A stretch of 64,000 nt of DNA from Periplaneta americana. Taxonomy: Eukaryota > Arthropoda > Insecta > Blattodea > Blattidae. Shown here one piece after another: positions 1 to 64,000 of the stretch; within the stretch, counting starts at the first letter, position 1, and each line of letters starts with the position of its first letter. A model generated the notes under the pieces. It saw only the letters and a list, made by a program, of their open reading frames with translations, did no database searches and was not told where the DNA came from. The DNA is taken from assembly GCF_040183065.1 (NCBI RefSeq), contig NC_091125.1, positions 129,363,121 through 129,427,120 of the forward strand, given 5' to 3'. Position numbers and translations under genes: made by a program.

Positions 1-2397
1 TAACATGGTCTGTGAAGAGCCAATTTTGATAAATTTCATATAATTTATTCTGTATTTACTTGTTGCACTTTGTAAAATTATACTTTCATCCTATTTTATC
101 TACTTACTTAGCACGATCTTAAAAAAATAAAAGCTGCAATTCTTTATTATGTTCCCATACATAACTTGGGCTTTTCAGAAACCAATCAATGTAATTCAGT
201 ACAATTCCAATTTCTTTTCCTCTTTGGCAAACTCAGGATGATATTTTCAGAAACACCCAATTCAGTTTGAACTGGTACCAGTTGCCAGTTGATGGTATAT
301 GTTCACAAAGTTACATAAAAATCACCAACCAATACACAGAGAAAAGTAAGGAAATATACCTAAACTAGTCGAGTTTATCCAACCCTCGTGCAATATACTT
401 AATCAAACTTACTTCCTTTCGAAATTACTGTTGAGGAAAAGGAGTCATGGTACATTAATCTTCTCAACAATATCAAGATACTGAATTTTAGATTGGTACC
501 ATCAGAGATTTGAAATCACTGAGCAGTCCCCTGGTTACATGAACTGAATACTATTTTAACATTTTAAAACTTTTCACAACATTTACTGGTATGTTATAGG
601 ATGGTATTCAGTTGAAAAGCCATTTAGTATTAACTCATTTTATTTTCCTGGAAAAAAGATAATCAGCATTTTTAATCAAAATGCAGTTCATCATTACTGT
701 CCTAGTAAAAATAACAATTCAATCAAAAAATAAAATAATGTGCTTCTTTTTCCTAAATTTTGTATTTGAATTTTACAAAATCTTTAAAATCTCCAAACAT
801 TAAGTCAGTGATTACATTGATTGGCTTCTGAGCAGTCAATTTCACTCCTGTATGATGAACTTGGCTTCATGTATTTTTGATCATAAATCATTGGCCAATC
901 TAATAAAGTGATGAGATTAATATCTAAGAATCTTTAGCAATTAATCCATTATATATTTTCCTACACCAACTGAGCTAATACAATAGTGAGATTAAGGAAA
1001 TGGATGAAAGGAAAAGAATGTGGTATGGAAAATTTATAATTACTTTTTTGATATGGTGATAAGCAATTTCTTTAGGGCAAGATGGGGCTCAGCAGGTTAT
1101 TACAGGAATCGTCAGATGGACATTACAGTATGGTACATATTTAGATGATGGTAGGTTTGACAAATCATCTAACGCTATTGATAAAATAACGAGACTTCGT
1201 TGCCTCTGATCATGGTCATTAACTAGATCATACAGGTACACGAGTGAATCAGTCCGTTTTAGGCCATTTTTGGAAAGCACAACCTTCTGTCATTCAGGGA
1301 TGTCATAGGAATGCTAAATGGTACAACGGTATAGATTAAGGAATGGGTAACTGGCATTAGCTATGAAGATTTAATCTGTATTATATTCTCTACTAGTACA
1401 ACTATTCCTACAAGCTCAGGAATTTCACTCACTTTACAACGATGAATGTTGTTAACTACTGGTAATCATAAAGATACTGAAACATTGTTTTTTATTTAGG
1501 AATTTTTGATAATTAGTTCATTCAGTACAATTTTTATTATATTTGTGGTTTATTTTTCTGAAACAACGTTGTTTTTAAGGTTCCTGGGCCCCTTGAGCTA
1601 AAACTTATTTATATATCTAAATAAAACATATTTACAGACAGTTAAACATAACAAATAGACTATAAATTAAATTTTACATTCGACATTTTCATAATAGTAC
1701 ACAGTTTCTGATTCAATTGTCTTTTGCAGTTTTATGATACTGTGTTTTCCAGGGAACAAATTTTCGTAATATTTTTTTAGTGAACATGATATATTTCCAG
1801 TTGAACCAGTAATAAAATAAATTTCTTTTTTATTTGATAATCTACATGCGTTACAGTTCAATCATCATCAGACACAAAATTTGCAGGTATGGTCAATTGA
1901 GACTATTATGGAATTTCACTAGCCTTGCAGAGTTGAATTAATTTTGAAATGAGACAACTGTAAGGCGAAATTAATAGCCTTCTGATGGTGGGCTATGATG
2001 AGGACTACCAGAGTTCATATGCATAAGAAATATAATATGCTTTTATATGCTCTTCTACTTATGTAGGTTGTATGTAGTTACAATAACACTGTCATAGAAG
2101 AAAAATCAGATATATTTATTTAAAATTACTGTTTTTTTCACATTATGACAGTGACAAAAGGAATGGGAGAGGAGTTAAGGAATAATTAAAAAAAAAAAAA
2201 AAAAAAGGCATGATGTTTTGGACAATTACCATATCTTTCCATTTTACAAAGTAGCCCTGACACCTCTTTGAAGCACCATGTAGAAGAAATCAATCTTCGT
2301 TGCTTGGTTTAAGAAAATTTGTTTGATGTGGCCTTATTAGTATTGTTTACCCAGTTGCAATTCTATAGTTGAAGAATTTATCAGTGTAGTTGTGAAG
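1..2397. other. Region downstream of gene A, including its 3' UTR
   Basis: AT-rich DNA after the gene A stop. The 3' UTR must begin here. A minus-strand AATAAA lies at 2115-2120 and is one possible polyadenylation signal, but similar hexamers occur elsewhere in AT-rich DNA. An A-tract is at about 2190-2207. Short ORFs are not convincing. I see no other gene or repeat. Confidence 0.4.
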
Positions 2398-2501
2398 CTA
2401 GTCAACCAAGAGCTCGAAGCGAACCATTCCAATTTGGTCCCGCCTGCTGTAGCCAATATTATGAGCCCACGCTCTGCATTCTATCTTCACAATAACGTTT
2501 T
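2398..2501 (-). CDS. nrv: Gene A exon 7: C terminus and stop
   Basis: 104 nt with a TTGCAG acceptor encode [11 protein letters not shown]... to ...VRFELLVD and a TAG stop at 2398-2400. Cys291 is the partner of Cys234. The terminal beta strand [10 protein letters not shown] is typical of the family. The forward reading across this stretch is an antisense shadow. Confidence 0.95.
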
Positions 2502-5500
2502 CTGCAACAAAACAATGACATACCTGTATTCCTGTAACACTGGCTTATGCTGCAAACACAAAAGAAAAAAATAGCTTCTCCAAGCATTCTAGATTAAATT
2601 TTAAGGTATTCGTGCACTCTTGACATGAATATCTACATATTAATTAATAGTTTTCAAAATTTTACTGAGCTGACTATGGTTACAAAGAGACAGTTGTAAC
2701 GCCATAGAGAAAGGTGGAGGAATAAGAACGAGATAATTAAGTTATTATCTTATTAATCAGTCTTCTTCCTCAAATTCAGAATATCACTCATGGTACAAGT
2801 TATCTCTTCTTAATGGTGATTTTTCTTTTCAGTTCATGCTAGTTGGATCAAAGACAATCATTCCCGTGCAAAATGAAAGAAACTTGACAAGGAAGTCTGA
2901 AGAAATTAACAATGCAGTGACTTCTAAATAGAAGAGAATGCTCACAATTAAGGTTAGAATTGGATCATTATATAAGTAACATTGAAGAATGTGATCCCAA
3001 AACTCACTTAGTGCATTTGACCATTTTTTAAGCTTTATATACATATAACTGTATATGATTATGTCTGAGACCTCTATCTTTATATTTTAAGCTTTTTTTC
3101 TTCTAAATCAACTTCATTCCTTGTCTAAAAGTTTGTGTTATTGTGCACGTCACTTGCAAACTCGCCCAATCTGTAGACCAGTAGATAAAAAAACTAGCCC
3201 AGTCCTTTCATAAAAATGGACTGAACGCTCTTTGAAATCACACTCTTCTACTATACACCTTGATTGCACACTTTTAACACTTAAGATTAGGTAAGTTTGT
3301 TATGGAAACAACTTTCGTGTGTTAATGTGAAACCGTGGTGATAATTCACCTTAGTAAACTAGTTTCGGCTTGATTACTAGCCATCTTCAGATACTATTCA
3401 GCTGAAAATAGCTAAAAATCAAGCCGATATTAGTCAATGAAGGTAAACTATCATCACAGTTTCACAACAACACAGGAAAGTTGTTTCTATAACAAATATA
3501 CTAAATCTTAAATAAGACTAAAAAGCAACACACCAGAATAAGTATCTCATTTTAATTATTTTGAGTATGAAATAACGCACAATATACGGTATGGCAAAAT
3601 TTAATAAAAATGTACTTTGTGCAACATTAAAAGCATAACATTCCCATCTTTATCATATGGAAATGAAACTTGAAGCATTAAAAATCATCTCCTTTCTGTC
3701 CAGAGCTATAGGTACTTGTTACAAATATAGAATAATTCCAGAATTCATTCCTACTAGGTACATTCTTCTTCCAAATTTGTCGATATTTAGTTATGTGAGT
3801 TAATTGAAATAGGTGTAGCTTGGACTTTTTCCATCGCAAATATCACAACATGGTACTGTCATCTTTAGGTGAACAGAGAAGAAGTTAGGATATCCAACTT
3901 TTTGGGGATAGTTACACCTAAAGATAACAGATATGCGACATCTCATTGATTATTTGTAAAGATGAAAATGAATAGGCACAGGTAACATGTTCTTCGAACA
4001 CTTATGTTCATCTGGAGATTCAACCTTTGAAATATTTTTATAAGTAAGTGCTTCATCAGTAATTGAAAAAAACCCAAACAAAACTGATTTGTTTTCTCTC
4101 TTAAAAGTTGACACAATCGATTGCAATTCTCCTTCTATGATACCCATTATTTCTTTGCTTGCCGTATTTTATGATAAAGTATTTAATTTGAAATTTCTTT
4201 TATGAATATAATTTCAGTTCTGCACGTACAGTCAATTTTAGTAAATTAAGCATATTGTCTGTGATTCACTATCGTAATAACTTAAGAGTGGGTTCATATT
4301 CGGTGTTAAGAATTGGAATCGATTTAAACACATAGCTTAGCACTGGTGGCAATAGTCTATAAATTTCCATTCTAGCACATCTGTGAACTAAATGATAACG
4401 GTTATTTATAAGAAACGTTAAAGATTTTTATTCACATACTTTTTTCAGCACAAAAGAGATGACATCCAAAATAGTTTCTCTGTTTTTAGATTATAATACA
4501 GTGTGTCTGTGTGCGTGCGTGTATGTGTATGTGTGACTAATGGTGGAAGCAACCATACATATCTGCCACTTAATTTATAGACTTTCATTCATAGATTTCA
4601 TTTTACTTGCAATTAATTTTATAAAAATTACGTATATATTTCTGTTATAAACTCATTATGTAAAGGATTCTGGGGATGTTTTACTCATAACTACTTAATT
4701 TTTCTCCAATTAGTTGACTACAGTTATGTATGATCATAGTAACTTCTTATGTCTCATATCCTCCTCCTTTCTGATAATGTAGAGAAGAATGCGTTATAGA
4801 ATGGATCAAAGCTCAAAAGTGTGAAATTTATCTATTTGTTATTCCATAAGCTTAAGAAGTTATAAATGTAGTCTACATTAATTTTATTATTATTAAGAGT
4901 ATTGGATTGGACTCCGTCCATTTTTGGTAAAAAGAAGTAATGTAAAAAACTTCACAACATTTAGAAGTTGGACTGGCCTTCTATGCCCAAGGTTGCGGGT
5001 TCGATCCCGGGCCAGGTCGATGGCATTTAAGTGTGCGTAAATGTGACAGGCTCATGTCAGTAGATTTACTGGTATGTAAAAGAACTCCTGCGGGACAAAA
5101 TTCCGGCACATCCGGCGACGCTGATATAACCTCTGCAGTTGCGAGCGTCGTTAAATAAAAAAACATAACATAACATTTAGAAGTTGGATCTATTTTCGCC
5201 TTCCAACAAAAAGCAGGGCATGAAATAAATATCTTACTCATACCAGTCGTTACAAATGGCTAAATCCAAGTAACTGACAAAAAAAAAAAAAATTAAACTT
5301 TCGAATCATTGTGGATATTTTTAATACACGTATTTTTTTTCAGCAGTAATGGAAAAATTTTATTAAAACCTCTTCTAAATATTCAGTCTTTCTTTCTACC
5401 TCTTTAGAACAACACATGAATGATTGTTGATATTATAATAATAAATGTTATATATAATGTTTCATTTATTGAAGTCTCCTGAAGATATTTGATATATTTC

Positions 5501-8500
5501 AAATGGGGATATTTAAAACACATTGTGTCAAGCATCTCTCGACATAAATATTTACAAATAGATACTTAATCATTTCGAAGTTATTTTAAGAAAAGGAAAT
5601 AGGAAAGTCTAAAAATCACTTATATTGATTATTTCATTATTAGAAACCAACTTGTAAAAGAATTTCAGTATACAATAGGTAAGCAAATTGAAGCAACTAA
5701 AACAAGAAAAAAAAGTAAACGTTATTAGTAACTCATCTGACGAAGAATTACTTGTGGAAAGATATTTCTCGATATTCCTCTAGTACCAGTAATGAATCAG
5801 TTTCTAATTTCGAATATTTGTTTTATACCTCTGGCAAATGATGATGCATTTAAGTTAGATATCATCAGAGACAGTGTGTTTCTTTCTTGATTGCATTGAG
5901 GAAAAAACATCTGTTGATAAATGAAAATGAAAGTTTATTAAGCGTGTCGAAAGAAAGAAGTTATAGTGGTCTTATAACGACGTCAGTATGATTGATAATG
6001 AATTTAAAGAGAAAATATGTTGTCTGCGCTCGAAATTCAAATAAAAAATGAAATTTGTACAGGTTATACAAGTGTGCGTGCGTGCGTGCGTGCGTGCGTG
6101 TGTGTGTGCGCGCGCGTCTAATGCTCTGGATTTAACAATGAAGTCATCATCCTTCTTGCTTCCCAGTATTTTGATGGAAGGTCCACAAATGTCCTAAGAG
6201 TTTCACAATTAGCCAGATGTTCCATCTCTATGTCCTCTTCTCTGGTGCACAGTAAGCATTTAGGTGAATTCAGTACTCCAATACGATGGAGGTGTTTACT
6301 GAGGCAATCATGACCAGTAATCAACCTAAACATGGCCATGGCAGATTTTCGAGGTAGATCAGGAATTAATTTTGGAGGTTAACAAGTAGAATAAACAGAA
6401 GTATAGGTATTCCAGTATGAAGCTAGTGCTAGGCTGTATCAAGTCTCTCTAAATTGAGGAGGTTTGGTACAATTTGCAGATTTAAGTAATTTAAAATATG
6501 AATTACAATATTAGTAATTTTCTAATTAAAGTGCAATAATATACAGACGCCATTTATTAGAATCCTGTAAATACTATGTAGAGTGGAAGTGAAATAACCC
6601 TGCATATTTTCAGACCGAATAGCTCATGTTGTATGTAACAAAAAAGTGTAATACCGTATTGGTGGAAAGTTCATAGTTTTCTCAGAAAAGAATGTCTTTT
6701 TCCAAATGTTTAACATCTTATTCAGTAATTATTGTAAGTAGGACTGCGAATTTTGTCCATATCGATAGGAAATCTAATAAAGAATCATTTATTCCTCCGG
6801 TGTATTTCAATAGTGTGGACGGTTTTCGTGTAAATTTAATTTTAAAAATATTAATTTCAAGCCACTGAACAATGCAACCAGATTGCAACATTGCAGCCAG
6901 AACTTGAGGCCTGAGATACCGGTAGTTCACATACGTACAGAGACAGACCTGAGTTAGTTGACCTCTTACATCTGTATTACGAGAAGAAAGAGAAGTGTGT
7001 TAGATGAGATGTTGCCAGACTTCTGAAACTTTCAACTTAATTTTCTAATTAACCATGAATTTAATCACAAAATGTAACATAGGTTTTCAGTTCGTTTAAT
7101 TGTACCCTATCGCCCCTTTCAATCTGCAGGATTATTTTACTTTCACTCTGTATAATATAAAATATTGCTATTTCAAAAGTGTATGTAGGATATAGACTTC
7201 TAGGTTATGATCTGTGGTCAGGTGACCAGATAACACTAGATACCGTACTTAGTTTCTCCTGTATTTGATTGCTTAATACCTGTCTCATTAACCTTACTCG
7301 ATGGAATCAAAATTATGTTCACAATCGACATTGTATATGATTCACCTAAAATTGGATGGTGTTTGGGAAAAGGGAAAAAGACTTAACTTCCTTTACCCAA
7401 ACATTATCGAATTACTGAACTCTTCCAAAACTAAGTAAATACTCACTCTTAATACTTTTGAAATGCAGTGCAATTAGAGGACTGAGGTAGTTCTGCTGCC
7501 TTGTGAAGGGGTAGTAATATCCTGGGAATCCCTGGTGAGGAAAATATTCTATTTCTCCCTGATTCTCCTTGTCAGGTCTCTTCTCGCCTTCACAGCTCAC
7601 CCACACAGTATTCAGCTGCGAAACAAAACACAATGTAACTGATGAGTGCCTGCCACCTGAATGACATGATGCATACATAAGTATGATTATATGTGGTTAA
7701 CAACATTGTCTTGTGTGTAAAATTCCAAGTAGCACACATATTCCGCCATTTTTTTTTTTTTTTTTCCATCTCCATATTATCATCTGTAGGCTGTAATTTT
7801 CGAGTACTTATATCTTTGCTTATGAATCTTAAACTTCTCATCTTAGAATAAATTTCCTACCTCATTAGGACGTTTCTTCACCAATTCTGTAATACGCTTC
7901 CTCAAGTCATCTGGCATTTTATCTGGAAGTTCTTTCGCATTCTTGAAATATTCTGGTTCCCATTTAATTATCTGTAAAATGAAGTACATAATATATTATT
8001 AATATTTGCAACTTATCCACTACCTTTCAGGATCACATTCTTAGTATTGTTTCCCTCAGGATGAAAATGAAGTAACAGGTCATTTGATGTAGATTTACAG
8101 TACTGGTATGTAAGAAACCATGCCTCTGATTGGGAGGGCTCTTAATAACATTACAAATCATTTCTTCGTCTGCTTCATCCATTGCAGAAAAATGTCTGCA
8201 TGCACTGCTAGACTAATGTAATATATCTTTCACTGTGAGAATATATAATTTCTCATTCTACATTTTGCGGTTTCTCAACCATTATCATGTTACGAGTAAA
8301 ATTATTGTTTGATACCATAAATAGGATTAAATTAATAGAAATTTTGCCGAAAGATAATGTCCCCAATCAATTAATAACAACAATGTTTAATATTTTGTAA
8401 AGAAAACTACATCACAATACAAGTAAGAGATAAGATAAACTTTCCAAATGGAATGTTATAAATCAAGAAATACGTCAAGGATGTTGCTCCCTTATTATTT

Positions 8501-11500
8501 ATAATATTGTAAATTTTATTAGTTACAACAATGTAATTTATTCCTCACAACAATAATTCCTTTCTACAATTCGCCTTAAACGCTCTCGGCAACAATTGGA
8601 TCTTCACTCAACACCGTATTCGTTATAGCACTCCACCGACGACAATGACAATTTACTTGGACTAGTACGAACAACAATTAACTGTTAATCTTAACTAATA
8701 TTTACAAAGCACTATTTACAAATCAGAACTACCAGTTGTCAGTTCACAGTTCTTCTATCTCAGTCACTCGAGTTCACAGCATCTCGAACCACAGACCTCC
8801 AGAGACAGTTCACTGTACTCGAACTCGGGTCCCTCCAACTGCGGCCACTGCACTCGAACTCAGGTCCCTCCAACTGCGGTCCACTGCACTCGAACTCAGG
8901 CCTTCGGATGCTGACGCAGATGCGGACGCACACTCGAGTCGAACTCTGGCTTGCTTGCTCTGGCTTACTCACTGACGGAGTAACTGAAAACTCTGAAGAC
9001 TCTGTCTAGTTCGCTGGCGCCTGCTCTTTTATAGCAAAATCATAGTTGCGAGAACCTTCTACAGGTGTGTAGAGAATTATCTCAATATCTCTACATCGAC
9101 AGACGTCTGGAATAATCAGGAAGGTCGTTCCACATCCACTGCGTAGCAGCTGCGCGCGCAGACTCGTCGCGTGACGTAATACACCCTCTCTCCCTTCTCT
9201 CCACCGCGCGACGTCACTCAATGTTCCGTGGAGCCCGTGCGATCTGCTTTCTTGCGGGACGCTGGTCGTGAGTTCGATTCTCACGTCGCTGTCACATTGC
9301 CCCCTCCTTAGGGCTGCTCGTCCCGGGCAGTCCCTTGGTAGGCTGCTAATCGGTCCAGCGTTTGGGGTCCTCCGGCTGCTCCCTCCTTATGGTGGCGCCA
9401 CCCCATCCTTGGCTTGGCTGGGCAGCGATACTCGTACTGCGTGGGCGCCATCTTGCTCTTCCCCTTGGCCCTCCAAGGAGAGCTCGCTGGCCACGGGTTG
9501 GTCCTCGGCGTCCATCAGGAACACTTCATCCCGACCAAGACGGAGTATACGGCGCCGGACGTCCACCGTCGCATCGAGTAACCGCATGGCGTCGAGTCCT
9601 AGGACGACGTCCTCGGTGATGTTGGCGACGAACACCCACATCTCCAGTTTCCTCTTCCCCAAGGTCAGGTCCAGGAAGACCTCTCTCTGGATGGGCAAGC
9701 TCTCGCCTGAAGCAGTCCGTAGCTCGTATTGGCGCAGCGGCGTCCTCCCAGGTAGGCCCCGCACGACGTCTGGTCTGGCGATAGTGAGCATCGCCCCGGT
9801 GTCCACCAGTACTCTGCATGGACGGCCTTTTATCCGTCCTTCAGCAATCAGCCCATCGTCGCACCTTCTGTCGACCGGTTTCAGGACGAGCCGAGGGGAC
9901 GGTGATGATGGCGCCGACGTGCTCCTCCTAGCATCGGCCCCCTCTCTCTCCTGACTGTTGCCAGGTCGGTCGCAACTCCTCCGCAGGTGCCCAGGTTTAC
10001 CGCAGGACCAGCAGGTGGGCACCCGTCGTCTCCGTTGCTCAGGCGACTGTTGGTTTCTCTCAGTGTCAGCCACCTCTCTCTCCTGCCGGTGGCCGGAGCG
10101 GTCGCAGTCCCTCCTTAGGTGTCCCGGTCTCCCGCAGGACCAGCAGTTGGGCGTCCGTCGTCTCCGCCGCTCCGTTGACTGTTGGCGCTCCTCGACGTCG
10201 GCCACCTCTCTCTCCTGCCTGTGACCGGATCGGTCACAGTCCCTTCTCAGGTGTCCCGGTCTGCCGCAGGACCAGCAGGTGGGCGCCCGTCGTCTCCGCC
10301 GCTCCGTTGACTGCTGGCGCTCCTCGACGTCGGCCACCTCTCTCTCCTGCCTGTTGCCGGATTGGTCACAGTCCCTTCTCAAGTGTCCCGGTTTGCCACA
10401 GGACCAGCAGGTGGGCACCCGTCGTCTCCGCCGCTCCGTTGACTGCCGCTCAGGTGGCTTCGGTTGGCGCCCCCCAGCATCCGTCGCCGTGACGCTCCTG
10501 ATCCAGTGCGGTGCTGAGACTCCCGCCGCCGACTTGGCCGCCTCCATCCTGAGGGCCGCCGCCAGAGCTGCGTTGATGGTGCGATGCTCTGCCAAGAGTA
10601 GCTGTTGCTTTATTTCCGGGTCTCGAACTCCGCTGCCGAAGGTGTAGGCCGCCTCTCCAGCGATGAAGTCATTAGGTAGGCCCCTGAGCGCCTTATGGGC
10701 CAGTTGTTCCACCGCCATCGCGAATTCTTGCAGGGACTCGCCTGACTGTTGGACCCTCGTTTTTAGTTGGGTCCTAAATGCTGCAGCAAGTTGATGGTCA
10801 CCATAACGTCCCTCCAAGGCCGCCATTATCTCAGCGGCTGTCCCATCTTCTGGAACGCTGTGAAGAATCTCCGACGCCTGTCCCTGAAGCGCGGCCAGCA
10901 GCTGAGTAGTTTTCTCTGCTGGCGTCCACCCATTGTGCTCTGCGATGGCCTCGAACTGGCGACGGAATATCGCCCAAGACGTCGTACCGTCGAACTTTGG
11001 CGTCTTGACGTTGTGATGTCTGGCTGAGGGCGATGGTTCCACATGGCCACTACATGAGGTCCTCAATTCTGACGTCGATCTTTCCACGGCCCGTTGAACT
11101 TCCTCGGCAATTATCTGTTTCTGTTCTCTAGCCTGGCGATCCACCAACGCGAGAATGTGCTTGTTTTCCTCAGCGTGTTTATCCATCATCTCACTCGTCT
11201 TGTCCAGCAACTCGGTTGTCTGCTCTTGACGACGCTCGAGATCACGGATTTTGCCATCGAAATGGTCTACCTCCTGTCTCAATTCGGTTACTGTCTCGTT
11301 TATAGTTGTAAAATTCTTGTTTAGGTTGTCAAGATCGGCTTTGAGTTCGTCTTTCACGATGGCGACAATTCCATCTACGTGGGCCGAAACGCTTTCAATT
11401 TGCGAAGTGACGTCATCTTTCACTCCGCTTATGTCGCCTTTCACTTCACTTATATCGTTCTTGACCTCACTGATATGCTTGTTCATGTCGTTCATGTCGT

Positions 11501-14500
11501 CTTTCATTTCTGCTTTCATTTCCGCGATGGCTTGCAGGATCTGCTGTAGGTTCTCCATTGTCGATAATATCCCGATTCTGACACCAGTGTAAATTTTATT
11601 AGTTACAACAATGTAATTTATTCCTCACAACAATAATTCCTTTCTACAATTCGCCTTAAACGCTCTCGGCAACAATTGGATCTTCACTCAACACCGTATT
11701 CGTTATAGCACTCCACCGACGACAATGACAATTTACTTGGACTAGTACGAACAACAATTAACTGTTAATCTTAACTAATATTTACAAAGCACTATTTACA
11801 AATCAGAACTACCAGTTGTCAGTTCACAGTTCTTCTATCTCAGTCACTCGAGTTCACAGCATCTCGAACCACAGACCTCCAGAGACAGTTCACTGTACTC
11901 GAACTCGGGTCCCTCCAACTGCGGCCACTGCACTCGAACTCAGGTCCCTCCAACTGCGGTCCACTGCACTCGAACTCAGGCCTTCGGATGCTGACGCAGA
12001 TGCGGACGCACACTCGAGTCGAACTCTGGCTTGCTTGCTCTGGCTTACTCACTGACGGAGTAACTGAAAACTCTGAAGACTCTGTCTAGTTCGCTGGCGC
12101 CTGCTCTTTTATAGCAAAATCATAGTTGCGAGAACCTTCTACAGGTGTGTAGAGAATTATCTCAATATCTCTACATCGACAGACGTCTGGAATAATCAGG
12201 AAGGTCGTTCCACATCCACTGCGTAGCAGCTGCGCGCGCAGACTCGTCGCGTGACGTAATACACCCTCTCTCCCTTCTCTCCACCGCGCGACGTCACTCA
12301 ATGTTCCGTGGAGCCCGTGCGATCTGCTTTCTTGCGGGACGCTGGTCGTGAGTTCGATTCTCACGTCGCTGTCACAATATATATTAATGCTTTAGTAAGA
12401 GAATGGAAACAAAAACAACATGGCGGCATTTATATCAATAGACATTTAAATTTAGATATATTACAATTTGCAGATGGCATTATACTTCTGGCAAACTCAG
12501 AAAATGGACTACAACATTCAATAAGTCAACTTCAACTCCTTGCTGAAAAATATAATATGACAATTTCAACATCAAAAACTCAAGTTATGACGTTTAAGGG
12601 ATGAATTCCTGTTAGTACCAATGTATGTGTTTATAATAAACCTATTGAACAAGTTTCTTCATTTAAATATTTAGGATATCATGCCAGTTATGAAAATGAA
12701 ATAGACATATGTATCTGCTAAAATTTTAAATTATAACCGAGCAATGGCTGTCATCAATAAAGCATTTAAACCCTCAATAGTGCAGAAACATACGAGGATT
12801 AAAGCTTATATAACAGTGGCAAGACCAGTGTTAATTTATGGTTGTGAGGCCTAGACTTTGAGGGAAAGAGATAAAACCTGAATAGTAGCCAACGAGATGA
12901 AATTCCTGCGAAGAACAGCTGGCTGTACTAGATTAGACCGCAAGAGGAACGAAGATGTTCTTCAAGAGCTTGAAATATCTTCTATTTTGGATTACATCTA
13001 TAGTTACAGAACTGACTGGCAGTAACATGTTCACTGCATGAAAGGACTTGCATTCCTCGTCACATTTCTACCTACTGTCCAAGAGGGAAGAGAACACTAG
13101 GAAGACCTTTAAAGAGATGGCTGGAGACCATAATGGCACAGTCTACTATATACAGTCACGAGGGTGCTAGGGTGCTAGAAACAATAGACTGTGACGGTAC
13201 TATTTTGCATTGCCTGTAATGAGGCGATATTAGCAATCCTAGTGGTGAGCAACTATCTAATGTTTGCATATTTACTACGTATTGAGCTTCGCGATTGTAT
13301 ATAATAGACTGTGGTAATGGGCCATTAGACCCAATACTTGTTAGGACGATGATAATGATTTTTGTTTGTACAATAAGTGCAAGGTGTTGAAAAGTGAAAA
13401 AAAAAAAAAAAAAAGTAACTGAACATTGTATGGTAGTGGTGAAAGTATCACTGTAGGCCTACTGTATATCGGGAAGAGGTCCAAATTCGCTTCCATGTTG
13501 ATTTACAGACATTTTGTGAAATAAATGGTTTCGTTTTCTAGCAGTAAGTCCTCCAACAGGACAGGGCACCTCCACATCGGCAATGGTAATCTCACGTTCC
13601 TTGAGGAACTCTCTTTCTGAATAAAGTCATGTCAATGGGGTCTGCCTTTCTCCATCCTACTTCAAGATGTGTGATGCTATTCTCTGGGTTATGTTAAAGG
13701 AAGAATGTTTCAATCCAATACCACGTACTCTTCATGATCTTATAACTGCTGCAACTCCATATCAGTGTGATGCCATGGTTGTACACATCATTCACCGCAT
13801 TGAGTACGTAGTAAACAATGACGCCATGTGGAGCATGTAGTTGTGTAGGGTTGTCCAGATAAAGCTTTTGGGTTTGCTCTGGTTACTTTGAGCTTTAAGT
13901 AAATTTTCTTTTGCAACACTCCATGTAATGTATGTATGTATGTATGTATGTATGTATGTATGTATGTATGTATGTATGTATGTATGTATGTATGTATGTA
14001 TGTATATTTTAAGTCTCTTTATCCACAACATGTTCCATTGCTGAGTTGCAATATCACATGCTGAATATTTTCTTTACATGTTGCAGGAAGTTCTATTCAT
14101 TTTGTATGTACATTGTTTACTAAATCCTAAGTATTCGAATTGATTTTCCCGTTTCTAGAGTATTATTTTGACTTTAAAATCTTGTTCATCTCAAAATTTA
14201 AAGTATGTACAAATTTCTGAAAAAGTTTTGTGTACTTATTTGCTAGGTCAGAATTACTTACAGGCTAGTTTCCACCTGCTAACCTTATGTCATCCCTAAG
14301 TACTTGTCTTTGTTTTCTAAACAGTTCGCATTCCCAAAGTATATGATTGACTGTCTGTGGACTAATTTCACAGAGGCATGTTGGAAAAAAAAAAAAAATG
14401 GTTTATTTAACGAGGCTCACAACTGCAGAGGTTATATCAGCATCGCCGGTGTGCAGGAATTTTGTCCCGCAGGAGTTCTTTTACATGCCAGTAAATCTAC

Positions 14501-16173
14501 TGACATGTGCCTGTCGCATTTAAACACACTTAAATGCCTTCGACCTGGGCCAGGATCGAACCCACAACTTCGAGCATAGAAGGCCAGCACTATACCAAGT
14601 ACGCTGCTGAGGCCAACGGCATGTTGGATCTTCTATGATTTTAAATAAATGTATGAAAATATGTTCTCAATTTACCATGACCTATTACAGTGGTTGATAA
14701 GTTCGAACTTATTGTAAATTTTTTACTAACTCTGCCTTTTATACAAGGAAAAAATATTTTCGTCACCGCTCCTTTCGTTATGCATCCCACACTCTATGCT
14801 ACTTTTCTACACCTTGTTCATTTAACTCACTAATCACCAGTGGCGTAGCATGAAATTTTGAGCAGGGGAAGCTAACTCAAGTTGTCTTTCATGCAATACG
14901 AGAAAACGTATTACAAAAATACAGTCTTAAAATAAATGGTAGTCAATTTCAAGTTAGCAGTCGAAGATTGGTTGGAACATCGTAAGTAACACCAATAAGG
15001 CATGACCTCAAATGATACGTAATAAAATATGATTTCACAGTTTACACATATCTCTTAACAAATAGACAGGTATACGTATAACATTAGCTCACTCCCTGTC
15101 ATACTTAGAGAAATCACAATATTAGTATCATTACGTAAGTATGCGTCTGTCTTTTGGTTGTGTCCTTCATTGACAGCAAGGGAGTCGGTCATTTGTTTTT
15201 TAAACCACACTTTTGTTCGTAAGTCGGTCTTGATAATACAATTATCCTAAAAAAATTCAAGTAAGTTAGTGTCAGGAACTGTTATTTCGCTCATTATTTA
15301 TTATATCAGCCAAATGCACACTAATACTTCAACTGAACACAACTGACGAAAAGGGATAACTCGGAAACTACTTATTTTAAAAGTTAAAGCTAGCTTCTTT
15401 GCGAGCCTTGCGACTAGGGTAGCTCAGTTAGAAAGGGATGGAAAATTTGCGGGGTGGATTACACAGAAGAAACCGGTCTGCTTGGAAGCTGGTGTGTGCA
15501 GGCTTCTTGTATACTGCTGCATCACAAATCATCCTGAGCTGCCGCATCGCAATATTTAACGCGTAAATATAAATTCTATTAAAATTAATAAATAATTTTG
15601 TCCATAAACTGCAGGTTTATTATGAAATTATTATTAACTGGGGAAGTTAAGCTTTTTAGCTTACATTGACGCTACGCCACTGCTAATCACTGCACTTTTT
15701 GGAAATTTGTTGTAGCAAATGTTCACTGTGCTACTGCAGGCGCTTCCTTTGCTAGATGGTCAGTTTTGAATTCAGAGTATGACTGATGACTAACCTTGTT
15801 AAGTTTGATGAACACGCATGGCTTGCCACTCTGGAAGCCGTAAGTTTTGTTGGATGTGCAAGGACCCCAGTCAGACTGCTTCACAGCACACACCTTACCG
15901 TCTGGTAACTTCTTAGTAGCGTAGCTGCATGCAACGACGTTGGAGCCATTCTTCTTCTCCTCATACTCTAAAATAAAACAGTTGATGTCATGAAAAGGGT
16001 ACATACTTTTCCATTATGTTTATACTAGGGTTCCCAGGCGTCCCGTAAAATACGGGATCGTCCCGTTTTTCGCTAATGCGTCCCCGTTATACCGAGCAAT
16101 TCAGAGTTCAAAGTTCGTAAGTTCAGTTCATAAATGTGCCCGACAATCTATATTTTTGTAACTTAGCAATAAA

Positions 16174-16224
<51 letters not shown>

Positions 16225-16944
16225 TATGTATATAAAACAGTTATATTACCGGTTGTTCTGTATGGTTGTGAAACTTGGACTCTCACTCTGAGAGAGGAAC
16301 ATAGGTTAAGGGTGTTTGAGAATAAGGTGCTTAGGAAAATATTTGGGGCTAAGCGGGATGAAGTTACAGGAGAATGGAGAAAGTTACACAACACAGAACT
16401 GCACGCATTGTATTCTTCACCTGACATAATTAGGAACATTAAATCCAGACGTTTGAGATGGGCAGGGCATGTAGCACGTATGGGCGAATCCAGAAATGCA
16501 TATAGAGTGTTAGTTGGGAGACCGGAGGGAAAAAGACCTTTAGGGAGGCCGAGACGTAGATGGGAGGATAATATTAAAATGGATTTGAGGGAGGTGGGGT
16601 ATGATGATAGAGACTGGATTAATCTTGCTCAGGATAGGGACCGCTGGCGGGCTTATGTGAGGGCGGCAATGAACCTTCGGGTTCCTTAAAAGCCATTTGT
16701 AAGTATGTAAACAAACTTCCTCTAAAATAGGGGTTGCCCTGAAGGACAAAGTATACCAAATATACATGTATTAGTAAATGCAATTTTATGAAAATGTTTT
16801 GGTGAGAAATATAATAATAAAATTATTATTGTGTTATTAATTTACTTTATATATGTCATTTCTCAGTAGATAGACTGAATATTTTAGAGCTGTTAAAGAA
16901 ACAGTCTTGGCCAAAGAGGATTCAAGATTGAACTCTTTGCAGTA

Positions 16945-17008
<64 letters not shown>

Positions 17009-17284
17009 TGTAATCGTGCTTCTAGCACCCACTAATAACCCAATAATTTCAATACTTTGTAACTTATACATATGTAAATAATAAGGAACAGTTGGACCAT
17101 AAATTTTATTTTTGTCATTGTTGACATCTTCCGGTTGAGTTGTATTCAATTCGAAGCGGATCGTAGAATCTATTATATAGCCTGTTGTGTTGTTAAAGGC
17201 TAACATATCAACCCACCGACAGCTTGCTGTTTACGATAGACCATGGATCTCTTCATAGCTCGTATATCCCTTGTCGCGAAGAGA

Positions 17285-17340
<56 letters not shown>

Positions 17341-17396
17341 TATTCGTGCATAGTTTTCGTGCAGGTCTTTCACTGCAAACCCAGCATTATCCATTC

Positions 17397-17462
<66 letters not shown>

Positions 17463-20400
17463 AAAGTCGAGTTTCCGATATCTCGAGGTAATTTTAATTT
17501 CCCAGTGGCATCGTATATAAATTGTGTGTAAAATTTCTTCCATAACTCCAAGTTCTATTAATCGAATTTTTCTATATCTCGTAAGATTATTTTATGCTCC
17601 AGATGTAAAATATGTAGGCTATCTTTAATTCGAAGTTCAGGTGAAAATGTTCAATAATGTACCTACAATAGAACGAATTGGATGAAGTACCGTTACTTTC
17701 ACGAGCGTTGTAAGTACTGTTTTCTTTTCAATAGAAACGTCCTCAAGAAGTGAACACTATAATTGCCCCTATAACGTAAATTGAGGACAGAACGTAATGC
17801 CTTTCTTACAGGAATTAGAACTACTATTACTACTTCTACGAGTATATTTCAATACAGATAAGAAGTGCAATAAATGCAGTATACACAATGGAACCCACTA
17901 ATTTTTGGGATGGGGAAGGACTTACGACATTAGCATTACTCTTTTAGAGCGATTTTCTTTAAAAATTGAGGTTTGAGTTCGTTTGCGTTGATAAAATAAT
18001 AAAAATCAACTTAAAAGAGCAGAGAAGCGGTATGTAGACAATCTTGACGTTTCACTGTTCAAAAAATACAATAGATTATTAGTTTATTGCTTTTACCTAC
18101 GTAAGCTTTACTGCAAAATTTTGAACCTGAACACGGAAACTTTGTCTACTATAGGCTATTATCTGCAACGAATTTAGTAACGTGCGGATGGTAAAAAGAA
18201 GTCATAACATTTTAGATAAGTGCAATCCATTTTAAGTAGGCCTAGAAAGAAAATGCGTATGCAAACATTAGTTTATTAATATGAAATTGATCGAAATCGA
18301 TTGACTTTTACTAATAAAATTAAAATCGTTGTTAGTTGTATAGTATTAGTAATGGTACTATTATGATATAGCAGCAAGTAAATTTTTTACTTGGTTATTT
18401 AACGATACTGAATCAACTACTGGGTTATTTAGAGTCGATGGAATTCGTGATAGCGAGATGATACTTGGCGAGATGAGGTCGAGGATTCGCCATAGATTAC
18501 CTGATATTCGCTTTATGTTTGGGAAAACTTCGGGGAAAAAAAACAAACTCAGGTAATCAGCCCAAGCGGGAACCGAATCCACGCCCGAGCGCAGCTGCAT
18601 GTCAACAGGCAAACGCGCTACAGCCTGAGCTACGCCAATGGCTAGCAATTACGAGTAATTACAGTACTACATTTGTGCCATAATGATAGTTGGGACTTTC
18701 TTTGGCATTCTCTACTGTATATATCTAATTTTCTATAAATGGAAGCATTATCCATTACCGAAAGCACATCGAAATATCGAAGTTCGACTGTAAATTATTT
18801 AGCCGAAATGCTCAAATTCACTCACATCCAAAAAATTGTCTTCAACATATTTTTATATATCGAATTTTTTATACATTTAAGCATTATCCATTGCCGAAAA
18901 CACATCGAAATATCGAAGTTCGACTGTAAATTATTTAGCCGAAATCTGGCCGAAATGCTTAAATTCACTCACCATCCAAAAAATTGTCTTTGGCATATTT
19001 TCTATATATAGAATTTTCGATAAATAGAAACATTATCCATTGCCGAAAGCACTTCAAAATATCAAAGTTCGACTGCAAATTATTTAGTCGAAATCTGGCC
19101 GAAATGCTTAAATTCACTCACCATCCAAAAAATTGTCTTTGGCATATTTTCTATATATCAAATTTTCGATGAATAGAAGCATTATCCATTGCCGAAAGCA
19201 TTTCGAAATATCGAAGTTTTACTGTAAATTCTTTAGCCGAAATCTGGTCGAAATGCATAAATTCATTCACCATCCAAGAAATTGTCTTTGGCATACTTTC
19301 TATATATATATAATGTTCGATAAATCGAAACATCCATTTCCGAAAGCACTTCGAAATATCGAAGCTCGACTGTAAATTATTTAGCTGAAATCTGGCCGAA
19401 ATGCATAAATTCACTCATCATCCAAAAAAAAATCGTCTTTGGCATATTTTCTATATATCAAAAATTTGGATAAATAGAAGCATTATCCATTGCCGAAAGA
19501 ATTTCGAAATATCGAAGTTTTACTGTAAATTATTTCGCCGAAATCTGGCCGAAATGCATAAATTCACTCACCTTCCAAGAAATCGTCCAGGGCCGTAGTC
19601 CAGTTCCTGAAGTCGCCCTTAATGCCTGACTTGAATGCGATCAGAGAGCTGGCTTCATTATCCTCGGGCATCGGACGGAATCCTAGACCTGAAACCGACG
19701 AGTATCAATGAAAATAAAATTGACTTAATAACTAAAATGCAACGTTATTCTCACGCACCTAGTCTAAGTATTAGCTTCTACTCGGATCTTCTTTACTTGG
19801 TCAGCTCCACATTTTTATACTTGGCAATATTCCTCAAAAGTGCAGTATCATACATTAAGAGTAAATCCAGCTGTAATTTGTACAGATTACTATGATTATT
19901 GCAGAAAATTATGGTGTACAAACTGTACTTTGTTACCGTTCTTCATTCTTACAAATTACAAGTGACATTATCACCGTTATGTTCCAGAAAAGTGTTAGTA
20001 TTAGTTCATATGATCCTATGTACAATTGTAGAGTCTTCTCTACTGGTGACTGGCTTTTAAGGAACCCGGAGGTTCATTACCGCCCTCACATAAGCCCACC
20101 ATTGTTCCCTATCCTGTGCAAGATTAATCCAGTCTCTACCATCATATCTCACCTCCCTCAAATTCATTTTAATATTATCTTCCCATCTAAGTCTCGGCCT
20201 CCATAAAGGTCTTTTTCCCTCCGGCCTCCCAACTAACACTCTATATGCATTTCTGGATTCGCCCATACGTGCTACATGCCTGCCCACCTCAAACGTCTGG
20301 ATTTTATGTTCCTAATTATGTCAGGTGAAGTATACAATGCGTGTAGCTCTGCGTTGTGTATCTTTCTCCATTCTCCTGTAACTTCATCCCTCTTAGCCCC

Positions 20401-23400
20401 AAATATTTTACTAAGAACCTTATTCTCAAAGATCCTTAATCTCTGTTCCTCTCTCAAAGTGAGAGCCCAAGTTTCACAACCATACAGAACAACCGGTAAT
20501 ATAACTGTTTTATAAATTCTAACTTTCAGATTTTTGACAGCAGACTAGATGACAAAAGCTTCTCAACCGAATAATAACAGGCATTTCCCATATTTATTCT
20601 GCGTTTCATTTCCTCCCGAGTGGCATTTATATTTGTTACTGTTGCTCCAAGATATTTGAATTTTTCCACCTCTTCGAAGGATAAATCTCCAATTTTCATA
20701 GTTCCATTTCGTACAATATTCTGGTCACGAGACATAATAATATACTTAGTCTTTTCGGGATTTACTTCCAACCCTATCGCTTTACTTGCTTCAAGTAGAA
20801 TTTCCGTGTTTTCCCTAATCGTTTGTGGATTTTCTCCTAACATATTCACGTCATCCGCGTAGACAAGAAGCTGAAACTAATCCTGCTAATACAAGAGTAT
20901 CTTTAAACAGTATTTTAATAATGTCATATCAACATAATTTATTAAATATGTGGTCTAATAGCAGTGAAAATTAGTTACTTGGTTATTTAACGTAGCAGTG
21001 AAAGTAATGGGGACTGTAATGATTAATGAAATTTATAGAGTTTATAAAGAAACGATAAATTTCCAATTTAAAACAGAATTTGAGAATAATGAACGTTTTG
21101 GGGTAAGTGCTATAGAGCTGGAAGAACAGAAAATTATTGCTAGAGCAGTCTGTTAACTGAAATATTTATTCATCTTCTTCTTCCTCGGCTTTTCCCCCTT
21201 ACGAGGTTGCCGTTTTTAGTTTCCACAGCCTTCGGTTGTTGTATCTCCTACTTGTAGTCCCCCCTCGTCCATTACATTTTAGAAAATGTTCGGGATTATT
21301 GCATAATTTTCCGGAATGTGTCGTTCTGGGGAAAAGGATTTCAGGGAAAGATAATTCGAGGAATCGGATTCGGGTGAATGTTCATTCGAGTGATTTTCGT
21401 TGGGTGTATGTCCTGGAATAGGAAATTTCGTCTGAAACCCAATAACTTATTCAGAGCTATTTTTTTTTTTTACTTGCTGTAAATCTATGATATTAGACTC
21501 CAGATGTACTTTCTCAGAGGAAGCAATATCAAGGATTTTATCATAATTAAATCACAATACTTAAACTGGAATAACCAAGTAACCCATACTACCAAAAAAG
21601 TGCTTTCCATACTACATTCCTTAAACAGTATTCGAAAATTCCTTCCGCTATCACTCAAGAAAATACTAGTGGAAACACTAATAATGCCCCACTTCGATTA
21701 TTGTGATTTTCTACTGACTGACCTCAATGTCAACCAGTCGCAAAAATTACAACGTGTTCATAATTCTTGTGTTGCTTCGTCTGCGATGTCCGTCGCGCTG
21801 ACCACATTACCCCATCCTTCCAAACTCTAAACTGGCTACGGCTTAACGAACGTAGAAATTTTCATTCTCTTGTTCTCCTTTTCCAAGTCCTTCACACCTC
21901 TACACCTACCTACCTTGCCTCCCGTTTCAGTTACCTGTCATCATATCATAATCTCTTCACACGCACGCAAAATAGCCGCATACTAGCCATACCAACACAT
22001 AAGACATCATCGTATTCATCATCATACACAATCTCGCTCTCGCGCTTGTGGAATATCCTACCCAGTGACATCAGAGACTGTCGGAATTTAGTAGCGTTCA
22101 AAAGCAAGCTTATTAAGTATTTTCTTACTGCGTAGAGTAGGTTTAATTTTTACTTAATCACTAAAAGAAATGCTTCTCTCTTCTTAACTTTTACAATAAA
22201 CTGTCTAGCTTTTATTAATCAGTTAATTTTTTAGTACTTTGATTTTTATTGTATTTGTAAATATAATATTAATTCTAATTATAATTGTAATTGTATTCTT
22301 AATATTGTGGTTGTAATCCCCTGGTAGAGGGGAAGAGAAGGCCTGATGGCCTTATCTCTACCAGGTTAAATAAATAAATAAAATAAAATAAAATAATAAA
22401 ATAAATATTGAAAAACCCCACATGTTCATTTTTTTAACGAAATTGAGTTATATAGACTATGATTTCGTATTCTAAACATATAGACTCATGATATTATGAA
22501 GAGAAACCTCACACAGGCTATTCCCCTCAAGTTCATTTTAGCTAAAGTGTTAAGAAAAAAATAACTTGAGCACAAATCTGAGATGTTCTCTGTATCTCCT
22601 GAAAAGTCTAGTTTTCTAGACATGTGGGGTTTCTCAGTATTCCGGTTCAGTTGTTCTGGTTGGAACTGCGAACCTATTATCGGATGGTAGACCTAACCAC
22701 CAGACTGTCGAGAATAAGGTAAGAAATGGAAGTGAGAAACGTCACTTTCCTACCAATTCATCCCATGAAGTTACGTTTTTCCACAGAAACCAAGTTTGGA
22801 GAATTCGACGATTGTGAATGCCTTACCTGGTGATGTTCCGATGAGAGAATCGTCAAGGAAATACTTCGGATTTTCCTCGCTGATAGTTTTGTAGAACAGG
22901 AAAAAGCTTAGGGAGAAGAGCCCGGCCAGCCCCAGGTAAAAGAAGATGTAGAAAATTATGATTTTCGCTGAAACAGAAGGAAATTACATTATCAATAACT
23001 TACGCTAAATGCGTTTATCATGATTTTTCCCGTATTAAAATTGCTAATATATTATAGTGTGAATTGATAAATAGTGTTTATTAAACAGTATGAAAATCCG
23101 TCTGTTACTATTTGCAATATAATATGTTTAAATTCCATAAGAAGAAATTGCTTTCACAGTTGCACTCACAAACTGTATAACACACCGTATGATCCGTTCC
23201 AGGCATCTGTAGAGTAACTTCACGCATATGGGGGCGGAGTCTATCTGTGCCGGGGTGCATTGCGGGCAGCATCAGCTCGGGCCGCTAAGGGCTAAGATGC
23301 TCGTGGTAGAAGGTAGAGTAGAGTTCGGATAGAAATGATGCAATCCCTGCAAGCGATTGCTAGCTTCGATCAACCAACACCTCCCCCCAGAGCGATCATT

Positions 23401-23777
23401 GGCTCCAGCCCTCCCACATATCACGTGTGCAGAGGACTTGTTTCGTCCTTCTACTCTACAGAATCCTGGGACGGACCATAGCAACTCTTTTTCACTTTTC
23501 GGTAATAAGAAGAATAATTAATGTTTTCGGTTACAAACCTTTTTCACCGTGTTGGCGTCACTTACCATGTGGCGGAGTTTCAGCTTTTGATACACCGATG
23601 GACATAACAGTGAAAAGTTCGAGATATTCCATTTTACATATACACCTGGACTTCTGCCATTATATCCCTACACTCAAAGTTCGTTACTGTGCGAAAAATA
23701 AAATTCAACACCAGCAGCTTGTTAATAGACTATATATGTCTACCTCAATACAGTCCATAAGGCTATAGGTTGTAGCA

Positions 23778-23830
<53 letters not shown>

Positions 23831-24137
23831 CATTGGCGGCCAGGTAGCTCAGTTGGTAGAGCAGCTGGCTACGGACTGGAAGGTCCGGGGTTCGATCCCG
23901 GGTGGTGACGCGATTTTTCTCGTTGCCAAACTTTCAGAACGGCCCCGACGTTCACTCAGCCTCCTGTAAAATTGAGTACCGGGTTTTTCCCTTGAGTACC
24001 GGGTCTTTCCCAGGGGTAAACGGAGGTCAGAGCGTGGTGCCGACCACACCACTTCATTCTAGTGCCGAGGTCATGGAAAGCATGGGGCTCTACCTACATG
24101 CCCCCCAAGTGCTTTCATGGCATGTGACGGGGATACC

Positions 24138-24202
<65 letters not shown>

Positions 24203-24345
24203 TTGTTATTATTGTTGTTATAATTATTATTATTATTATTTTGTTATTATTATTATCGTTATTGTTTTGTTGTTGTTATTATTATCATTATTATTTGTTA
24301 TTATTATTATCATTGTCATTATTATTGCTATTATAATTATCGTTG

Positions 24346-24391
<46 letters not shown>

Positions 24392-27300
24392 GCTAAGTTT
24401 ATTTACACACGCTTTAACGTTAGTAGTCATAGTATAGCGTGTGTTGGCTCTTTGGGTTATCAGTAGGCCGTTGTTCCTATTATTAAGATCCTGTTTCTAT
24501 TGTGTGTTATAGTTGACTTGTGTTCAAGTAACTGATTTAGATTGATCAATGTTTATGATATTGGTGATTGAAGCGGTGATGAATAATGGTACGTGAATTT
24601 CCAATCCGGCATTTGCTTTTATGACTAAGGAAAACCATGAAAACCTCAGTCAGATTGACCGGCCACGGGGTTTGAACCGCTACCTCATGAATACCAGTCT
24701 CAAATGTTGCCATCTGAGCCATCTCGGTTGGCTTATTTTTATATAAAAAGATGCCAGAATGAATTTAAAGGCAAAGGCTTGTGCACATGTGTACAATAAC
24801 TTTCCACCGTCTCTTGTTAGTCTTTTTTTTTTTAGTAGGTTATTTTACGACGCTCTATAAACATCTCAGGTTATTTAGCGTCTGAATGAGGTGAAGGTGA
24901 TAATGCTGGTGAAATGAATCCGGGGTCCAGCACCGATAGTTACCCAGCATTTGCTCATATTGAGTTGAGGGAAAGCCCCGGAAAAAGCCTCAACCAGCTA
25001 ACTTGCCCCGACCGGGACTCGAACACAAGCCACCTGGTTTCTCGGCCAGATGCGCTAACCGTTAAGGCTGGTTTGCAATAAACCGGGAACTGAAACGACA
25101 ACAAAAACGAGAACGGAAATAATGTTAAAATAAATGTATTTAAATGTGAGTGTTCACAATAGTTAATTGTGAATGCTCCCATTTAAATACATTTATTTTA
25201 ACAATATTTCCGTTCTCGTTCTCGTTCTCGTTCTCGGTGTTGTTTCCGTTCCCGATTTATTGTGAACCAGCCTTTACTCTACAGGCGTAGACCGTCTTCT
25301 TTTTCTGTCTTACAAAATGTAATATTAGGCCTAACTAAATGTGCTACAATCTCAACGAAAAGTCTGATGTAGACAGTAGTTCAGCATTGCTTTAGGGATT
25401 TTGCTAGCATTCATCCTTTGAAGATGGTTCCCATCTATAGTTGAGCTCGTAATGAGAGCTAAACTGCAGATCTTCAAAACAATTAAGTATGGTTTAAGAT
25501 CTTCAGTATTCAGCTTGAATTATTCAAGCAGAATAACTGTTTGTAACGACCCCAAAGAGTAAGATATCCTTCTCACTGCTTCTTTTTTTTACGGGGGACA
25601 CCGAGATGTGCCACGGTCACCTCAACTGACCTCTGACATAGTGTTAAGTGTGCCATGACGTCCGGCCTGAGACTGTTATGCTGCGCCACGATTCCAGTCT
25701 CAAGATTCCGCACTAATCATAGTTGATATGAACTAGACTCTCGCTAATTCGGCCCTCACTAAACCGATCTCTCAATCATCCAGTTTCCTTCTAATGTACT
25801 TTCTGGGCGTCGCCTGGCTGCGTCCCGTGGTCAAATGTGATGTTTTTCCTGATAAAATCCATAGCCCGATTACGTCCAACAATAATTCTTGACCGCAAAA
25901 TAAGGCATGTCCCGGTTGCGTTAACCAGGATGCACCGCGGGAAGGTGAAATGGATTACATCCCAAAAATATGTTAGTAGTTACTTGCTAGCACGTTAGCT
26001 CGTCATTGCATTGCTGACTGTAAATTATCATACTTACTGGCTTTTAAGGAACCCGCAGGCTCATTGCTGCCCTTACATAAGCCCGCCATCGGTCCCTATC
26101 CTGAGCAAGATTAATCCAGTCTCTATCATCATATCCCACCTCCCTCAAATCCATTTTAATATTATCTTCCCATCTCGGCCTCCCCAAAGGTCTTTTTCTC
26201 TCCGGCCTCCCAACTAACACTATATAAATTTCTGGATTTGCCCTTATGTGCTACATACCCTGGCCATCTCAAAAGTCTGGATTTAATTTTCCTAATTATG
26301 TCAGGTGAAGAATACAATGCGTGCAGTCCTGTGTTGTGTAACTTTCTCCATTCTCCTGTAACTTCATCCCTCTTAGCCCCAAATATTTTCCTAAGAACCT
26401 TATTCTCAAACATCCTTAACCTATGTTCTTCTCTCAAAGTGACAGTCCAAGTTCACAACCATAAAGAACAACCGATAATATAACTGTTTTATAAATTCTA
26501 ACTTTCAGATTTTTTGACAGCAGACTGGATGATAAAAGCTTCTCTACCGAATAATAACAGGCATTTCGCATATTTATTCTGTGTTTAATTTGTTCCCGAT
26601 TATCATTTATATTTGTTATTGTTGCTGCCAGGTATTAGAATTTTTCCATCTCTTCAAAGGATAAATTTACAATTTTTATATTTCCATTTCGTACAATATT
26701 CTTGTCACGAGACATAATCATATACTTTGTCTTTTCGGTGTTTACTTCCAAACCTATCTCTTTATTTGCTTCAAGTAAAATTCCCGTATTTTCCCTAATA
26801 GTTTGTGGATTTTCTCCTGATATATTCACGTCATCCGCATAGACAAGCAGCTGATAGGGCCTATAACCCGTTCAATTCTAAACCCTCTTTGTTATTTTGG
26901 ACTTTCCTAATGGCATACTCTAGAGCAAAGTTAAAATTAAAGATGATAGTTCATCTCCTTGCTTTAGCCCACAGTGAATTGGAAACGCATCTGACAGAAA
27001 CTGACCTATACGGACTCTGCTGTATGTTTCACTGAGGCACATTTTAATTAATCGAACTAGTTTCTTGGGAATACCAAATTCAATAAGAATAGTAAATTAT
27101 CATATCACTTTAAAATTGTAAAGCTCATTACTGCATTAGTAATATTACATTTTCGATGATATGACATAATTTTCACGAAATCGAAACTTTCAATTTTCTT
27201 TTCTGTGAACTGTTTAATATTCTCCTCCGTGAACTTCAAAACGTTTTTCTCGCACGCCGAAGTTTAAGTGACGTGCGTTCAGAGATGGTTATAGAAATTT

Positions 27301-30300
27301 GTGTACCAATTTTAAATGTTTTTAGTACTTCCAAGAATGTAACTATATCTGGATGAGCAGAGTGGAAGGAATTATTGAATCTTGAATGTAAGCTTTCACA
27401 GGCATTAGTCGTTCCTACACTTCTACTAGTCATTTCCGCCACATTTCTGGAGGGAAGGTTGACTATGAATCAATATAAGTGTCTGTTAAATAATCCATAA
27501 ACTTCTGTAGTTTCTCATGGTCTGGTGCAATTGACATTAAGTCTTCCACGTAGCAATCTGCAACTTCTTCTGCGTTTAACATTGGCAACCGAATACGTAT
27601 GATAAAAACTAACTTCAGTTTTGTTATATTCTCCACTCAAAACTAATCTCTGAATTACACGCCACTAAGATTGTCCCAGATCGAACCTACAACCTTTAAT
27701 AACAACATTAACCCATGTTGCCTTTACACCGAGATGTATCGACTTTCCAAAGACTGCATACAGTAGAAGGATTGCAATGCAATTCAAATTTCATGCACTC
27801 GCTTTTAAGAACAGAGAAAACACGAGTGATAGGTTTCAAATGGCTTATTATTGAGTAAGAAGAATGGCAGCGGAATTTAATGGCAGTTTCTAAATTCATG
27901 AACAGTAAAAAATTGAAGAAAGTGTTTGGCACTAAATTTAAATGTTCCATCGACAAATAAAGTGTCTAATTCACATAAAATTTTCAAATTTATTTTACAA
28001 GAGAACAAAATAATGTTACTTTTACTATCACTCAGTAAGTTAATAAAAAAGGACTCGCCACCATTTGTTTTGATTTCCATGGCGTTAAGAACTTCGTGTA
28101 CCTCTTCGATAGATTTCGGCTTTGGAGGTAATTTTGAACTTCTTGACAAATAAATAGCTTTCCTAAAACGATATCTGTTTTTGCAAGTAAATGGGTATTC
28201 TTACCTCGAATTTCTCGATGAATGATTTTTCTCGGACGTTCAGAAATGTCCTCTCGGGCTATTCCCTTAAACGAATTTTGAATCATTTGTCGATTGAGTA
28301 TTTCTTCCTCTTCTGGTTGGTGGTTATGATCCAATCTGCTTTCCAAAACAATCGTATCATTTAAATCTGTTTTAATATAACTTTTACATGTTTTTTTAAA
28401 ACTCCAGCGCATTATGCTGTCCAACATTTTGTGGTACCGAAACTTATAGCCGTCAATCAATTTAATCTTCTTTCCCCTTTCACCCAACATACATCAGCTA
28501 AGAGTGGAATGGGTAGGCAGTTCCAAGACTTGAAGTAGACAAAACACCGCAGCAACTAAGCGTGGAAAGAGTCGGCAACTGAAAATATCGATCGAAAATA
28601 CAGTGGAAGGTGTAGGCAACTGAACAAATAAAAAATTCCAACTAGGGACGCAACCGGTCTATGTACTTTTTGAATGTCAAAATATAAGGGACGCAAGCGA
28701 ACTATGTACTTTTTTAAAGTCAAAATATTAGGGACGCAACCGGAAGGTTCAGACGTGATCGCGGGACGCAACCGGAAAACTCTATCGCTTCTATTATAAT
28801 AGTTATCTGGGAAATTTGCCAGCTTGAGCGTTTATTTTTATGGTTATTCCTACAGCAGTATTTTTCAGCACAACAGTAAAATCGACAGAGTTACTCAGCA
28901 TTCGAAGATCCGTGCCTGTCACAGTTTAACTTTCAGTGTAGCATGATATCGTGACACGTGAAGTGCTCAAGTTTCGTTCAGACCAGTGAGAAGATAAAGT
29001 TGTATTTTATGATGAAGGATGGGTGGAGCGGAGGAAAATTCTCTCAGGCACCGGGGACCGAACCCGGGTTTTCAGCTCTACGTGGTGACGCTTTATCCAC
29101 TAAGCCACACCGGATTCCAGTTCCGATGCCGGATTGAATCTCTCTCAGTTTACGTTCGACCTCTCAGATTCCCTTTTTGGGCCAACCCTCATGCACTGTG
29201 TTACAAATGTGTGACAGTGGCACAATGTCCAACAAACTTTGTGCAGAGGTGCACTCATTACGAGTGACTAAGTGGCCGGGAGCTGACGGAATGAGCGCCG
29301 TCTTAAATCACTAAGTGATTATTTATTTTACGCATATCATATTTTTATGATGTACCGAAGTACATATGATATTTCCGTGCAGGAATTCTCCGTTATCATG
29401 TGATGAAGGATGGATGAAGCGGAGAAAAATTCTCTCCGGCACCGGGAACCGAATCCCGGTTTTCACCTCTACGTGGATAAACCACTAAGCCACATCGGAT
29501 TCCAGTTCAGATGACGGATTGAAACCCTCTCAGTTTAAGTTCTACCTCTCAGTTCGGTACATCATAATAATATGATATGCGTAAAATAATCACTTAGTGA
29601 TTTAAGACGGCACTCATTCCGTCGGATCACGGCCACTTAGTCACTCGTAATGAGCGCACCTCTGCACATAGTGTGTTAGACATTGCCACTGTCATATATC
29701 TGTGAAACAGTGCATGAGGGTTGGTCCAAAAAGGGAAACTGAAAGGTGGAACTTAAACTCAGAGGGATTCAATCCGGCATCGGAACTGGAATCCGGTATG
29801 GTTTAATGGGTTAAAGCGTCAGCACGTAGAGCTGAAAACCAGGATTCGGGTCCCGGTGCCGAAGAGAATTTTTCTCCGCTTCGGTACACCATAATAAAAT
29901 AATAAGTTATATTCTGTTGTTCTATTTAATGTGAAAATGGGTGGTTGTAACGAGGTGTGTCAGTGTGACGTTGGAAAATTTAAATTAAAACCTTTCCGAC
30001 ATCTGAACTTTGAGGAAAAGCAAATGAAATTTTCTCGAGACAAACCATTGTCTAAATTAACAGCGGCTGGATTTCACATTACACGAGTAAATATACTGGT
30101 AAGTCCACAGAATTGAATTTTGAAAGTTAAAGAATAGAACTTTTTTATTGGGTTATTTTACGACGCTGTATCAACTTCTAGGTTATTTAGCGTCTGAATG
30201 AAATGAAGGTGATAATGCCGGTGAAATGAGTCCGGGGTCCAGCACCGAAAGTTACCCAGCATTTGCTCGTATTGGGTTGAGGGAAAACCCCGGAAAAAAC

Positions 30301-30412
30301 CTCAACCAGATAACTTTCCTCGACCGGGATTCGAACCCGGGCCACCTGGTTTCGCTGCCAGACGCGCTGACCGTTACTCCACAGGTGAGGACAAGAATAG
30401 AACTTTGTTCTG

Positions 30413-30467
<55 letters not shown>

Positions 30468-33400
30468 TCTAGTCGCGCTCACTTCCTTGAGAGAAATTCT
30501 GCAGTGCTTGAGAAAAGTGACTTAAGTTATTTCCACAAACCTTTTTTGATAATTTATTGACAACTTACAATGGTTTATGTCGATTTGATTTTTTTCTGTA
30601 TGAATTATTGTAATGGGAGGAATACTTATGTATTTTTTTCCAAGCGAGCAGATGTTCCGTAAGTTGTCAATAAATTATCAAAAAAGATTTGTGGAAACTG
30701 ACTTGTGTCACTTTTCCCAAGCACTGCAGAATTAAAGTAACTGCATACTGCATGCCTTGGTATTCACTTCACGCTTCGCCACTGCTGCAATATGTGTTAT
30801 GTATAGAGGTGAACCGTAAGTAATGTCATTAATTTCAGGGGGTTATTCTTTGAGATATTTCAAACAAAAGAGTTTAATACAATTTTGCTCATTTGTGCTT
30901 CCTTTTCGAGATAAAAATTGCAATATGCTCAGTCAATAAATTTAAGAGAGCAGTGTATTATGATAATAAATGAACCGGAATATTGAGAAATCCCACATGT
31001 TTAGAAAACTAAACTTTTCAGGAGATACAAAAAGCATTTCAGGTCCTAGATTTGTGCTCAAATTATTTTTATGCTCGACCATGCCGAAATGTAGTAATTA
31101 TACACCTGGTAGCAATACTTTAATGCATGCCATTAAAGTACACCTATTCATTAAAGTTCAGGTTTTCGATTATTCTCGGATATGCAATCGAAAGACAACT
31201 ATCGAAACGTCACGGAGGCTGGAAATCCAATACTGTCGCAGAAGGTTATGTTCTGTTACTATAATAATTAGCGTTAATTGTAAATAATATTCAAATAAAT
31301 TCAATTTGTCATCTCGTTTTTCAATGTCGAATTCAATTTCAAGGTTATATCAAGACTAATGTTTATCTTACTCTCTAGATTATATCAAGGTCGTCGGCAT
31401 TCGTTTCCCGGAAAAAAATCAATACTTTCGCGTCTGCGCACATCTCACAATTTATGATGTAAGCTATTGCACTCACTCACATAACAATAACATGAATACT
31501 TATGAATAATTTCAAGTTATAAATATGGTCGAGCATAAAAAGTCGTATGAAACTTGCCTATAATGGTAATTAAGACGCTCGTATGAAAATTATGAAACTC
31601 GCTTGCGCTCGTTTCATAAACATCCTCGCGTCTTAATTACTACCATTATAGGCTCGTTGCATAATGTACTATTTTCTTAACACTTTAGCTAAAATGAATA
31701 TTGATGGGAATATGTGGGGTTTCTCTTCATAATATCGTGAATCTACATGTTTAGAATACGAAATCATATATAACTTAATTTCGTAAAAAAAAAAATGGAC
31801 ATGTGGGGTTTCTGAATATTGTGATTCAAATGATTGAAAGAATTTTAGTTTTGTCCTTTAAATGTGCAGAAATTTGATCCGAACAAATATAACTTTTCGT
31901 TCTCCAAAGAAATTTTTCAGTATTACAATTGTTCGGATCAAATTTCTACACATTTAAAGGTTAAAACTAAAATTCTTTCATTCATTTATTATCATAATAC
32001 CTGCTCTCTTAAAACTACTGAGCATATTGGGAACTCATTCAATAGCTTTCCCAAAACACGCTATGAAATGTTTCATGTAAAATGATTTTTATCTCGAAAA
32101 AGGAGCAAAAACGAGCAAAATAATGTATTAAACTGTTTTGTTTGAAATATCTGAAGAAATACCCCCCCCCCCGAAATTGATGACATTACTTACGGTTAAC
32201 TCTGTATATTGAGTACGTTCCATTTACATGGCACCGTTTATTTAACATTGATATGCAAGTTATTACAACGGAGACACGAGGGAACATAATGTCTTAACCA
32301 TTCATGTTAACATGACTCTTGAAAATCTAATTTTTCCTCTGTAAAGCTCTAAGGCCGCAGATAGTAAAAACATGTGCGTTAACCTCCTACCTTGAACTGT
32401 GGACTTGGATCCCTTATCGTCGGAAATGCATATTAGTACTTGTTCTGTAATCATAATCGCTACTATACATGCTTAGTTAATTACTAGGAGGGGAAAACTG
32501 GAGGGGGAAATTACAGTTTTCACTCAGGAATTCTTAATATATTCTAACTTATCACACTCAAATCACACACATATGTAAAATAATTTTTATGAAAATTCAC
32601 ACACTAAAAAGAATCCGAAATTTCCTTCCGTTGCTTCTCAAGAAGAATTTAGTGCAGTCGCTCTTGATGCCTCATTTCGATTACTGTGACACTCTCTACA
32701 CTGACCTTAACATGAGACTGACAGACAGACTACAGCGTGTTCATAATGCATGCGTTCGATTTATTTGCAACGTCAGTAGATCTGACCGTATCACACCTTC
32801 ACTAAATATGCTGTCCTGGATCCGTCTCAAGGAGCGAAGAACTATTCACTCTCTCACTTTACTCTTCAATATTCTTCAAACCTCTAACCCTAGTTACCTA
32901 GCTTCTCGTTTTCAACGTTTGTCCTCATATCACGAAATAGATACTCGCTCACAACACCATATCACACTCTCCATTCCTAAACACAGAACATCCTTCTGCT
33001 CTTCATCTTTCACCGTCTCTGCAGCTCATCTCTGGAACTTTCTACGACAACATGTCAGAGACTGTCGGACATTGTCTAGTTTCAAAAATAAATTAAAATT
33101 GCACTTTTTTAATTAGATTCCTTTCAGTTATAAGCCCTTTTCTCTGCCATAGTGTTGTAAAAATATAGGATATATATTTTTTTTCCTTCTTTTTCCCTTT
33201 TTGTTCTCTTTATCAGCCCATGAATTTATTATCATAGCCTTTTTATCGTAAATTTTATTTAATTTTCGTATTTCTTTTCTTTTTTTATTATTTTATTACA
33301 TTCCATTTTGATATATTCTTCCTTACTTTTTCCATATTAACCATTTGTACTAAATGAGTTGCTTTCACCATATTCCAATGTATTTTACTTTCTTTTTTTT

Positions 33401-33587
33401 ATATGGTATTATTTTCATGTTGTTTAGTGTCGATTTTATTATGCTGTTATTATTATTATTTTTTTTGTAATATGTTAGTATTCTGTTCTTTAACTTTATG
33501 TTAAATTTTAACTGCTTGTATACTTTGTGACCTGGTAGAGTGTAAGAGAAGACCCTATGGCCTTAACTCTGCCAGTATAAATAAAGA

Positions 33588-33656
<69 letters not shown>

Positions 33657-36600
33657 ACTTACTGAGTGATGTAATAAAGCGTTAGAATAATGGTTCTCGA
33701 TAGAGTCGTGCACAACCGGTTATAAAAAATAGAAATGACATTATTGCTACTGAACGCCTGGAGCTATAGACAGTATGCGAAGCTCTTCCGTCTCGCGGAG
33801 TGATCCAATGTTCTGTTTAACGAATGTCCGAGTCTTTCTCGGGTGGACGGCTCTGGGTCATGAAAGACAGATAATATTGAGCCATCCAGGAGTTCCAAGA
33901 ATCGTTGCAAGGACGTGATTATCATCGTGTATTTTTCAATTGATATTTCCTCCTCTCTCCCCATTGATTGATTGATTGATTGATTCATTCATTCATTCAT
34001 TCATTCATTCAAATATTGCAACAGCACGCATCATGAAGCTACAATCATTAGTGCTTGAGAGTGCTTTTATTTTTGTTAATAACTTTTTATGTCCTTAAAA
34101 ATGATTTATTAGTGAAGTAATAATACATGCACTTAGAGTAATTAAAAGACAGACTATATTATCAACTACTCTTTCAGAGGTAGCCTATGCATTTTGAGTT
34201 TAAAATATGAACGGTACAATAGTAAATATGTACTTATTTGTTCTTCTATTTTGTAAGTAACTGTAATTTATTTTAATGTTGTATTTGTATGTCAGAAATA
34301 TAAAAATTGGAAATTTATCTTTTGAAGAGGTGGAGAAGTTCAAATATCTTGGAGCAACAGTAACAAATATAAATTATATTCGGGAGGAAATTAAACACAG
34401 AATAAATATGGGAAATGCCTGTTATTATTCGGTTGACAAAACTTTTATCATCCAGTCTGCTGTCAAAAAATCTGAAAGTTAGAATTTATAAAACAGTTAT
34501 ATTACCGGTTGTTCTTTATGGTTGTGAAACTTGGACTCTCACTTTGAGAGGGGAACAGAGATTAAGGGTGTTTGAGAATAAGGTTCTTAGGAAAATATTT
34601 GTGGCTAAGAGGGATGAAGTTACAGGAGAATGGAGAAAGTTACACAACACAGAACTGCACGCATTGTATTCTTCACCTGACATAATTAGGAACATTAAAT
34701 CCAGACGTTTGAGATGGGCAGGGCATGTAGTACGTATGGGCGAATCCAGAAATGCATATAGAGTGTTAGTTGGGAGGCCGGAGGGAAAAAGACCTTTGGG
34801 GAGGCCGAGACGTAGGTGGGAAGATAATATTAAAATGAATCTGAGGGAGGTGGGATATGATGGTAGAGACTGGATTAATCTTGCTCAGGATAGGGACCAA
34901 TGGCGGGCTTATGTGAGGGCGGCAATGAACCTGCGGGTTCCTTAAAAGCCAGTAAGTAAGTAAGAATTTGTATGTCAGATTTCATCTATGTATTACGCTT
35001 ATTTACTTTGTTGTTACCGATGTCCATTAGTTGATTTATATATTAGTTATGAAGATAAATATAGCCTACCAAAGTGTCCAATCATTTATAATCCTATTTT
35101 AAGCTAACAATTTTTTTAAAGTAGGAAAAGTAAATTTCCTTCAATTGTTACTCCATTTGTGTAGTTAGAAAATGTCATCAGAATTCCTGTATGGTGAAGT
35201 GCGCTTGGTGTTCTGTCCTATATATCTGTGGTTCTGTCTAGCTAGCAAGACATCAGGCGCAACCGCTTAAAATAGGATATTCGGTTGGATGCTCAACCTC
35301 GCCGGTTGTTTTGCGACCGGTCAAATATAAACAGGTTCTAAGTGCTGTTCTGCAGTTCTCTGGTTCTCGATATATGATCCGCGGACCTCTGTGAGCCTTC
35401 CATTCAGGAAGTCCGCGGAGGTCAAAACTATTACTACCAACAAAGGAAAGCCACCGGCGTGGCTCAGTCGGTTAAGGCGCTTGCCTGCCGGTCTGAAGTT
35501 GCGTTCGGACGCGGGTTCGATCCCCGCTTGGGCCGATTACCTGGTTGGGTTTTTTCCGAGGTTTTCCCCAACCGTAATGTGAATGCAAGGTAATCTATGG
35601 CGAATCCTCGGCCTCATCACGCCAAATGTCATCTCGCTATCACCAATCCCATCTACGCTAAATAACCTACCTAGTAGTTGATGCAGTGTCGTTAACTAAC
35701 CCAGTAAAAACAGTAAAAATAATAATAATGATGATGATAATGATAATGGTTTCGTGTGCTTAAGAAGCTCTGCTCTGTACGGTTTCCCTTAGCTCTGTCA
35801 TTGTTTCAAACAGAAATCTCATTTATTGCTAACAAACTACTCGTAACTTCATATTTGTCTATATTATTTTAATGTACCGAAGTAAATATGATATTTCCAT
35901 GCAGATATTCTGCGTCATCATACGATGAAAGAGTAATGGAACGGAGAAAAATTCTCTCCGGCGCCGGGATTTGAACCCAGGTTTTCAGCTCTACGTGCTG
36001 ATGCTTCATATTTGTCTCCAGAAGAGGGACTGTAGGGAATTCTATGGCCGAAGAGATTTACTACACTTTAGGAAGATGATGATGATGTTCGTCTGTGTGA
36101 CACGGGATGATTTTGTGTTTCGGCAAGGATATTGAATAATTCGTGGCACACGCATTACTTCTTTATTTTCAATCTAAAACGGCTGAATTTGATTCTTATC
36201 TGTTTCTTGCTGTGTTTCCTAAATGATTAAGATTACGTTATTTTTTTAAAAATAGTTCATGTAGATCTCTTTAAACTGTAAACCTTTGTTAGAGTCAGTT
36301 TTACATTGCACTCGGAATTCCATAAATTATAATAAAATTAACTCGGCTGATAAAAAAGTTTCAGAAGCATAATCTAAGTTCATTATTCAGCACTACGTTT
36401 TACATAATAAAGGAAAATTAATGAGAAAAACTTTGTTAATGATTTCAAATAAACATATTTTTTAGGCCTAGTTGTTTTTATATAAACACTATTCTTTGAG
36501 TAAAATAATTAGTCCATATTTCATGTGCATCAGTTCCGGATGAAAAGACTCTTTCACCGAATATTAACAAACCCATCCGTTAAGGATAAAAGACACTGCC

Positions 36601-39433
36601 CATACAGACAGACAAACGGTCGATATGCCAAATAATTATTTTTCTGTATCAGGGATACCGGAAAAGTGCATGTTGTTTAAAATATCGAAATAGCTTAATT
36701 GTTTTGCATTTCACACTATATTCTCTAAATTTCAACATCCATATGTTAGGAACTGTTCAGAGAATTCTGTTGAATAACTGTTTCATAGCATTAGATAACG
36801 ATGTCAGTAGGTCCTGATTTCATCACAGTTGGCAATGTATACTAGACTTCTGTGTTAAAAGTACAATCACGCGTATTGTCGACATCAAAGCTTCTTTCTT
36901 TGAGACTAGTCAGAATAATGGCAACGCTTCTAAATAATCTTGTTTGCCTGATTTTCTCGCTTCTTCGAGGCTGATTTACCTTACTGTGTCTTATAATCTC
37001 ATTTTTGCTTGCTTTTATTTCAATCTCAATCATCTCACTCGTATAAATACATATTAATGTCCATTAGTGCTATGATGTCTGAAATGGAGGGGGAAATGAA
37101 CTGGCCACCCTACCCTATTATCTCCTGGCCTAGCTGCCTCATAAGTAATGCTTTCTTGGTATCACTTATGAGCAGAGACCGGAACTTTGGCAGAATGCCT
37201 TTTTAAATGTGTTAAATTTATCTTCATTTTCAAAGTAAATCTGTACGAATTATACCTTTGTGATTGTGTTTTATGTTGCCCTTTTCTGCCGTTTTTAATA
37301 TAAATGCCTAATTTACAAAATAAACGCTTTTTTACCTTTGATTACTTATCTATTATTTATTAATTTATTATTAAAAATTGCCTACAGGTATATTTTAATT
37401 TATTTCTACAACTGCTACAATGAAAGTGACTTCACCGAATGTATATTATTGTCCTTCAGTCAATTCATATTTTCTTTGCAACAATGAATGCTGTCGTGCA
37501 AAAATGTATAACAGTAAGCGTTTTAATTATCGCTTGTGTTTATTTGACAAGGCAGCATTGAGTGCGGGTCTAACGTTATTTTTAACGGTTATTTTTCTTT
37601 CAGTTTTCTTGCGACGTTGTTGTAGCTAGATAAATATTTCATATCGCAACATATCAGTACAACCAAACACAAAAAATGCACTTTCTAAGGCTACTGGGAA
37701 GATGATTTCTTTGCTTCCAACAGTAATTGTAACATCGAGCCGAAAATCTCAATTTGTATTCGACTTATGTAAGGCATTTCTTGCTGCCGAAATCCCTTTG
37801 TGGAAAGTGCAAGGTTGTGGTTCTAGTGCAAGGTTTTTGTAATTGCCTTTTATTGCGTATTTTAGCTATTTATAATGCCTTTTTGCCTGCCAATTTTAGC
37901 TATTTTTGATGTATTTTTGCCTGCCTATTTTAATGATTCATAATGCCTAAACTTCCGGTCTCTGCTTATGAGGTTCAGACCTATCTTCGGACAGTTGACT
38001 AAACAACAATAACATGCTAAAATTGTTGAATTTATTTCATATTCAATATTTAAACCTACACATGTGCCGTATCGAACGACTAGATCGTCGATTTTTCACG
38101 GTCTAGACCCTGACTCAAATTTACCCGAATCAAATAGAATTTATGGTGGTTAAAGCGAGTAGTTTCGGTAGGTTTTCTAAATCCAATTTCATAACAAAAT
38201 TCCAAATAATAATTCAATAATAAATATAAATGTAATCCATCTCCACCAAAACATAAACTGCGTGAAAAAAATCCTCTGTGAGAATGTCACAATTATTCCA
38301 TAAATTATCACCACCATCCTGATACAGGCCTAAACTACATTCATCATGGTCATTTCGAAATGTTATTTCTCAGTGGTCGGATATGAGATTCACAGTATGA
38401 TAACAACATTGGAGAAAATGATCATAACTAGGACCAGGACGTTAATGTATTTGCATATGTTCTTCCATTGACTGTAATTAATTGTTGATTAATTATCTTC
38501 ACGAATCATCAACATTTAAAATTGTCAAACCAAATTTTGTTGCATATATTTGCATATTTTGGCTTTTTTATATAAATGCATAATTTAATATTTCATGATA
38601 TTTACATTTATTATTGTGGTATATTTTCGCGTTTGAGTTTATTGAAACTGATTTTATGTTGCATAAAAATACATAGCTTGGATTTTTTAAATAAAACATC
38701 ATATTCTGAATATTTAGTTATTTAGATCTTTAGCACCTGATATTCCACTTCCCCACAACCAGTGTTAACACAATGGGAAATATGGTTTCAATCGGTTCTT
38801 TATTATACACAATATCTATAGTCAATCAATGAAATGTTTATCTCCTTGGACCCCAGTCATGCTATCTCTATTAAGACTGCTCAGAACATATTGTCTAACA
38901 ATGGAGTTACTTTTGCGAGTTACCTAATTAAAGCAATAACGTCCTAGGAAAGGGTAGGCAATGGGCATATCTTTAAATGTGGCGTTGCGAGTGTTTGAAG
39001 AAACAATATCCAGCCTAAATTCCGTCCTTGGTAGTGTAGGGGAAGATCTTAAGGATAAAATAAATTACAAGGTATTAAAAAATCCTAGATACGAACAAAT
39101 GTACAAAATTAGAGACTTTTAAACAGAAAATTCTCAAAATTTGAAAGGCACGTTGGTCCGACAAGTTAACAAATTTAAAGAAATAAATATCAAAAGTCCT
39201 TCAATAACTGTCTATTCAAAATACAAAATATTACATAGGTTACATGAACGTATCTTTGACTAGCGCTTTCGCTATTATAATAGCATCTTCAGGTCAGACT
39301 TGCGTGATGTTAAGCTTTTCATATAAAGACGTAGATGGACAAGTAACATCGAAATGTGTTAAGGTACATGACGTGAGAATATAAAAAAATACAATGATAA
39401 GAAAAACAAGTAAAATTTGACTTATGAACAGTC

Positions 39434-39489
<56 letters not shown>

Positions 39490-39762
39490 CAGTTAAACCT
39501 TCATGAGGTCTCAAAAATTAATACATTAAAGCCTGCAGAAACATGTATGCAGCTTATAGATAAAAATTTGTTTAAAAATTGAAGTCTGCAAAACATATAT
39601 GCAGCTTAAAATTGAGACACAGACAGTTAAGCTGCATATATGTTTTGCAGACTTCAATGTTTAAACAAATTTTGATCTATAAGCTGCATACATGTTTCTG
39701 CAGGCTTTAACTCCAAATACTTTTATGTATTAATTTTTGAGACCTCATGAAGGTTTAACTGT

Positions 39763-39827
<65 letters not shown>

Positions 39828-40550
39828 GACTGTTCATAAGTCAAATTTTACTTGTTTTTCTTATCATTGTATGTTTTATATTCTCACGTCATGTACCTTA
39901 ACACATTTCGATGTTACTTGTCCATCTACGTCTTTATATGAAAAGCTTAACATCACGCAAGTCTGACCTGATGATGCTATTATAATAGCGAAAGCTCTAG
40001 TCAAAGATACGTTCATGTAACCTATGTAATATTTTGTATTTTGAATAGAGAGTTATTGAAGGACTTTTGATATTTATTTCTTTAGAAAATTCTCAATTAA
40101 TCCCAGTGAATTATCTTTTACTGTGGAACAGTTAGCAGCATTTAAGTATTCCCCGGTAACGTCTTGCGACGTTGAGAGAAGCTTTTCAAGTTACAGATCC
40201 ATCTTGAGAGACAATAGACACTCTGGGCCATATTCATAGACATTCTTAGCGCGGGCTTCCGGTGGATGATCAGCGAACTAACGTTTTTAGTATTCATAAA
40301 CCAGTGTTAGCAATATATTATATGAATCCTGTACAAGTAATCAGTCGATAGCCGGGGCTAGTTTAGTACTCTTGTAGCGCGGGCTAGCGAAATGTCTATG
40401 CATAACACTCATTGTCTCTATTGAAAGCCTATGCCTTATCGTGAAACCTATCGCTTCTTTTGGACAGCGATTCATGTGCTTCAACTTCCCAACAATAAAT
40501 GTAAGTTTAATCTAATCTAGTTTGACACATAATGTTATTACATTTATTGC

Positions 40551-40625
<75 letters not shown>

Positions 40626-42258
40626 CAAGAAATATAGAATGTTATTAGTGCATATTTATTGGCATATTTGAAGGTTTTTAAAGGAATACTTGCATGCATA
40701 TTTAGTAGGTTTTAGGGCATGGACTTCCTGGCCCTAATCATAACGTTATTTGGAAAAAAGTAAAGCATAAGCAATAAAGCTATATGTTGCGCGCCCATTA
40801 AAAAATTAAGAAAAATCCAGTATAAGGAAGCCTCGTGTTATTTTAATAGATAGATTTCGTTTTTTTCGTAGAAATATGTTCCTGATACTGTTCACGCATT
40901 TTTCTTTGTTTCACAACGTACAAGTTAAAGTAGTCGTAGATCGTTTCCTTCTATAATATTTATAATGTTAACAACTCACCTTACTTACTGGCTTTTAAGG
41001 AACCCGGAGATTCATTGCCGCCCTCACGTAAGCCCGCCATTGGTCCCTATCCTGAGCAAGATTAATCCAGTCTCTACCATCATATCCAACCTCCCTCAAA
41101 TCCATTTTAATATTATCTTCCCACCTACGTCTCGGCCTCCCCAAAGCTCTTTTTCCCTACGGCCTCCCAACTAACACTCTATATGCATACGTGCTACATG
41201 TCCCGCCCATCTCAAACGTCTGGATTTTATGTTCCTAATTATGTCAGGTGAAGAATACAATGCGTGCAGCTCTGCGTTGTGTAACTTTCTCCATTCTCCT
41301 GTAACTTCATCCCTCTTAGCCCCAAATATTTTCCTAACAACCTTATTCTCAAACACCCTTAATCTCTGTTCCTCTCTCAAAGTGAGAGTCCAAGTTTCAC
41401 AGCCATACAGAACAACCGGTAATATAACTTTTTTATAAATTCTAACTTTCAGACTTTTTGACAGAAGACTAGATGACAAAAGCTTCTCAACCGAATAATA
41501 ACAGGCATTTCCCATATTTATTCTGCGTTTAATTTCCTCCCGAGTGTCATTTATATTTGTTACTGTTGCTCCAAGATATTTGAATTTTTCCACATCTCCA
41601 ATTTTTATAGTTCCATTTCGTACAATATTCTGATCACGAGACATAATCATATATTTAATCTTTTCGGGATTTACTTCCAACCCTATCGCTTTACTTGCTT
41701 CAACTAGAATTTACGCGTTTTCCCTAATAGTTTAAATTGTCTGAATTAAATGGTGGGAAATTTACTTCCTTGTCTCTTATGCACCTTCGTGACATTGACA
41801 TAGTACTAACTTCATTTTAAATTAACCCCTTTTTTGTTTAGCTATAGAGATACCATTTTTAGCGGAAGTCTTCGGGTAGAGGATACGAGAAGGTCAAGGA
41901 TCTTGGGACCCATTCACTGTAGTTACGTCGGAGCCAAATAAAACACACATCACACTTTGAAAATCCCTGGTTGTTACATGACGCACACGCGCACAATCGA
42001 ACAATTTAATTAGCAGATAGCACATACACAACACAGACGAATATGCTGGTGATAGCAATACTTTGGAATGAGCTGGTATAAAATGCGAAGAGGAGGTACG
42101 GAATTGTGATTGTGATTCTTACCCCAACTCGCCCCGGTTCTGCCCAGAACAGCGCCCGTGTCAGAATTGTACAGGAAGATCTTCAGGGCCTCCGCCGTCG
42201 ATAACTGAGGTCCTGCCGAGCGGAAGGTATCGTCCTTATCCGGCACATCCTTATTCAT
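2398..42258 (-). CDS. nrv: Gene A: Na+/K+-ATPase beta subunit (nervana/ATP1B family), complete, seven coding exons
   Basis: Beta subunits are single-pass type II membrane glycoproteins that chaperone the catalytic alpha subunit of the sodium pump to the plasma membrane and tune its K+ affinity. Seven minus-strand exons (42258-42123, 22967-22827, 19688-19572, 15967-15795, 7971-7861, 7615-7447, 2501-2398) join in frame over GT-AG introns to 951 nt, 316 residues plus stop, the usual family length (about 300-320). Residues 1-46 are cytoplasmic, about 47-71 form the membrane helix, the rest is extracellular. Cysteines at 145, 158, 168, 182, 234 and 291 fit the three conserved disulfides (145-158, 168-182, 234-291). 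Sequons lie at N121 (NWT), N138 (NGS) and N171 (NKT). A YYYPF motif and the terminal IECRAW segment are family hallmarks. The gene spans 40 kb because of transposon-filled introns. Alternative first exons cannot be excluded. The family is clear; assignment to one Drosophila nrv paralogue is not. Confidence 0.95.
3281..3518. mobile_element. Fold-back MITE
   Basis: About 240 bp with inverted arms of about 110 bp. The left arm includes GTTATGGAAACAACTTTCGT, the right arm its near-complement ending ACAAATATACTAAATCTTAA. The arms meet near 3395. No coding sequence. The superfamily is unknown. Confidence 0.7.
4973..5171 (+). mobile_element. 5'-truncated tRNA-derived SINE (family S1) with 17-bp target duplication
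   Basis: A B-box-like GGTTCGATCCC at about 4999, a conserved body (GTAAAAGAACTCCTGCGGG) and an A-rich tail match the element at 14394-14617. It is flanked by perfect direct repeats AACATTTAGAAGTTGGA at 4956-4972 and 5172-5188. The tRNA A box is missing, so the copy is 5'-truncated. Confidence 0.85.
6070..6116. repeat. GTGC/GTGT microsatellite
   Basis: Runs of GTGC, then GTGT and GCGC. The alternating purine-pyrimidine tract could adopt Z-DNA; that is inference only. Confidence 0.8.
6118..6400 (-). pseudogene. LINE C-terminal fragment
   Basis: A minus-strand ORF reads [20 protein letters not shown], then [19 protein letters not shown]-x-x-T-G-H-D followed by C-x-x-C and H-x-x-x-C is the region after the RNase H or RT domain of many jockey/R1-type non-LTR retrotransposons. 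Only about 73 codons survive. It is unrelated to the MNLRVP LINE family elsewhere in the window. Confidence 0.65.
6576..7152. mobile_element. TIR-bounded dispersed repeat, unclassified
   Basis: The ends are inverted (TAGAGTGGAAGTGAAATAAC on the left; the right end reads in reverse TACAGAGTGAAAGTAAAATA). About 480 bp of the interior recurs in the same orientation at 49497-49976. No coding capacity is seen, so this is probably a non-autonomous DNA transposon. Confidence 0.65.
7447..7615 (-). CDS. nrv: Gene A exon 6: core of the ectodomain
   Basis: 169 nt with a CGCAG acceptor and an AAGA|GTGAGT donor encode [11 protein letters not shown]..., the cysteine (234) of the third disulfide, and the aromatic FPGYYYPF motif. 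It aligns over its full length with the gene B exon at 57538-57706, which has identical length and phase. Confidence 0.95.
7616..7860 (-). other. nrv: Gene A intron 5
   Basis: Short 245-bp intron with GTAGG donor and GCAG acceptor. It contains a T-rich run at about 7750-7766. Nothing else is recognised. Confidence 0.85.
7861..7971 (-). CDS. nrv: Gene A exon 5
   Basis: 111 nt (37 codons, phase 0 at both ends) with a TTTTACAG acceptor and a GAG|GTAGG donor encode IIKWEPEYF... to ...KKRPNE. The W-x-P-E-(Y/F) pattern and the LPDKMP motif align without gaps to the exon at 63244-63354 in gene B. Confidence 0.95.
8345..8507 (+). pseudogene. LINE reverse transcriptase, 5' portion (split by the LTR element)
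   Basis: The forward translation near 8440-8500 includes NQEIRQGC, the RT motif found before the catalytic YADD box. It continues in the same sense after the LTR element at 12377 (YINALVREW...). Interrupted and decayed. Confidence 0.75.
8508..9296 (-). repeat. 3' LTR (minus-strand element)
   Basis: 789 bp, TGT...ACA. It contains a TATA box on the minus strand (TATAAAAG at 9026-9033), AATAAA hexamers at 8515-8520 and 8537-8542, and a partial tandem repeat of about 36 bp carrying ACTCGAACTC. ORFs inside the LTR occur identically in both copies and are not considered genes. Confidence 0.92.
9297..9309 (-). other. Polypurine tract
   Basis: On the minus strand AAGGAGGGGGCAA lies directly before the 3' LTR, where plus-strand DNA synthesis is primed in LTR elements. 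Confidence 0.75.
9387..11558 (-). CDS. Gag-protease polyprotein of the LTR element
   Basis: An intact 723-codon ORF. Residues about 1-150 are charged heptad-rich coiled coil. A retrotransposon Gag domain follows ([17 protein letters not shown] from about 185), forming the particle shell. Four CCHC zinc knuckles (CWSCGxPGHLRRxC) start at residues 384, 428, 472 and 516, exactly 44 residues (132 bp) apart, so they arose by tandem duplication; they would bind the RNA genome. A retropepsin domain follows, with catalytic D586 in VDTGAM and the paired hydrophobic motif VVLGLDAM. The ORF stops 90 bp before the 3' LTR, leaving no room for pol. Antisense ORFs across the repeated knuckle region are shadows. 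Four knuckles is unusual; most Gag proteins have one or two. Confidence 0.93.
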   Translation of the reverse strand: MENLQQILQAIAEMKAEMKDDMNDMNKHISEVKNDISEVKGDISGVKDDVTSQIESVSAHVDGIVAIVKDELKADLDNLNKNFTTINETVTELRQEVDHFDGKIRDLERRQEQTTELLDKTSEMMDKHAEENKHILALVDRQAREQKQIIAEEVQRAVERSTSELRTSCSGHVEPSPSARHHNVKTPKFDGTTSWAIFRRQFEAIAEHNGWTPAEKTTQLLAALQGQASEILHSVPEDGTAAEIMAALEGRYGDHQLAAAFRTQLKTRVQQSGESLQEFAMAVEQLAHKALRGLPNDFIAGEAAYTFGSGVRDPEIKQQLLLAEHRTINAALAAALRMEAAKSAAGVSAPHWIRSVTATDAGGRQPKPPERQSTERRRRRVPTCWSCGKPGHLRRDCDQSGNRQEREVADVEERQQSTERRRRRAPTCWSCGRPGHLRRDCDRSGHRQEREVADVEERQQSTERRRRRTPNCWSCGRPGHLRRDCDRSGHRQEREVADTERNQQSPEQRRRRVPTCWSCGKPGHLRRSCDRPGNSQEREGADARRSTSAPSSPSPRLVLKPVDRRCDDGLIAEGRIKGRPCRVLVDTGAMLTIARPDVVRGLPGRTPLRQYELRTASGESLPIQREVFLDLTLGKRKLEMWVFVANITEDVVLGLDAMRLLDATVDVRRRILRLGRDEVFLMDAEDQPVASELSLEGQGEEQDGAHAVRVSLPSQAKDGVAPP
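10002..10450 (-). repeat. 132-bp coding tandem repeat, four copies, each a zinc knuckle
   Basis: The CWSC codons recur on plus at 10002-10013 and then every 132 bp (about 10134, 10266, 10398). Linkers are arginine-rich (STERRRRR). The units differ by few substitutions, suggesting recent expansion. Confidence 0.9.
11571..11586 (-). other. Primer binding site, tRNA-Leu-like
   Basis: On the minus strand TGGTGTCAGAATCGGG starts one base after the 5' LTR. TGGTGTCAGAA... is the complement of a tRNA-Leu 3' end, a primer used by some Ty3/Gypsy elements. The Gag ATG follows 12 bp later. Confidence 0.75.
11588..12376 (-). repeat. 5' LTR (minus-strand element)
   Basis: Same 789-bp sequence as 8508-9296. 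In the minus orientation this is the promoter LTR, with TATAAAAG at 12106-12113. Confidence 0.92.
12377..13135 (+). pseudogene. LINE reverse transcriptase, 3' portion (split by the LTR element)
   Basis: Reads [16 protein letters not shown], then [18 protein letters not shown] (the YADD box here is FADG), then [12 protein letters not shown], typical RT thumb sequence, then IYGCEA and [15 protein letters not shown] before decaying. Frameshifts and stops occur from 12604 on. This is a different family from the MNLRVP LINE. Confidence 0.8.
13138..13320. mobile_element. Small TIR element inserted in the LINE tail
   Basis: The inverted ends CACAGTCTACTATATACA and (reverse) CACAGTCTATTATATACA bound about 183 bp. 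Near-direct repeats ATAATGG/GTAATGG flank it. A related end with GCATATTTACTGCGTATTGA is at 45025-45077. Confidence 0.6.
13921..14006. repeat. (TGTA)n microsatellite
   Basis: About 20 tandem TATG/TGTA units. Confidence 0.95.
14394..14617 (-). mobile_element. tRNA-derived SINE, family S1
   Basis: In the minus orientation: tRNA-like head (GCAGCGTACTTGGTATAGTG A-box region, GGTTCGATCCTGG B box), body shared with 4973-5171, and an A-run-derived tail at the low-coordinate end (14386-14398). The head is degraded relative to a functional tRNA. Confidence 0.8.
14838..15682. mobile_element. Non-autonomous hAT element, 845 bp
   Basis: TIRs begin CAGTGGCGTAGC at both ends (a classic hAT terminus) and a perfect 8-bp target duplication CTAATCAC lies at 14830-14837 and 15683-15690. 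No transposase reading frame is recognisable inside. Confidence 0.9.
15795..15967 (-). CDS. nrv: Gene A exon 4: first two disulfide loops
   Basis: 173 nt with a TTTTAG acceptor and an AACAAG|GTTAGT donor encode residues 133-189. Four cysteines (145, 158, 168, 182) match disulfides 1 and 2 of the family. The segment ends CVFIKLNK, conserved in beta subunits. Sequons lie at N138 and N171. Confidence 0.95.
16168..16222. repeat. (ATT)n microsatellite
   Basis: Long ATT run directly before the LINE copy. Confidence 0.95.
16228..16709 (+). pseudogene. LINE family A (MNLRVP) 3' fragment
   Basis: 5'-truncated non-LTR retrotransposon. It retains [13 protein letters not shown], then [32 protein letters not shown] and the stop after MNLRVP. 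The post-RT zone of this family is the most repeated coding sequence in the window. The 3' end carries an AAGTATGTAA-like tail. No clear target duplication because of the flanking microsatellite. Confidence 0.88.
16947..17001. repeat. (TA)n microsatellite
   Basis: Long uninterrupted TA run followed by a T run. Confidence 0.95.
17284..17460. repeat. Two (TTA)n tracts flanking a dispersed-repeat scrap
   Basis: (TTA)n at 17287-17342 and 17399-17459. The 55 bp between them (GGTCTTTCACTGCAAACCCA) recurs in reverse at about 53750-53775, so it is the end of a dispersed repeat. ORFs encoding poly-Asn or poly-Tyr here are artefacts. Confidence 0.8.
18378..18655 (-). mobile_element. tRNA-derived SINE, family S3
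   Basis: In reverse: a head with TGGCGTAGCTCAGGCTGTAG (A box) and a degenerate B box, then GATTACCTGAG...TTTTCCCC and a tail reading CTAAATAACCCAGTAGTTGA. Closely matches the plus-strand copy at 35451-35712. Confidence 0.8.
18735..19571 (-). repeat. 140-151-bp satellite derived from the exon 3 donor region
   Basis: About six tandem units, with the CATTATCCATTGCCGAAAG landmark at 18746, 18892, 19031, 19180, 19331 (shortened) and 19481. Each unit contains a copy of the last bases of exon 3 plus its donor (minus: GACAATTTTTTGGATG|GTGAGTG against the real GACGATTTCTTGGAAG|GTGAGTG). The last unit runs directly into the real exon. Donor-like GTGAGT survives in several units and is lost in the one near 19417. 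Confidence 0.9.
19572..19688 (-). CDS. nrv: Gene A exon 3: ectodomain stalk
   Basis: 117 nt with a GGTTTCAG acceptor and a GGAAG|GTGAGT donor encode residues 94-131. The exon starts with the conserved LGFRPMP motif and contains a glycosylation sequon NWT at N121. Its 3' end and donor are the source of the satellite that fills the adjacent intron (see 18735-19571). Confidence 0.95.
20045..20876 (-). pseudogene. LINE family A fragment
   Basis: In reverse: [43 protein letters not shown], then after frameshifts [17 protein letters not shown] and the MNLRVP end. The RT palm/thumb and C-terminal zone are retained and broken by small indels. Confidence 0.87.
21490..22395 (+). pseudogene. CR1/L2-type LINE 3' end (family B)
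   Basis: Two overlapping frames read [46 protein letters not shown], then [26 protein letters not shown] and [15 protein letters not shown]. This is the post-RT C-terminal domain of CR1/L2/jockey-like LINEs, with one frameshift near 21780. The 3' UTR ends in a hairpin (about 22320-22364) and a (TAAA)n tail. Confidence 0.85.
22405..22641. mobile_element. Short MITE, family M1
   Basis: Inverted ends TATTGAAAAACCCCACATGT and (reverse) AATACTGAGAAACCCCACAT bound about 237 bp. A longer, interrupted relative lies at 30979-31820. Confidence 0.75.
22827..22967 (-). CDS. nrv: Gene A exon 2: transmembrane segment
   Basis: 141 nt with a TTTCAG acceptor and a CCAG|GTAAGG donor encode residues 47-92. 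The first 25 residues ([10 protein letters not shown]...FFLFY) form one hydrophobic signal-anchor helix, followed by the start of the ectodomain ([12 protein letters not shown]). It joins exon 1 through a split GCG codon and exon 3 through a split GGT codon. Confidence 0.95.
23778..23831. repeat. (ATT)n microsatellite
   Basis: Tandem ATT units directly before a SINE head. Confidence 0.95.
23836..24138 (+). mobile_element. tRNA-derived SINE, family S4
   Basis: Starts with a strongly tRNA-like head: A box TAGCTCAGTTGGTAGAGC, B box GGTTCGATCCCGG. A 220-bp non-tRNA body follows, then a long TTA-type tail (24139-24390). The head lacks a proper acceptor-stem pairing into the body, so this is a SINE and not a tRNA gene. 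Confidence 0.85.
24139..24392. repeat. Interrupted (TTA)n/(ATT)n tract
   Basis: 250 bp of TTA/TTG/ATC units, likely the expanded SINE tail. Low-complexity ORFs here are artefacts. Confidence 0.95.
24600..24737 (-). mobile_element. tRNA-derived SINE head, family S7
   Basis: In reverse: GAGATGGCTCAGATGGCAAC (A box) and GCGGTTCAAACCCCGTGG (B box), followed by TTTTCATGGTTTTCCTTAGT. Only a fragment of body remains. Confidence 0.7.
24829..25292 (-). mobile_element. tRNA-derived SINE, family S2, split by a MITE
   Basis: In reverse the head, B box (CGAGTCCCGGTCGG) and body match copies at 30146-30390 and 46869-47160. The head is broken at GTTA by the MITE at 25065-25273 and resumes TTACTCTACAGGCG. 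Confidence 0.88.
25065..25273. mobile_element. PIF/Harbinger-like palindromic MITE inside a SINE
   Basis: 209 bp. The TIRs start AGGCTGGTTTGCAATAAACC and (reverse) AGGCTGGTTCACAATAAATC, and the arms extend nearly to the centre near 25155. A 3-bp TTA duplication at 25062-25064 and 25274-25276 is the target type of PIF/Harbinger. Excising it restores the SINE head. Confidence 0.88.
26033..27091 (-). pseudogene. LINE family A fragment with 13-bp target duplication
   Basis: In reverse it retains [12 protein letters not shown] and [20 protein letters not shown] of the [19 protein letters not shown], the YLG box and the [12 protein letters not shown] zone with many frameshifts. It is flanked by GTAAATTATCATA at 26020-26032 and 27092-27104. 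Confidence 0.88.
27236..28490 (-). pseudogene. Mutator-like (MULE) transposase with FLYWCH-type zinc finger
   Basis: Minus-strand pieces in order. 28490-28270 resembles a FLYWCH domain ([10 protein letters not shown], then [14 protein letters not shown], then [10 protein letters not shown]). 28149-27877 carries the MULE core with [20 protein letters not shown]; the D of DGTF is a predicted catalytic acid. 27900-27708 and 27442-27236 give [14 protein letters not shown] and [16 protein letters not shown], the C-terminal part. Frameshifts and stops separate them. FLYWCH plus MULE is a common architecture of insect MULE-derived transposases. Confidence 0.8.
28645..28775. repeat. Four spaced copies of GGGACGCAACCGG
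   Basis: Copies at about 28645, 28688 (GGGACGCAAGCG), 28731 and 28763, the first three 43 bp apart, with CTATGTACTTTTT between. Placed upstream of the MULE reading frame, it may be the subterminal repeat region of that element; no matching opposite end was identified. Confidence 0.7.
29019..29890. mobile_element. Cluster of three SINE copies (family S8), two forming a 300-bp inverted repeat
   Basis: Copy 1 (29019-29345, minus), a partial copy 2 (about 29400-29570, minus) and copy 3 (about 29575-29885, plus) share a tRNA-like head (TGGCTTAGTGGATAAAGCG, GGGTTCGGTCCCCGG) and the body landmark AATCACTAAGTGATT. Copies 1 and 3 are inverted, so a transcript could fold into a long hairpin. A related fragment is at 35873-36011. 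Confidence 0.8.
30146..30390 (-). mobile_element. tRNA-derived SINE, family S2
   Basis: The cleanest uninterrupted copy in the window. In reverse: CACCTGTGGAGTAACGGTCA head, GGGTTCGAATCCCGG B box, GGTTTTTTCCGGGGTTTTCC body, and a GACGCTAAATAACC...CCCAATAAAA end. Used as reference for the copies at 24829 and 46869. Confidence 0.88.
30416..30468. repeat. (ATA)n microsatellite
   Basis: Tandem ATA units. Confidence 0.95.
30491..30733. mobile_element. Hairpin MITE
   Basis: Inverted arms of about 75-80 bp (left AATTCTGCAGTGCTTGAGAA; reversed right AATTCTGCAGTGCTTGGGAA) around an 85-bp loop. No coding sequence. Confidence 0.75.
30803..32208. mobile_element. Long-TIR element hosting a nested MITE
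   Basis: Outer TIRs start near GTGAACCGTAAGTAATGTCA (30809) and, reversed, GTTAACCGTAAGTAATGTCA (about 32200), with homology for about 180 bp. TA dinucleotides at both edges suggest a TA target duplication. A second internal inverted pair (TTTGATCCGAACAA, about 31872-31950) sits in the right half. A C12 run lies at 32161-32172. The interior is occupied by the MITE at 30979-31820. Confidence 0.7.
30979..31820. mobile_element. MITE family M1, long interrupted copy
   Basis: Ends match the short copy at 22405-22641 (AATATTGAGAAATCCCACAT; right end CATGTGGGGTTTCTGAATAT). About 600 bp of extra interior is present. A pair of inverted TTTTTATGCTCGACCAT motifs (about 31067 and 31527) mark a further inserted element. 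Confidence 0.7.
32586..33660 (+). pseudogene. CR1/L2-type LINE 3' end (family B), 175-codon open C-terminus
   Basis: Open frame 32589-33116: [85 protein letters not shown]. The C-terminal domain of CR1/L2-like LINEs, similar to 21490-22135. The 3' UTR ends with a hairpin (about 33530-33575) and ATT tail. Confidence 0.85.
33590..33655. repeat. (ATT)n tail
   Basis: Microsatellite tail of the preceding LINE. Confidence 0.95.
34297..34965 (+). pseudogene. LINE family A fragment with 14-bp target duplication
   Basis: 5'-truncated copy starting in the YLG region of RT, frameshifted once near 34440, then open to the MNLRVP stop. The 3' end reads CTTAAAAGCCAGTAAGTAAG. Flanked by ATTTGTATGTCAGA at 34283-34296 and 34966-34979. 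Confidence 0.92.
35451..35712 (+). mobile_element. tRNA-derived SINE, family S3
   Basis: Head GGCGTGGCTCAGTCGGTTAA (A box) and GGGTTCGATCCCCGC (B box), then TTACCTGGTTGGGTTTTTTC and the end CTAAATAACCTACCTAGTAG. The tail half resembles family S2, so S2 and S3 probably share a 3' body with different heads. Confidence 0.87.
35873..36011 (-). mobile_element. Fragment of SINE family S8
   Basis: Shares ATGTACCGAAGTA, AAAATTCTCTCCGGCGCCGG and TTTTCAGCTCTACGTG with the cluster at 29019-29890. Confidence 0.7.
37173..37964 (+). mobile_element. hAT element, 792 bp, with remnant of transposase N terminus
   Basis: Termini CAGAGACCGGAA (both ends) and a perfect 8-bp duplication CTTATGAG at 37165-37172 and 37965-37972 identify a hAT element. 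Inside, a forward frame includes [10 protein letters not shown] (a BED-type zinc-finger end) and farther on [20 protein letters not shown], typical of the N-terminal part of one hAT transposase group. The catalytic and dimerisation regions are absent, so the copy is internally deleted. Confidence 0.9.
39138..40083. mobile_element. 946-bp near-perfect palindrome inserted in the hAT transposase
   Basis: Flanked by a 13-bp direct repeat AGAAAATTCTCAA (39125-39137, 40084-40096). Arms of about 440 bp (from about 39174) meet near 39620. Each arm carries a (TA)n tract (39435-39487, 39771-39825) and CTGCAAAACATATATGCAGC. About 36 bp at the left lies outside the palindrome. No coding sequence. Confidence 0.88.
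40550..40623. repeat. (ATT)n microsatellite
   Basis: Tandem ATT units within the right part of the hAT element. Confidence 0.95.
40978..41735 (-). pseudogene. LINE family A fragment
   Basis: In reverse an ORF of about 169 codons ([16 protein letters not shown]... to [12 protein letters not shown]) breaks near 41180, where about 20 bases are missing relative to sister copies, before [10 protein letters not shown] and the end. RT thumb and C-terminal zone only. Confidence 0.88.
42123..42258 (-). CDS. nrv: Gene A exon 1: N-terminal cytoplasmic segment
   Basis: 136 nt encode residues 1-45 plus the first base of codon 46. The exon begins with an ATG in an acceptable context (AGAAATGA) and ends TTGGG|GTAAG. 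The end of the segment, LGRTGASW followed by a split alanine codon, is the conserved juxtamembrane motif of insect beta subunits. Any further 5' UTR exon was not identified. Confidence 0.92.
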
Positions 42259-42790
42259 TTCTTGCAGCGTTACACGGCTGCAGGTTCACACAAACTAGAG
42301 GAGAGACAAAAAGATGGCCGATGCAACCAGTACCCGCGGACAACGTGGGAGGGGGGGATCTGATTTAAATTTAGAAAATTTTAGGGGAATGGATTCTGAT
42401 GCGGGAGGGATATCATGGGTACCACCACCACAGCCACTCGCGCTGTATAGATAGACCTGCTCTATCTGCATCTGCCAAGTGAGAGAGAGAGAGGCTGCCA
42501 GTGGCGCTTTTGTAGTTCTTGTCCCAAGAACTATCGCAGTCTCCTTGTCTGATACTGCCGCCTGTCCCACAATGTGGTAACTTGTGTGTTGCTAAAAAGC
42601 ACCGCGTTTTGGAACATCCTCCTCCTCCTCTTCGTCTCCCTTTAAAACAAGGTTTGTTGCGTTCATTCAGTTTCCTGACCAAATTGAATCTTTTCTTTTT
42701 AATTTGTGTTGCGTAAGCTTTGACACTCGGTCTCCAAACTCTCATTTTTAATCATTTACAATTTGAGGTTAAAAAAAATTATTTTTCAGT
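42259..42790. other. Upstream region of gene A (likely promoter and 5' UTR)
   Basis: DNA 5' of the gene A start on the minus strand. Locally higher GC than surroundings, with a GA-repeat stretch (42480-42494). No TATA box or initiator could be assigned. The ORFs here are not supported by homology. Confidence 0.35.
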
Positions 42791-42804
42791 AATATGAACT
42801 CTTA

Positions 42805-43562
42805 TTCTAGTTGAAGCAAGTAAAGCGATAGGGTAGGAAGTAAATCCCGAAAAGACAAAGTATATGATTATGTCTCGTGACCAGAATATTGTACGAAATG
42901 GAACTATAAAAATTGGAGATTTATCTTTCGAAGAGGTGGAAAAATTCAAATATCTTGGAGCAACAGTAACAAATATAAATGACAGTCGGGAGGAAATTAA
43001 ACGTAGAATAAATATGGGAAATGCGTGTTATTATTCGGTTGAGAAGCTTTTGTCATCTAGTCTGCTGTCAAAAAATCTGAAAGTTAGAATTTATAAAACA
43101 GTTATATTACCGGTTGTCCTTTATGGTTGTGAAACTTGGACTCTCACTTTGAGAGAGGAACAGAGATTAAGGGTGTTTGAGAATAAGGTTGTTAGGAAAA
43201 TATTTGGGGCTAAGAGGGATGAAGTTACAGGAGAATGGAGAAAGTTACGCAACGCAGAGCTGCACGTATTGTATTCTTTACCTGACATAATTAGGAACAT
43301 AAAATCCAGACGTTTGAGATGGGCAGGACACGTAGCACGTATGGGCGAATCCAGAAATGCATGTAGAGTGTTAGTTGGGAGGCCGGAGGGGAAAAGACCT
43401 TTGGGGAGGCGAAGACGTAGGTGGGAAGATAATATTAAAATGGATTTGAGGGAGGTGGGATATGATGGTAGAGACTGGATTAATCTTGCTCAGGATAGGG
43501 ACCAATGGCGGGCTTATGTGAGGGTGGCAATGAACCTCCGGGTTCCTTAAAAAAAGCCATTA
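42805..43562 (+). pseudogene. LINE family A fragment with 17-bp target duplication, open C-terminus
   Basis: The best-preserved C-terminus of the family: one frame from 42864 to 43550 (228 codons) covers [59 protein letters not shown] and ends MNLRVP. A stop just upstream breaks the frame. Flanked by AGTAATATGAACTCTTA at 42788-42804 and 43563-43579. Confidence 0.93.
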
Positions 43563-43594
43563 AGTAATATGAACTCTTAACTTTAGCCCTATAT

Positions 43595-43625
<31 letters not shown>

Positions 43626-44160
43626 TTCTGGTAGAGTTAAGACCATGAGGCCTTCTCTTCCACACTACCAGAAGTAAATTACATATTGAAACAATGACAA
43701 AAATAGGAAAGTCATACTTAAATAGGCCTATAAAAATAATTTTCATGCACATTAACAAACTTACATGGGCTATAAATGAGATATTAACTAAACATGATAC
43801 ATAATTAAGTTATTTACAATTCATATCCTAATTCTACTTTACGATAGGCCTAAATGACAATTTATATACACACAGAATAACCTATAAAAATCGGCCAATA
43901 CTCACAAATCAATTTCATGTAAAAGTATGTAATTCTTAATTTAAATTTATTAACCGTTCGGCAATTCCTGACATGACGAGGCAAGGAGTTCCATAAGCGA
44001 CAAACTGACACTGTGAAAGAGGATGAATAGAAAGAGGTACGATGACGAGGAATGGATAATAAGGCCTGACGTTGATTCCGTAACGTTGTAGGCCTATTTG
44101 TGAAATAAATTTTAAGACTTCTATAAAATTGACCGACTTATCCTACATTCAAATGTTCTG
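43595..44160 (-). mobile_element. CR1/L2-type LINE (family B) 3' region
   Basis: In reverse it ends with the same hairpin as the other family B copies (CTGGTAG...GGCC...CTCTACCAG at 43628-43674) followed by an (AAAT)n tail (43595-43627). The 500 bp upstream match C-terminal or UTR sequence only weakly, so its 5' limit is uncertain. Confidence 0.7.
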
Positions 44161-44173
44161 CCACGCAAACACA

Positions 44174-44175
<2 letters not shown>

Positions 44176-44242
<67 letters not shown>

Positions 44243-44602
44243 GTCTAATAATAATCCAGGGCACGACGGCCCATGACCGACCAGCCGTCTGCTGGTCTCA
44301 CGTTCACATGCCGAAGCAGAGGTAGACGATCATCCAACCAAAATGGAGGTATTGTGTGGTTAGCACGATGACTTCCCCCTAGCCGTTATAGCTGGCTTTC
44401 GCATCCTGATTTTACTACCTATCGTAGCTCCCCATTCCCCAAGTCATCACGAAGCTGGGTGGGCACCGATTCCATATACTGGCCGAAATTTCATGAAAAA
44501 ATTTCTTCTCCCATGAGGACTCGAACTAGCGCGCATTCCGTAACGCGAGTCCTAGGCAGGATGCCTTATAGATAGCGACACCACGGCGCGGGACACGCAA
44601 AC
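44176..44602 (-). mobile_element. tRNA-derived SINE, family S6, with (TTA)n tail
   Basis: In reverse: CCGTGGTGTCGCTATCTATA head and AGTTCGAGTCCTCATGGG B box, then GAAATTTTTTCATGAAATTT and a GC-richer body. The minus-strand tail is the (ATA)n run at 44176-44240. The head resembles a tRNA only at the two boxes. Confidence 0.75.
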
Positions 44603-44850
44603 ACAATACCAGCCAGAAATCTGTAATTTTATTCTTCTTTTTCTCAAAACTGTATTTAAAATAAATGATTAAAAATTACTCCCAAGATTATAAACACTTG
44701 GCCTGTAAACAGACGAGAAAAGCTACAAAGAAACAAAAGAAGGGAAAAACAGAACGGAGTCGTGCATAAAAAATGACTTCACGTGTAGACCTAATCTCCC
44801 AGGGAATCAACCGAAGTCTTTCGAAGGGGACTTAGCTTATGGCAGTAGGT

Positions 44851-44881
<31 letters not shown>

Positions 44882-46100
44882 GTGTAAGATTTTACATAAT
44901 ATGCGTTTCTCAATTTCATCTTCAGCACAATTCAAATTATGAACAATATTTCCAATCAGTGTTATTTAAGTAGCGATTCTGTACCAGATGTTCTTAAGGC
45001 TTCAACAGCAACTATCTATGGATGCATATTTACTGCGTATTGAGCTTCGTGACTGTATATACTAGACTGTGCTATTACGTTTGAATACGTACAATATGAA
45101 GCAGCGTAGGGAGCCAGCAACTCTATGTTAAGCAAAGCTCTAAACAATTTATACATCCATTTAGAAATATGACTCTACATATAGCTACTTGCTGTTCATA
45201 TTATAAGTGTGTGGATGAGTGGTCGGAAGAATGTGAGAGGGAGGGAGAGGGGAATTTTGAACACATTACAATGAATGCGTATGAAATTCTCTAACAAACA
45301 TAAAATCAAACAAGTACTCGCCAATAAAGTGATAGTTCCTGCTTATTTCTCTTCAACAATTTATTAGAAGGGCAATTGGTACATGTGAATTTCATATTGA
45401 AGAAAGTGAGTGTCATCAACTTTGGTAAAGTGTAGTTAGTGCAAGAAACTTGTATGTTTCTAGTATTGTTTTGTTAACTATCATTATCTTCACAGGAGAC
45501 TGAATTTGTTCAATCGAATATTGTTTTGTTAATTATCATTATCTTCACAGGAGAATGAATTTGTTCAATTCTCGAGTCCGCCAGACCAAACGTAACAGAC
45601 TCCCATTGGATGGCAGAGACCCCCACCCCAGCCTTTTTAACTCTCTTTAGCTCGTTCATATGTGCATCGCAGGATGTAATATTATAGACATTTCACCATT
45701 TTTTAGGTTGCTCTTTCGAATGGTGTGTAAATTTTTTGGAACTTGTTCCCTTGTTAGAACATTCAGAAGTGCATACACAGACAGCAGAACGTTTATAGAA
45801 ATCTCTCAAATCAAAAACTAAAAGAGAAGGGCTTTAATATGCAATCAACATCTGCATATTTCTCGATTCCTTTACTTCCACAAACACAGACTCAGAGGTT
45901 ATAATATGTTATGCAGCATATGCTACTCCTTCAAAACAATGTTGTTCATCGAAGATACAGCGACAGTGTGACCAGAATATGAGAAGGAAGGCACGAAACT
46001 GGTTGAATATATCGAAGACATCTAAGGTAGGTGCATAAACGACACATCTGAAGGAAGGCCTCTCCTACGCAACAAGAGTTTTTTTTTGGGGGGGGGGAGG
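44603..46100. other. Intergenic stretch with little recognised
   Basis: Contains a T-run (44851-44881), one end of the small TIR family (45025-45077, compare 13265-13310) and a tandem duplication of about 60 bp around 45470-45570 (CATTATCTTCACAGGAGA twice). No gene is seen. Confidence 0.5.
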
Positions 46101-46149
46101 GTAGGTTAAATTAGCGGTGAGGTAGTTCCCTTCCTATCCAACTTCAACT

Positions 46150-46480
46150 GTCTTACCAGTCATACAAACATAACTTTCGTGACATTACGAAAGTTTCACG
46201 CTACTGTATACTCACGCTATGCCTTGCGTATACGAGTCTGTGACAGGTTAGATTAGGCTTGGCTTTTGTTATGCCTTGCATATACCAATCTCTGCAGGAT
46301 TTCTAAAGCTCGGTGATTTTTGTTTAGTGATGTCAGTACTGGCTACCAGTCATACAAATATAACTTTGGTGACATTACGAAAGTTTCACGCTATGCCTTG
46401 CCTATACAAATCTGTGACAGGTTAGGTTAGTTTAGGCCTTTGTTATGCCTTGCATATACGAATCTGGGTAATTTCATAGA
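46150..46480. repeat. Two-copy tandem repeat with TTAGG-like motifs
   Basis: ACCAGTCATACAAA...CATAACTTTCGTGACATTA...TATGCCTTGC... occurs at about 46155 and again at about 46344. Each copy includes CTGTGACAGGTTAG. Part of the unit recurs near 49000. Confidence 0.7.
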
Positions 46481-46868
46481 AACGGTGTACTGGTACTAAA
46501 TTCCAGGTCCTGTGGATAACCGGATGGATTTGTGGGACGACACATCGTAATTCATAATAGTATATAATAGAAATTGAAATAATAGCCTAAATATTATATT
46601 TTTCATATCATAGAATAAGGATAGGCGAAACTAGTGCACGAGAAGTTTAGGTGATTTTAAAAGTGAAAATTGTCGAATTTATAAGGGACTTATTTTGTGA
46701 AGATGAAGTTTAATATTTAAGACACCATAATTCAGTAAGCCATATAATATATTCATAAAATACAAGTATTTTCCCTGGACTACAAATACAAATTGAGCAG
46801 AATCACCTGAGATTTTTCTGTGCTAGTTTCTCCGAAGTATAATTGTTATATTTCAATTACTTACAGTC

Positions 46869-47160
46869 CACACCTGTGGAGTAACGGCCTAGATCATATA
46901 GGCTATGTATATATGATCTAGGGTAACGGTCAGCGTGTCTGACAGCGAAACCAGGTGGCCCGGGTTCGACTCCCGGTCGGGGCAAGTTACCTGGTTGAGG
47001 TTTTTTCTGGGGTTTTCCCTCAACCCAATACGAGCAAATGCTGGGTAACTTTCGGTGCTGGACCCCAGATTCATTTCACCGGCATTATCACCTTCATTTC
47101 GTTCAGACGCTAAATAACCTGGGATGTTGATACAGCGTCGTAAAATAACCCAATAAAAAT
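46869..47160 (+). mobile_element. tRNA-derived SINE, family S2, with 35-bp hairpin insert
   Basis: Head CACCTGTGGAGTAACGG, B box GGGTTCGACTCCCGG, body and CCCAATAAAAAT end as in 30146-30390. A 35-bp insert at 46888-46922 (13-bp arms CCTAGATCATATA / TATATGATCTAGG) is bordered by duplicated GTAACGG. Confidence 0.88.
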
Positions 47161-47515
47161 TACTTACAAATTAGGTTTACCTTTGACTTAGCCGAGATTC
47201 GATCCAATTTCAGTTCTATGCTCTAAGAAAGTACCGTAATGTTTGAATTAGCCATATCTCAACCTAATTCGGAATGTAATTGTATGTTTGTTTGGGGGGG
47301 GGGGGTAGCGCCACCCACCACTCGCTTGTACGCTCTCACTCATACCACTACTGACGATTAATAAAAATAGAAAAGCAGAATAAACCAATTAAATACACAA
47401 AGAAATCAAGTACCAGTAGTATTTAAGATGGCGGAAGGTAGCGGAAAAATGACATATTATGTAGTAGGTAGGCCTCTCCTACGCAATTACCGAAATTTGT
47501 ATATATAGCCTATGC

Positions 47516-48811
47516 CAGGGACCGTCAAGTGACTACACTCTCGTGCGTACGTACAAACCCTCAAGCCCTGATGTACGGCTGCGGGCAAGGGTAGCTGCTT
47601 CCACAGTGGCGGAGCTAAGAACTTGTATGTGAACCAAATTTGTGATAAGAATGTAAATTAATTTCAGCTTTTAATTGAAGCACGCTTTCACTGTTAATTG
47701 CACTATACTGAAAAACAGTACTCTATACAATTTTGTACAGTTAACTATATACGAAACAAATTTTTGCATGTTTGCACAATAATGAAACAAAACAAAATAT
47801 ACACTTTTATACAGATTAATATACTGTTTGTCTTCTTCTCATTGCTATACAATTCAATTAACAAAATAAAACAACAGTACAAACGTTGTTATTCAAATAT
47901 AATTCTCTAATAATAGTACTTTTTCTTAAACATCAGAGATCCGCTGCGATTTTTGCAGTTTTCTGTTAATAAGCAGCTATTTAATTCTCGGAGCTATTGT
48001 TTTAGTACCAGCCAATCACAAACATGCTTTCAATTGTTCATCACTTAGTTGTTTCTGTGACGTGACTTTGTAAACTTCATTAAACAAAACAGTGTTTCGC
48101 ATACGTAGGTTGTCCCGAACATTTACAATGTTCTTGCAGCAAGATTGTACTGTTTAGGAAACCTTTCTCGTGGAAAACAAGTATAGAAATGGTTAATACT
48201 TTTTGTTTTGATACTTATCCTTTAGCTCAATATCGCTTTGTAAATCAAGTATTTCTAATTGTAGTTCAGCAGGAATATCCAGGACACTCACTGAAAAAGA
48301 TATTGCAAATATCTTAAATTGTTGTTCAAGATCTCTAATATCCTCAAATCTACGTTCGAAACTTCGCACAATTGTTGCATTATTCTTATATATTCTTTCA
48401 TGTCCATGGCTTCTAACAGGTTTCCCATGTACATCCATAAATAAGGCAGTTTCATTTCTAAGTGCGAGAAAACGTTCCAGAATTTTTCGACTTCACCACC
48501 TTACCTCGGTATGGTAGAGTAAATCCCCATACTGTTAATACCATCAAGCAGTGCCCTGAAGTCCCTGTGATTGAGTCCTTTAGACCTTATGAAATTAATT
48601 GTTCGCATAACAACATCCATTATATTGCTAAGGTTCATGTTTTTAGCACATAAATATTCCTGGTGCAAAATGCAGTGCACTGGTGCCCCCAAGCGACCTC
48701 GATAGGTTCCACCACTGATAGACTGCAGTGTACAAGTGTACTGCCCGCAGTGGAAGCCGTAAGTAGGCCTGTACGCCCTCTCGCGATCTTGACTCGACTT
48801 GGCGGAGCCTG
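47516..48811 (-). mobile_element. hAT element, 1296 bp, with ZBED/GTF2IRD2-like transposase remnant
   Basis: Ends CAGGGACCGTCAAGT and (reverse) CAGGCTCCGCCAAGT with a perfect 8-bp duplication GCCTATGC at 47508-47515 and 48812-48819. The minus-strand frame (about 48700-48190) reads GAPVHCILHQEYLCAKNMNL, IMDVVMRTINFIRSKGLNHR, then after a break FERRFEDIRDLEQQF and PAELQLEILDLQSDIELK. This is the C-terminal part of transposases related to the GTF2IRD2/ZBED domesticated group. Frameshifts make it inactive. Confidence 0.9.
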
Positions 48812-48999
48812 GCCTATGCCTTAACTATTAGGTAGGCCTAATAATATTTTGAAAAATAATTTGAAGTGTTTTTTTTTTTATTCTTCTAATTTAGAAGTGG
48901 TGTACTGAGTACGAAGGCAAACCACGAATCATATCTTAAAGACATCATAATTAAGATGCTGTGGTCTATGCTAAAGAATAAAAAAAAAAAATTACCTGA

Positions 49000-49050
49000 A
49001 TCTGTAACAGGTTAGGTTAGGTTAGGTGAGGTGAGGTTAGTTTAGGCTTT
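49000..49050. repeat. Short interstitial TTAGG-like array
   Basis: AGGTTAGGTTAGGTGAGGTG followed by AGGTTAG. TTAGG is the insect telomere unit, but only about three perfect units occur, embedded in a dispersed repeat (compare 46420). Confidence 0.6.
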
Positions 49051-49496
49051 TGTTGTGCCCTTATTTCCATTACCCTTCAAATGGCAAAGAGGACAAATAT
49101 GAAGCATCTTACAGAATCAGTGATGGAACAGCTCTCTAGTTCACACAAGATCTTAGGATCCTGTTAACAAAAATCGACGATATTTGTTTGATATTAGTGA
49201 CAATTTGATGTACACTTAGCTAAGTAAGATGTAGTTTCCAGAGGGCATAATGAACGTTAATTTTTTCATTGTGTATGTATAATGTATGTATTTGACCTTT
49301 TATGCGTGTGGAGGCATTCATATGCTTATGATAAGAATACTGTTTGTTAATTAGCGTACTATTATTCCATTCCCCTCCCCTCACAAGGAAATCTTTCTAT
49401 CTCCGCCTCTGGACCCTAGTTACAGGAGAACAGATAGGTAATATAAATGCCAGTTCTTGTTGTCGTTGTTGTTTAGTTTAGTCAACTATCCGAAGA

Positions 49497-49976
49497 CATA
49501 GTTTTCTCAGAAAAAAATGCTTTTTCACAAATGTTTAACACCCTCTTATTCGGTAACTATTGCGAGTAGGATCGTGATTTTTCGTCCATATTGATAGGAA
49601 ATCTAGTAAAGAATCATTTATCCCTCTGACGTATTTCAGTAGAGTGGACGGTTTTCGTGTAAATTTAATTTAAAAACCATTAATTTCAAACCATTGAAAG
49701 ACACGAAGAGATTTCAACGTTTTAGTCAGAGAAGGAGGTAGGAGGTAGTTCATCTAGGAAGGCAGACCTGAGTTCGTTGACCTTTTACATCTGTATTACG
49801 AGAAGAAAGAGGGGTGTGTTAGCAGTGATGTTGCCAGACTGCTGAAACTTCCAGCTTAATTCTCTAATTAACCGTGCATTTAATCACAAAAAATAACGTA
49901 TGTTTTCTACTCATTTAATGTACCCTAGCGTCCCTTTCAATCTGCAGAATTATTTCACTTCCACCCTGTATGTTGC
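49497..49976. mobile_element. Second copy of the 6.6-kb-region dispersed repeat
   Basis: Same landmarks as 6669-7152: GGACGGTTTTCGTGTAAATT, TACATCTGTATTACGAGAAG, TTTCAATCTGCAG, and an end reading CACTTCCACCCTGTAT. Left TIR missing, so truncated. Confidence 0.75.
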
Positions 49977-50290
49977 AATTTAAAACCCTCCTGAGTCGAC
50001 CAATAGCAACAAAAATTCTGCTACAACAGTAGTAGCCTACTACATCTGAGTTTTAACCTAGAAAATTTGGGCTCAGAGGAAAGCACGGTAACCTTGACCA
50101 CTCAAATGACTGTATACCAATTTTAAATTACGACAGATGTACTTTTCGAGGAGTACAGAGGCTAGTGTGAGATATTAACTGCCAGTGTCTCTAGTGCTGT
50201 AATTATGAATACAATGTCAATCTATAATCCAAATTGTGTCTATCTTTAAATATACTGATTTCTATGATTTCTGTTACATATTACATTTCG

Positions 50291-51300
50291 GCCTTACAGC
50301 AGAGTCCGTATAGGCCAGTTTCTATCTGATGCTTTTCCAATTCACTGCGGGCTAAAGCAGGGAGATGCACTATCACCTTTACTTTTTAACTTCGCTCTAG
50401 AATATGCCATTAGGAAAGTTCAGGATAACAGAGAGGGTTTGTAGTTGAATGGGTTACATCAGCTTCTTGTCTATGTGGATGACGAGAATATGTTCGGAGA
50501 AAATCCACAAACGATTAGGGAAAACGCGGAAATTCTAGTTGAAGCAAGTAAAGCGATAGGGTTTGAAGTAAATCCCGAAAAGACTAAGTATATGATTATG
50601 TCTCGTGACCAGAATATTGTACGAAATGGAACTATAAAAATTGGAGATTTATTTTTCGAAGAGGTGGAAAAATTCAAATATCTTGGAGCAACAGTAACAA
50701 ACATAAATGACACTCGGGAGGAAATTAAACGCAGAATAAATATGGGAAATGCCTGTTATTATTCGGTTGAGAAGCTTTTGGTCATCTAGTCTGCTGTCAA
50801 AAAATCTGAAAGTTAGAATTTATAAAACAGTTATATCACCGGTTGTTCTGTATGGTTGTGAAACTTGGACTCTCACTTTGAGAGAGGAACAGAGATTAAG
50901 GGTGTTTGAGAATAAGGTTGTTAGGAAAATATTTGTGGCTAAGAGGGATGAAGTTACAGGAGAATGGAGAAAGTTACACAACGCAGAGCTGCACACATTG
51001 TATTCTTCACCTGACATAATTAGGAACATAAAATCCAGACGTTTGAGATGGGTAGGACATGTAGCACGTATGGGCGAATCCAGAAATGCATATAGAGTGT
51101 TAGTTGGGAGGCCGGAGGGAAAAAGACCTTTGGGGAGGCCGAGACGTAGGTTGGAAGATAATATTAAAATGGATTTGAGGGAGGTGGGATATGATGGTAG
51201 AGACTGGATTAATCTTGCTCAGGATAGGGACCAATGGCGGGCTTATGCGAAGGCGGCAATGAACCTCTGGGTTCCTTAAAAGACAGTAGTAATGTAAGTA
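50291..51300 (+). pseudogene. LINE family A fragment with RT core and 11-bp target duplication
   Basis: The longest RT portion in the window: [40 protein letters not shown], then [20 protein letters not shown]. The catalytic box is YVDD where a sister copy has YADD-type sequence. One stop near 50444 and a 1-bp insertion near 50780 break the frame; the C-terminus then runs open to the end. Flanked by ATTACATTTCG at 50280-50290 and 51301-51311. Confidence 0.92.
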
Positions 51301-52957
51301 ATTACATTTCGACTCCCACAAAAAAAAAAAAAAAAAAAAAAAAATCGATCATCAGAATCTCTCACTTAAAAACGAAACAATGAAAGATGTAGTAGAGTAG
51401 CATACATTTACACCAACTACCTTACCTTAAAGTTACAGAAATAAAAGTAAAATATAATTAGTTCCAGTTCTTTAATGAAACATTATCTTACAGTACGGCA
51501 CACTTAAAATGTAACATAATATCCTGTATATTAAACTTTTGTTATGACAGAAACAATACTTGTTGTTTTACAATGTAATTACATTCTTGTAAACTTGGGC
51601 ATTATGGCACCTGATCGATAAATGTTACAGAAGAATGAAGGTTCCTTACAGCTGTTAACAGATTCACGAAACACATACTGAGATGTCTCTGCAATCTGAG
51701 TAGTTATATTTCCAAAAACTGTATTCACTAAAAAAAATAAAAGTTGTACTTTTATAACGTATATTAAATTGTAGGTTATTGATAGTAAGAGTCTTTATTT
51801 CTGGTGTGTAAATGTGAACAAAACATTAGAAAATGGAGAGTCAAATGAAGGAATGTCAAACTGTACAAAATGATACTGTACCATTTAACTTAATTACAAT
51901 GTGTGCTTCAATACTTGTTACCTTTAGACCTATCCACTATCCTCTCAACACTGAAGTCCAAATGAAGTCACAATATTATCCCAATCGCTTATATTTAAAC
52001 ATTTTAATGAATATTTAAGGGAAGAGGACGATATTTTTGGTAAAAAATAAATTAGGAAAAAAAAATATTTTGTTTAAAATACTCTGTGACGTGTGGAATA
52101 CATTGCATAAAATTTTGTATTGGATATTGAGATGCCATTTTTAAAGTTCTTGTGCCCTGGGTCTTTAAAATCACACGCCCCTTTTGATTGTTGTTTCCAG
52201 TAACTTTTTTTTTGCCAGACAAAAATGGATATAATTTCTGAACTATTAAAGATACATGCGTGAAATTTAGAACACATATTATCTAGACTATTATAAAACT
52301 TTTCTCTGTAACAGAATTTTGCTAATTGATTTCATTTTAAAAATATGTCCTTTCTGTTTGCAAAAAAAGGAAATAAAAAAGTGTTATTAAATCTTGTTTG
52401 TTTTACAAATGTAGGGACTAATATCAGAATTATGTTACAGTTTGTAGAGCATGTTTTTACAAGTAAAATGTAAAAAACTGTTTGAATTTATCTTCAAAAA
52501 TGGCTTAGATAGGCATATATCGGTTTTAATAAAATCGTGCATTGAGTACATTTTTTTCAAATCTGGGCCTCCAAATAATTTTTTCAAAATATTTATATTT
52601 GGTTAAGTTGCTATAACCATGAGCTCTCCACATATAAAAAATTAATATTTTACACCAAATAGAAAAAAGTTTAAAAAAATACCATCCTCTCTCCTTAAGC
52701 AGTTTGTCTTAGTTTTGAAGACAAGAATAAGGATCATTGTAGATGAGACTACTGCATTTGAATAGTTCATTCTAAAGTACTAAAAAAGAATAATAATAAT
52801 AAATAAAATAAAGTCAGAATTTATAAAATTATCTTTAAAAGATTTGGAACATTGGCTATCGGCTACAGATGTGGGAGATTTGTTAAAAGAATAGACAAAT
52901 AAATGACTACCATAGGCAAAGAACATTCTAAGTCACATGAGGTTCGTTTTGAGACAC

Positions 52958-52960
<3 letters not shown>

Positions 52961-53007
<47 letters not shown>

Positions 53008-53322
53008 TTATCCAATGCCACCAGGTTGTCTTTTCGACATTTCTGGTCTTCTCTCCTGGCTGTGGCTTAGTTGTAACTCACTTCTGAGGTTGGGGTGCCT
53101 GGAAGACGGAGTTACATTACCCTGATGATGTGATAGGATGATTATGATAATGTAGTGCCAGGAGAGGTTTTAAATCTAAACTTAACCTAAATTCCAGACC
53201 ATGGACGAACACAGGAATAATCCCCTTTAAGGAAAAATTCCTGTGCTCTAACCGGGAATCGAACCCAGGACATCATGAACTATAGCCAGAAGCTCTGACC
53301 ACTAGACCATGAGGCTGGTCGA
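52961..53322 (-). mobile_element. tRNA-derived SINE, family S5, with (TTA)n tail
   Basis: In reverse: TCATGGTCTAGTGGTCAGAG (A box), GGGTTCGATTCCCGG (B box), a 250-bp body ending CCTGGTGGCATTGGATAAAA and an (ATA)n tail at 52961-53007. A clean, apparently full-length copy. Confidence 0.87.
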
Positions 53323-53529
53323 CACGTATTATTTCCCTGTAATAATGCACATAGAATGATCTTTCATAACCTGTACTACTTTGAAGCATGCATTCCTTGG
53401 ATGTAGGTTAATGCTGCCTTGACTTGGGAATGCTCGAAATATAGTGCAATTGATATACTAGTAGGTGGCATGCATATCTAATTTTTCTTAATGTGACTTA
53501 GAATATTCTTTGCCTGTGGTCTTCAAATT

Positions 53530-53815
53530 CTTACGGCTCTGTAGAAGTGAAAGTGCGAAAAAGACGAAGTTAAAAACGTGGGAATGAGGGATAGGATGAG
53601 ATATAATATGGAAAGGAATTCACACAATATGAGAAGACGTCTGCCAGACATTGGCATGAGTATATTAGAAGTTTGAGTGTGCAGATTAATAATGTACATA
53701 CTGTATGAGGAGGCAAAGAGGAAGGCAGAACATAGGAAAGATTGGAGAAAACTGGGTTTGCGGTGAAAGACCTGCCCTTGGGCAGAACACTGAATGAATG
53801 CATACTGTATGACTG
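53530..53815 (+). repeat. Dispersed-repeat 3' end
   Basis: Ends GGTTTGCGGTGAAAGACCTG then GGGCAGAACACTGAATGAATG. The same GGTCTTTCACTGCAAACCC motif occurs at about 17366-17385 in reverse. Probably a transposon end; the family is unknown. Confidence 0.5.
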
Positions 53816-55892
53816 TTATTTCAACCTTGCATGTATGAAAGTCTTTAAACATCTAGACTAAAAGTGTTGAAAGGTTACAGCATTTGATATAAACTTGATA
53901 CTCCCATTCAATTCAACCAAACTCAAAAAACCCACATCACCCTAAAGACTTTGTAAGGCACATACATACAATGTCCTATATCTTAGGAAATACTGCCTAG
54001 AATGTTATAAAAGTGTTAGATTTAATAGCTTCATAAACTGTGGTGTTATATACTTAAAAGAAAATACTGATCTGAATATTGCAGAAGTGTTAGTTTTCAA
54101 TAAATTTATAATCTGGAATGTCATAAGACTTCAGAAAATACTGTACAGACCATCATAAAAGTATTGTATTTAATGAATTTATAAAATACGATGTCGTAGA
54201 ATTCTATAGGAAATACTGCCCAGAATATTGTAAAAGTGTTAAGTTCTTAATGAAATCATAAACTGTGATGTTTTTGCACTAATATGATAATATACGTCAT
54301 TCTTTTAATACAGTAGCTGAAACATACATTATGCCTTCAAATACCTGCTCAACTTACAAAGTTGAAATAAATGTGCACTCTAATTTGCTCTTAACCTCTT
54401 TCGTAAGTAATTATAGATTTCTCATATCCATAGTACCTGTAATAATAATTTTCTCTTAATCTCTTTCTCAAGTAAGTAAGTATAGATTTCTCATATCTAT
54501 AGTATACTAGTAATAAAATGAAACACGCAAAACTATAAAAGTCGTGTTTTGCACAACTTTATTTCGGTTTCTCTCGTAACAATTTATTTGTATACTTAGA
54601 TGTTGTAGAATATCACTTTGGTTCATGAACAATATAAAACATAGAACTAAGGCACTTCCTACTACAAACTTTATTTATGGTGGCACAGCCATGTTGTCAG
54701 AGTATATTTACCCCTTAGCCTAACGACATTTCTTCAATAAAGTGAAATTCCATCATACAGCTTGTTTGACTTACATTCCTTCAGAAATAGTATAGGCCTA
54801 AATCTTTTGAAGACCACTATGTCTTCGAGAAGTAAGTTCAAACCCCAAATATTACACACGATACGGGTTCTTTTCGGCAGCTTAGAAAAATAAAATCAAA
54901 TAAGATTATTCCTAAGCTTTTCCCTACCATTAAAAAGTTTGATGCTATTGTAACTGATGCATACTGTACTCAACAACTGCAGTGACTACTTTTTCAAGTA
55001 GTGAAATGTGACTATTAAGAAGTAATCTTTTGTTTTAAATTGCAACTTTCAAGGAATTAATCTTTATTCTAGCATCTCAAATTCTGAGAGAAAAAAAAAG
55101 TGAAATACAATACTGAATATTATAGATTACTTTCATATCCAAATGCAGATGCTATGTATGAAAGAGGCTACAAAAAATTATACAAATTATCAAGAACTCT
55201 CTCTGGTATATCAGTTGTTTGTATAATATTTACGTATTTACAGCTAATTTTAAATATAGTAATAAATTACAAAAGTTGGCAGGTATTAGCACTAAACTGC
55301 TTATAGTCAAGCTGCAGGTAACGAAGCCAGTTCTATTGTACAATAATCCAGACAAAATGAAGGTATGAAATGCTGAAATGTCGAAAAACATGATAATGAT
55401 TCTCTTTTACATGACTAGGCCTTAAAAATGCCCAACATCTGAGTTCCACTCTCGTTCCATAGTTAAATACGTCCTTCTTCAGGTCCCTATCACATCACGT
55501 GATATAAGCTACACTCTTCTTCAAATTAGTTCAAATCCACTTTACCACTCTCTAGTTAAAGAATAAGAAAAATGTTAGGAGGAGATAGATAAAACAGTTT
55601 ATCAACATTATTTATATCTATTTGCACAATCCTTTCGATTCCTTCCCTTTTTATACCTATACACATATATATAATCTATCTTGAAACACGATGCTAACCA
55701 CTACTGTAAATGGAATGAAAGTAACGGAATGAGAAATAAAGAAAAAAGAAAAGTTGCTGCAGGCTTCCTCATTGCTATTCTCACGCCTGACGAACATTAA
55801 ATAAAATGAGCGGATTCATTTTCCATTTTGCATGGAACAATTAATCATGCTTCTTCCTTGGCAATTTCTCACTAAGAGCTCCTGGCCTCATG

Positions 55893-55996
55893 TTAGTCAA
55901 TCATCAGCTCAAAGTGGACCATTCCAACTCTCTCCTGGCGATCGTGGACAATATTGCGTGCCCAGGCCTTGCATTCAATGTTGATCAGGATACCAG
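55893..55996 (-). CDS. nrv: Gene B last coding exon and stop
   Basis: 104 nt with a TTTTTTCCAG acceptor encode GILINIECKAWARNI... to ...VHFELMID, stop TAA at 55893-55895. Same length and phase as the last exon of gene A. Confidence 0.94.
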
Positions 55997-57431
55997 CTGG
56001 AAAAAAGAAAAAACTTAAGTCAATTCATTCACAAAATAAGAAGTCTTGGAGGGGGAAGGGAGAGGAGGAACAAATAATAGTACACAAAGGAATAGGTTAT
56101 TTTAAAATGGGTACCTGCACACATGAGGTGGCATAACTAACTTAGAGTTTTCGGCTCCCCTGGAGGGAACTTTCCAAGACAATTGTTCTGAAGTTAACTA
56201 GTTTGCAGCAGCTAATTTTTACGGGAAATTTTGAATTTCCTATAGTGGTAGTACAGTGCGATCAGTTTTGCTTTCTGCCAGAGTGTTTTGCCTAAGGACA
56301 AGTGCACCGCTTGTTAGCCAGTTAGCCAAGTCTCGGTGATTAGTGGGAGGATAAAACAATAAAACAAACCAACAATACTTTCTTACTGGCTTTTAAGGAA
56401 CCCGGAGGTTCATTGCCACCCTCACATAAGTCCCTATCCTGAGCAAGATTAATCCAGTCTCTACCATCATATCCCACCTCCCTCAAATCCGTTTTAATAT
56501 TATCTTCCCATCTACGTCTCGGCCTCCCCAAAGGTCTTTTCCCCTCTGGTCTCCCAACTGACACTTTATATGCATTTCTGGATTCGCCCATGCGTGCTTC
56601 ATGCCCTGCCCATCTCAAACGTCTGGATTTAATGTTCCTAATTATGTCCGTTACGATATCGCACCATCTATCCTTAAGTACTAACTACGATAACCTGTCA
56701 CTGATAAATTCGACCTTTTTTACTGCTGATTTTATTCTTTTATGTGCAAAGAATCGTGTTCCTAATTTGTGATTAATGTTTTCTTCCCCATAATACAACA
56801 AGTAATCGCCTATTTGTGATATGCCATTCCCATCTAACCTAATCACTTGTACTCCCACAAAGTCTATTCTGTATCTAGCTAGTTCTTTTGCTACTAATGT
56901 TACCCTTGCTGTTCTATAAAGACTAGTTACGTTCCATGTACCAAATATTATAACCTTATTCCTTTGCTGTGGTCGTGCCAGAGAGTCAGTCCCATTCTGA
57001 GGCTTATTGTTAGGTTTCGTAACAAGCTGTTTTTTACGGTGATGGGTTGTTAGCCCTTCGCCCAACCCCAAGCTGGAGGACCACCCCTTATCGGCTGTCC
57101 ACGACTGCTTATTCAATATATTCGCAGCTACCCTCCATATCTGGAGGCCGTCTCCTCTATCCAAACAAACCAACAATACACAAACAAATTTAAGAGGCTC
57201 ACTACTCGGTGATTAACAGGAGGATAAAACAATAAAACAAACCAATGATACAACAATACACAAACAAATTTAAGAGGCTTAGTATTTACCAATTATCAGT
57301 GTGGTCAGAAACAAAATGGCTCGGCCACTTCGTTACTGAGTGGTAGGAAATAATTAAACATGCATGCATAGCCATGATATTCCCAGATCTGCACGAGCTC
57401 TTCATGAATGATGCTTAATTTCTGGATGTTC

Positions 57432-57492
<61 letters not shown>

Positions 57493-60400
57493 TAGGTAAT
57501 ATAGGTAATCTCCTAAACCATATTAAGTGAGACTTACTTCGTGGCCTCTCGAAGTGAATAGCCATCACAGGACTGAGGTAACCCTCGGAGTTCTTGTAAG
57601 GATAGAAGTATCCAGGGAATCCTTGCCTTGGAATGTATTTGATTGGTCCAACATTTTCTATATCTGCTGGACTCTCACCTTCACAGCTTATCCAGATTGT
57701 GTTGAGCTGAAACAGTACACACCACATGGAAATTTATCACATTATTAAATTTAACTTTATTCACACACACAAACACAAAATAGTGGCAGGAGATTCATCC
57801 AATTCCTATAATTGCGTGAAACATTTATGCTGTTGTGACTGTGCATGTTGCTGTTAAGAAATGAAGGTGATGTTTTTTCGATGCTATTTTCAGTTGTTCC
57901 AGAATATGTGGATTATTTTGGTACATGTTGTATGGCATGTTAACAGATCCACTTTCTTGTGACGTGCGGTACCATAACCTTACTGACTTGTAATTCGGAG
58001 CTCTCAGAACATCATACTTATGTTTAAAACGACGTTGAACTGATGTTACACTTTCAAATTTTACAAACCACAACACACATTACTCTAGGTGCCTTGCCTT
58101 CTCTTGTGTTTCCCTTTTCAGTTAAATATATTTTTTCACATTGATCTCATAATAATATGAAGAAGGAGATGGGACATTTTTAATGTGTTCCAGTGTCACT
58201 TTCTATGTAAATTGTACCTAAGTTGCTCTTATTCTTATATTACAAAATATAACATATCGTCGGCTTAGAGTGTAAACCTGCTAACTGCCAGGTACAAATG
58301 CCATCTGTACTTTGGATTTGGTCCTAAAGTTTCAGAGTTAATTTAAACTTAGCTTTTTGCTTCTTTTGTAAAATTTTCTTTTTGGCGATTAGCAGGTTTA
58401 CACTCTAAGCCGATGATATAACCTGTGAAAATGTATACAAAAGAGGCCTAGGGTGTGTACATGATTGGGTAAAATTTTGGAAGAATTCTAACTGGGAGTT
58501 CCTGAGAAAGTAAGGATTATTGTGTACAATATGTGTTCTTCACTGTCCACACTTCTCTTGTCGGTATATTGTGAAAGTAAAATTAAACAAACTCGAAGAG
58601 AAGAGCTTCAGAGCAGACAATTTTGGAAAGTCTGCAAATTACTAACTGAAACACAGAGACTGACATGGAACTTTATTGTGATACTAACTGAAACACAGAC
58701 TGACATGGAACTTTATTGTGATACTAACTGAAACATAGTCTGACATGGAACTTTATTGTGATACTAACTGAAACACAGACTGACATGGAACTTTATTGTG
58801 ATACTAACTGAAACATAGTCTGACATGGAACTTTATTGTGATACTAACTGAAACACAGACTGACATGGAACTTTATTGTGATACTAACTGAAACATAGTC
58901 TGACATGGAACTTTATTGTGATACTAACTGAAACACAGACTGACATGGAACTTTATTGTGATGCTAACTGAAACACAGACTGACATGGAACTTTATTGTG
59001 ATACTAACTGAAACATAGTCTGACATGGAACTTTATTGTGATACTAACTGAAACACAGACTGACATGGAACTTTATTGTGATACTAACTGAAACATAGTC
59101 TGACATGGAACTTTATTGTGATACTAACTGAAACACAGACTGACATGGAACTTTATTGTGATACTAACTGAAACATAGTCTGACATGGAACTTTATTGTG
59201 ATACTAACTGAAACACAGACTGACATGGAACTTTATTGTGATACTAACTGAAACATAGTCTGACATGGAACTTTATTGTGATACTAACTGAAACACAGAC
59301 TGACATGGAACTTTATTGTGATGCTAACTGAAACACAGACTGACATGGAACTTTATTGTGATACTAACTGAAACATAGTCTGACATGGAACTTCATTGTG
59401 ATACTAACTGAAACACAGACTGACATGGAACTTTATTGTGATACTAACTGAAACACAGACTGACATGGAACTTTATTGTGATACTAACTGAAACATAGTC
59501 TGACATGGAACTTTATTGTGATACTAACTGAAACGCAGACTGACATGGAACTTTATTATGATACTAACTGAAACATAGTCAGACATGGAACTTTATTGTG
59601 AATTTAGAAGCCAGGAACCAGAAGCAGTCGTAGCTTTATAACAGTATGTATGATGATGATGATGATGATATATCTACTCAACAATTCAATAACGTTAGTT
59701 AGAAGAATCTGAAGAATATTGTCTCTTTTTGTTTACTAATTATAAAAAGTCTGACATAAACATAGCCTAGTTCCATTACTGGAATATAAGCAAAGATGCT
59801 ATAGATTAATAATTGGCAAAACTCCACTGAAGGAAGTTACTAAACCTTACCGCTGTGCTGGAGGAGGAGTCGAGGTTTTCCTCCATTAATCTGAACCATT
59901 GTCGCTACTGACTGATAAGTCATTTGCTGATGCATCACTGCTATCAATTAAACATTCTCCTAACGAAATTATTCTGTCAGATTCACTATTACATTAGCAC
60001 TAAAAAAAATGGTTCTTTGTTATTTTTAACGTGCTCAACACATTTCTTCCACTTGTCTTTTCCATATTCTGTGAAAAGGCGACGACACAGTCATTTCTTT
60101 AGGTTAAGTGGGGACCCAATATCTGTTACAAAAATCCAATTGAAAAAAACTGGAGACAGCTGATTAAACATTTTAGTCTGTGCCTTTAAGTAAATGAAAC
60201 TAATCAAAACAATAAATGCTTATTTTTAAAGTATGGTTGGATTTTGAAGATAAATAATGGTTATGTATGCGCTATTTGATGGACTGCGAGCAGTCAGACA
60301 TAAACTTAACAAGTAATAATAACTTGTTGACTCATTCTATTACTGGTAACATGGATTTTTTTCAACATAAAGTAGAATCTATTTAGACGATTTCATACAC

Positions 60401-62906
60401 TGCAACTACCCACTTACCTCTCCAAGAAAAAAAGTTTATTGCTGATCGAGTTTTCTACTTTAAAAACATGTTTTCCCCACACTACAGTAGTATAAAACAA
60501 ACCTCAATTAAGAAGTCTTACATTTGTTATATTGCGGTGAGTCAAACATCTTAAAAATCTGCAAACAATATTCTTCAACATGCTTTTTTCCTTATTAGAA
60601 TCCTGACTACTACTTTTTGAGTTTTTATTAAGCATAAAAAATGCGAAAATATTCTGCTTCATTGACAGTCTACGTAAGTAATGCCTTCTTCCATTATTGG
60701 CTGAGAATTAGGAAGGAGGAGGTGAATAGTATATTGTGTCACTCTTTAAGATTGATGCATGCACAGACCAACAGAGTTTACTAAGTTGTTCCCCTATAGT
60801 TTTTTTTTTTACATACCAGAATTTAATGAAATGTGATCGAATATTTCACTATTCATGACAGATGATAGTCTCACATAATATTATTTTTTCAATCTTAACA
60901 AGAAATCTTGTTTTAAAATGCTCCTCAGAATTTGAGTGGAAATGTTACCTAACGAAAGCAAAAAGTATCAGTGACATTATCAAAGAATTGTAAGAGATTA
61001 AGTTGGAGAAACGTTAACATTTTAATTGTTATATAGGCATTTTCATAACACATGAAATGATTTATTTTATTACCTAACATAAGAAATAGCAACTATATTG
61101 TACAAAGTGAAGAAACAACAGGAAAAGGGGTATGTGTTCTTTCTACCCTCTCACCAACTGGAATTGACTGACAGCAATGGCGTAGTCAGGAGTGGGTCAT
61201 CACCAGACTGAAGCCTGCCCCTCCATTTTAAAAAAATATTTAAAAGTTACACTAGATTTAAAACATGAAGAATTAATCCACCATTGATATTGCGAGTATG
61301 ACACTGAAAGAAAAATATTGTTTGCTTCTACCAACAATGTGCAATATTTAAAATAACAAATCTTTTATATTTCTGTTGACAAGTTGTTTTAAATTGACCA
61401 ATGATTTTCCAAGAAATTGTGAAGCTACCGTTTTCAACAAAATAATTGAGAAGGTTCGTTCCAAACCATATTAAGTCCACTGAAATAATTTTTTCAGGAG
61501 AGAAGAAAAACTTTTATGTGTCAACTAAGGGAGGTAAATTAAAATACTAAAATTATTAATTACTGGAACAACTTTATTTATCAGAATCAATTATATTTGA
61601 AATCACTTTTACATCATATTGTCCTGAAATTCAGAAAATATCATGGACATAATACGGTTTGACATGAACATAAAAAAGAATTGTAGCTGAGATACCAGAA
61701 AGGAATTTAGTTTCTAGAGAGCGGCCACTTTTTCTTCTGACAGCTGTACATTACATTATTATTGTAAAAACAGTTTTTAATGAAAATAAGTCTCGTAAAT
61801 ACCTATTAATTAAAAAAAATATAGTAAAATTATTATAACGAAGTTCACGTTTGTTGCTGTCGTGCTGTTTTCTTCACTCTTTTCTTGCTTCCTCTGTTAT
61901 TCTAACCTATAGGCACTTTTCCCTCCATTTTCACGAATATCACATGCACAACTGGACTGCAACGGTACTGAACTGATACAAAGGTCGACATGTCAATACT
62001 GTAAATTGGCGCTAATTTTTCTCAGTGTAGGAAACTTGACGTGCAACCTTAAAATGAAAAATTTTAATTGGTTTTGGACAGAATACGGTTTGACGCGGAT
62101 AAAGTTGTGGATGTAATACAGTTTGCCACGAACACCTAATTTCATGCATTCTTTTGAAGGGGATTTAATACAGTTAGACCCAAACAGACTTCACAGCATA
62201 ATAAAGCAAGTTCAGAACTATACGAAATCATATAAAACTTAATTTCGTCCGTGGGTGGACTTAATGCGGTTTGGAATGGACCTCCTCAATTAGATTAAGT
62301 ATTATTTAGGGTAGGCGTATGTTGATTCACTCTGCAATGATAGAGAAATGAATTAGCTTTATAACAGCTTTTGGCAGTCTAAATTAATTTTAAATTTCAT
62401 AGTATTAAACAATAATTGAGTACCTCCGTGGAAAAAGACTGGATGTAACATGTTGCCCAAGTGTTACATCCAACCTTATTCCACGAGGTACTCAGTTATT
62501 ACCGGGTTTGTCTTTTAAATATGTAGCATGTAAGTTATGGGCATATTTGCCAAGTGATATTCCAAAAACTTGGCCTCCCCCATCTTAAATTCCTGGCTAC
62601 GACACTGACTGTTAGTGACTGTTTTAAGACTCTCTCTTGTTGCAAATGCTTGTCATTTTTATGCTGGAACAAGCTCAAAGTGTGTAAAATGGGTATTGCA
62701 GTATTCGGACATTTTCTAAGGAAACCATGGAAAGAAGTTACAGTCGCGCTCAAACCTCCTGACGTTTCGCGAGCGCCAGTAACATGCGAGCGCGACGTTG
62801 TCACAGCTACGCTCTTCGTCTCTGTCTCTTAGCGATATTAGTTTTAAAACTGTGGAGCACGACCCTTTACCTGAGATTGGTTTGATAGGGATATGCAGAA
62901 GGCTTC

Positions 62907-62960
<54 letters not shown>

Positions 62961-63354
62961 GTCATCAGATTGCATCGAATGAAATTAAAAGTCACAAAAT
63001 ATAGAAAAATTAGTTGGGTCAGACGTAAATAATCATACTCGCTGAGTTTATATCAGTTTTTGTAATAGTTTTACTTTTATTAGGGTTAATAAAGTTGTCG
63101 AATAACACAAAGGCGCAGTGTGATAAAATAAATTGAATGATAGGCTTAATATGAAATAGTAATTTTTTGTACAAATGAATTGACATGGTCCTAAATAGCA
63201 TTATATTCATGCTGTCATGTAGTTCTGATTTTCTTCTACTTACCAATTGACTATTGATTTTCTTCTGGTTAACAATGTGGTCTTTGAGGTCTTTCGGCAT
63301 TTTCTCTGGCAAGTCATTGGTGTCGTTATAAAATTCTGGTCTCCAATCATAGAT
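55893..63354 (-). CDS. nrv: Gene B: Na+/K+-ATPase beta subunit paralogue, 3' part only
   Basis: Three exons (63354-63244, 57706-57538, 55996-55893) join in frame to the C-terminal 127 residues of a second sodium-pump beta subunit; the 5' exons lie beyond position 64000. The exons have the same lengths (111, 169, 104 bp) and phases as exons 5-7 of gene A, with clear protein similarity (W-R-P-E-F, LPEKMP, LNTIWISCEGE, FPGYFYPY, INIECKAWARNI). The two cysteines of the third disulfide are present, and there is a sequon (NDT) in the first visible exon. The gene lies head-to-tail upstream of gene A; Drosophila nrv1 and nrv2 are also adjacent. The pair probably arose by tandem duplication. I cannot tell whether this duplication is the one seen in flies. 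Confidence 0.93.
56379..57162 (-). pseudogene. LINE family A, internally deleted: endonuclease start joined to the 3' tail
   Basis: In reverse the 5' part encodes GTWNVTSLYRTARVTLVAKE, DFVGVQVIRLDGNG, the start of an APE-type endonuclease domain. At about 56650 it jumps to the C-terminal zone ([27 protein letters not shown]). RT is missing. A perfect 17-bp duplication AAACAAACCAACAATAC at 56362-56378 and 57163-57179 shows both termini belong to one insertion. Confidence 0.92.
57432..57492. repeat. (ATA)n microsatellite
   Basis: Tandem ATA units directly beside the exon donor at 57537. Confidence 0.95.
57538..57706 (-). CDS. nrv: Gene B exon equivalent to A exon 6
   Basis: 169 nt, with a TTTCAG acceptor and a CGAA|GTAAGT donor, encode LNTIWISCEGES... 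to ...AIHFERPR. The FPGYFYPY motif is present. The final A joins CT of the next exon to give Thr. Confidence 0.94.
58256..58418. mobile_element. Short TIR MITE
   Basis: Inverted ends CGTCGGCTTAGAGTGTAAAC and (reverse) CATCGGCTTAGAGTGTAAAC, homologous for about 30 bp, bound about 163 bp. ATAT flanks both sides. Confidence 0.75.
58639..59600. repeat. 40-bp minisatellite, 24 copies, with higher-order structure
   Basis: Unit ATACTAACTGAAACACAGAC + TGACATGGAACTTTATTGTG. Two variants, A (ACACAGAC) and B (ACATAGTC), mostly alternate. A marked unit beginning ATGCTAACTG occurs at 58961 and 59321, exactly 360 bp apart, and the nine-unit order ABABABAA'B repeats at 58681-59040 and 59041-59400. The terminal units are the most diverged. 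Confidence 0.97.
61444..62291. mobile_element. TIR element with subterminal repeats, nested in the hAT
   Basis: TIR of about 37 bp: AATTGAGAAGGTTCGTTCCA and (reverse) AATTGAGGAGGTCCATTCCA, both continuing to TTAAGTCCAC. Five degenerate copies of AATACGGTTTGAC-type sequence occur at about 61651, 62083, 62117, 62168 and 62261. Superfamily unknown. Confidence 0.7.
62411..62497. mobile_element. 87-bp hairpin element
   Basis: Arms GAGTACCTCCGTGGAAAAAG...GGATGTAACA and (reverse) GAGTACCTCGTGGAATAAGG...GGATGTAACA leave a loop of about 10 bp. Confidence 0.75.
62907..62957. repeat. (AAT)n microsatellite
   Basis: Tandem AAT units. Confidence 0.95.
63244..63354 (-). CDS. nrv: Gene B exon equivalent to A exon 5
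   Basis: 111 nt, with a TTTCAG acceptor and a CAATTG|GTAAG donor, encode IYDWRPEFYNDT... to ...KKINSQL, 37 codons in phase 0. Homologous to 7861-7971. Confidence 0.93.
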
Positions 63355-64000
63355 CTGAAAGAAAGACAACAGTTAGTTAATATGTAACCTGAAGCTTGGT
63401 GTTTGTATTAATACCTTAACAAATAAGGAAGCTTAGCACCATGATTTATGGAGAAGTTGCAAGTTGCGGAATTATTACGTCACATTACGAATTAACATAT
63501 CACGTAATTGCAAGTTCGTGTGTATTTATCTGTTGTGTCAAGGATTTTATTTTTGAAGACAAATAGTGAGATAGTGATAGAACAAACAAAAGTGTTTAAC
63601 TCTTTTACGTTAAAGTCCTTTCCTGAGCCTATCTGTCAAGATTGATGGTTCAGTTCATGTGGAAAAGCAGCAGATGACGTAAGAAGAAATTAAAATTCGG
63701 AGATACGAGCGCAATTGTTTCTGTATGCAATGGGAAAGCATAAAATAATGCGTATTCAGTTTATTACATAGCAGTTCTCCGTCAGGGGCAGCACTATCAG
63801 GGGGAGAGGGTTTGGTGAGCTAGTGCCCAAACATCCATCCTGCTCCCTAACTACACAAACATATTATAACTGTAGCTAAACTTGTAGAACACTTTCATAA
63901 GAGTTTCCGTAACGATTAGGTCAAAGAAGCTGAAATGTTCATATTTTAATTTCCTGAATTTTCATTAATGTTCTCATTTTTATTATTTCTGGTTCGCACT
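63355..64000 (-). other. nrv: Gene B intron upstream of its first visible exon, truncated by the window edge
   Basis: Runs from the TTTCAG acceptor to the window end. No exon homologous to exons 1-4 of gene A was found in it, so these must lie beyond 64000. Nothing else is recognised. Confidence 0.7.

Follow-up and report, generated by a model that had tools for sequence, protein, structure and literature searches.

The element at positions 8508–12376 of a 64,000-nt window of the Periplaneta americana genome is very probably a young member of a pol-less lineage that derives from a Ty3/Gypsy family, depends on a helper and exchanges sequence with that helper by template switching. Gag-bearing elements that depend on a helper are already known in plants; this one belongs to an insect and retains its protease. 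The analysis also recovers the helper, a full-length family with the same LTR plus pol, for which the original prediction had proposed a search.

The element carries the LTRs, primer-binding site (PBS), polypurine tract (PPT) and short target duplication that mark an LTR retrotransposon. Like all parts of the element named here, its 5′ LTR (11588–12376) and 3′ LTR (8508–9296) lie on the minus strand; each is 789 bp long, with TG...CA ends, and they match at 789 of 789 bases. Flank comparison identifies the target-site duplication as ATAT at 8504–8507 and 12377–12380, and matching 4-bp flanks of the form RTAT occur in 15 of 21 copies. The purine-rich PPT TAAGGAGGGGGCAA (9297–9310) adjoins the 3′ LTR, and its motif AGGAGGG(G/A)GCAA recurs in all 21 copies. 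One base inward of the 5′ LTR lies the PBS TGGTGTCAGAATCGGGA (11570–11586), which we take to be tRNA-Leu-like. The core GTGTCAG stands immediately inside the LTR in 20 of 21 Gag-protease (Gag-PR) copies, and 10 of 10 helper copies have GGTGTCAG as their PBS. The original prediction of identical LTRs, all three signals and an interior of about 2.3 kb is thus borne out, the interior measuring 2291 bp. No Rfam structural RNA matched 8400–12500 at E values up to 1, and a scan of viral contigs found no relative.

The sole intact open reading frame encodes a 723-aa Gag-protease (9387–11558), delimited by its reading frame and family matches. Its N-terminal helix (11019–11558), probably a coiled coil, varies in length from copy to copy and is followed by a capsid domain of PNMA/Arc/Ty3-like fold (10473–11018). 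The nucleocapsid (NC) part (9927–10472) holds four CCHC knuckles in tandem units spaced at 132 bp (four zf-CCHC stretches; Pfam 3e-21). The protease (PR) part, in frame with Gag, has a DTGA active site and a linker-derived tail (9390–9926; Pfam aspartyl protease, 2.1e-7). Reverse transcriptase (RT) and integrase (IN) were absent from the 25 of 39 matched families listed, in keeping with the predicted intact 723-codon frame lacking pol. Four tandem knuckles had been predicted too, which holds for 15 of 21 copies, the window copy among them, and fails as a general state: 4 copies have three (one of them the truncated L028), one has five and one has six. Helper Gag frames carry a single knuckle in 10 of 10 loci.

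The pol-less layout defines a multi-copy lineage. The best 40 of 2923 first-look candidate places scored 98–100% identity, a figure that is not a copy number. All 20 further copies retrieved share the layout, with interiors of 1896–2735 bp, too short for pol, and the stretch from PR to the PPT keeps one length, 630 bp, throughout the 19 complete copies. The frame is intact in 14 of 21 copies. LTR pairs differ by 0–6 mismatches in 19 of 19 compared and by none in 9 of them, gaps excluded; two pairs, in L013 and L025, differ in length by 30 and 36 bases. LTRs of different copies diverge by up to 17%. The Gag-PR set was drawn with an LTR-PPT-PR query and the helper set with a Gag query (P0015), both from best-match listings, so their biases differ.

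The helper is an intact and recently active family. All 10 single-knuckle Gag loci retrieved bear the element's LTR (nine full-length at 86–98%, one partial at 92–94%), and common LTR ends and PBS are present throughout. Their capsid regions match the element at 93–97% DNA identity. In every locus the Gag frame ends after NC and PR opens a second, overlapping frame, matching the element's PR at 87–88%; this frame is open to the end of the retrieved piece in seven and interrupted in three (L037, L039 and L046). One locus, L044, was read across pol to the 3′ LTR, with PR and RVT_1 followed by RNase H (RH), H2C2 and rve; its 5′ LTR shows no difference from the first 489 bp of the 3′ LTR. On the PPT side, identity to the element is 99.1% in the sole helper followed that far. 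Among the 64 best-scored genome matches to helper pol, none contains a stop and 57 hold a 1203-aa pol frame, and 33 of 40 scored places tie at the top score for RT/RH. The Ty3/Gypsy order PR-RT-RH-IN is found in the helper L044/L047, whereas the element itself lacks RT, RH and IN; we therefore name it a Ty3/Gypsy derivative. A wide protein search for fused Gag-Pol relatives returned solely Periplaneta gene models without pol, which is misleading because helper pol occupies another frame.

Two deletions, an in-frame Gag-PR fusion and additional knuckles separate the Gag-PR lineage from the helper. The deletion of RT and RH has its junction at about 9461–9471, and that of IN at about 9358–9365. 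Between them lies a remnant of the helper's RNase H–integrase linker (9365–9461; element positions 2916–3012 against L047:730–827, 84.7%). Beyond the IN junction is a 3′ untranslated stretch in common with the helper (9297–9358; 99% including the start of the LTR), and element positions 3019–3570 match L047:2050–2600 at 99.1%.

These relationships bear on where the element came from. A full-length copy might have lost its pol in one isolated deletion, or the assembly might have dropped a pol segment; the helper family exists and the element is relatable to it through deletions, and the original prediction had itself named both as outcomes that would count against it. Neither occurred: with 20 of 20 further copies equally pol-less, a fixed PR-to-PPT length and a PR about 12% diverged from the helper, the layout is neither chance, a single deletion nor an assembly gap, and we reject this explanation as virtually without credence. 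Equally negligible is the idea that the lineage is an immobile, domesticated host capsid gene family of the Arc/PNMA kind. The capsid fold does resemble PNMA2 and dArc1, and gene predictors label such frames host proteins, but for the window copy it is ruled out by LTRs without a single difference, by the PBS, the PPT and the target duplications, and by the many young copies found dispersed. The same PR divergence, with a protease pS of 0.24, is compatible with another origin for the Gag-PR core, which may derive from an unseen autonomous family and have acquired the present LTRs later.

Gag-PR copies and helpers share their outer sequences and differ in a private core. Fst-like differentiation between them is 0.10 and 0.06 in the LTRs, 0.21 in the coil, 0.46 in the capsid, and 0.91 and 0.86 in NC/PR; fixed columns in the same order number 0, 0, 0, 5, 25 and 31. 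LTR and leader/coil therefore have no fixed difference from the helper, and NC-PR is private to the Gag-PR lineage. The LTRs are nevertheless slightly differentiated, with the observed value reached in 72 and 9 of 1000 label permutations and in 85 of 2000. Region-distance, divergence and PR codon comparisons covered 19 of 21 Gag-PR copies (all but L021 and L028) and 9 of 10 helpers (all but L037). Linkage is near background past 200 bp: r2 drops from 0.51 below 20 bp to 0.067 at 200–500 bp, against an independence level of 0.056. Region-distance correlations used anchored slices, and offset-cut slices, which misplace the capsid at other knuckle numbers, agreed. Linkage to PR is a weak test because PR has few informative sites (odd against even sites, r 0.31 only) and the LTR is a single linked block (halves, r 0.92). 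One chimera, L048, joins a Gag-PR-type NC with two knuckles to helper pol just past PR, at a non-homologous junction that removes PR. The exchange pattern and this chimera fit common particles and template switching.

The Gag-PR frame appears to be under constraint. Among the 14 intact frames, pN/pS is 0.11 in the capsid, 0.30 in the coil, 0.32 in PR and 0.39 in NC. PR pN/pS is 0.31 when Gag-PR copies are compared with one another and 0.32 when they are compared with helpers (19 Gag-PR and 9 helper copies). None of these 28 copies has a stop in PR; the count took ungapped codons as read in the frame of the window copy and is silent on frameshifts. Singletons and common variants do not differ in N/S among the intact frames (1.00 versus 0.79; Fisher p 0.34).

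Two further readings would account for parts of this evidence in other ways. Gene conversion between integrated copies, in place of co-packaging, could produce the shared LTR and 5′ sequence, since the copies are numerous and similar enough to permit it. A single reverse transcription sets both LTRs and conversion alters one, so the agreement of LTRs within copies, set against their divergence between copies, counts against conversion, as does the non-homologous, PR-removing join in L048; we think it distinctly improbable. The frame might also be an unused remnant, with the element moving on helper Gag alone in the manner of a TRIM or LARD. Seven of the 21 copies lack a frame that runs unbroken from its start codon to its stop codon, and two of these, L014 and L016, have just 0 and 1 LTR mismatches; the variant contrast is not significant, regional pN/pS was measured on intact frames only, and capsid constraint could have come in by recombination with the helper. 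Against this stand the continued constraint on the NC-PR core, which is not common to the helper, the stop-free PR and a slice whose length stays the same across all 19 Gag-PR copies compared, and we judge disuse unlikely. The constrained frame argues that Gag is probably supplied as well as RT and IN taken, making the element a semi-autonomous partner, not an inert passenger. The predicted parasite borrowing RT and integrase is thereby half established: a pol-less element with a helper stands, and mere borrowing gives way to a probable contribution of Gag.

Helper dependence with template switching suggests the following life cycle. Gag and protease would be made from the element as one in-frame product, and this product and the element's RNA would join helper Gag and frameshifted Gag-Pol in particles. 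Helper RT would copy the element from a tRNA primer, and helper integrase would insert the copy at RTAT sites. With RNAs of helper and parasite in the same particles, template switching could swap LTRs and the 5′ half between them, while the core of NC, PR and deletions that defines the pol-less state would remain private. A more speculative and rather unlikely extension is that the element behaves as a heritable, defective-interfering-like genome that competes with its helper. Extra knuckles would raise packaging of parasite RNA, and a protease on every Gag, versus a frameshifted minority, would alter maturation and harm the helper. The pair would persist as a co-evolving quasispecies held together by template switching.

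The closest parallels come from plants. As described in PMC11302176, wheat RLG_Quinta is a Gag-bearing non-autonomous partner of the autonomous Gypsy helper RLG_Cereba; that pair also shares LTR motifs, PBS and PPT, the partner has lost RT and IN, and recombination is invoked. It is centromere-directed, and RLG_Quinta Gag is strongly diverged from its helper's, whereas here the capsid is 93–97% identical and NC-PR divergent. The element resembles the predicted TR-GAG-like layout in its LTRs, single Gag frame, absent RT and IN and multiple copies, and differs in the protease, retained and fused to Gag. Plant TR-GAG elements, as presented in PMC8704663, likewise have LTRs, a single Gag frame and a similar, potentially autonomous element in the subfamily, and made new insertions in Arabidopsis ddm1. 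A Gag-fused protease is not part of that description, whose Arabidopsis example, of subfamily ATCOPIA63, is given as Gag only; the present element comes from an insect and has an active-site motif in its protease and amplified knuckles. In Arabidopsis, the pol-less Athila elements, according to PMC2410132, resemble ours in that entire families lack pol, lineages recombine and intact frames are under negative selection. They are plant elements, some with env, and what defines them is strong divergence in gag and LTRs, whereas helper and parasite share LTR and capsid here. PbTRIM of the harvester ant, in the account of PMC3532108, is also an insect non-autonomous LTR element but a miniature one, a TRIM. 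Among the matches listed from the open-licence literature, we found no insect Gag-PR/helper pair.

With helper and parasite in one assembly, both young and multi-copy, the rules of cross-mobilization, meaning what must be common and what may diverge, become readable from sequence. The divergence map assigns LTR, leader and much of the capsid to the exchanged part, and NC, PR and the deletions to the part that defines the parasite. The variable knuckle array offers a natural series for asking if NC valency influences packaging at all.

A Gag-protease retrotransposon that carries no pol occupies 8508–12376 on the minus strand. Its two LTRs, 789 bp each, show no differences, and ATAT lies on either side of the element. 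The primer-binding site (PBS) begins one base inside the 5′ LTR; next to the 3′ LTR is a purine-rich tract (PPT). A single 723 aa ORF fills most of the 2291 bp interior and encodes, in order, an N-terminal helix, a capsid domain, four CCHC knuckles seated on 132 bp tandem units and an aspartyl protease (PR) with DTGA; we found no reverse transcriptase (RT) or integrase in the element. The predicted structure of the ORF is of modest confidence (mean pLDDT 61, capsid blocks 73–92), and among PDB structures the model matches the capsids of PNMA2 and dArc1 and retropepsin-like domains of Ddi1. The top protein match comes from Periplaneta americana itself (93% identity). Gag ORFs among the matched proteins (P0003, P0004 and P0007–P0010) are publicly annotated under unrelated names, including adventurous-gliding motility protein Z-like, fibronectin-binding protein PlpA-like and TATA element modulatory factor-like. 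Misnamed Gag ORFs of these elements are a source of false gene models.

The element belongs to a young, multicopy lineage. We searched the 3.23 Gb genome with a query spanning LTR end, PPT and PR tail, and the best 40 of 2923 first-look candidates all matched at 98–100% identity. All 20 copies fetched besides the window copy have interiors of 1896–2735 bp, leaving no room for pol, but the query design disfavors pol-bearing copies, so this result alone cannot show a family without pol. LTR pairs had no mismatches in 9 of 19 copies and at most six (gaps uncounted; L021 and L028 set aside). Across the 21 copies, RTAT flanks match in 15, the full ORF persists in 14, and knuckle number varies (three in 4 copies, four in 15, five in 1, six in 1). 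Two copies on different chromosomes, L010 and L011, have identical 8 bp flanks on both sides (gagtatat/atattgta), perhaps from insertions into one shared position of another repeat.

The same genome holds a full-length Ty3/Gypsy-type family, here called the helper, with the same LTRs plus pol. We queried the genome with a distant Gag (P0015, 38% identical) and scored the best 101 of 2737 candidates; among these, open frames mostly span 386–495 aa, with a smaller group at ~680–821 aa, a few at intermediate length and two at 1521 and 1685 aa. The 1685 aa frame, around a Gag match at C6:2170676, is possibly a fused Gag-Pol. In all of the top 10 loci, which we fetched, Gag has one knuckle and ends just past the nucleocapsid (NC), and PR, 87–88% identical to that of the window copy, starts an overlapping second frame. 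In seven loci this frame stays open as far as the fetched piece extends, and in L037, L039 and L046 it is interrupted. Capsid DNA is 93–97% identical to the window copy, and the window LTR matches at full length in nine loci (86–98%) and partially in the tenth (92–94%). Extending locus L044 with its continuation L047 added the rest of pol and the beginning of the 3′ LTR: the second frame continues through RNase H, H2C2 zinc and integrase core domains, uninterrupted as judged by coordinates and the reported 1203 aa open frame, and over its first 489 bp the 3′ LTR does not differ from the 5′ LTR. Among the best 64 of 3556 candidates, the L044 pol stretch is stop-free in 64 and lies in a 1203 aa open frame in 57, and for a 601 bp RT/RNase H stretch the top score is shared by 33 of the 40 matches scored. 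One helper copy, matched in both Gag and pol, lies ~15 kb before the window. At C3:64859021, the distance from capsid to pol (C3:64861356) is 2335 bp versus 2192 bp at C17:119961264, an excess of about one knuckle unit; this is perhaps a helper with one additional knuckle.

Relative to helper L044/L047, the window element is missing RT and RNase H (~1.7 kb) and integrase (~1.2 kb), keeps ~97 bp of the linker between RNase H and integrase near its ORF end and is 99% identical on the PPT side. In the helper, Gag and PR occupy two frames; in the Gag-PR lineage they share one. PR divergence between the families (pS 0.24, pN 0.08) makes the pol-less core old relative to the insertions. Among 14 intact ORFs, a choice of sample that favors low values, pN/pS was 0.11 in capsid, 0.30 in coil, 0.39 in NC and 0.32 in PR; N/S did not differ significantly between singletons (1.00) and shared variants (0.79).

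Comparison of 19 Gag-PR and 9 helper copies revealed a private core within shared sequence. LTR distances are similar within and between families (Fst-like 0.10 and 0.06, no fixed column; permuting the labels 1000 times attained the difference just 72 and 9 times), and the nearest LTR to that of the window copy is a helper LTR. Separation is moderate in leader and coil (0.21, no fixed columns) and capsid (0.46, 5 fixed columns) and clear in NC and PR (0.91 and 0.86; 25 and 31 fixed columns). Within the Gag-PR lineage, LTR, coil, capsid and PR distances show no correlation with one another (Mantel r −0.14 to 0.11), whereas odd and even columns inside each do correlate (0.97, 0.83, 0.84 and 0.31). 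Linkage falls from r2 0.51 at <20 bp to 0.067–0.078 beyond 200 bp, close to the independence level of 0.056; the LTR remains one linked block (halves r 0.92). Recombinants also span the families: in the copy L048 (C10:94822120–94822719, chromosome 10), a two-knuckle NC of the Gag-PR type (94.6%) is fused to helper pol (98.7%), which starts just past the position of PR; PR is absent, and the whole reads as one long open frame of 1521 aa. Among the 40 best capsid matches, at least five adjoin one of 84 listed pol places, this chimera included.

Mobilization of the Gag-PR lineage by the helper is by far the likeliest reading of these sequences, because LTRs, PBS, PPT and capsid are shared, the helper is intact, both families are young and recombinants exist. 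Exchange would occur by template switching between helper and Gag-PR RNAs inside shared particles, which would account for the two LTRs of one copy agreeing while copies differ. Conversion between integrated copies would not explain this LTR pattern.

Gag-bearing, helper-dependent elements are already described in plants: Cereba/Quinta of wheat (PMC11302176), TR-GAG (PMC8704663) and pol-less Athila (PMC2410132). The present pair is in an insect, and its Gag-PR lineage keeps protease in frame, carries a knuckle array that is amplified and varies between copies, and has a private core flanked by sequence shared with its helper. We found no such insect pair among the matches listed in open-licence literature, which is weak evidence of absence.

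One block of the LTR is markedly variable. Copies differ by 17–21% at about 8946–9196 and 12026–12276 (alignment columns 100–299 and beyond, from the element 5′ end) and by <3% in columns 400–699; the variable block is a subtype-forming region, and the subtypes occur in helper LTRs too. At the LTR start, GTGAGAATCGAACTCACGA (12346–12364 and 9266–9284) resembles a tRNA T-arm read backwards; an Rfam search gave no match for it. The PBS (11570–11586, and the same site in L009–L028 and L037–L046) differs among copies (GAATCGGGA, GAAGTGGGA, GAACCGGGA and others), a pattern that would fit priming by several related tRNAs. The element's flanks (12308–12604 and 8420–8507) contain a frame reading ...FADGIILLA, presumably a decayed non-LTR reverse transcriptase inside which the element apparently inserted.
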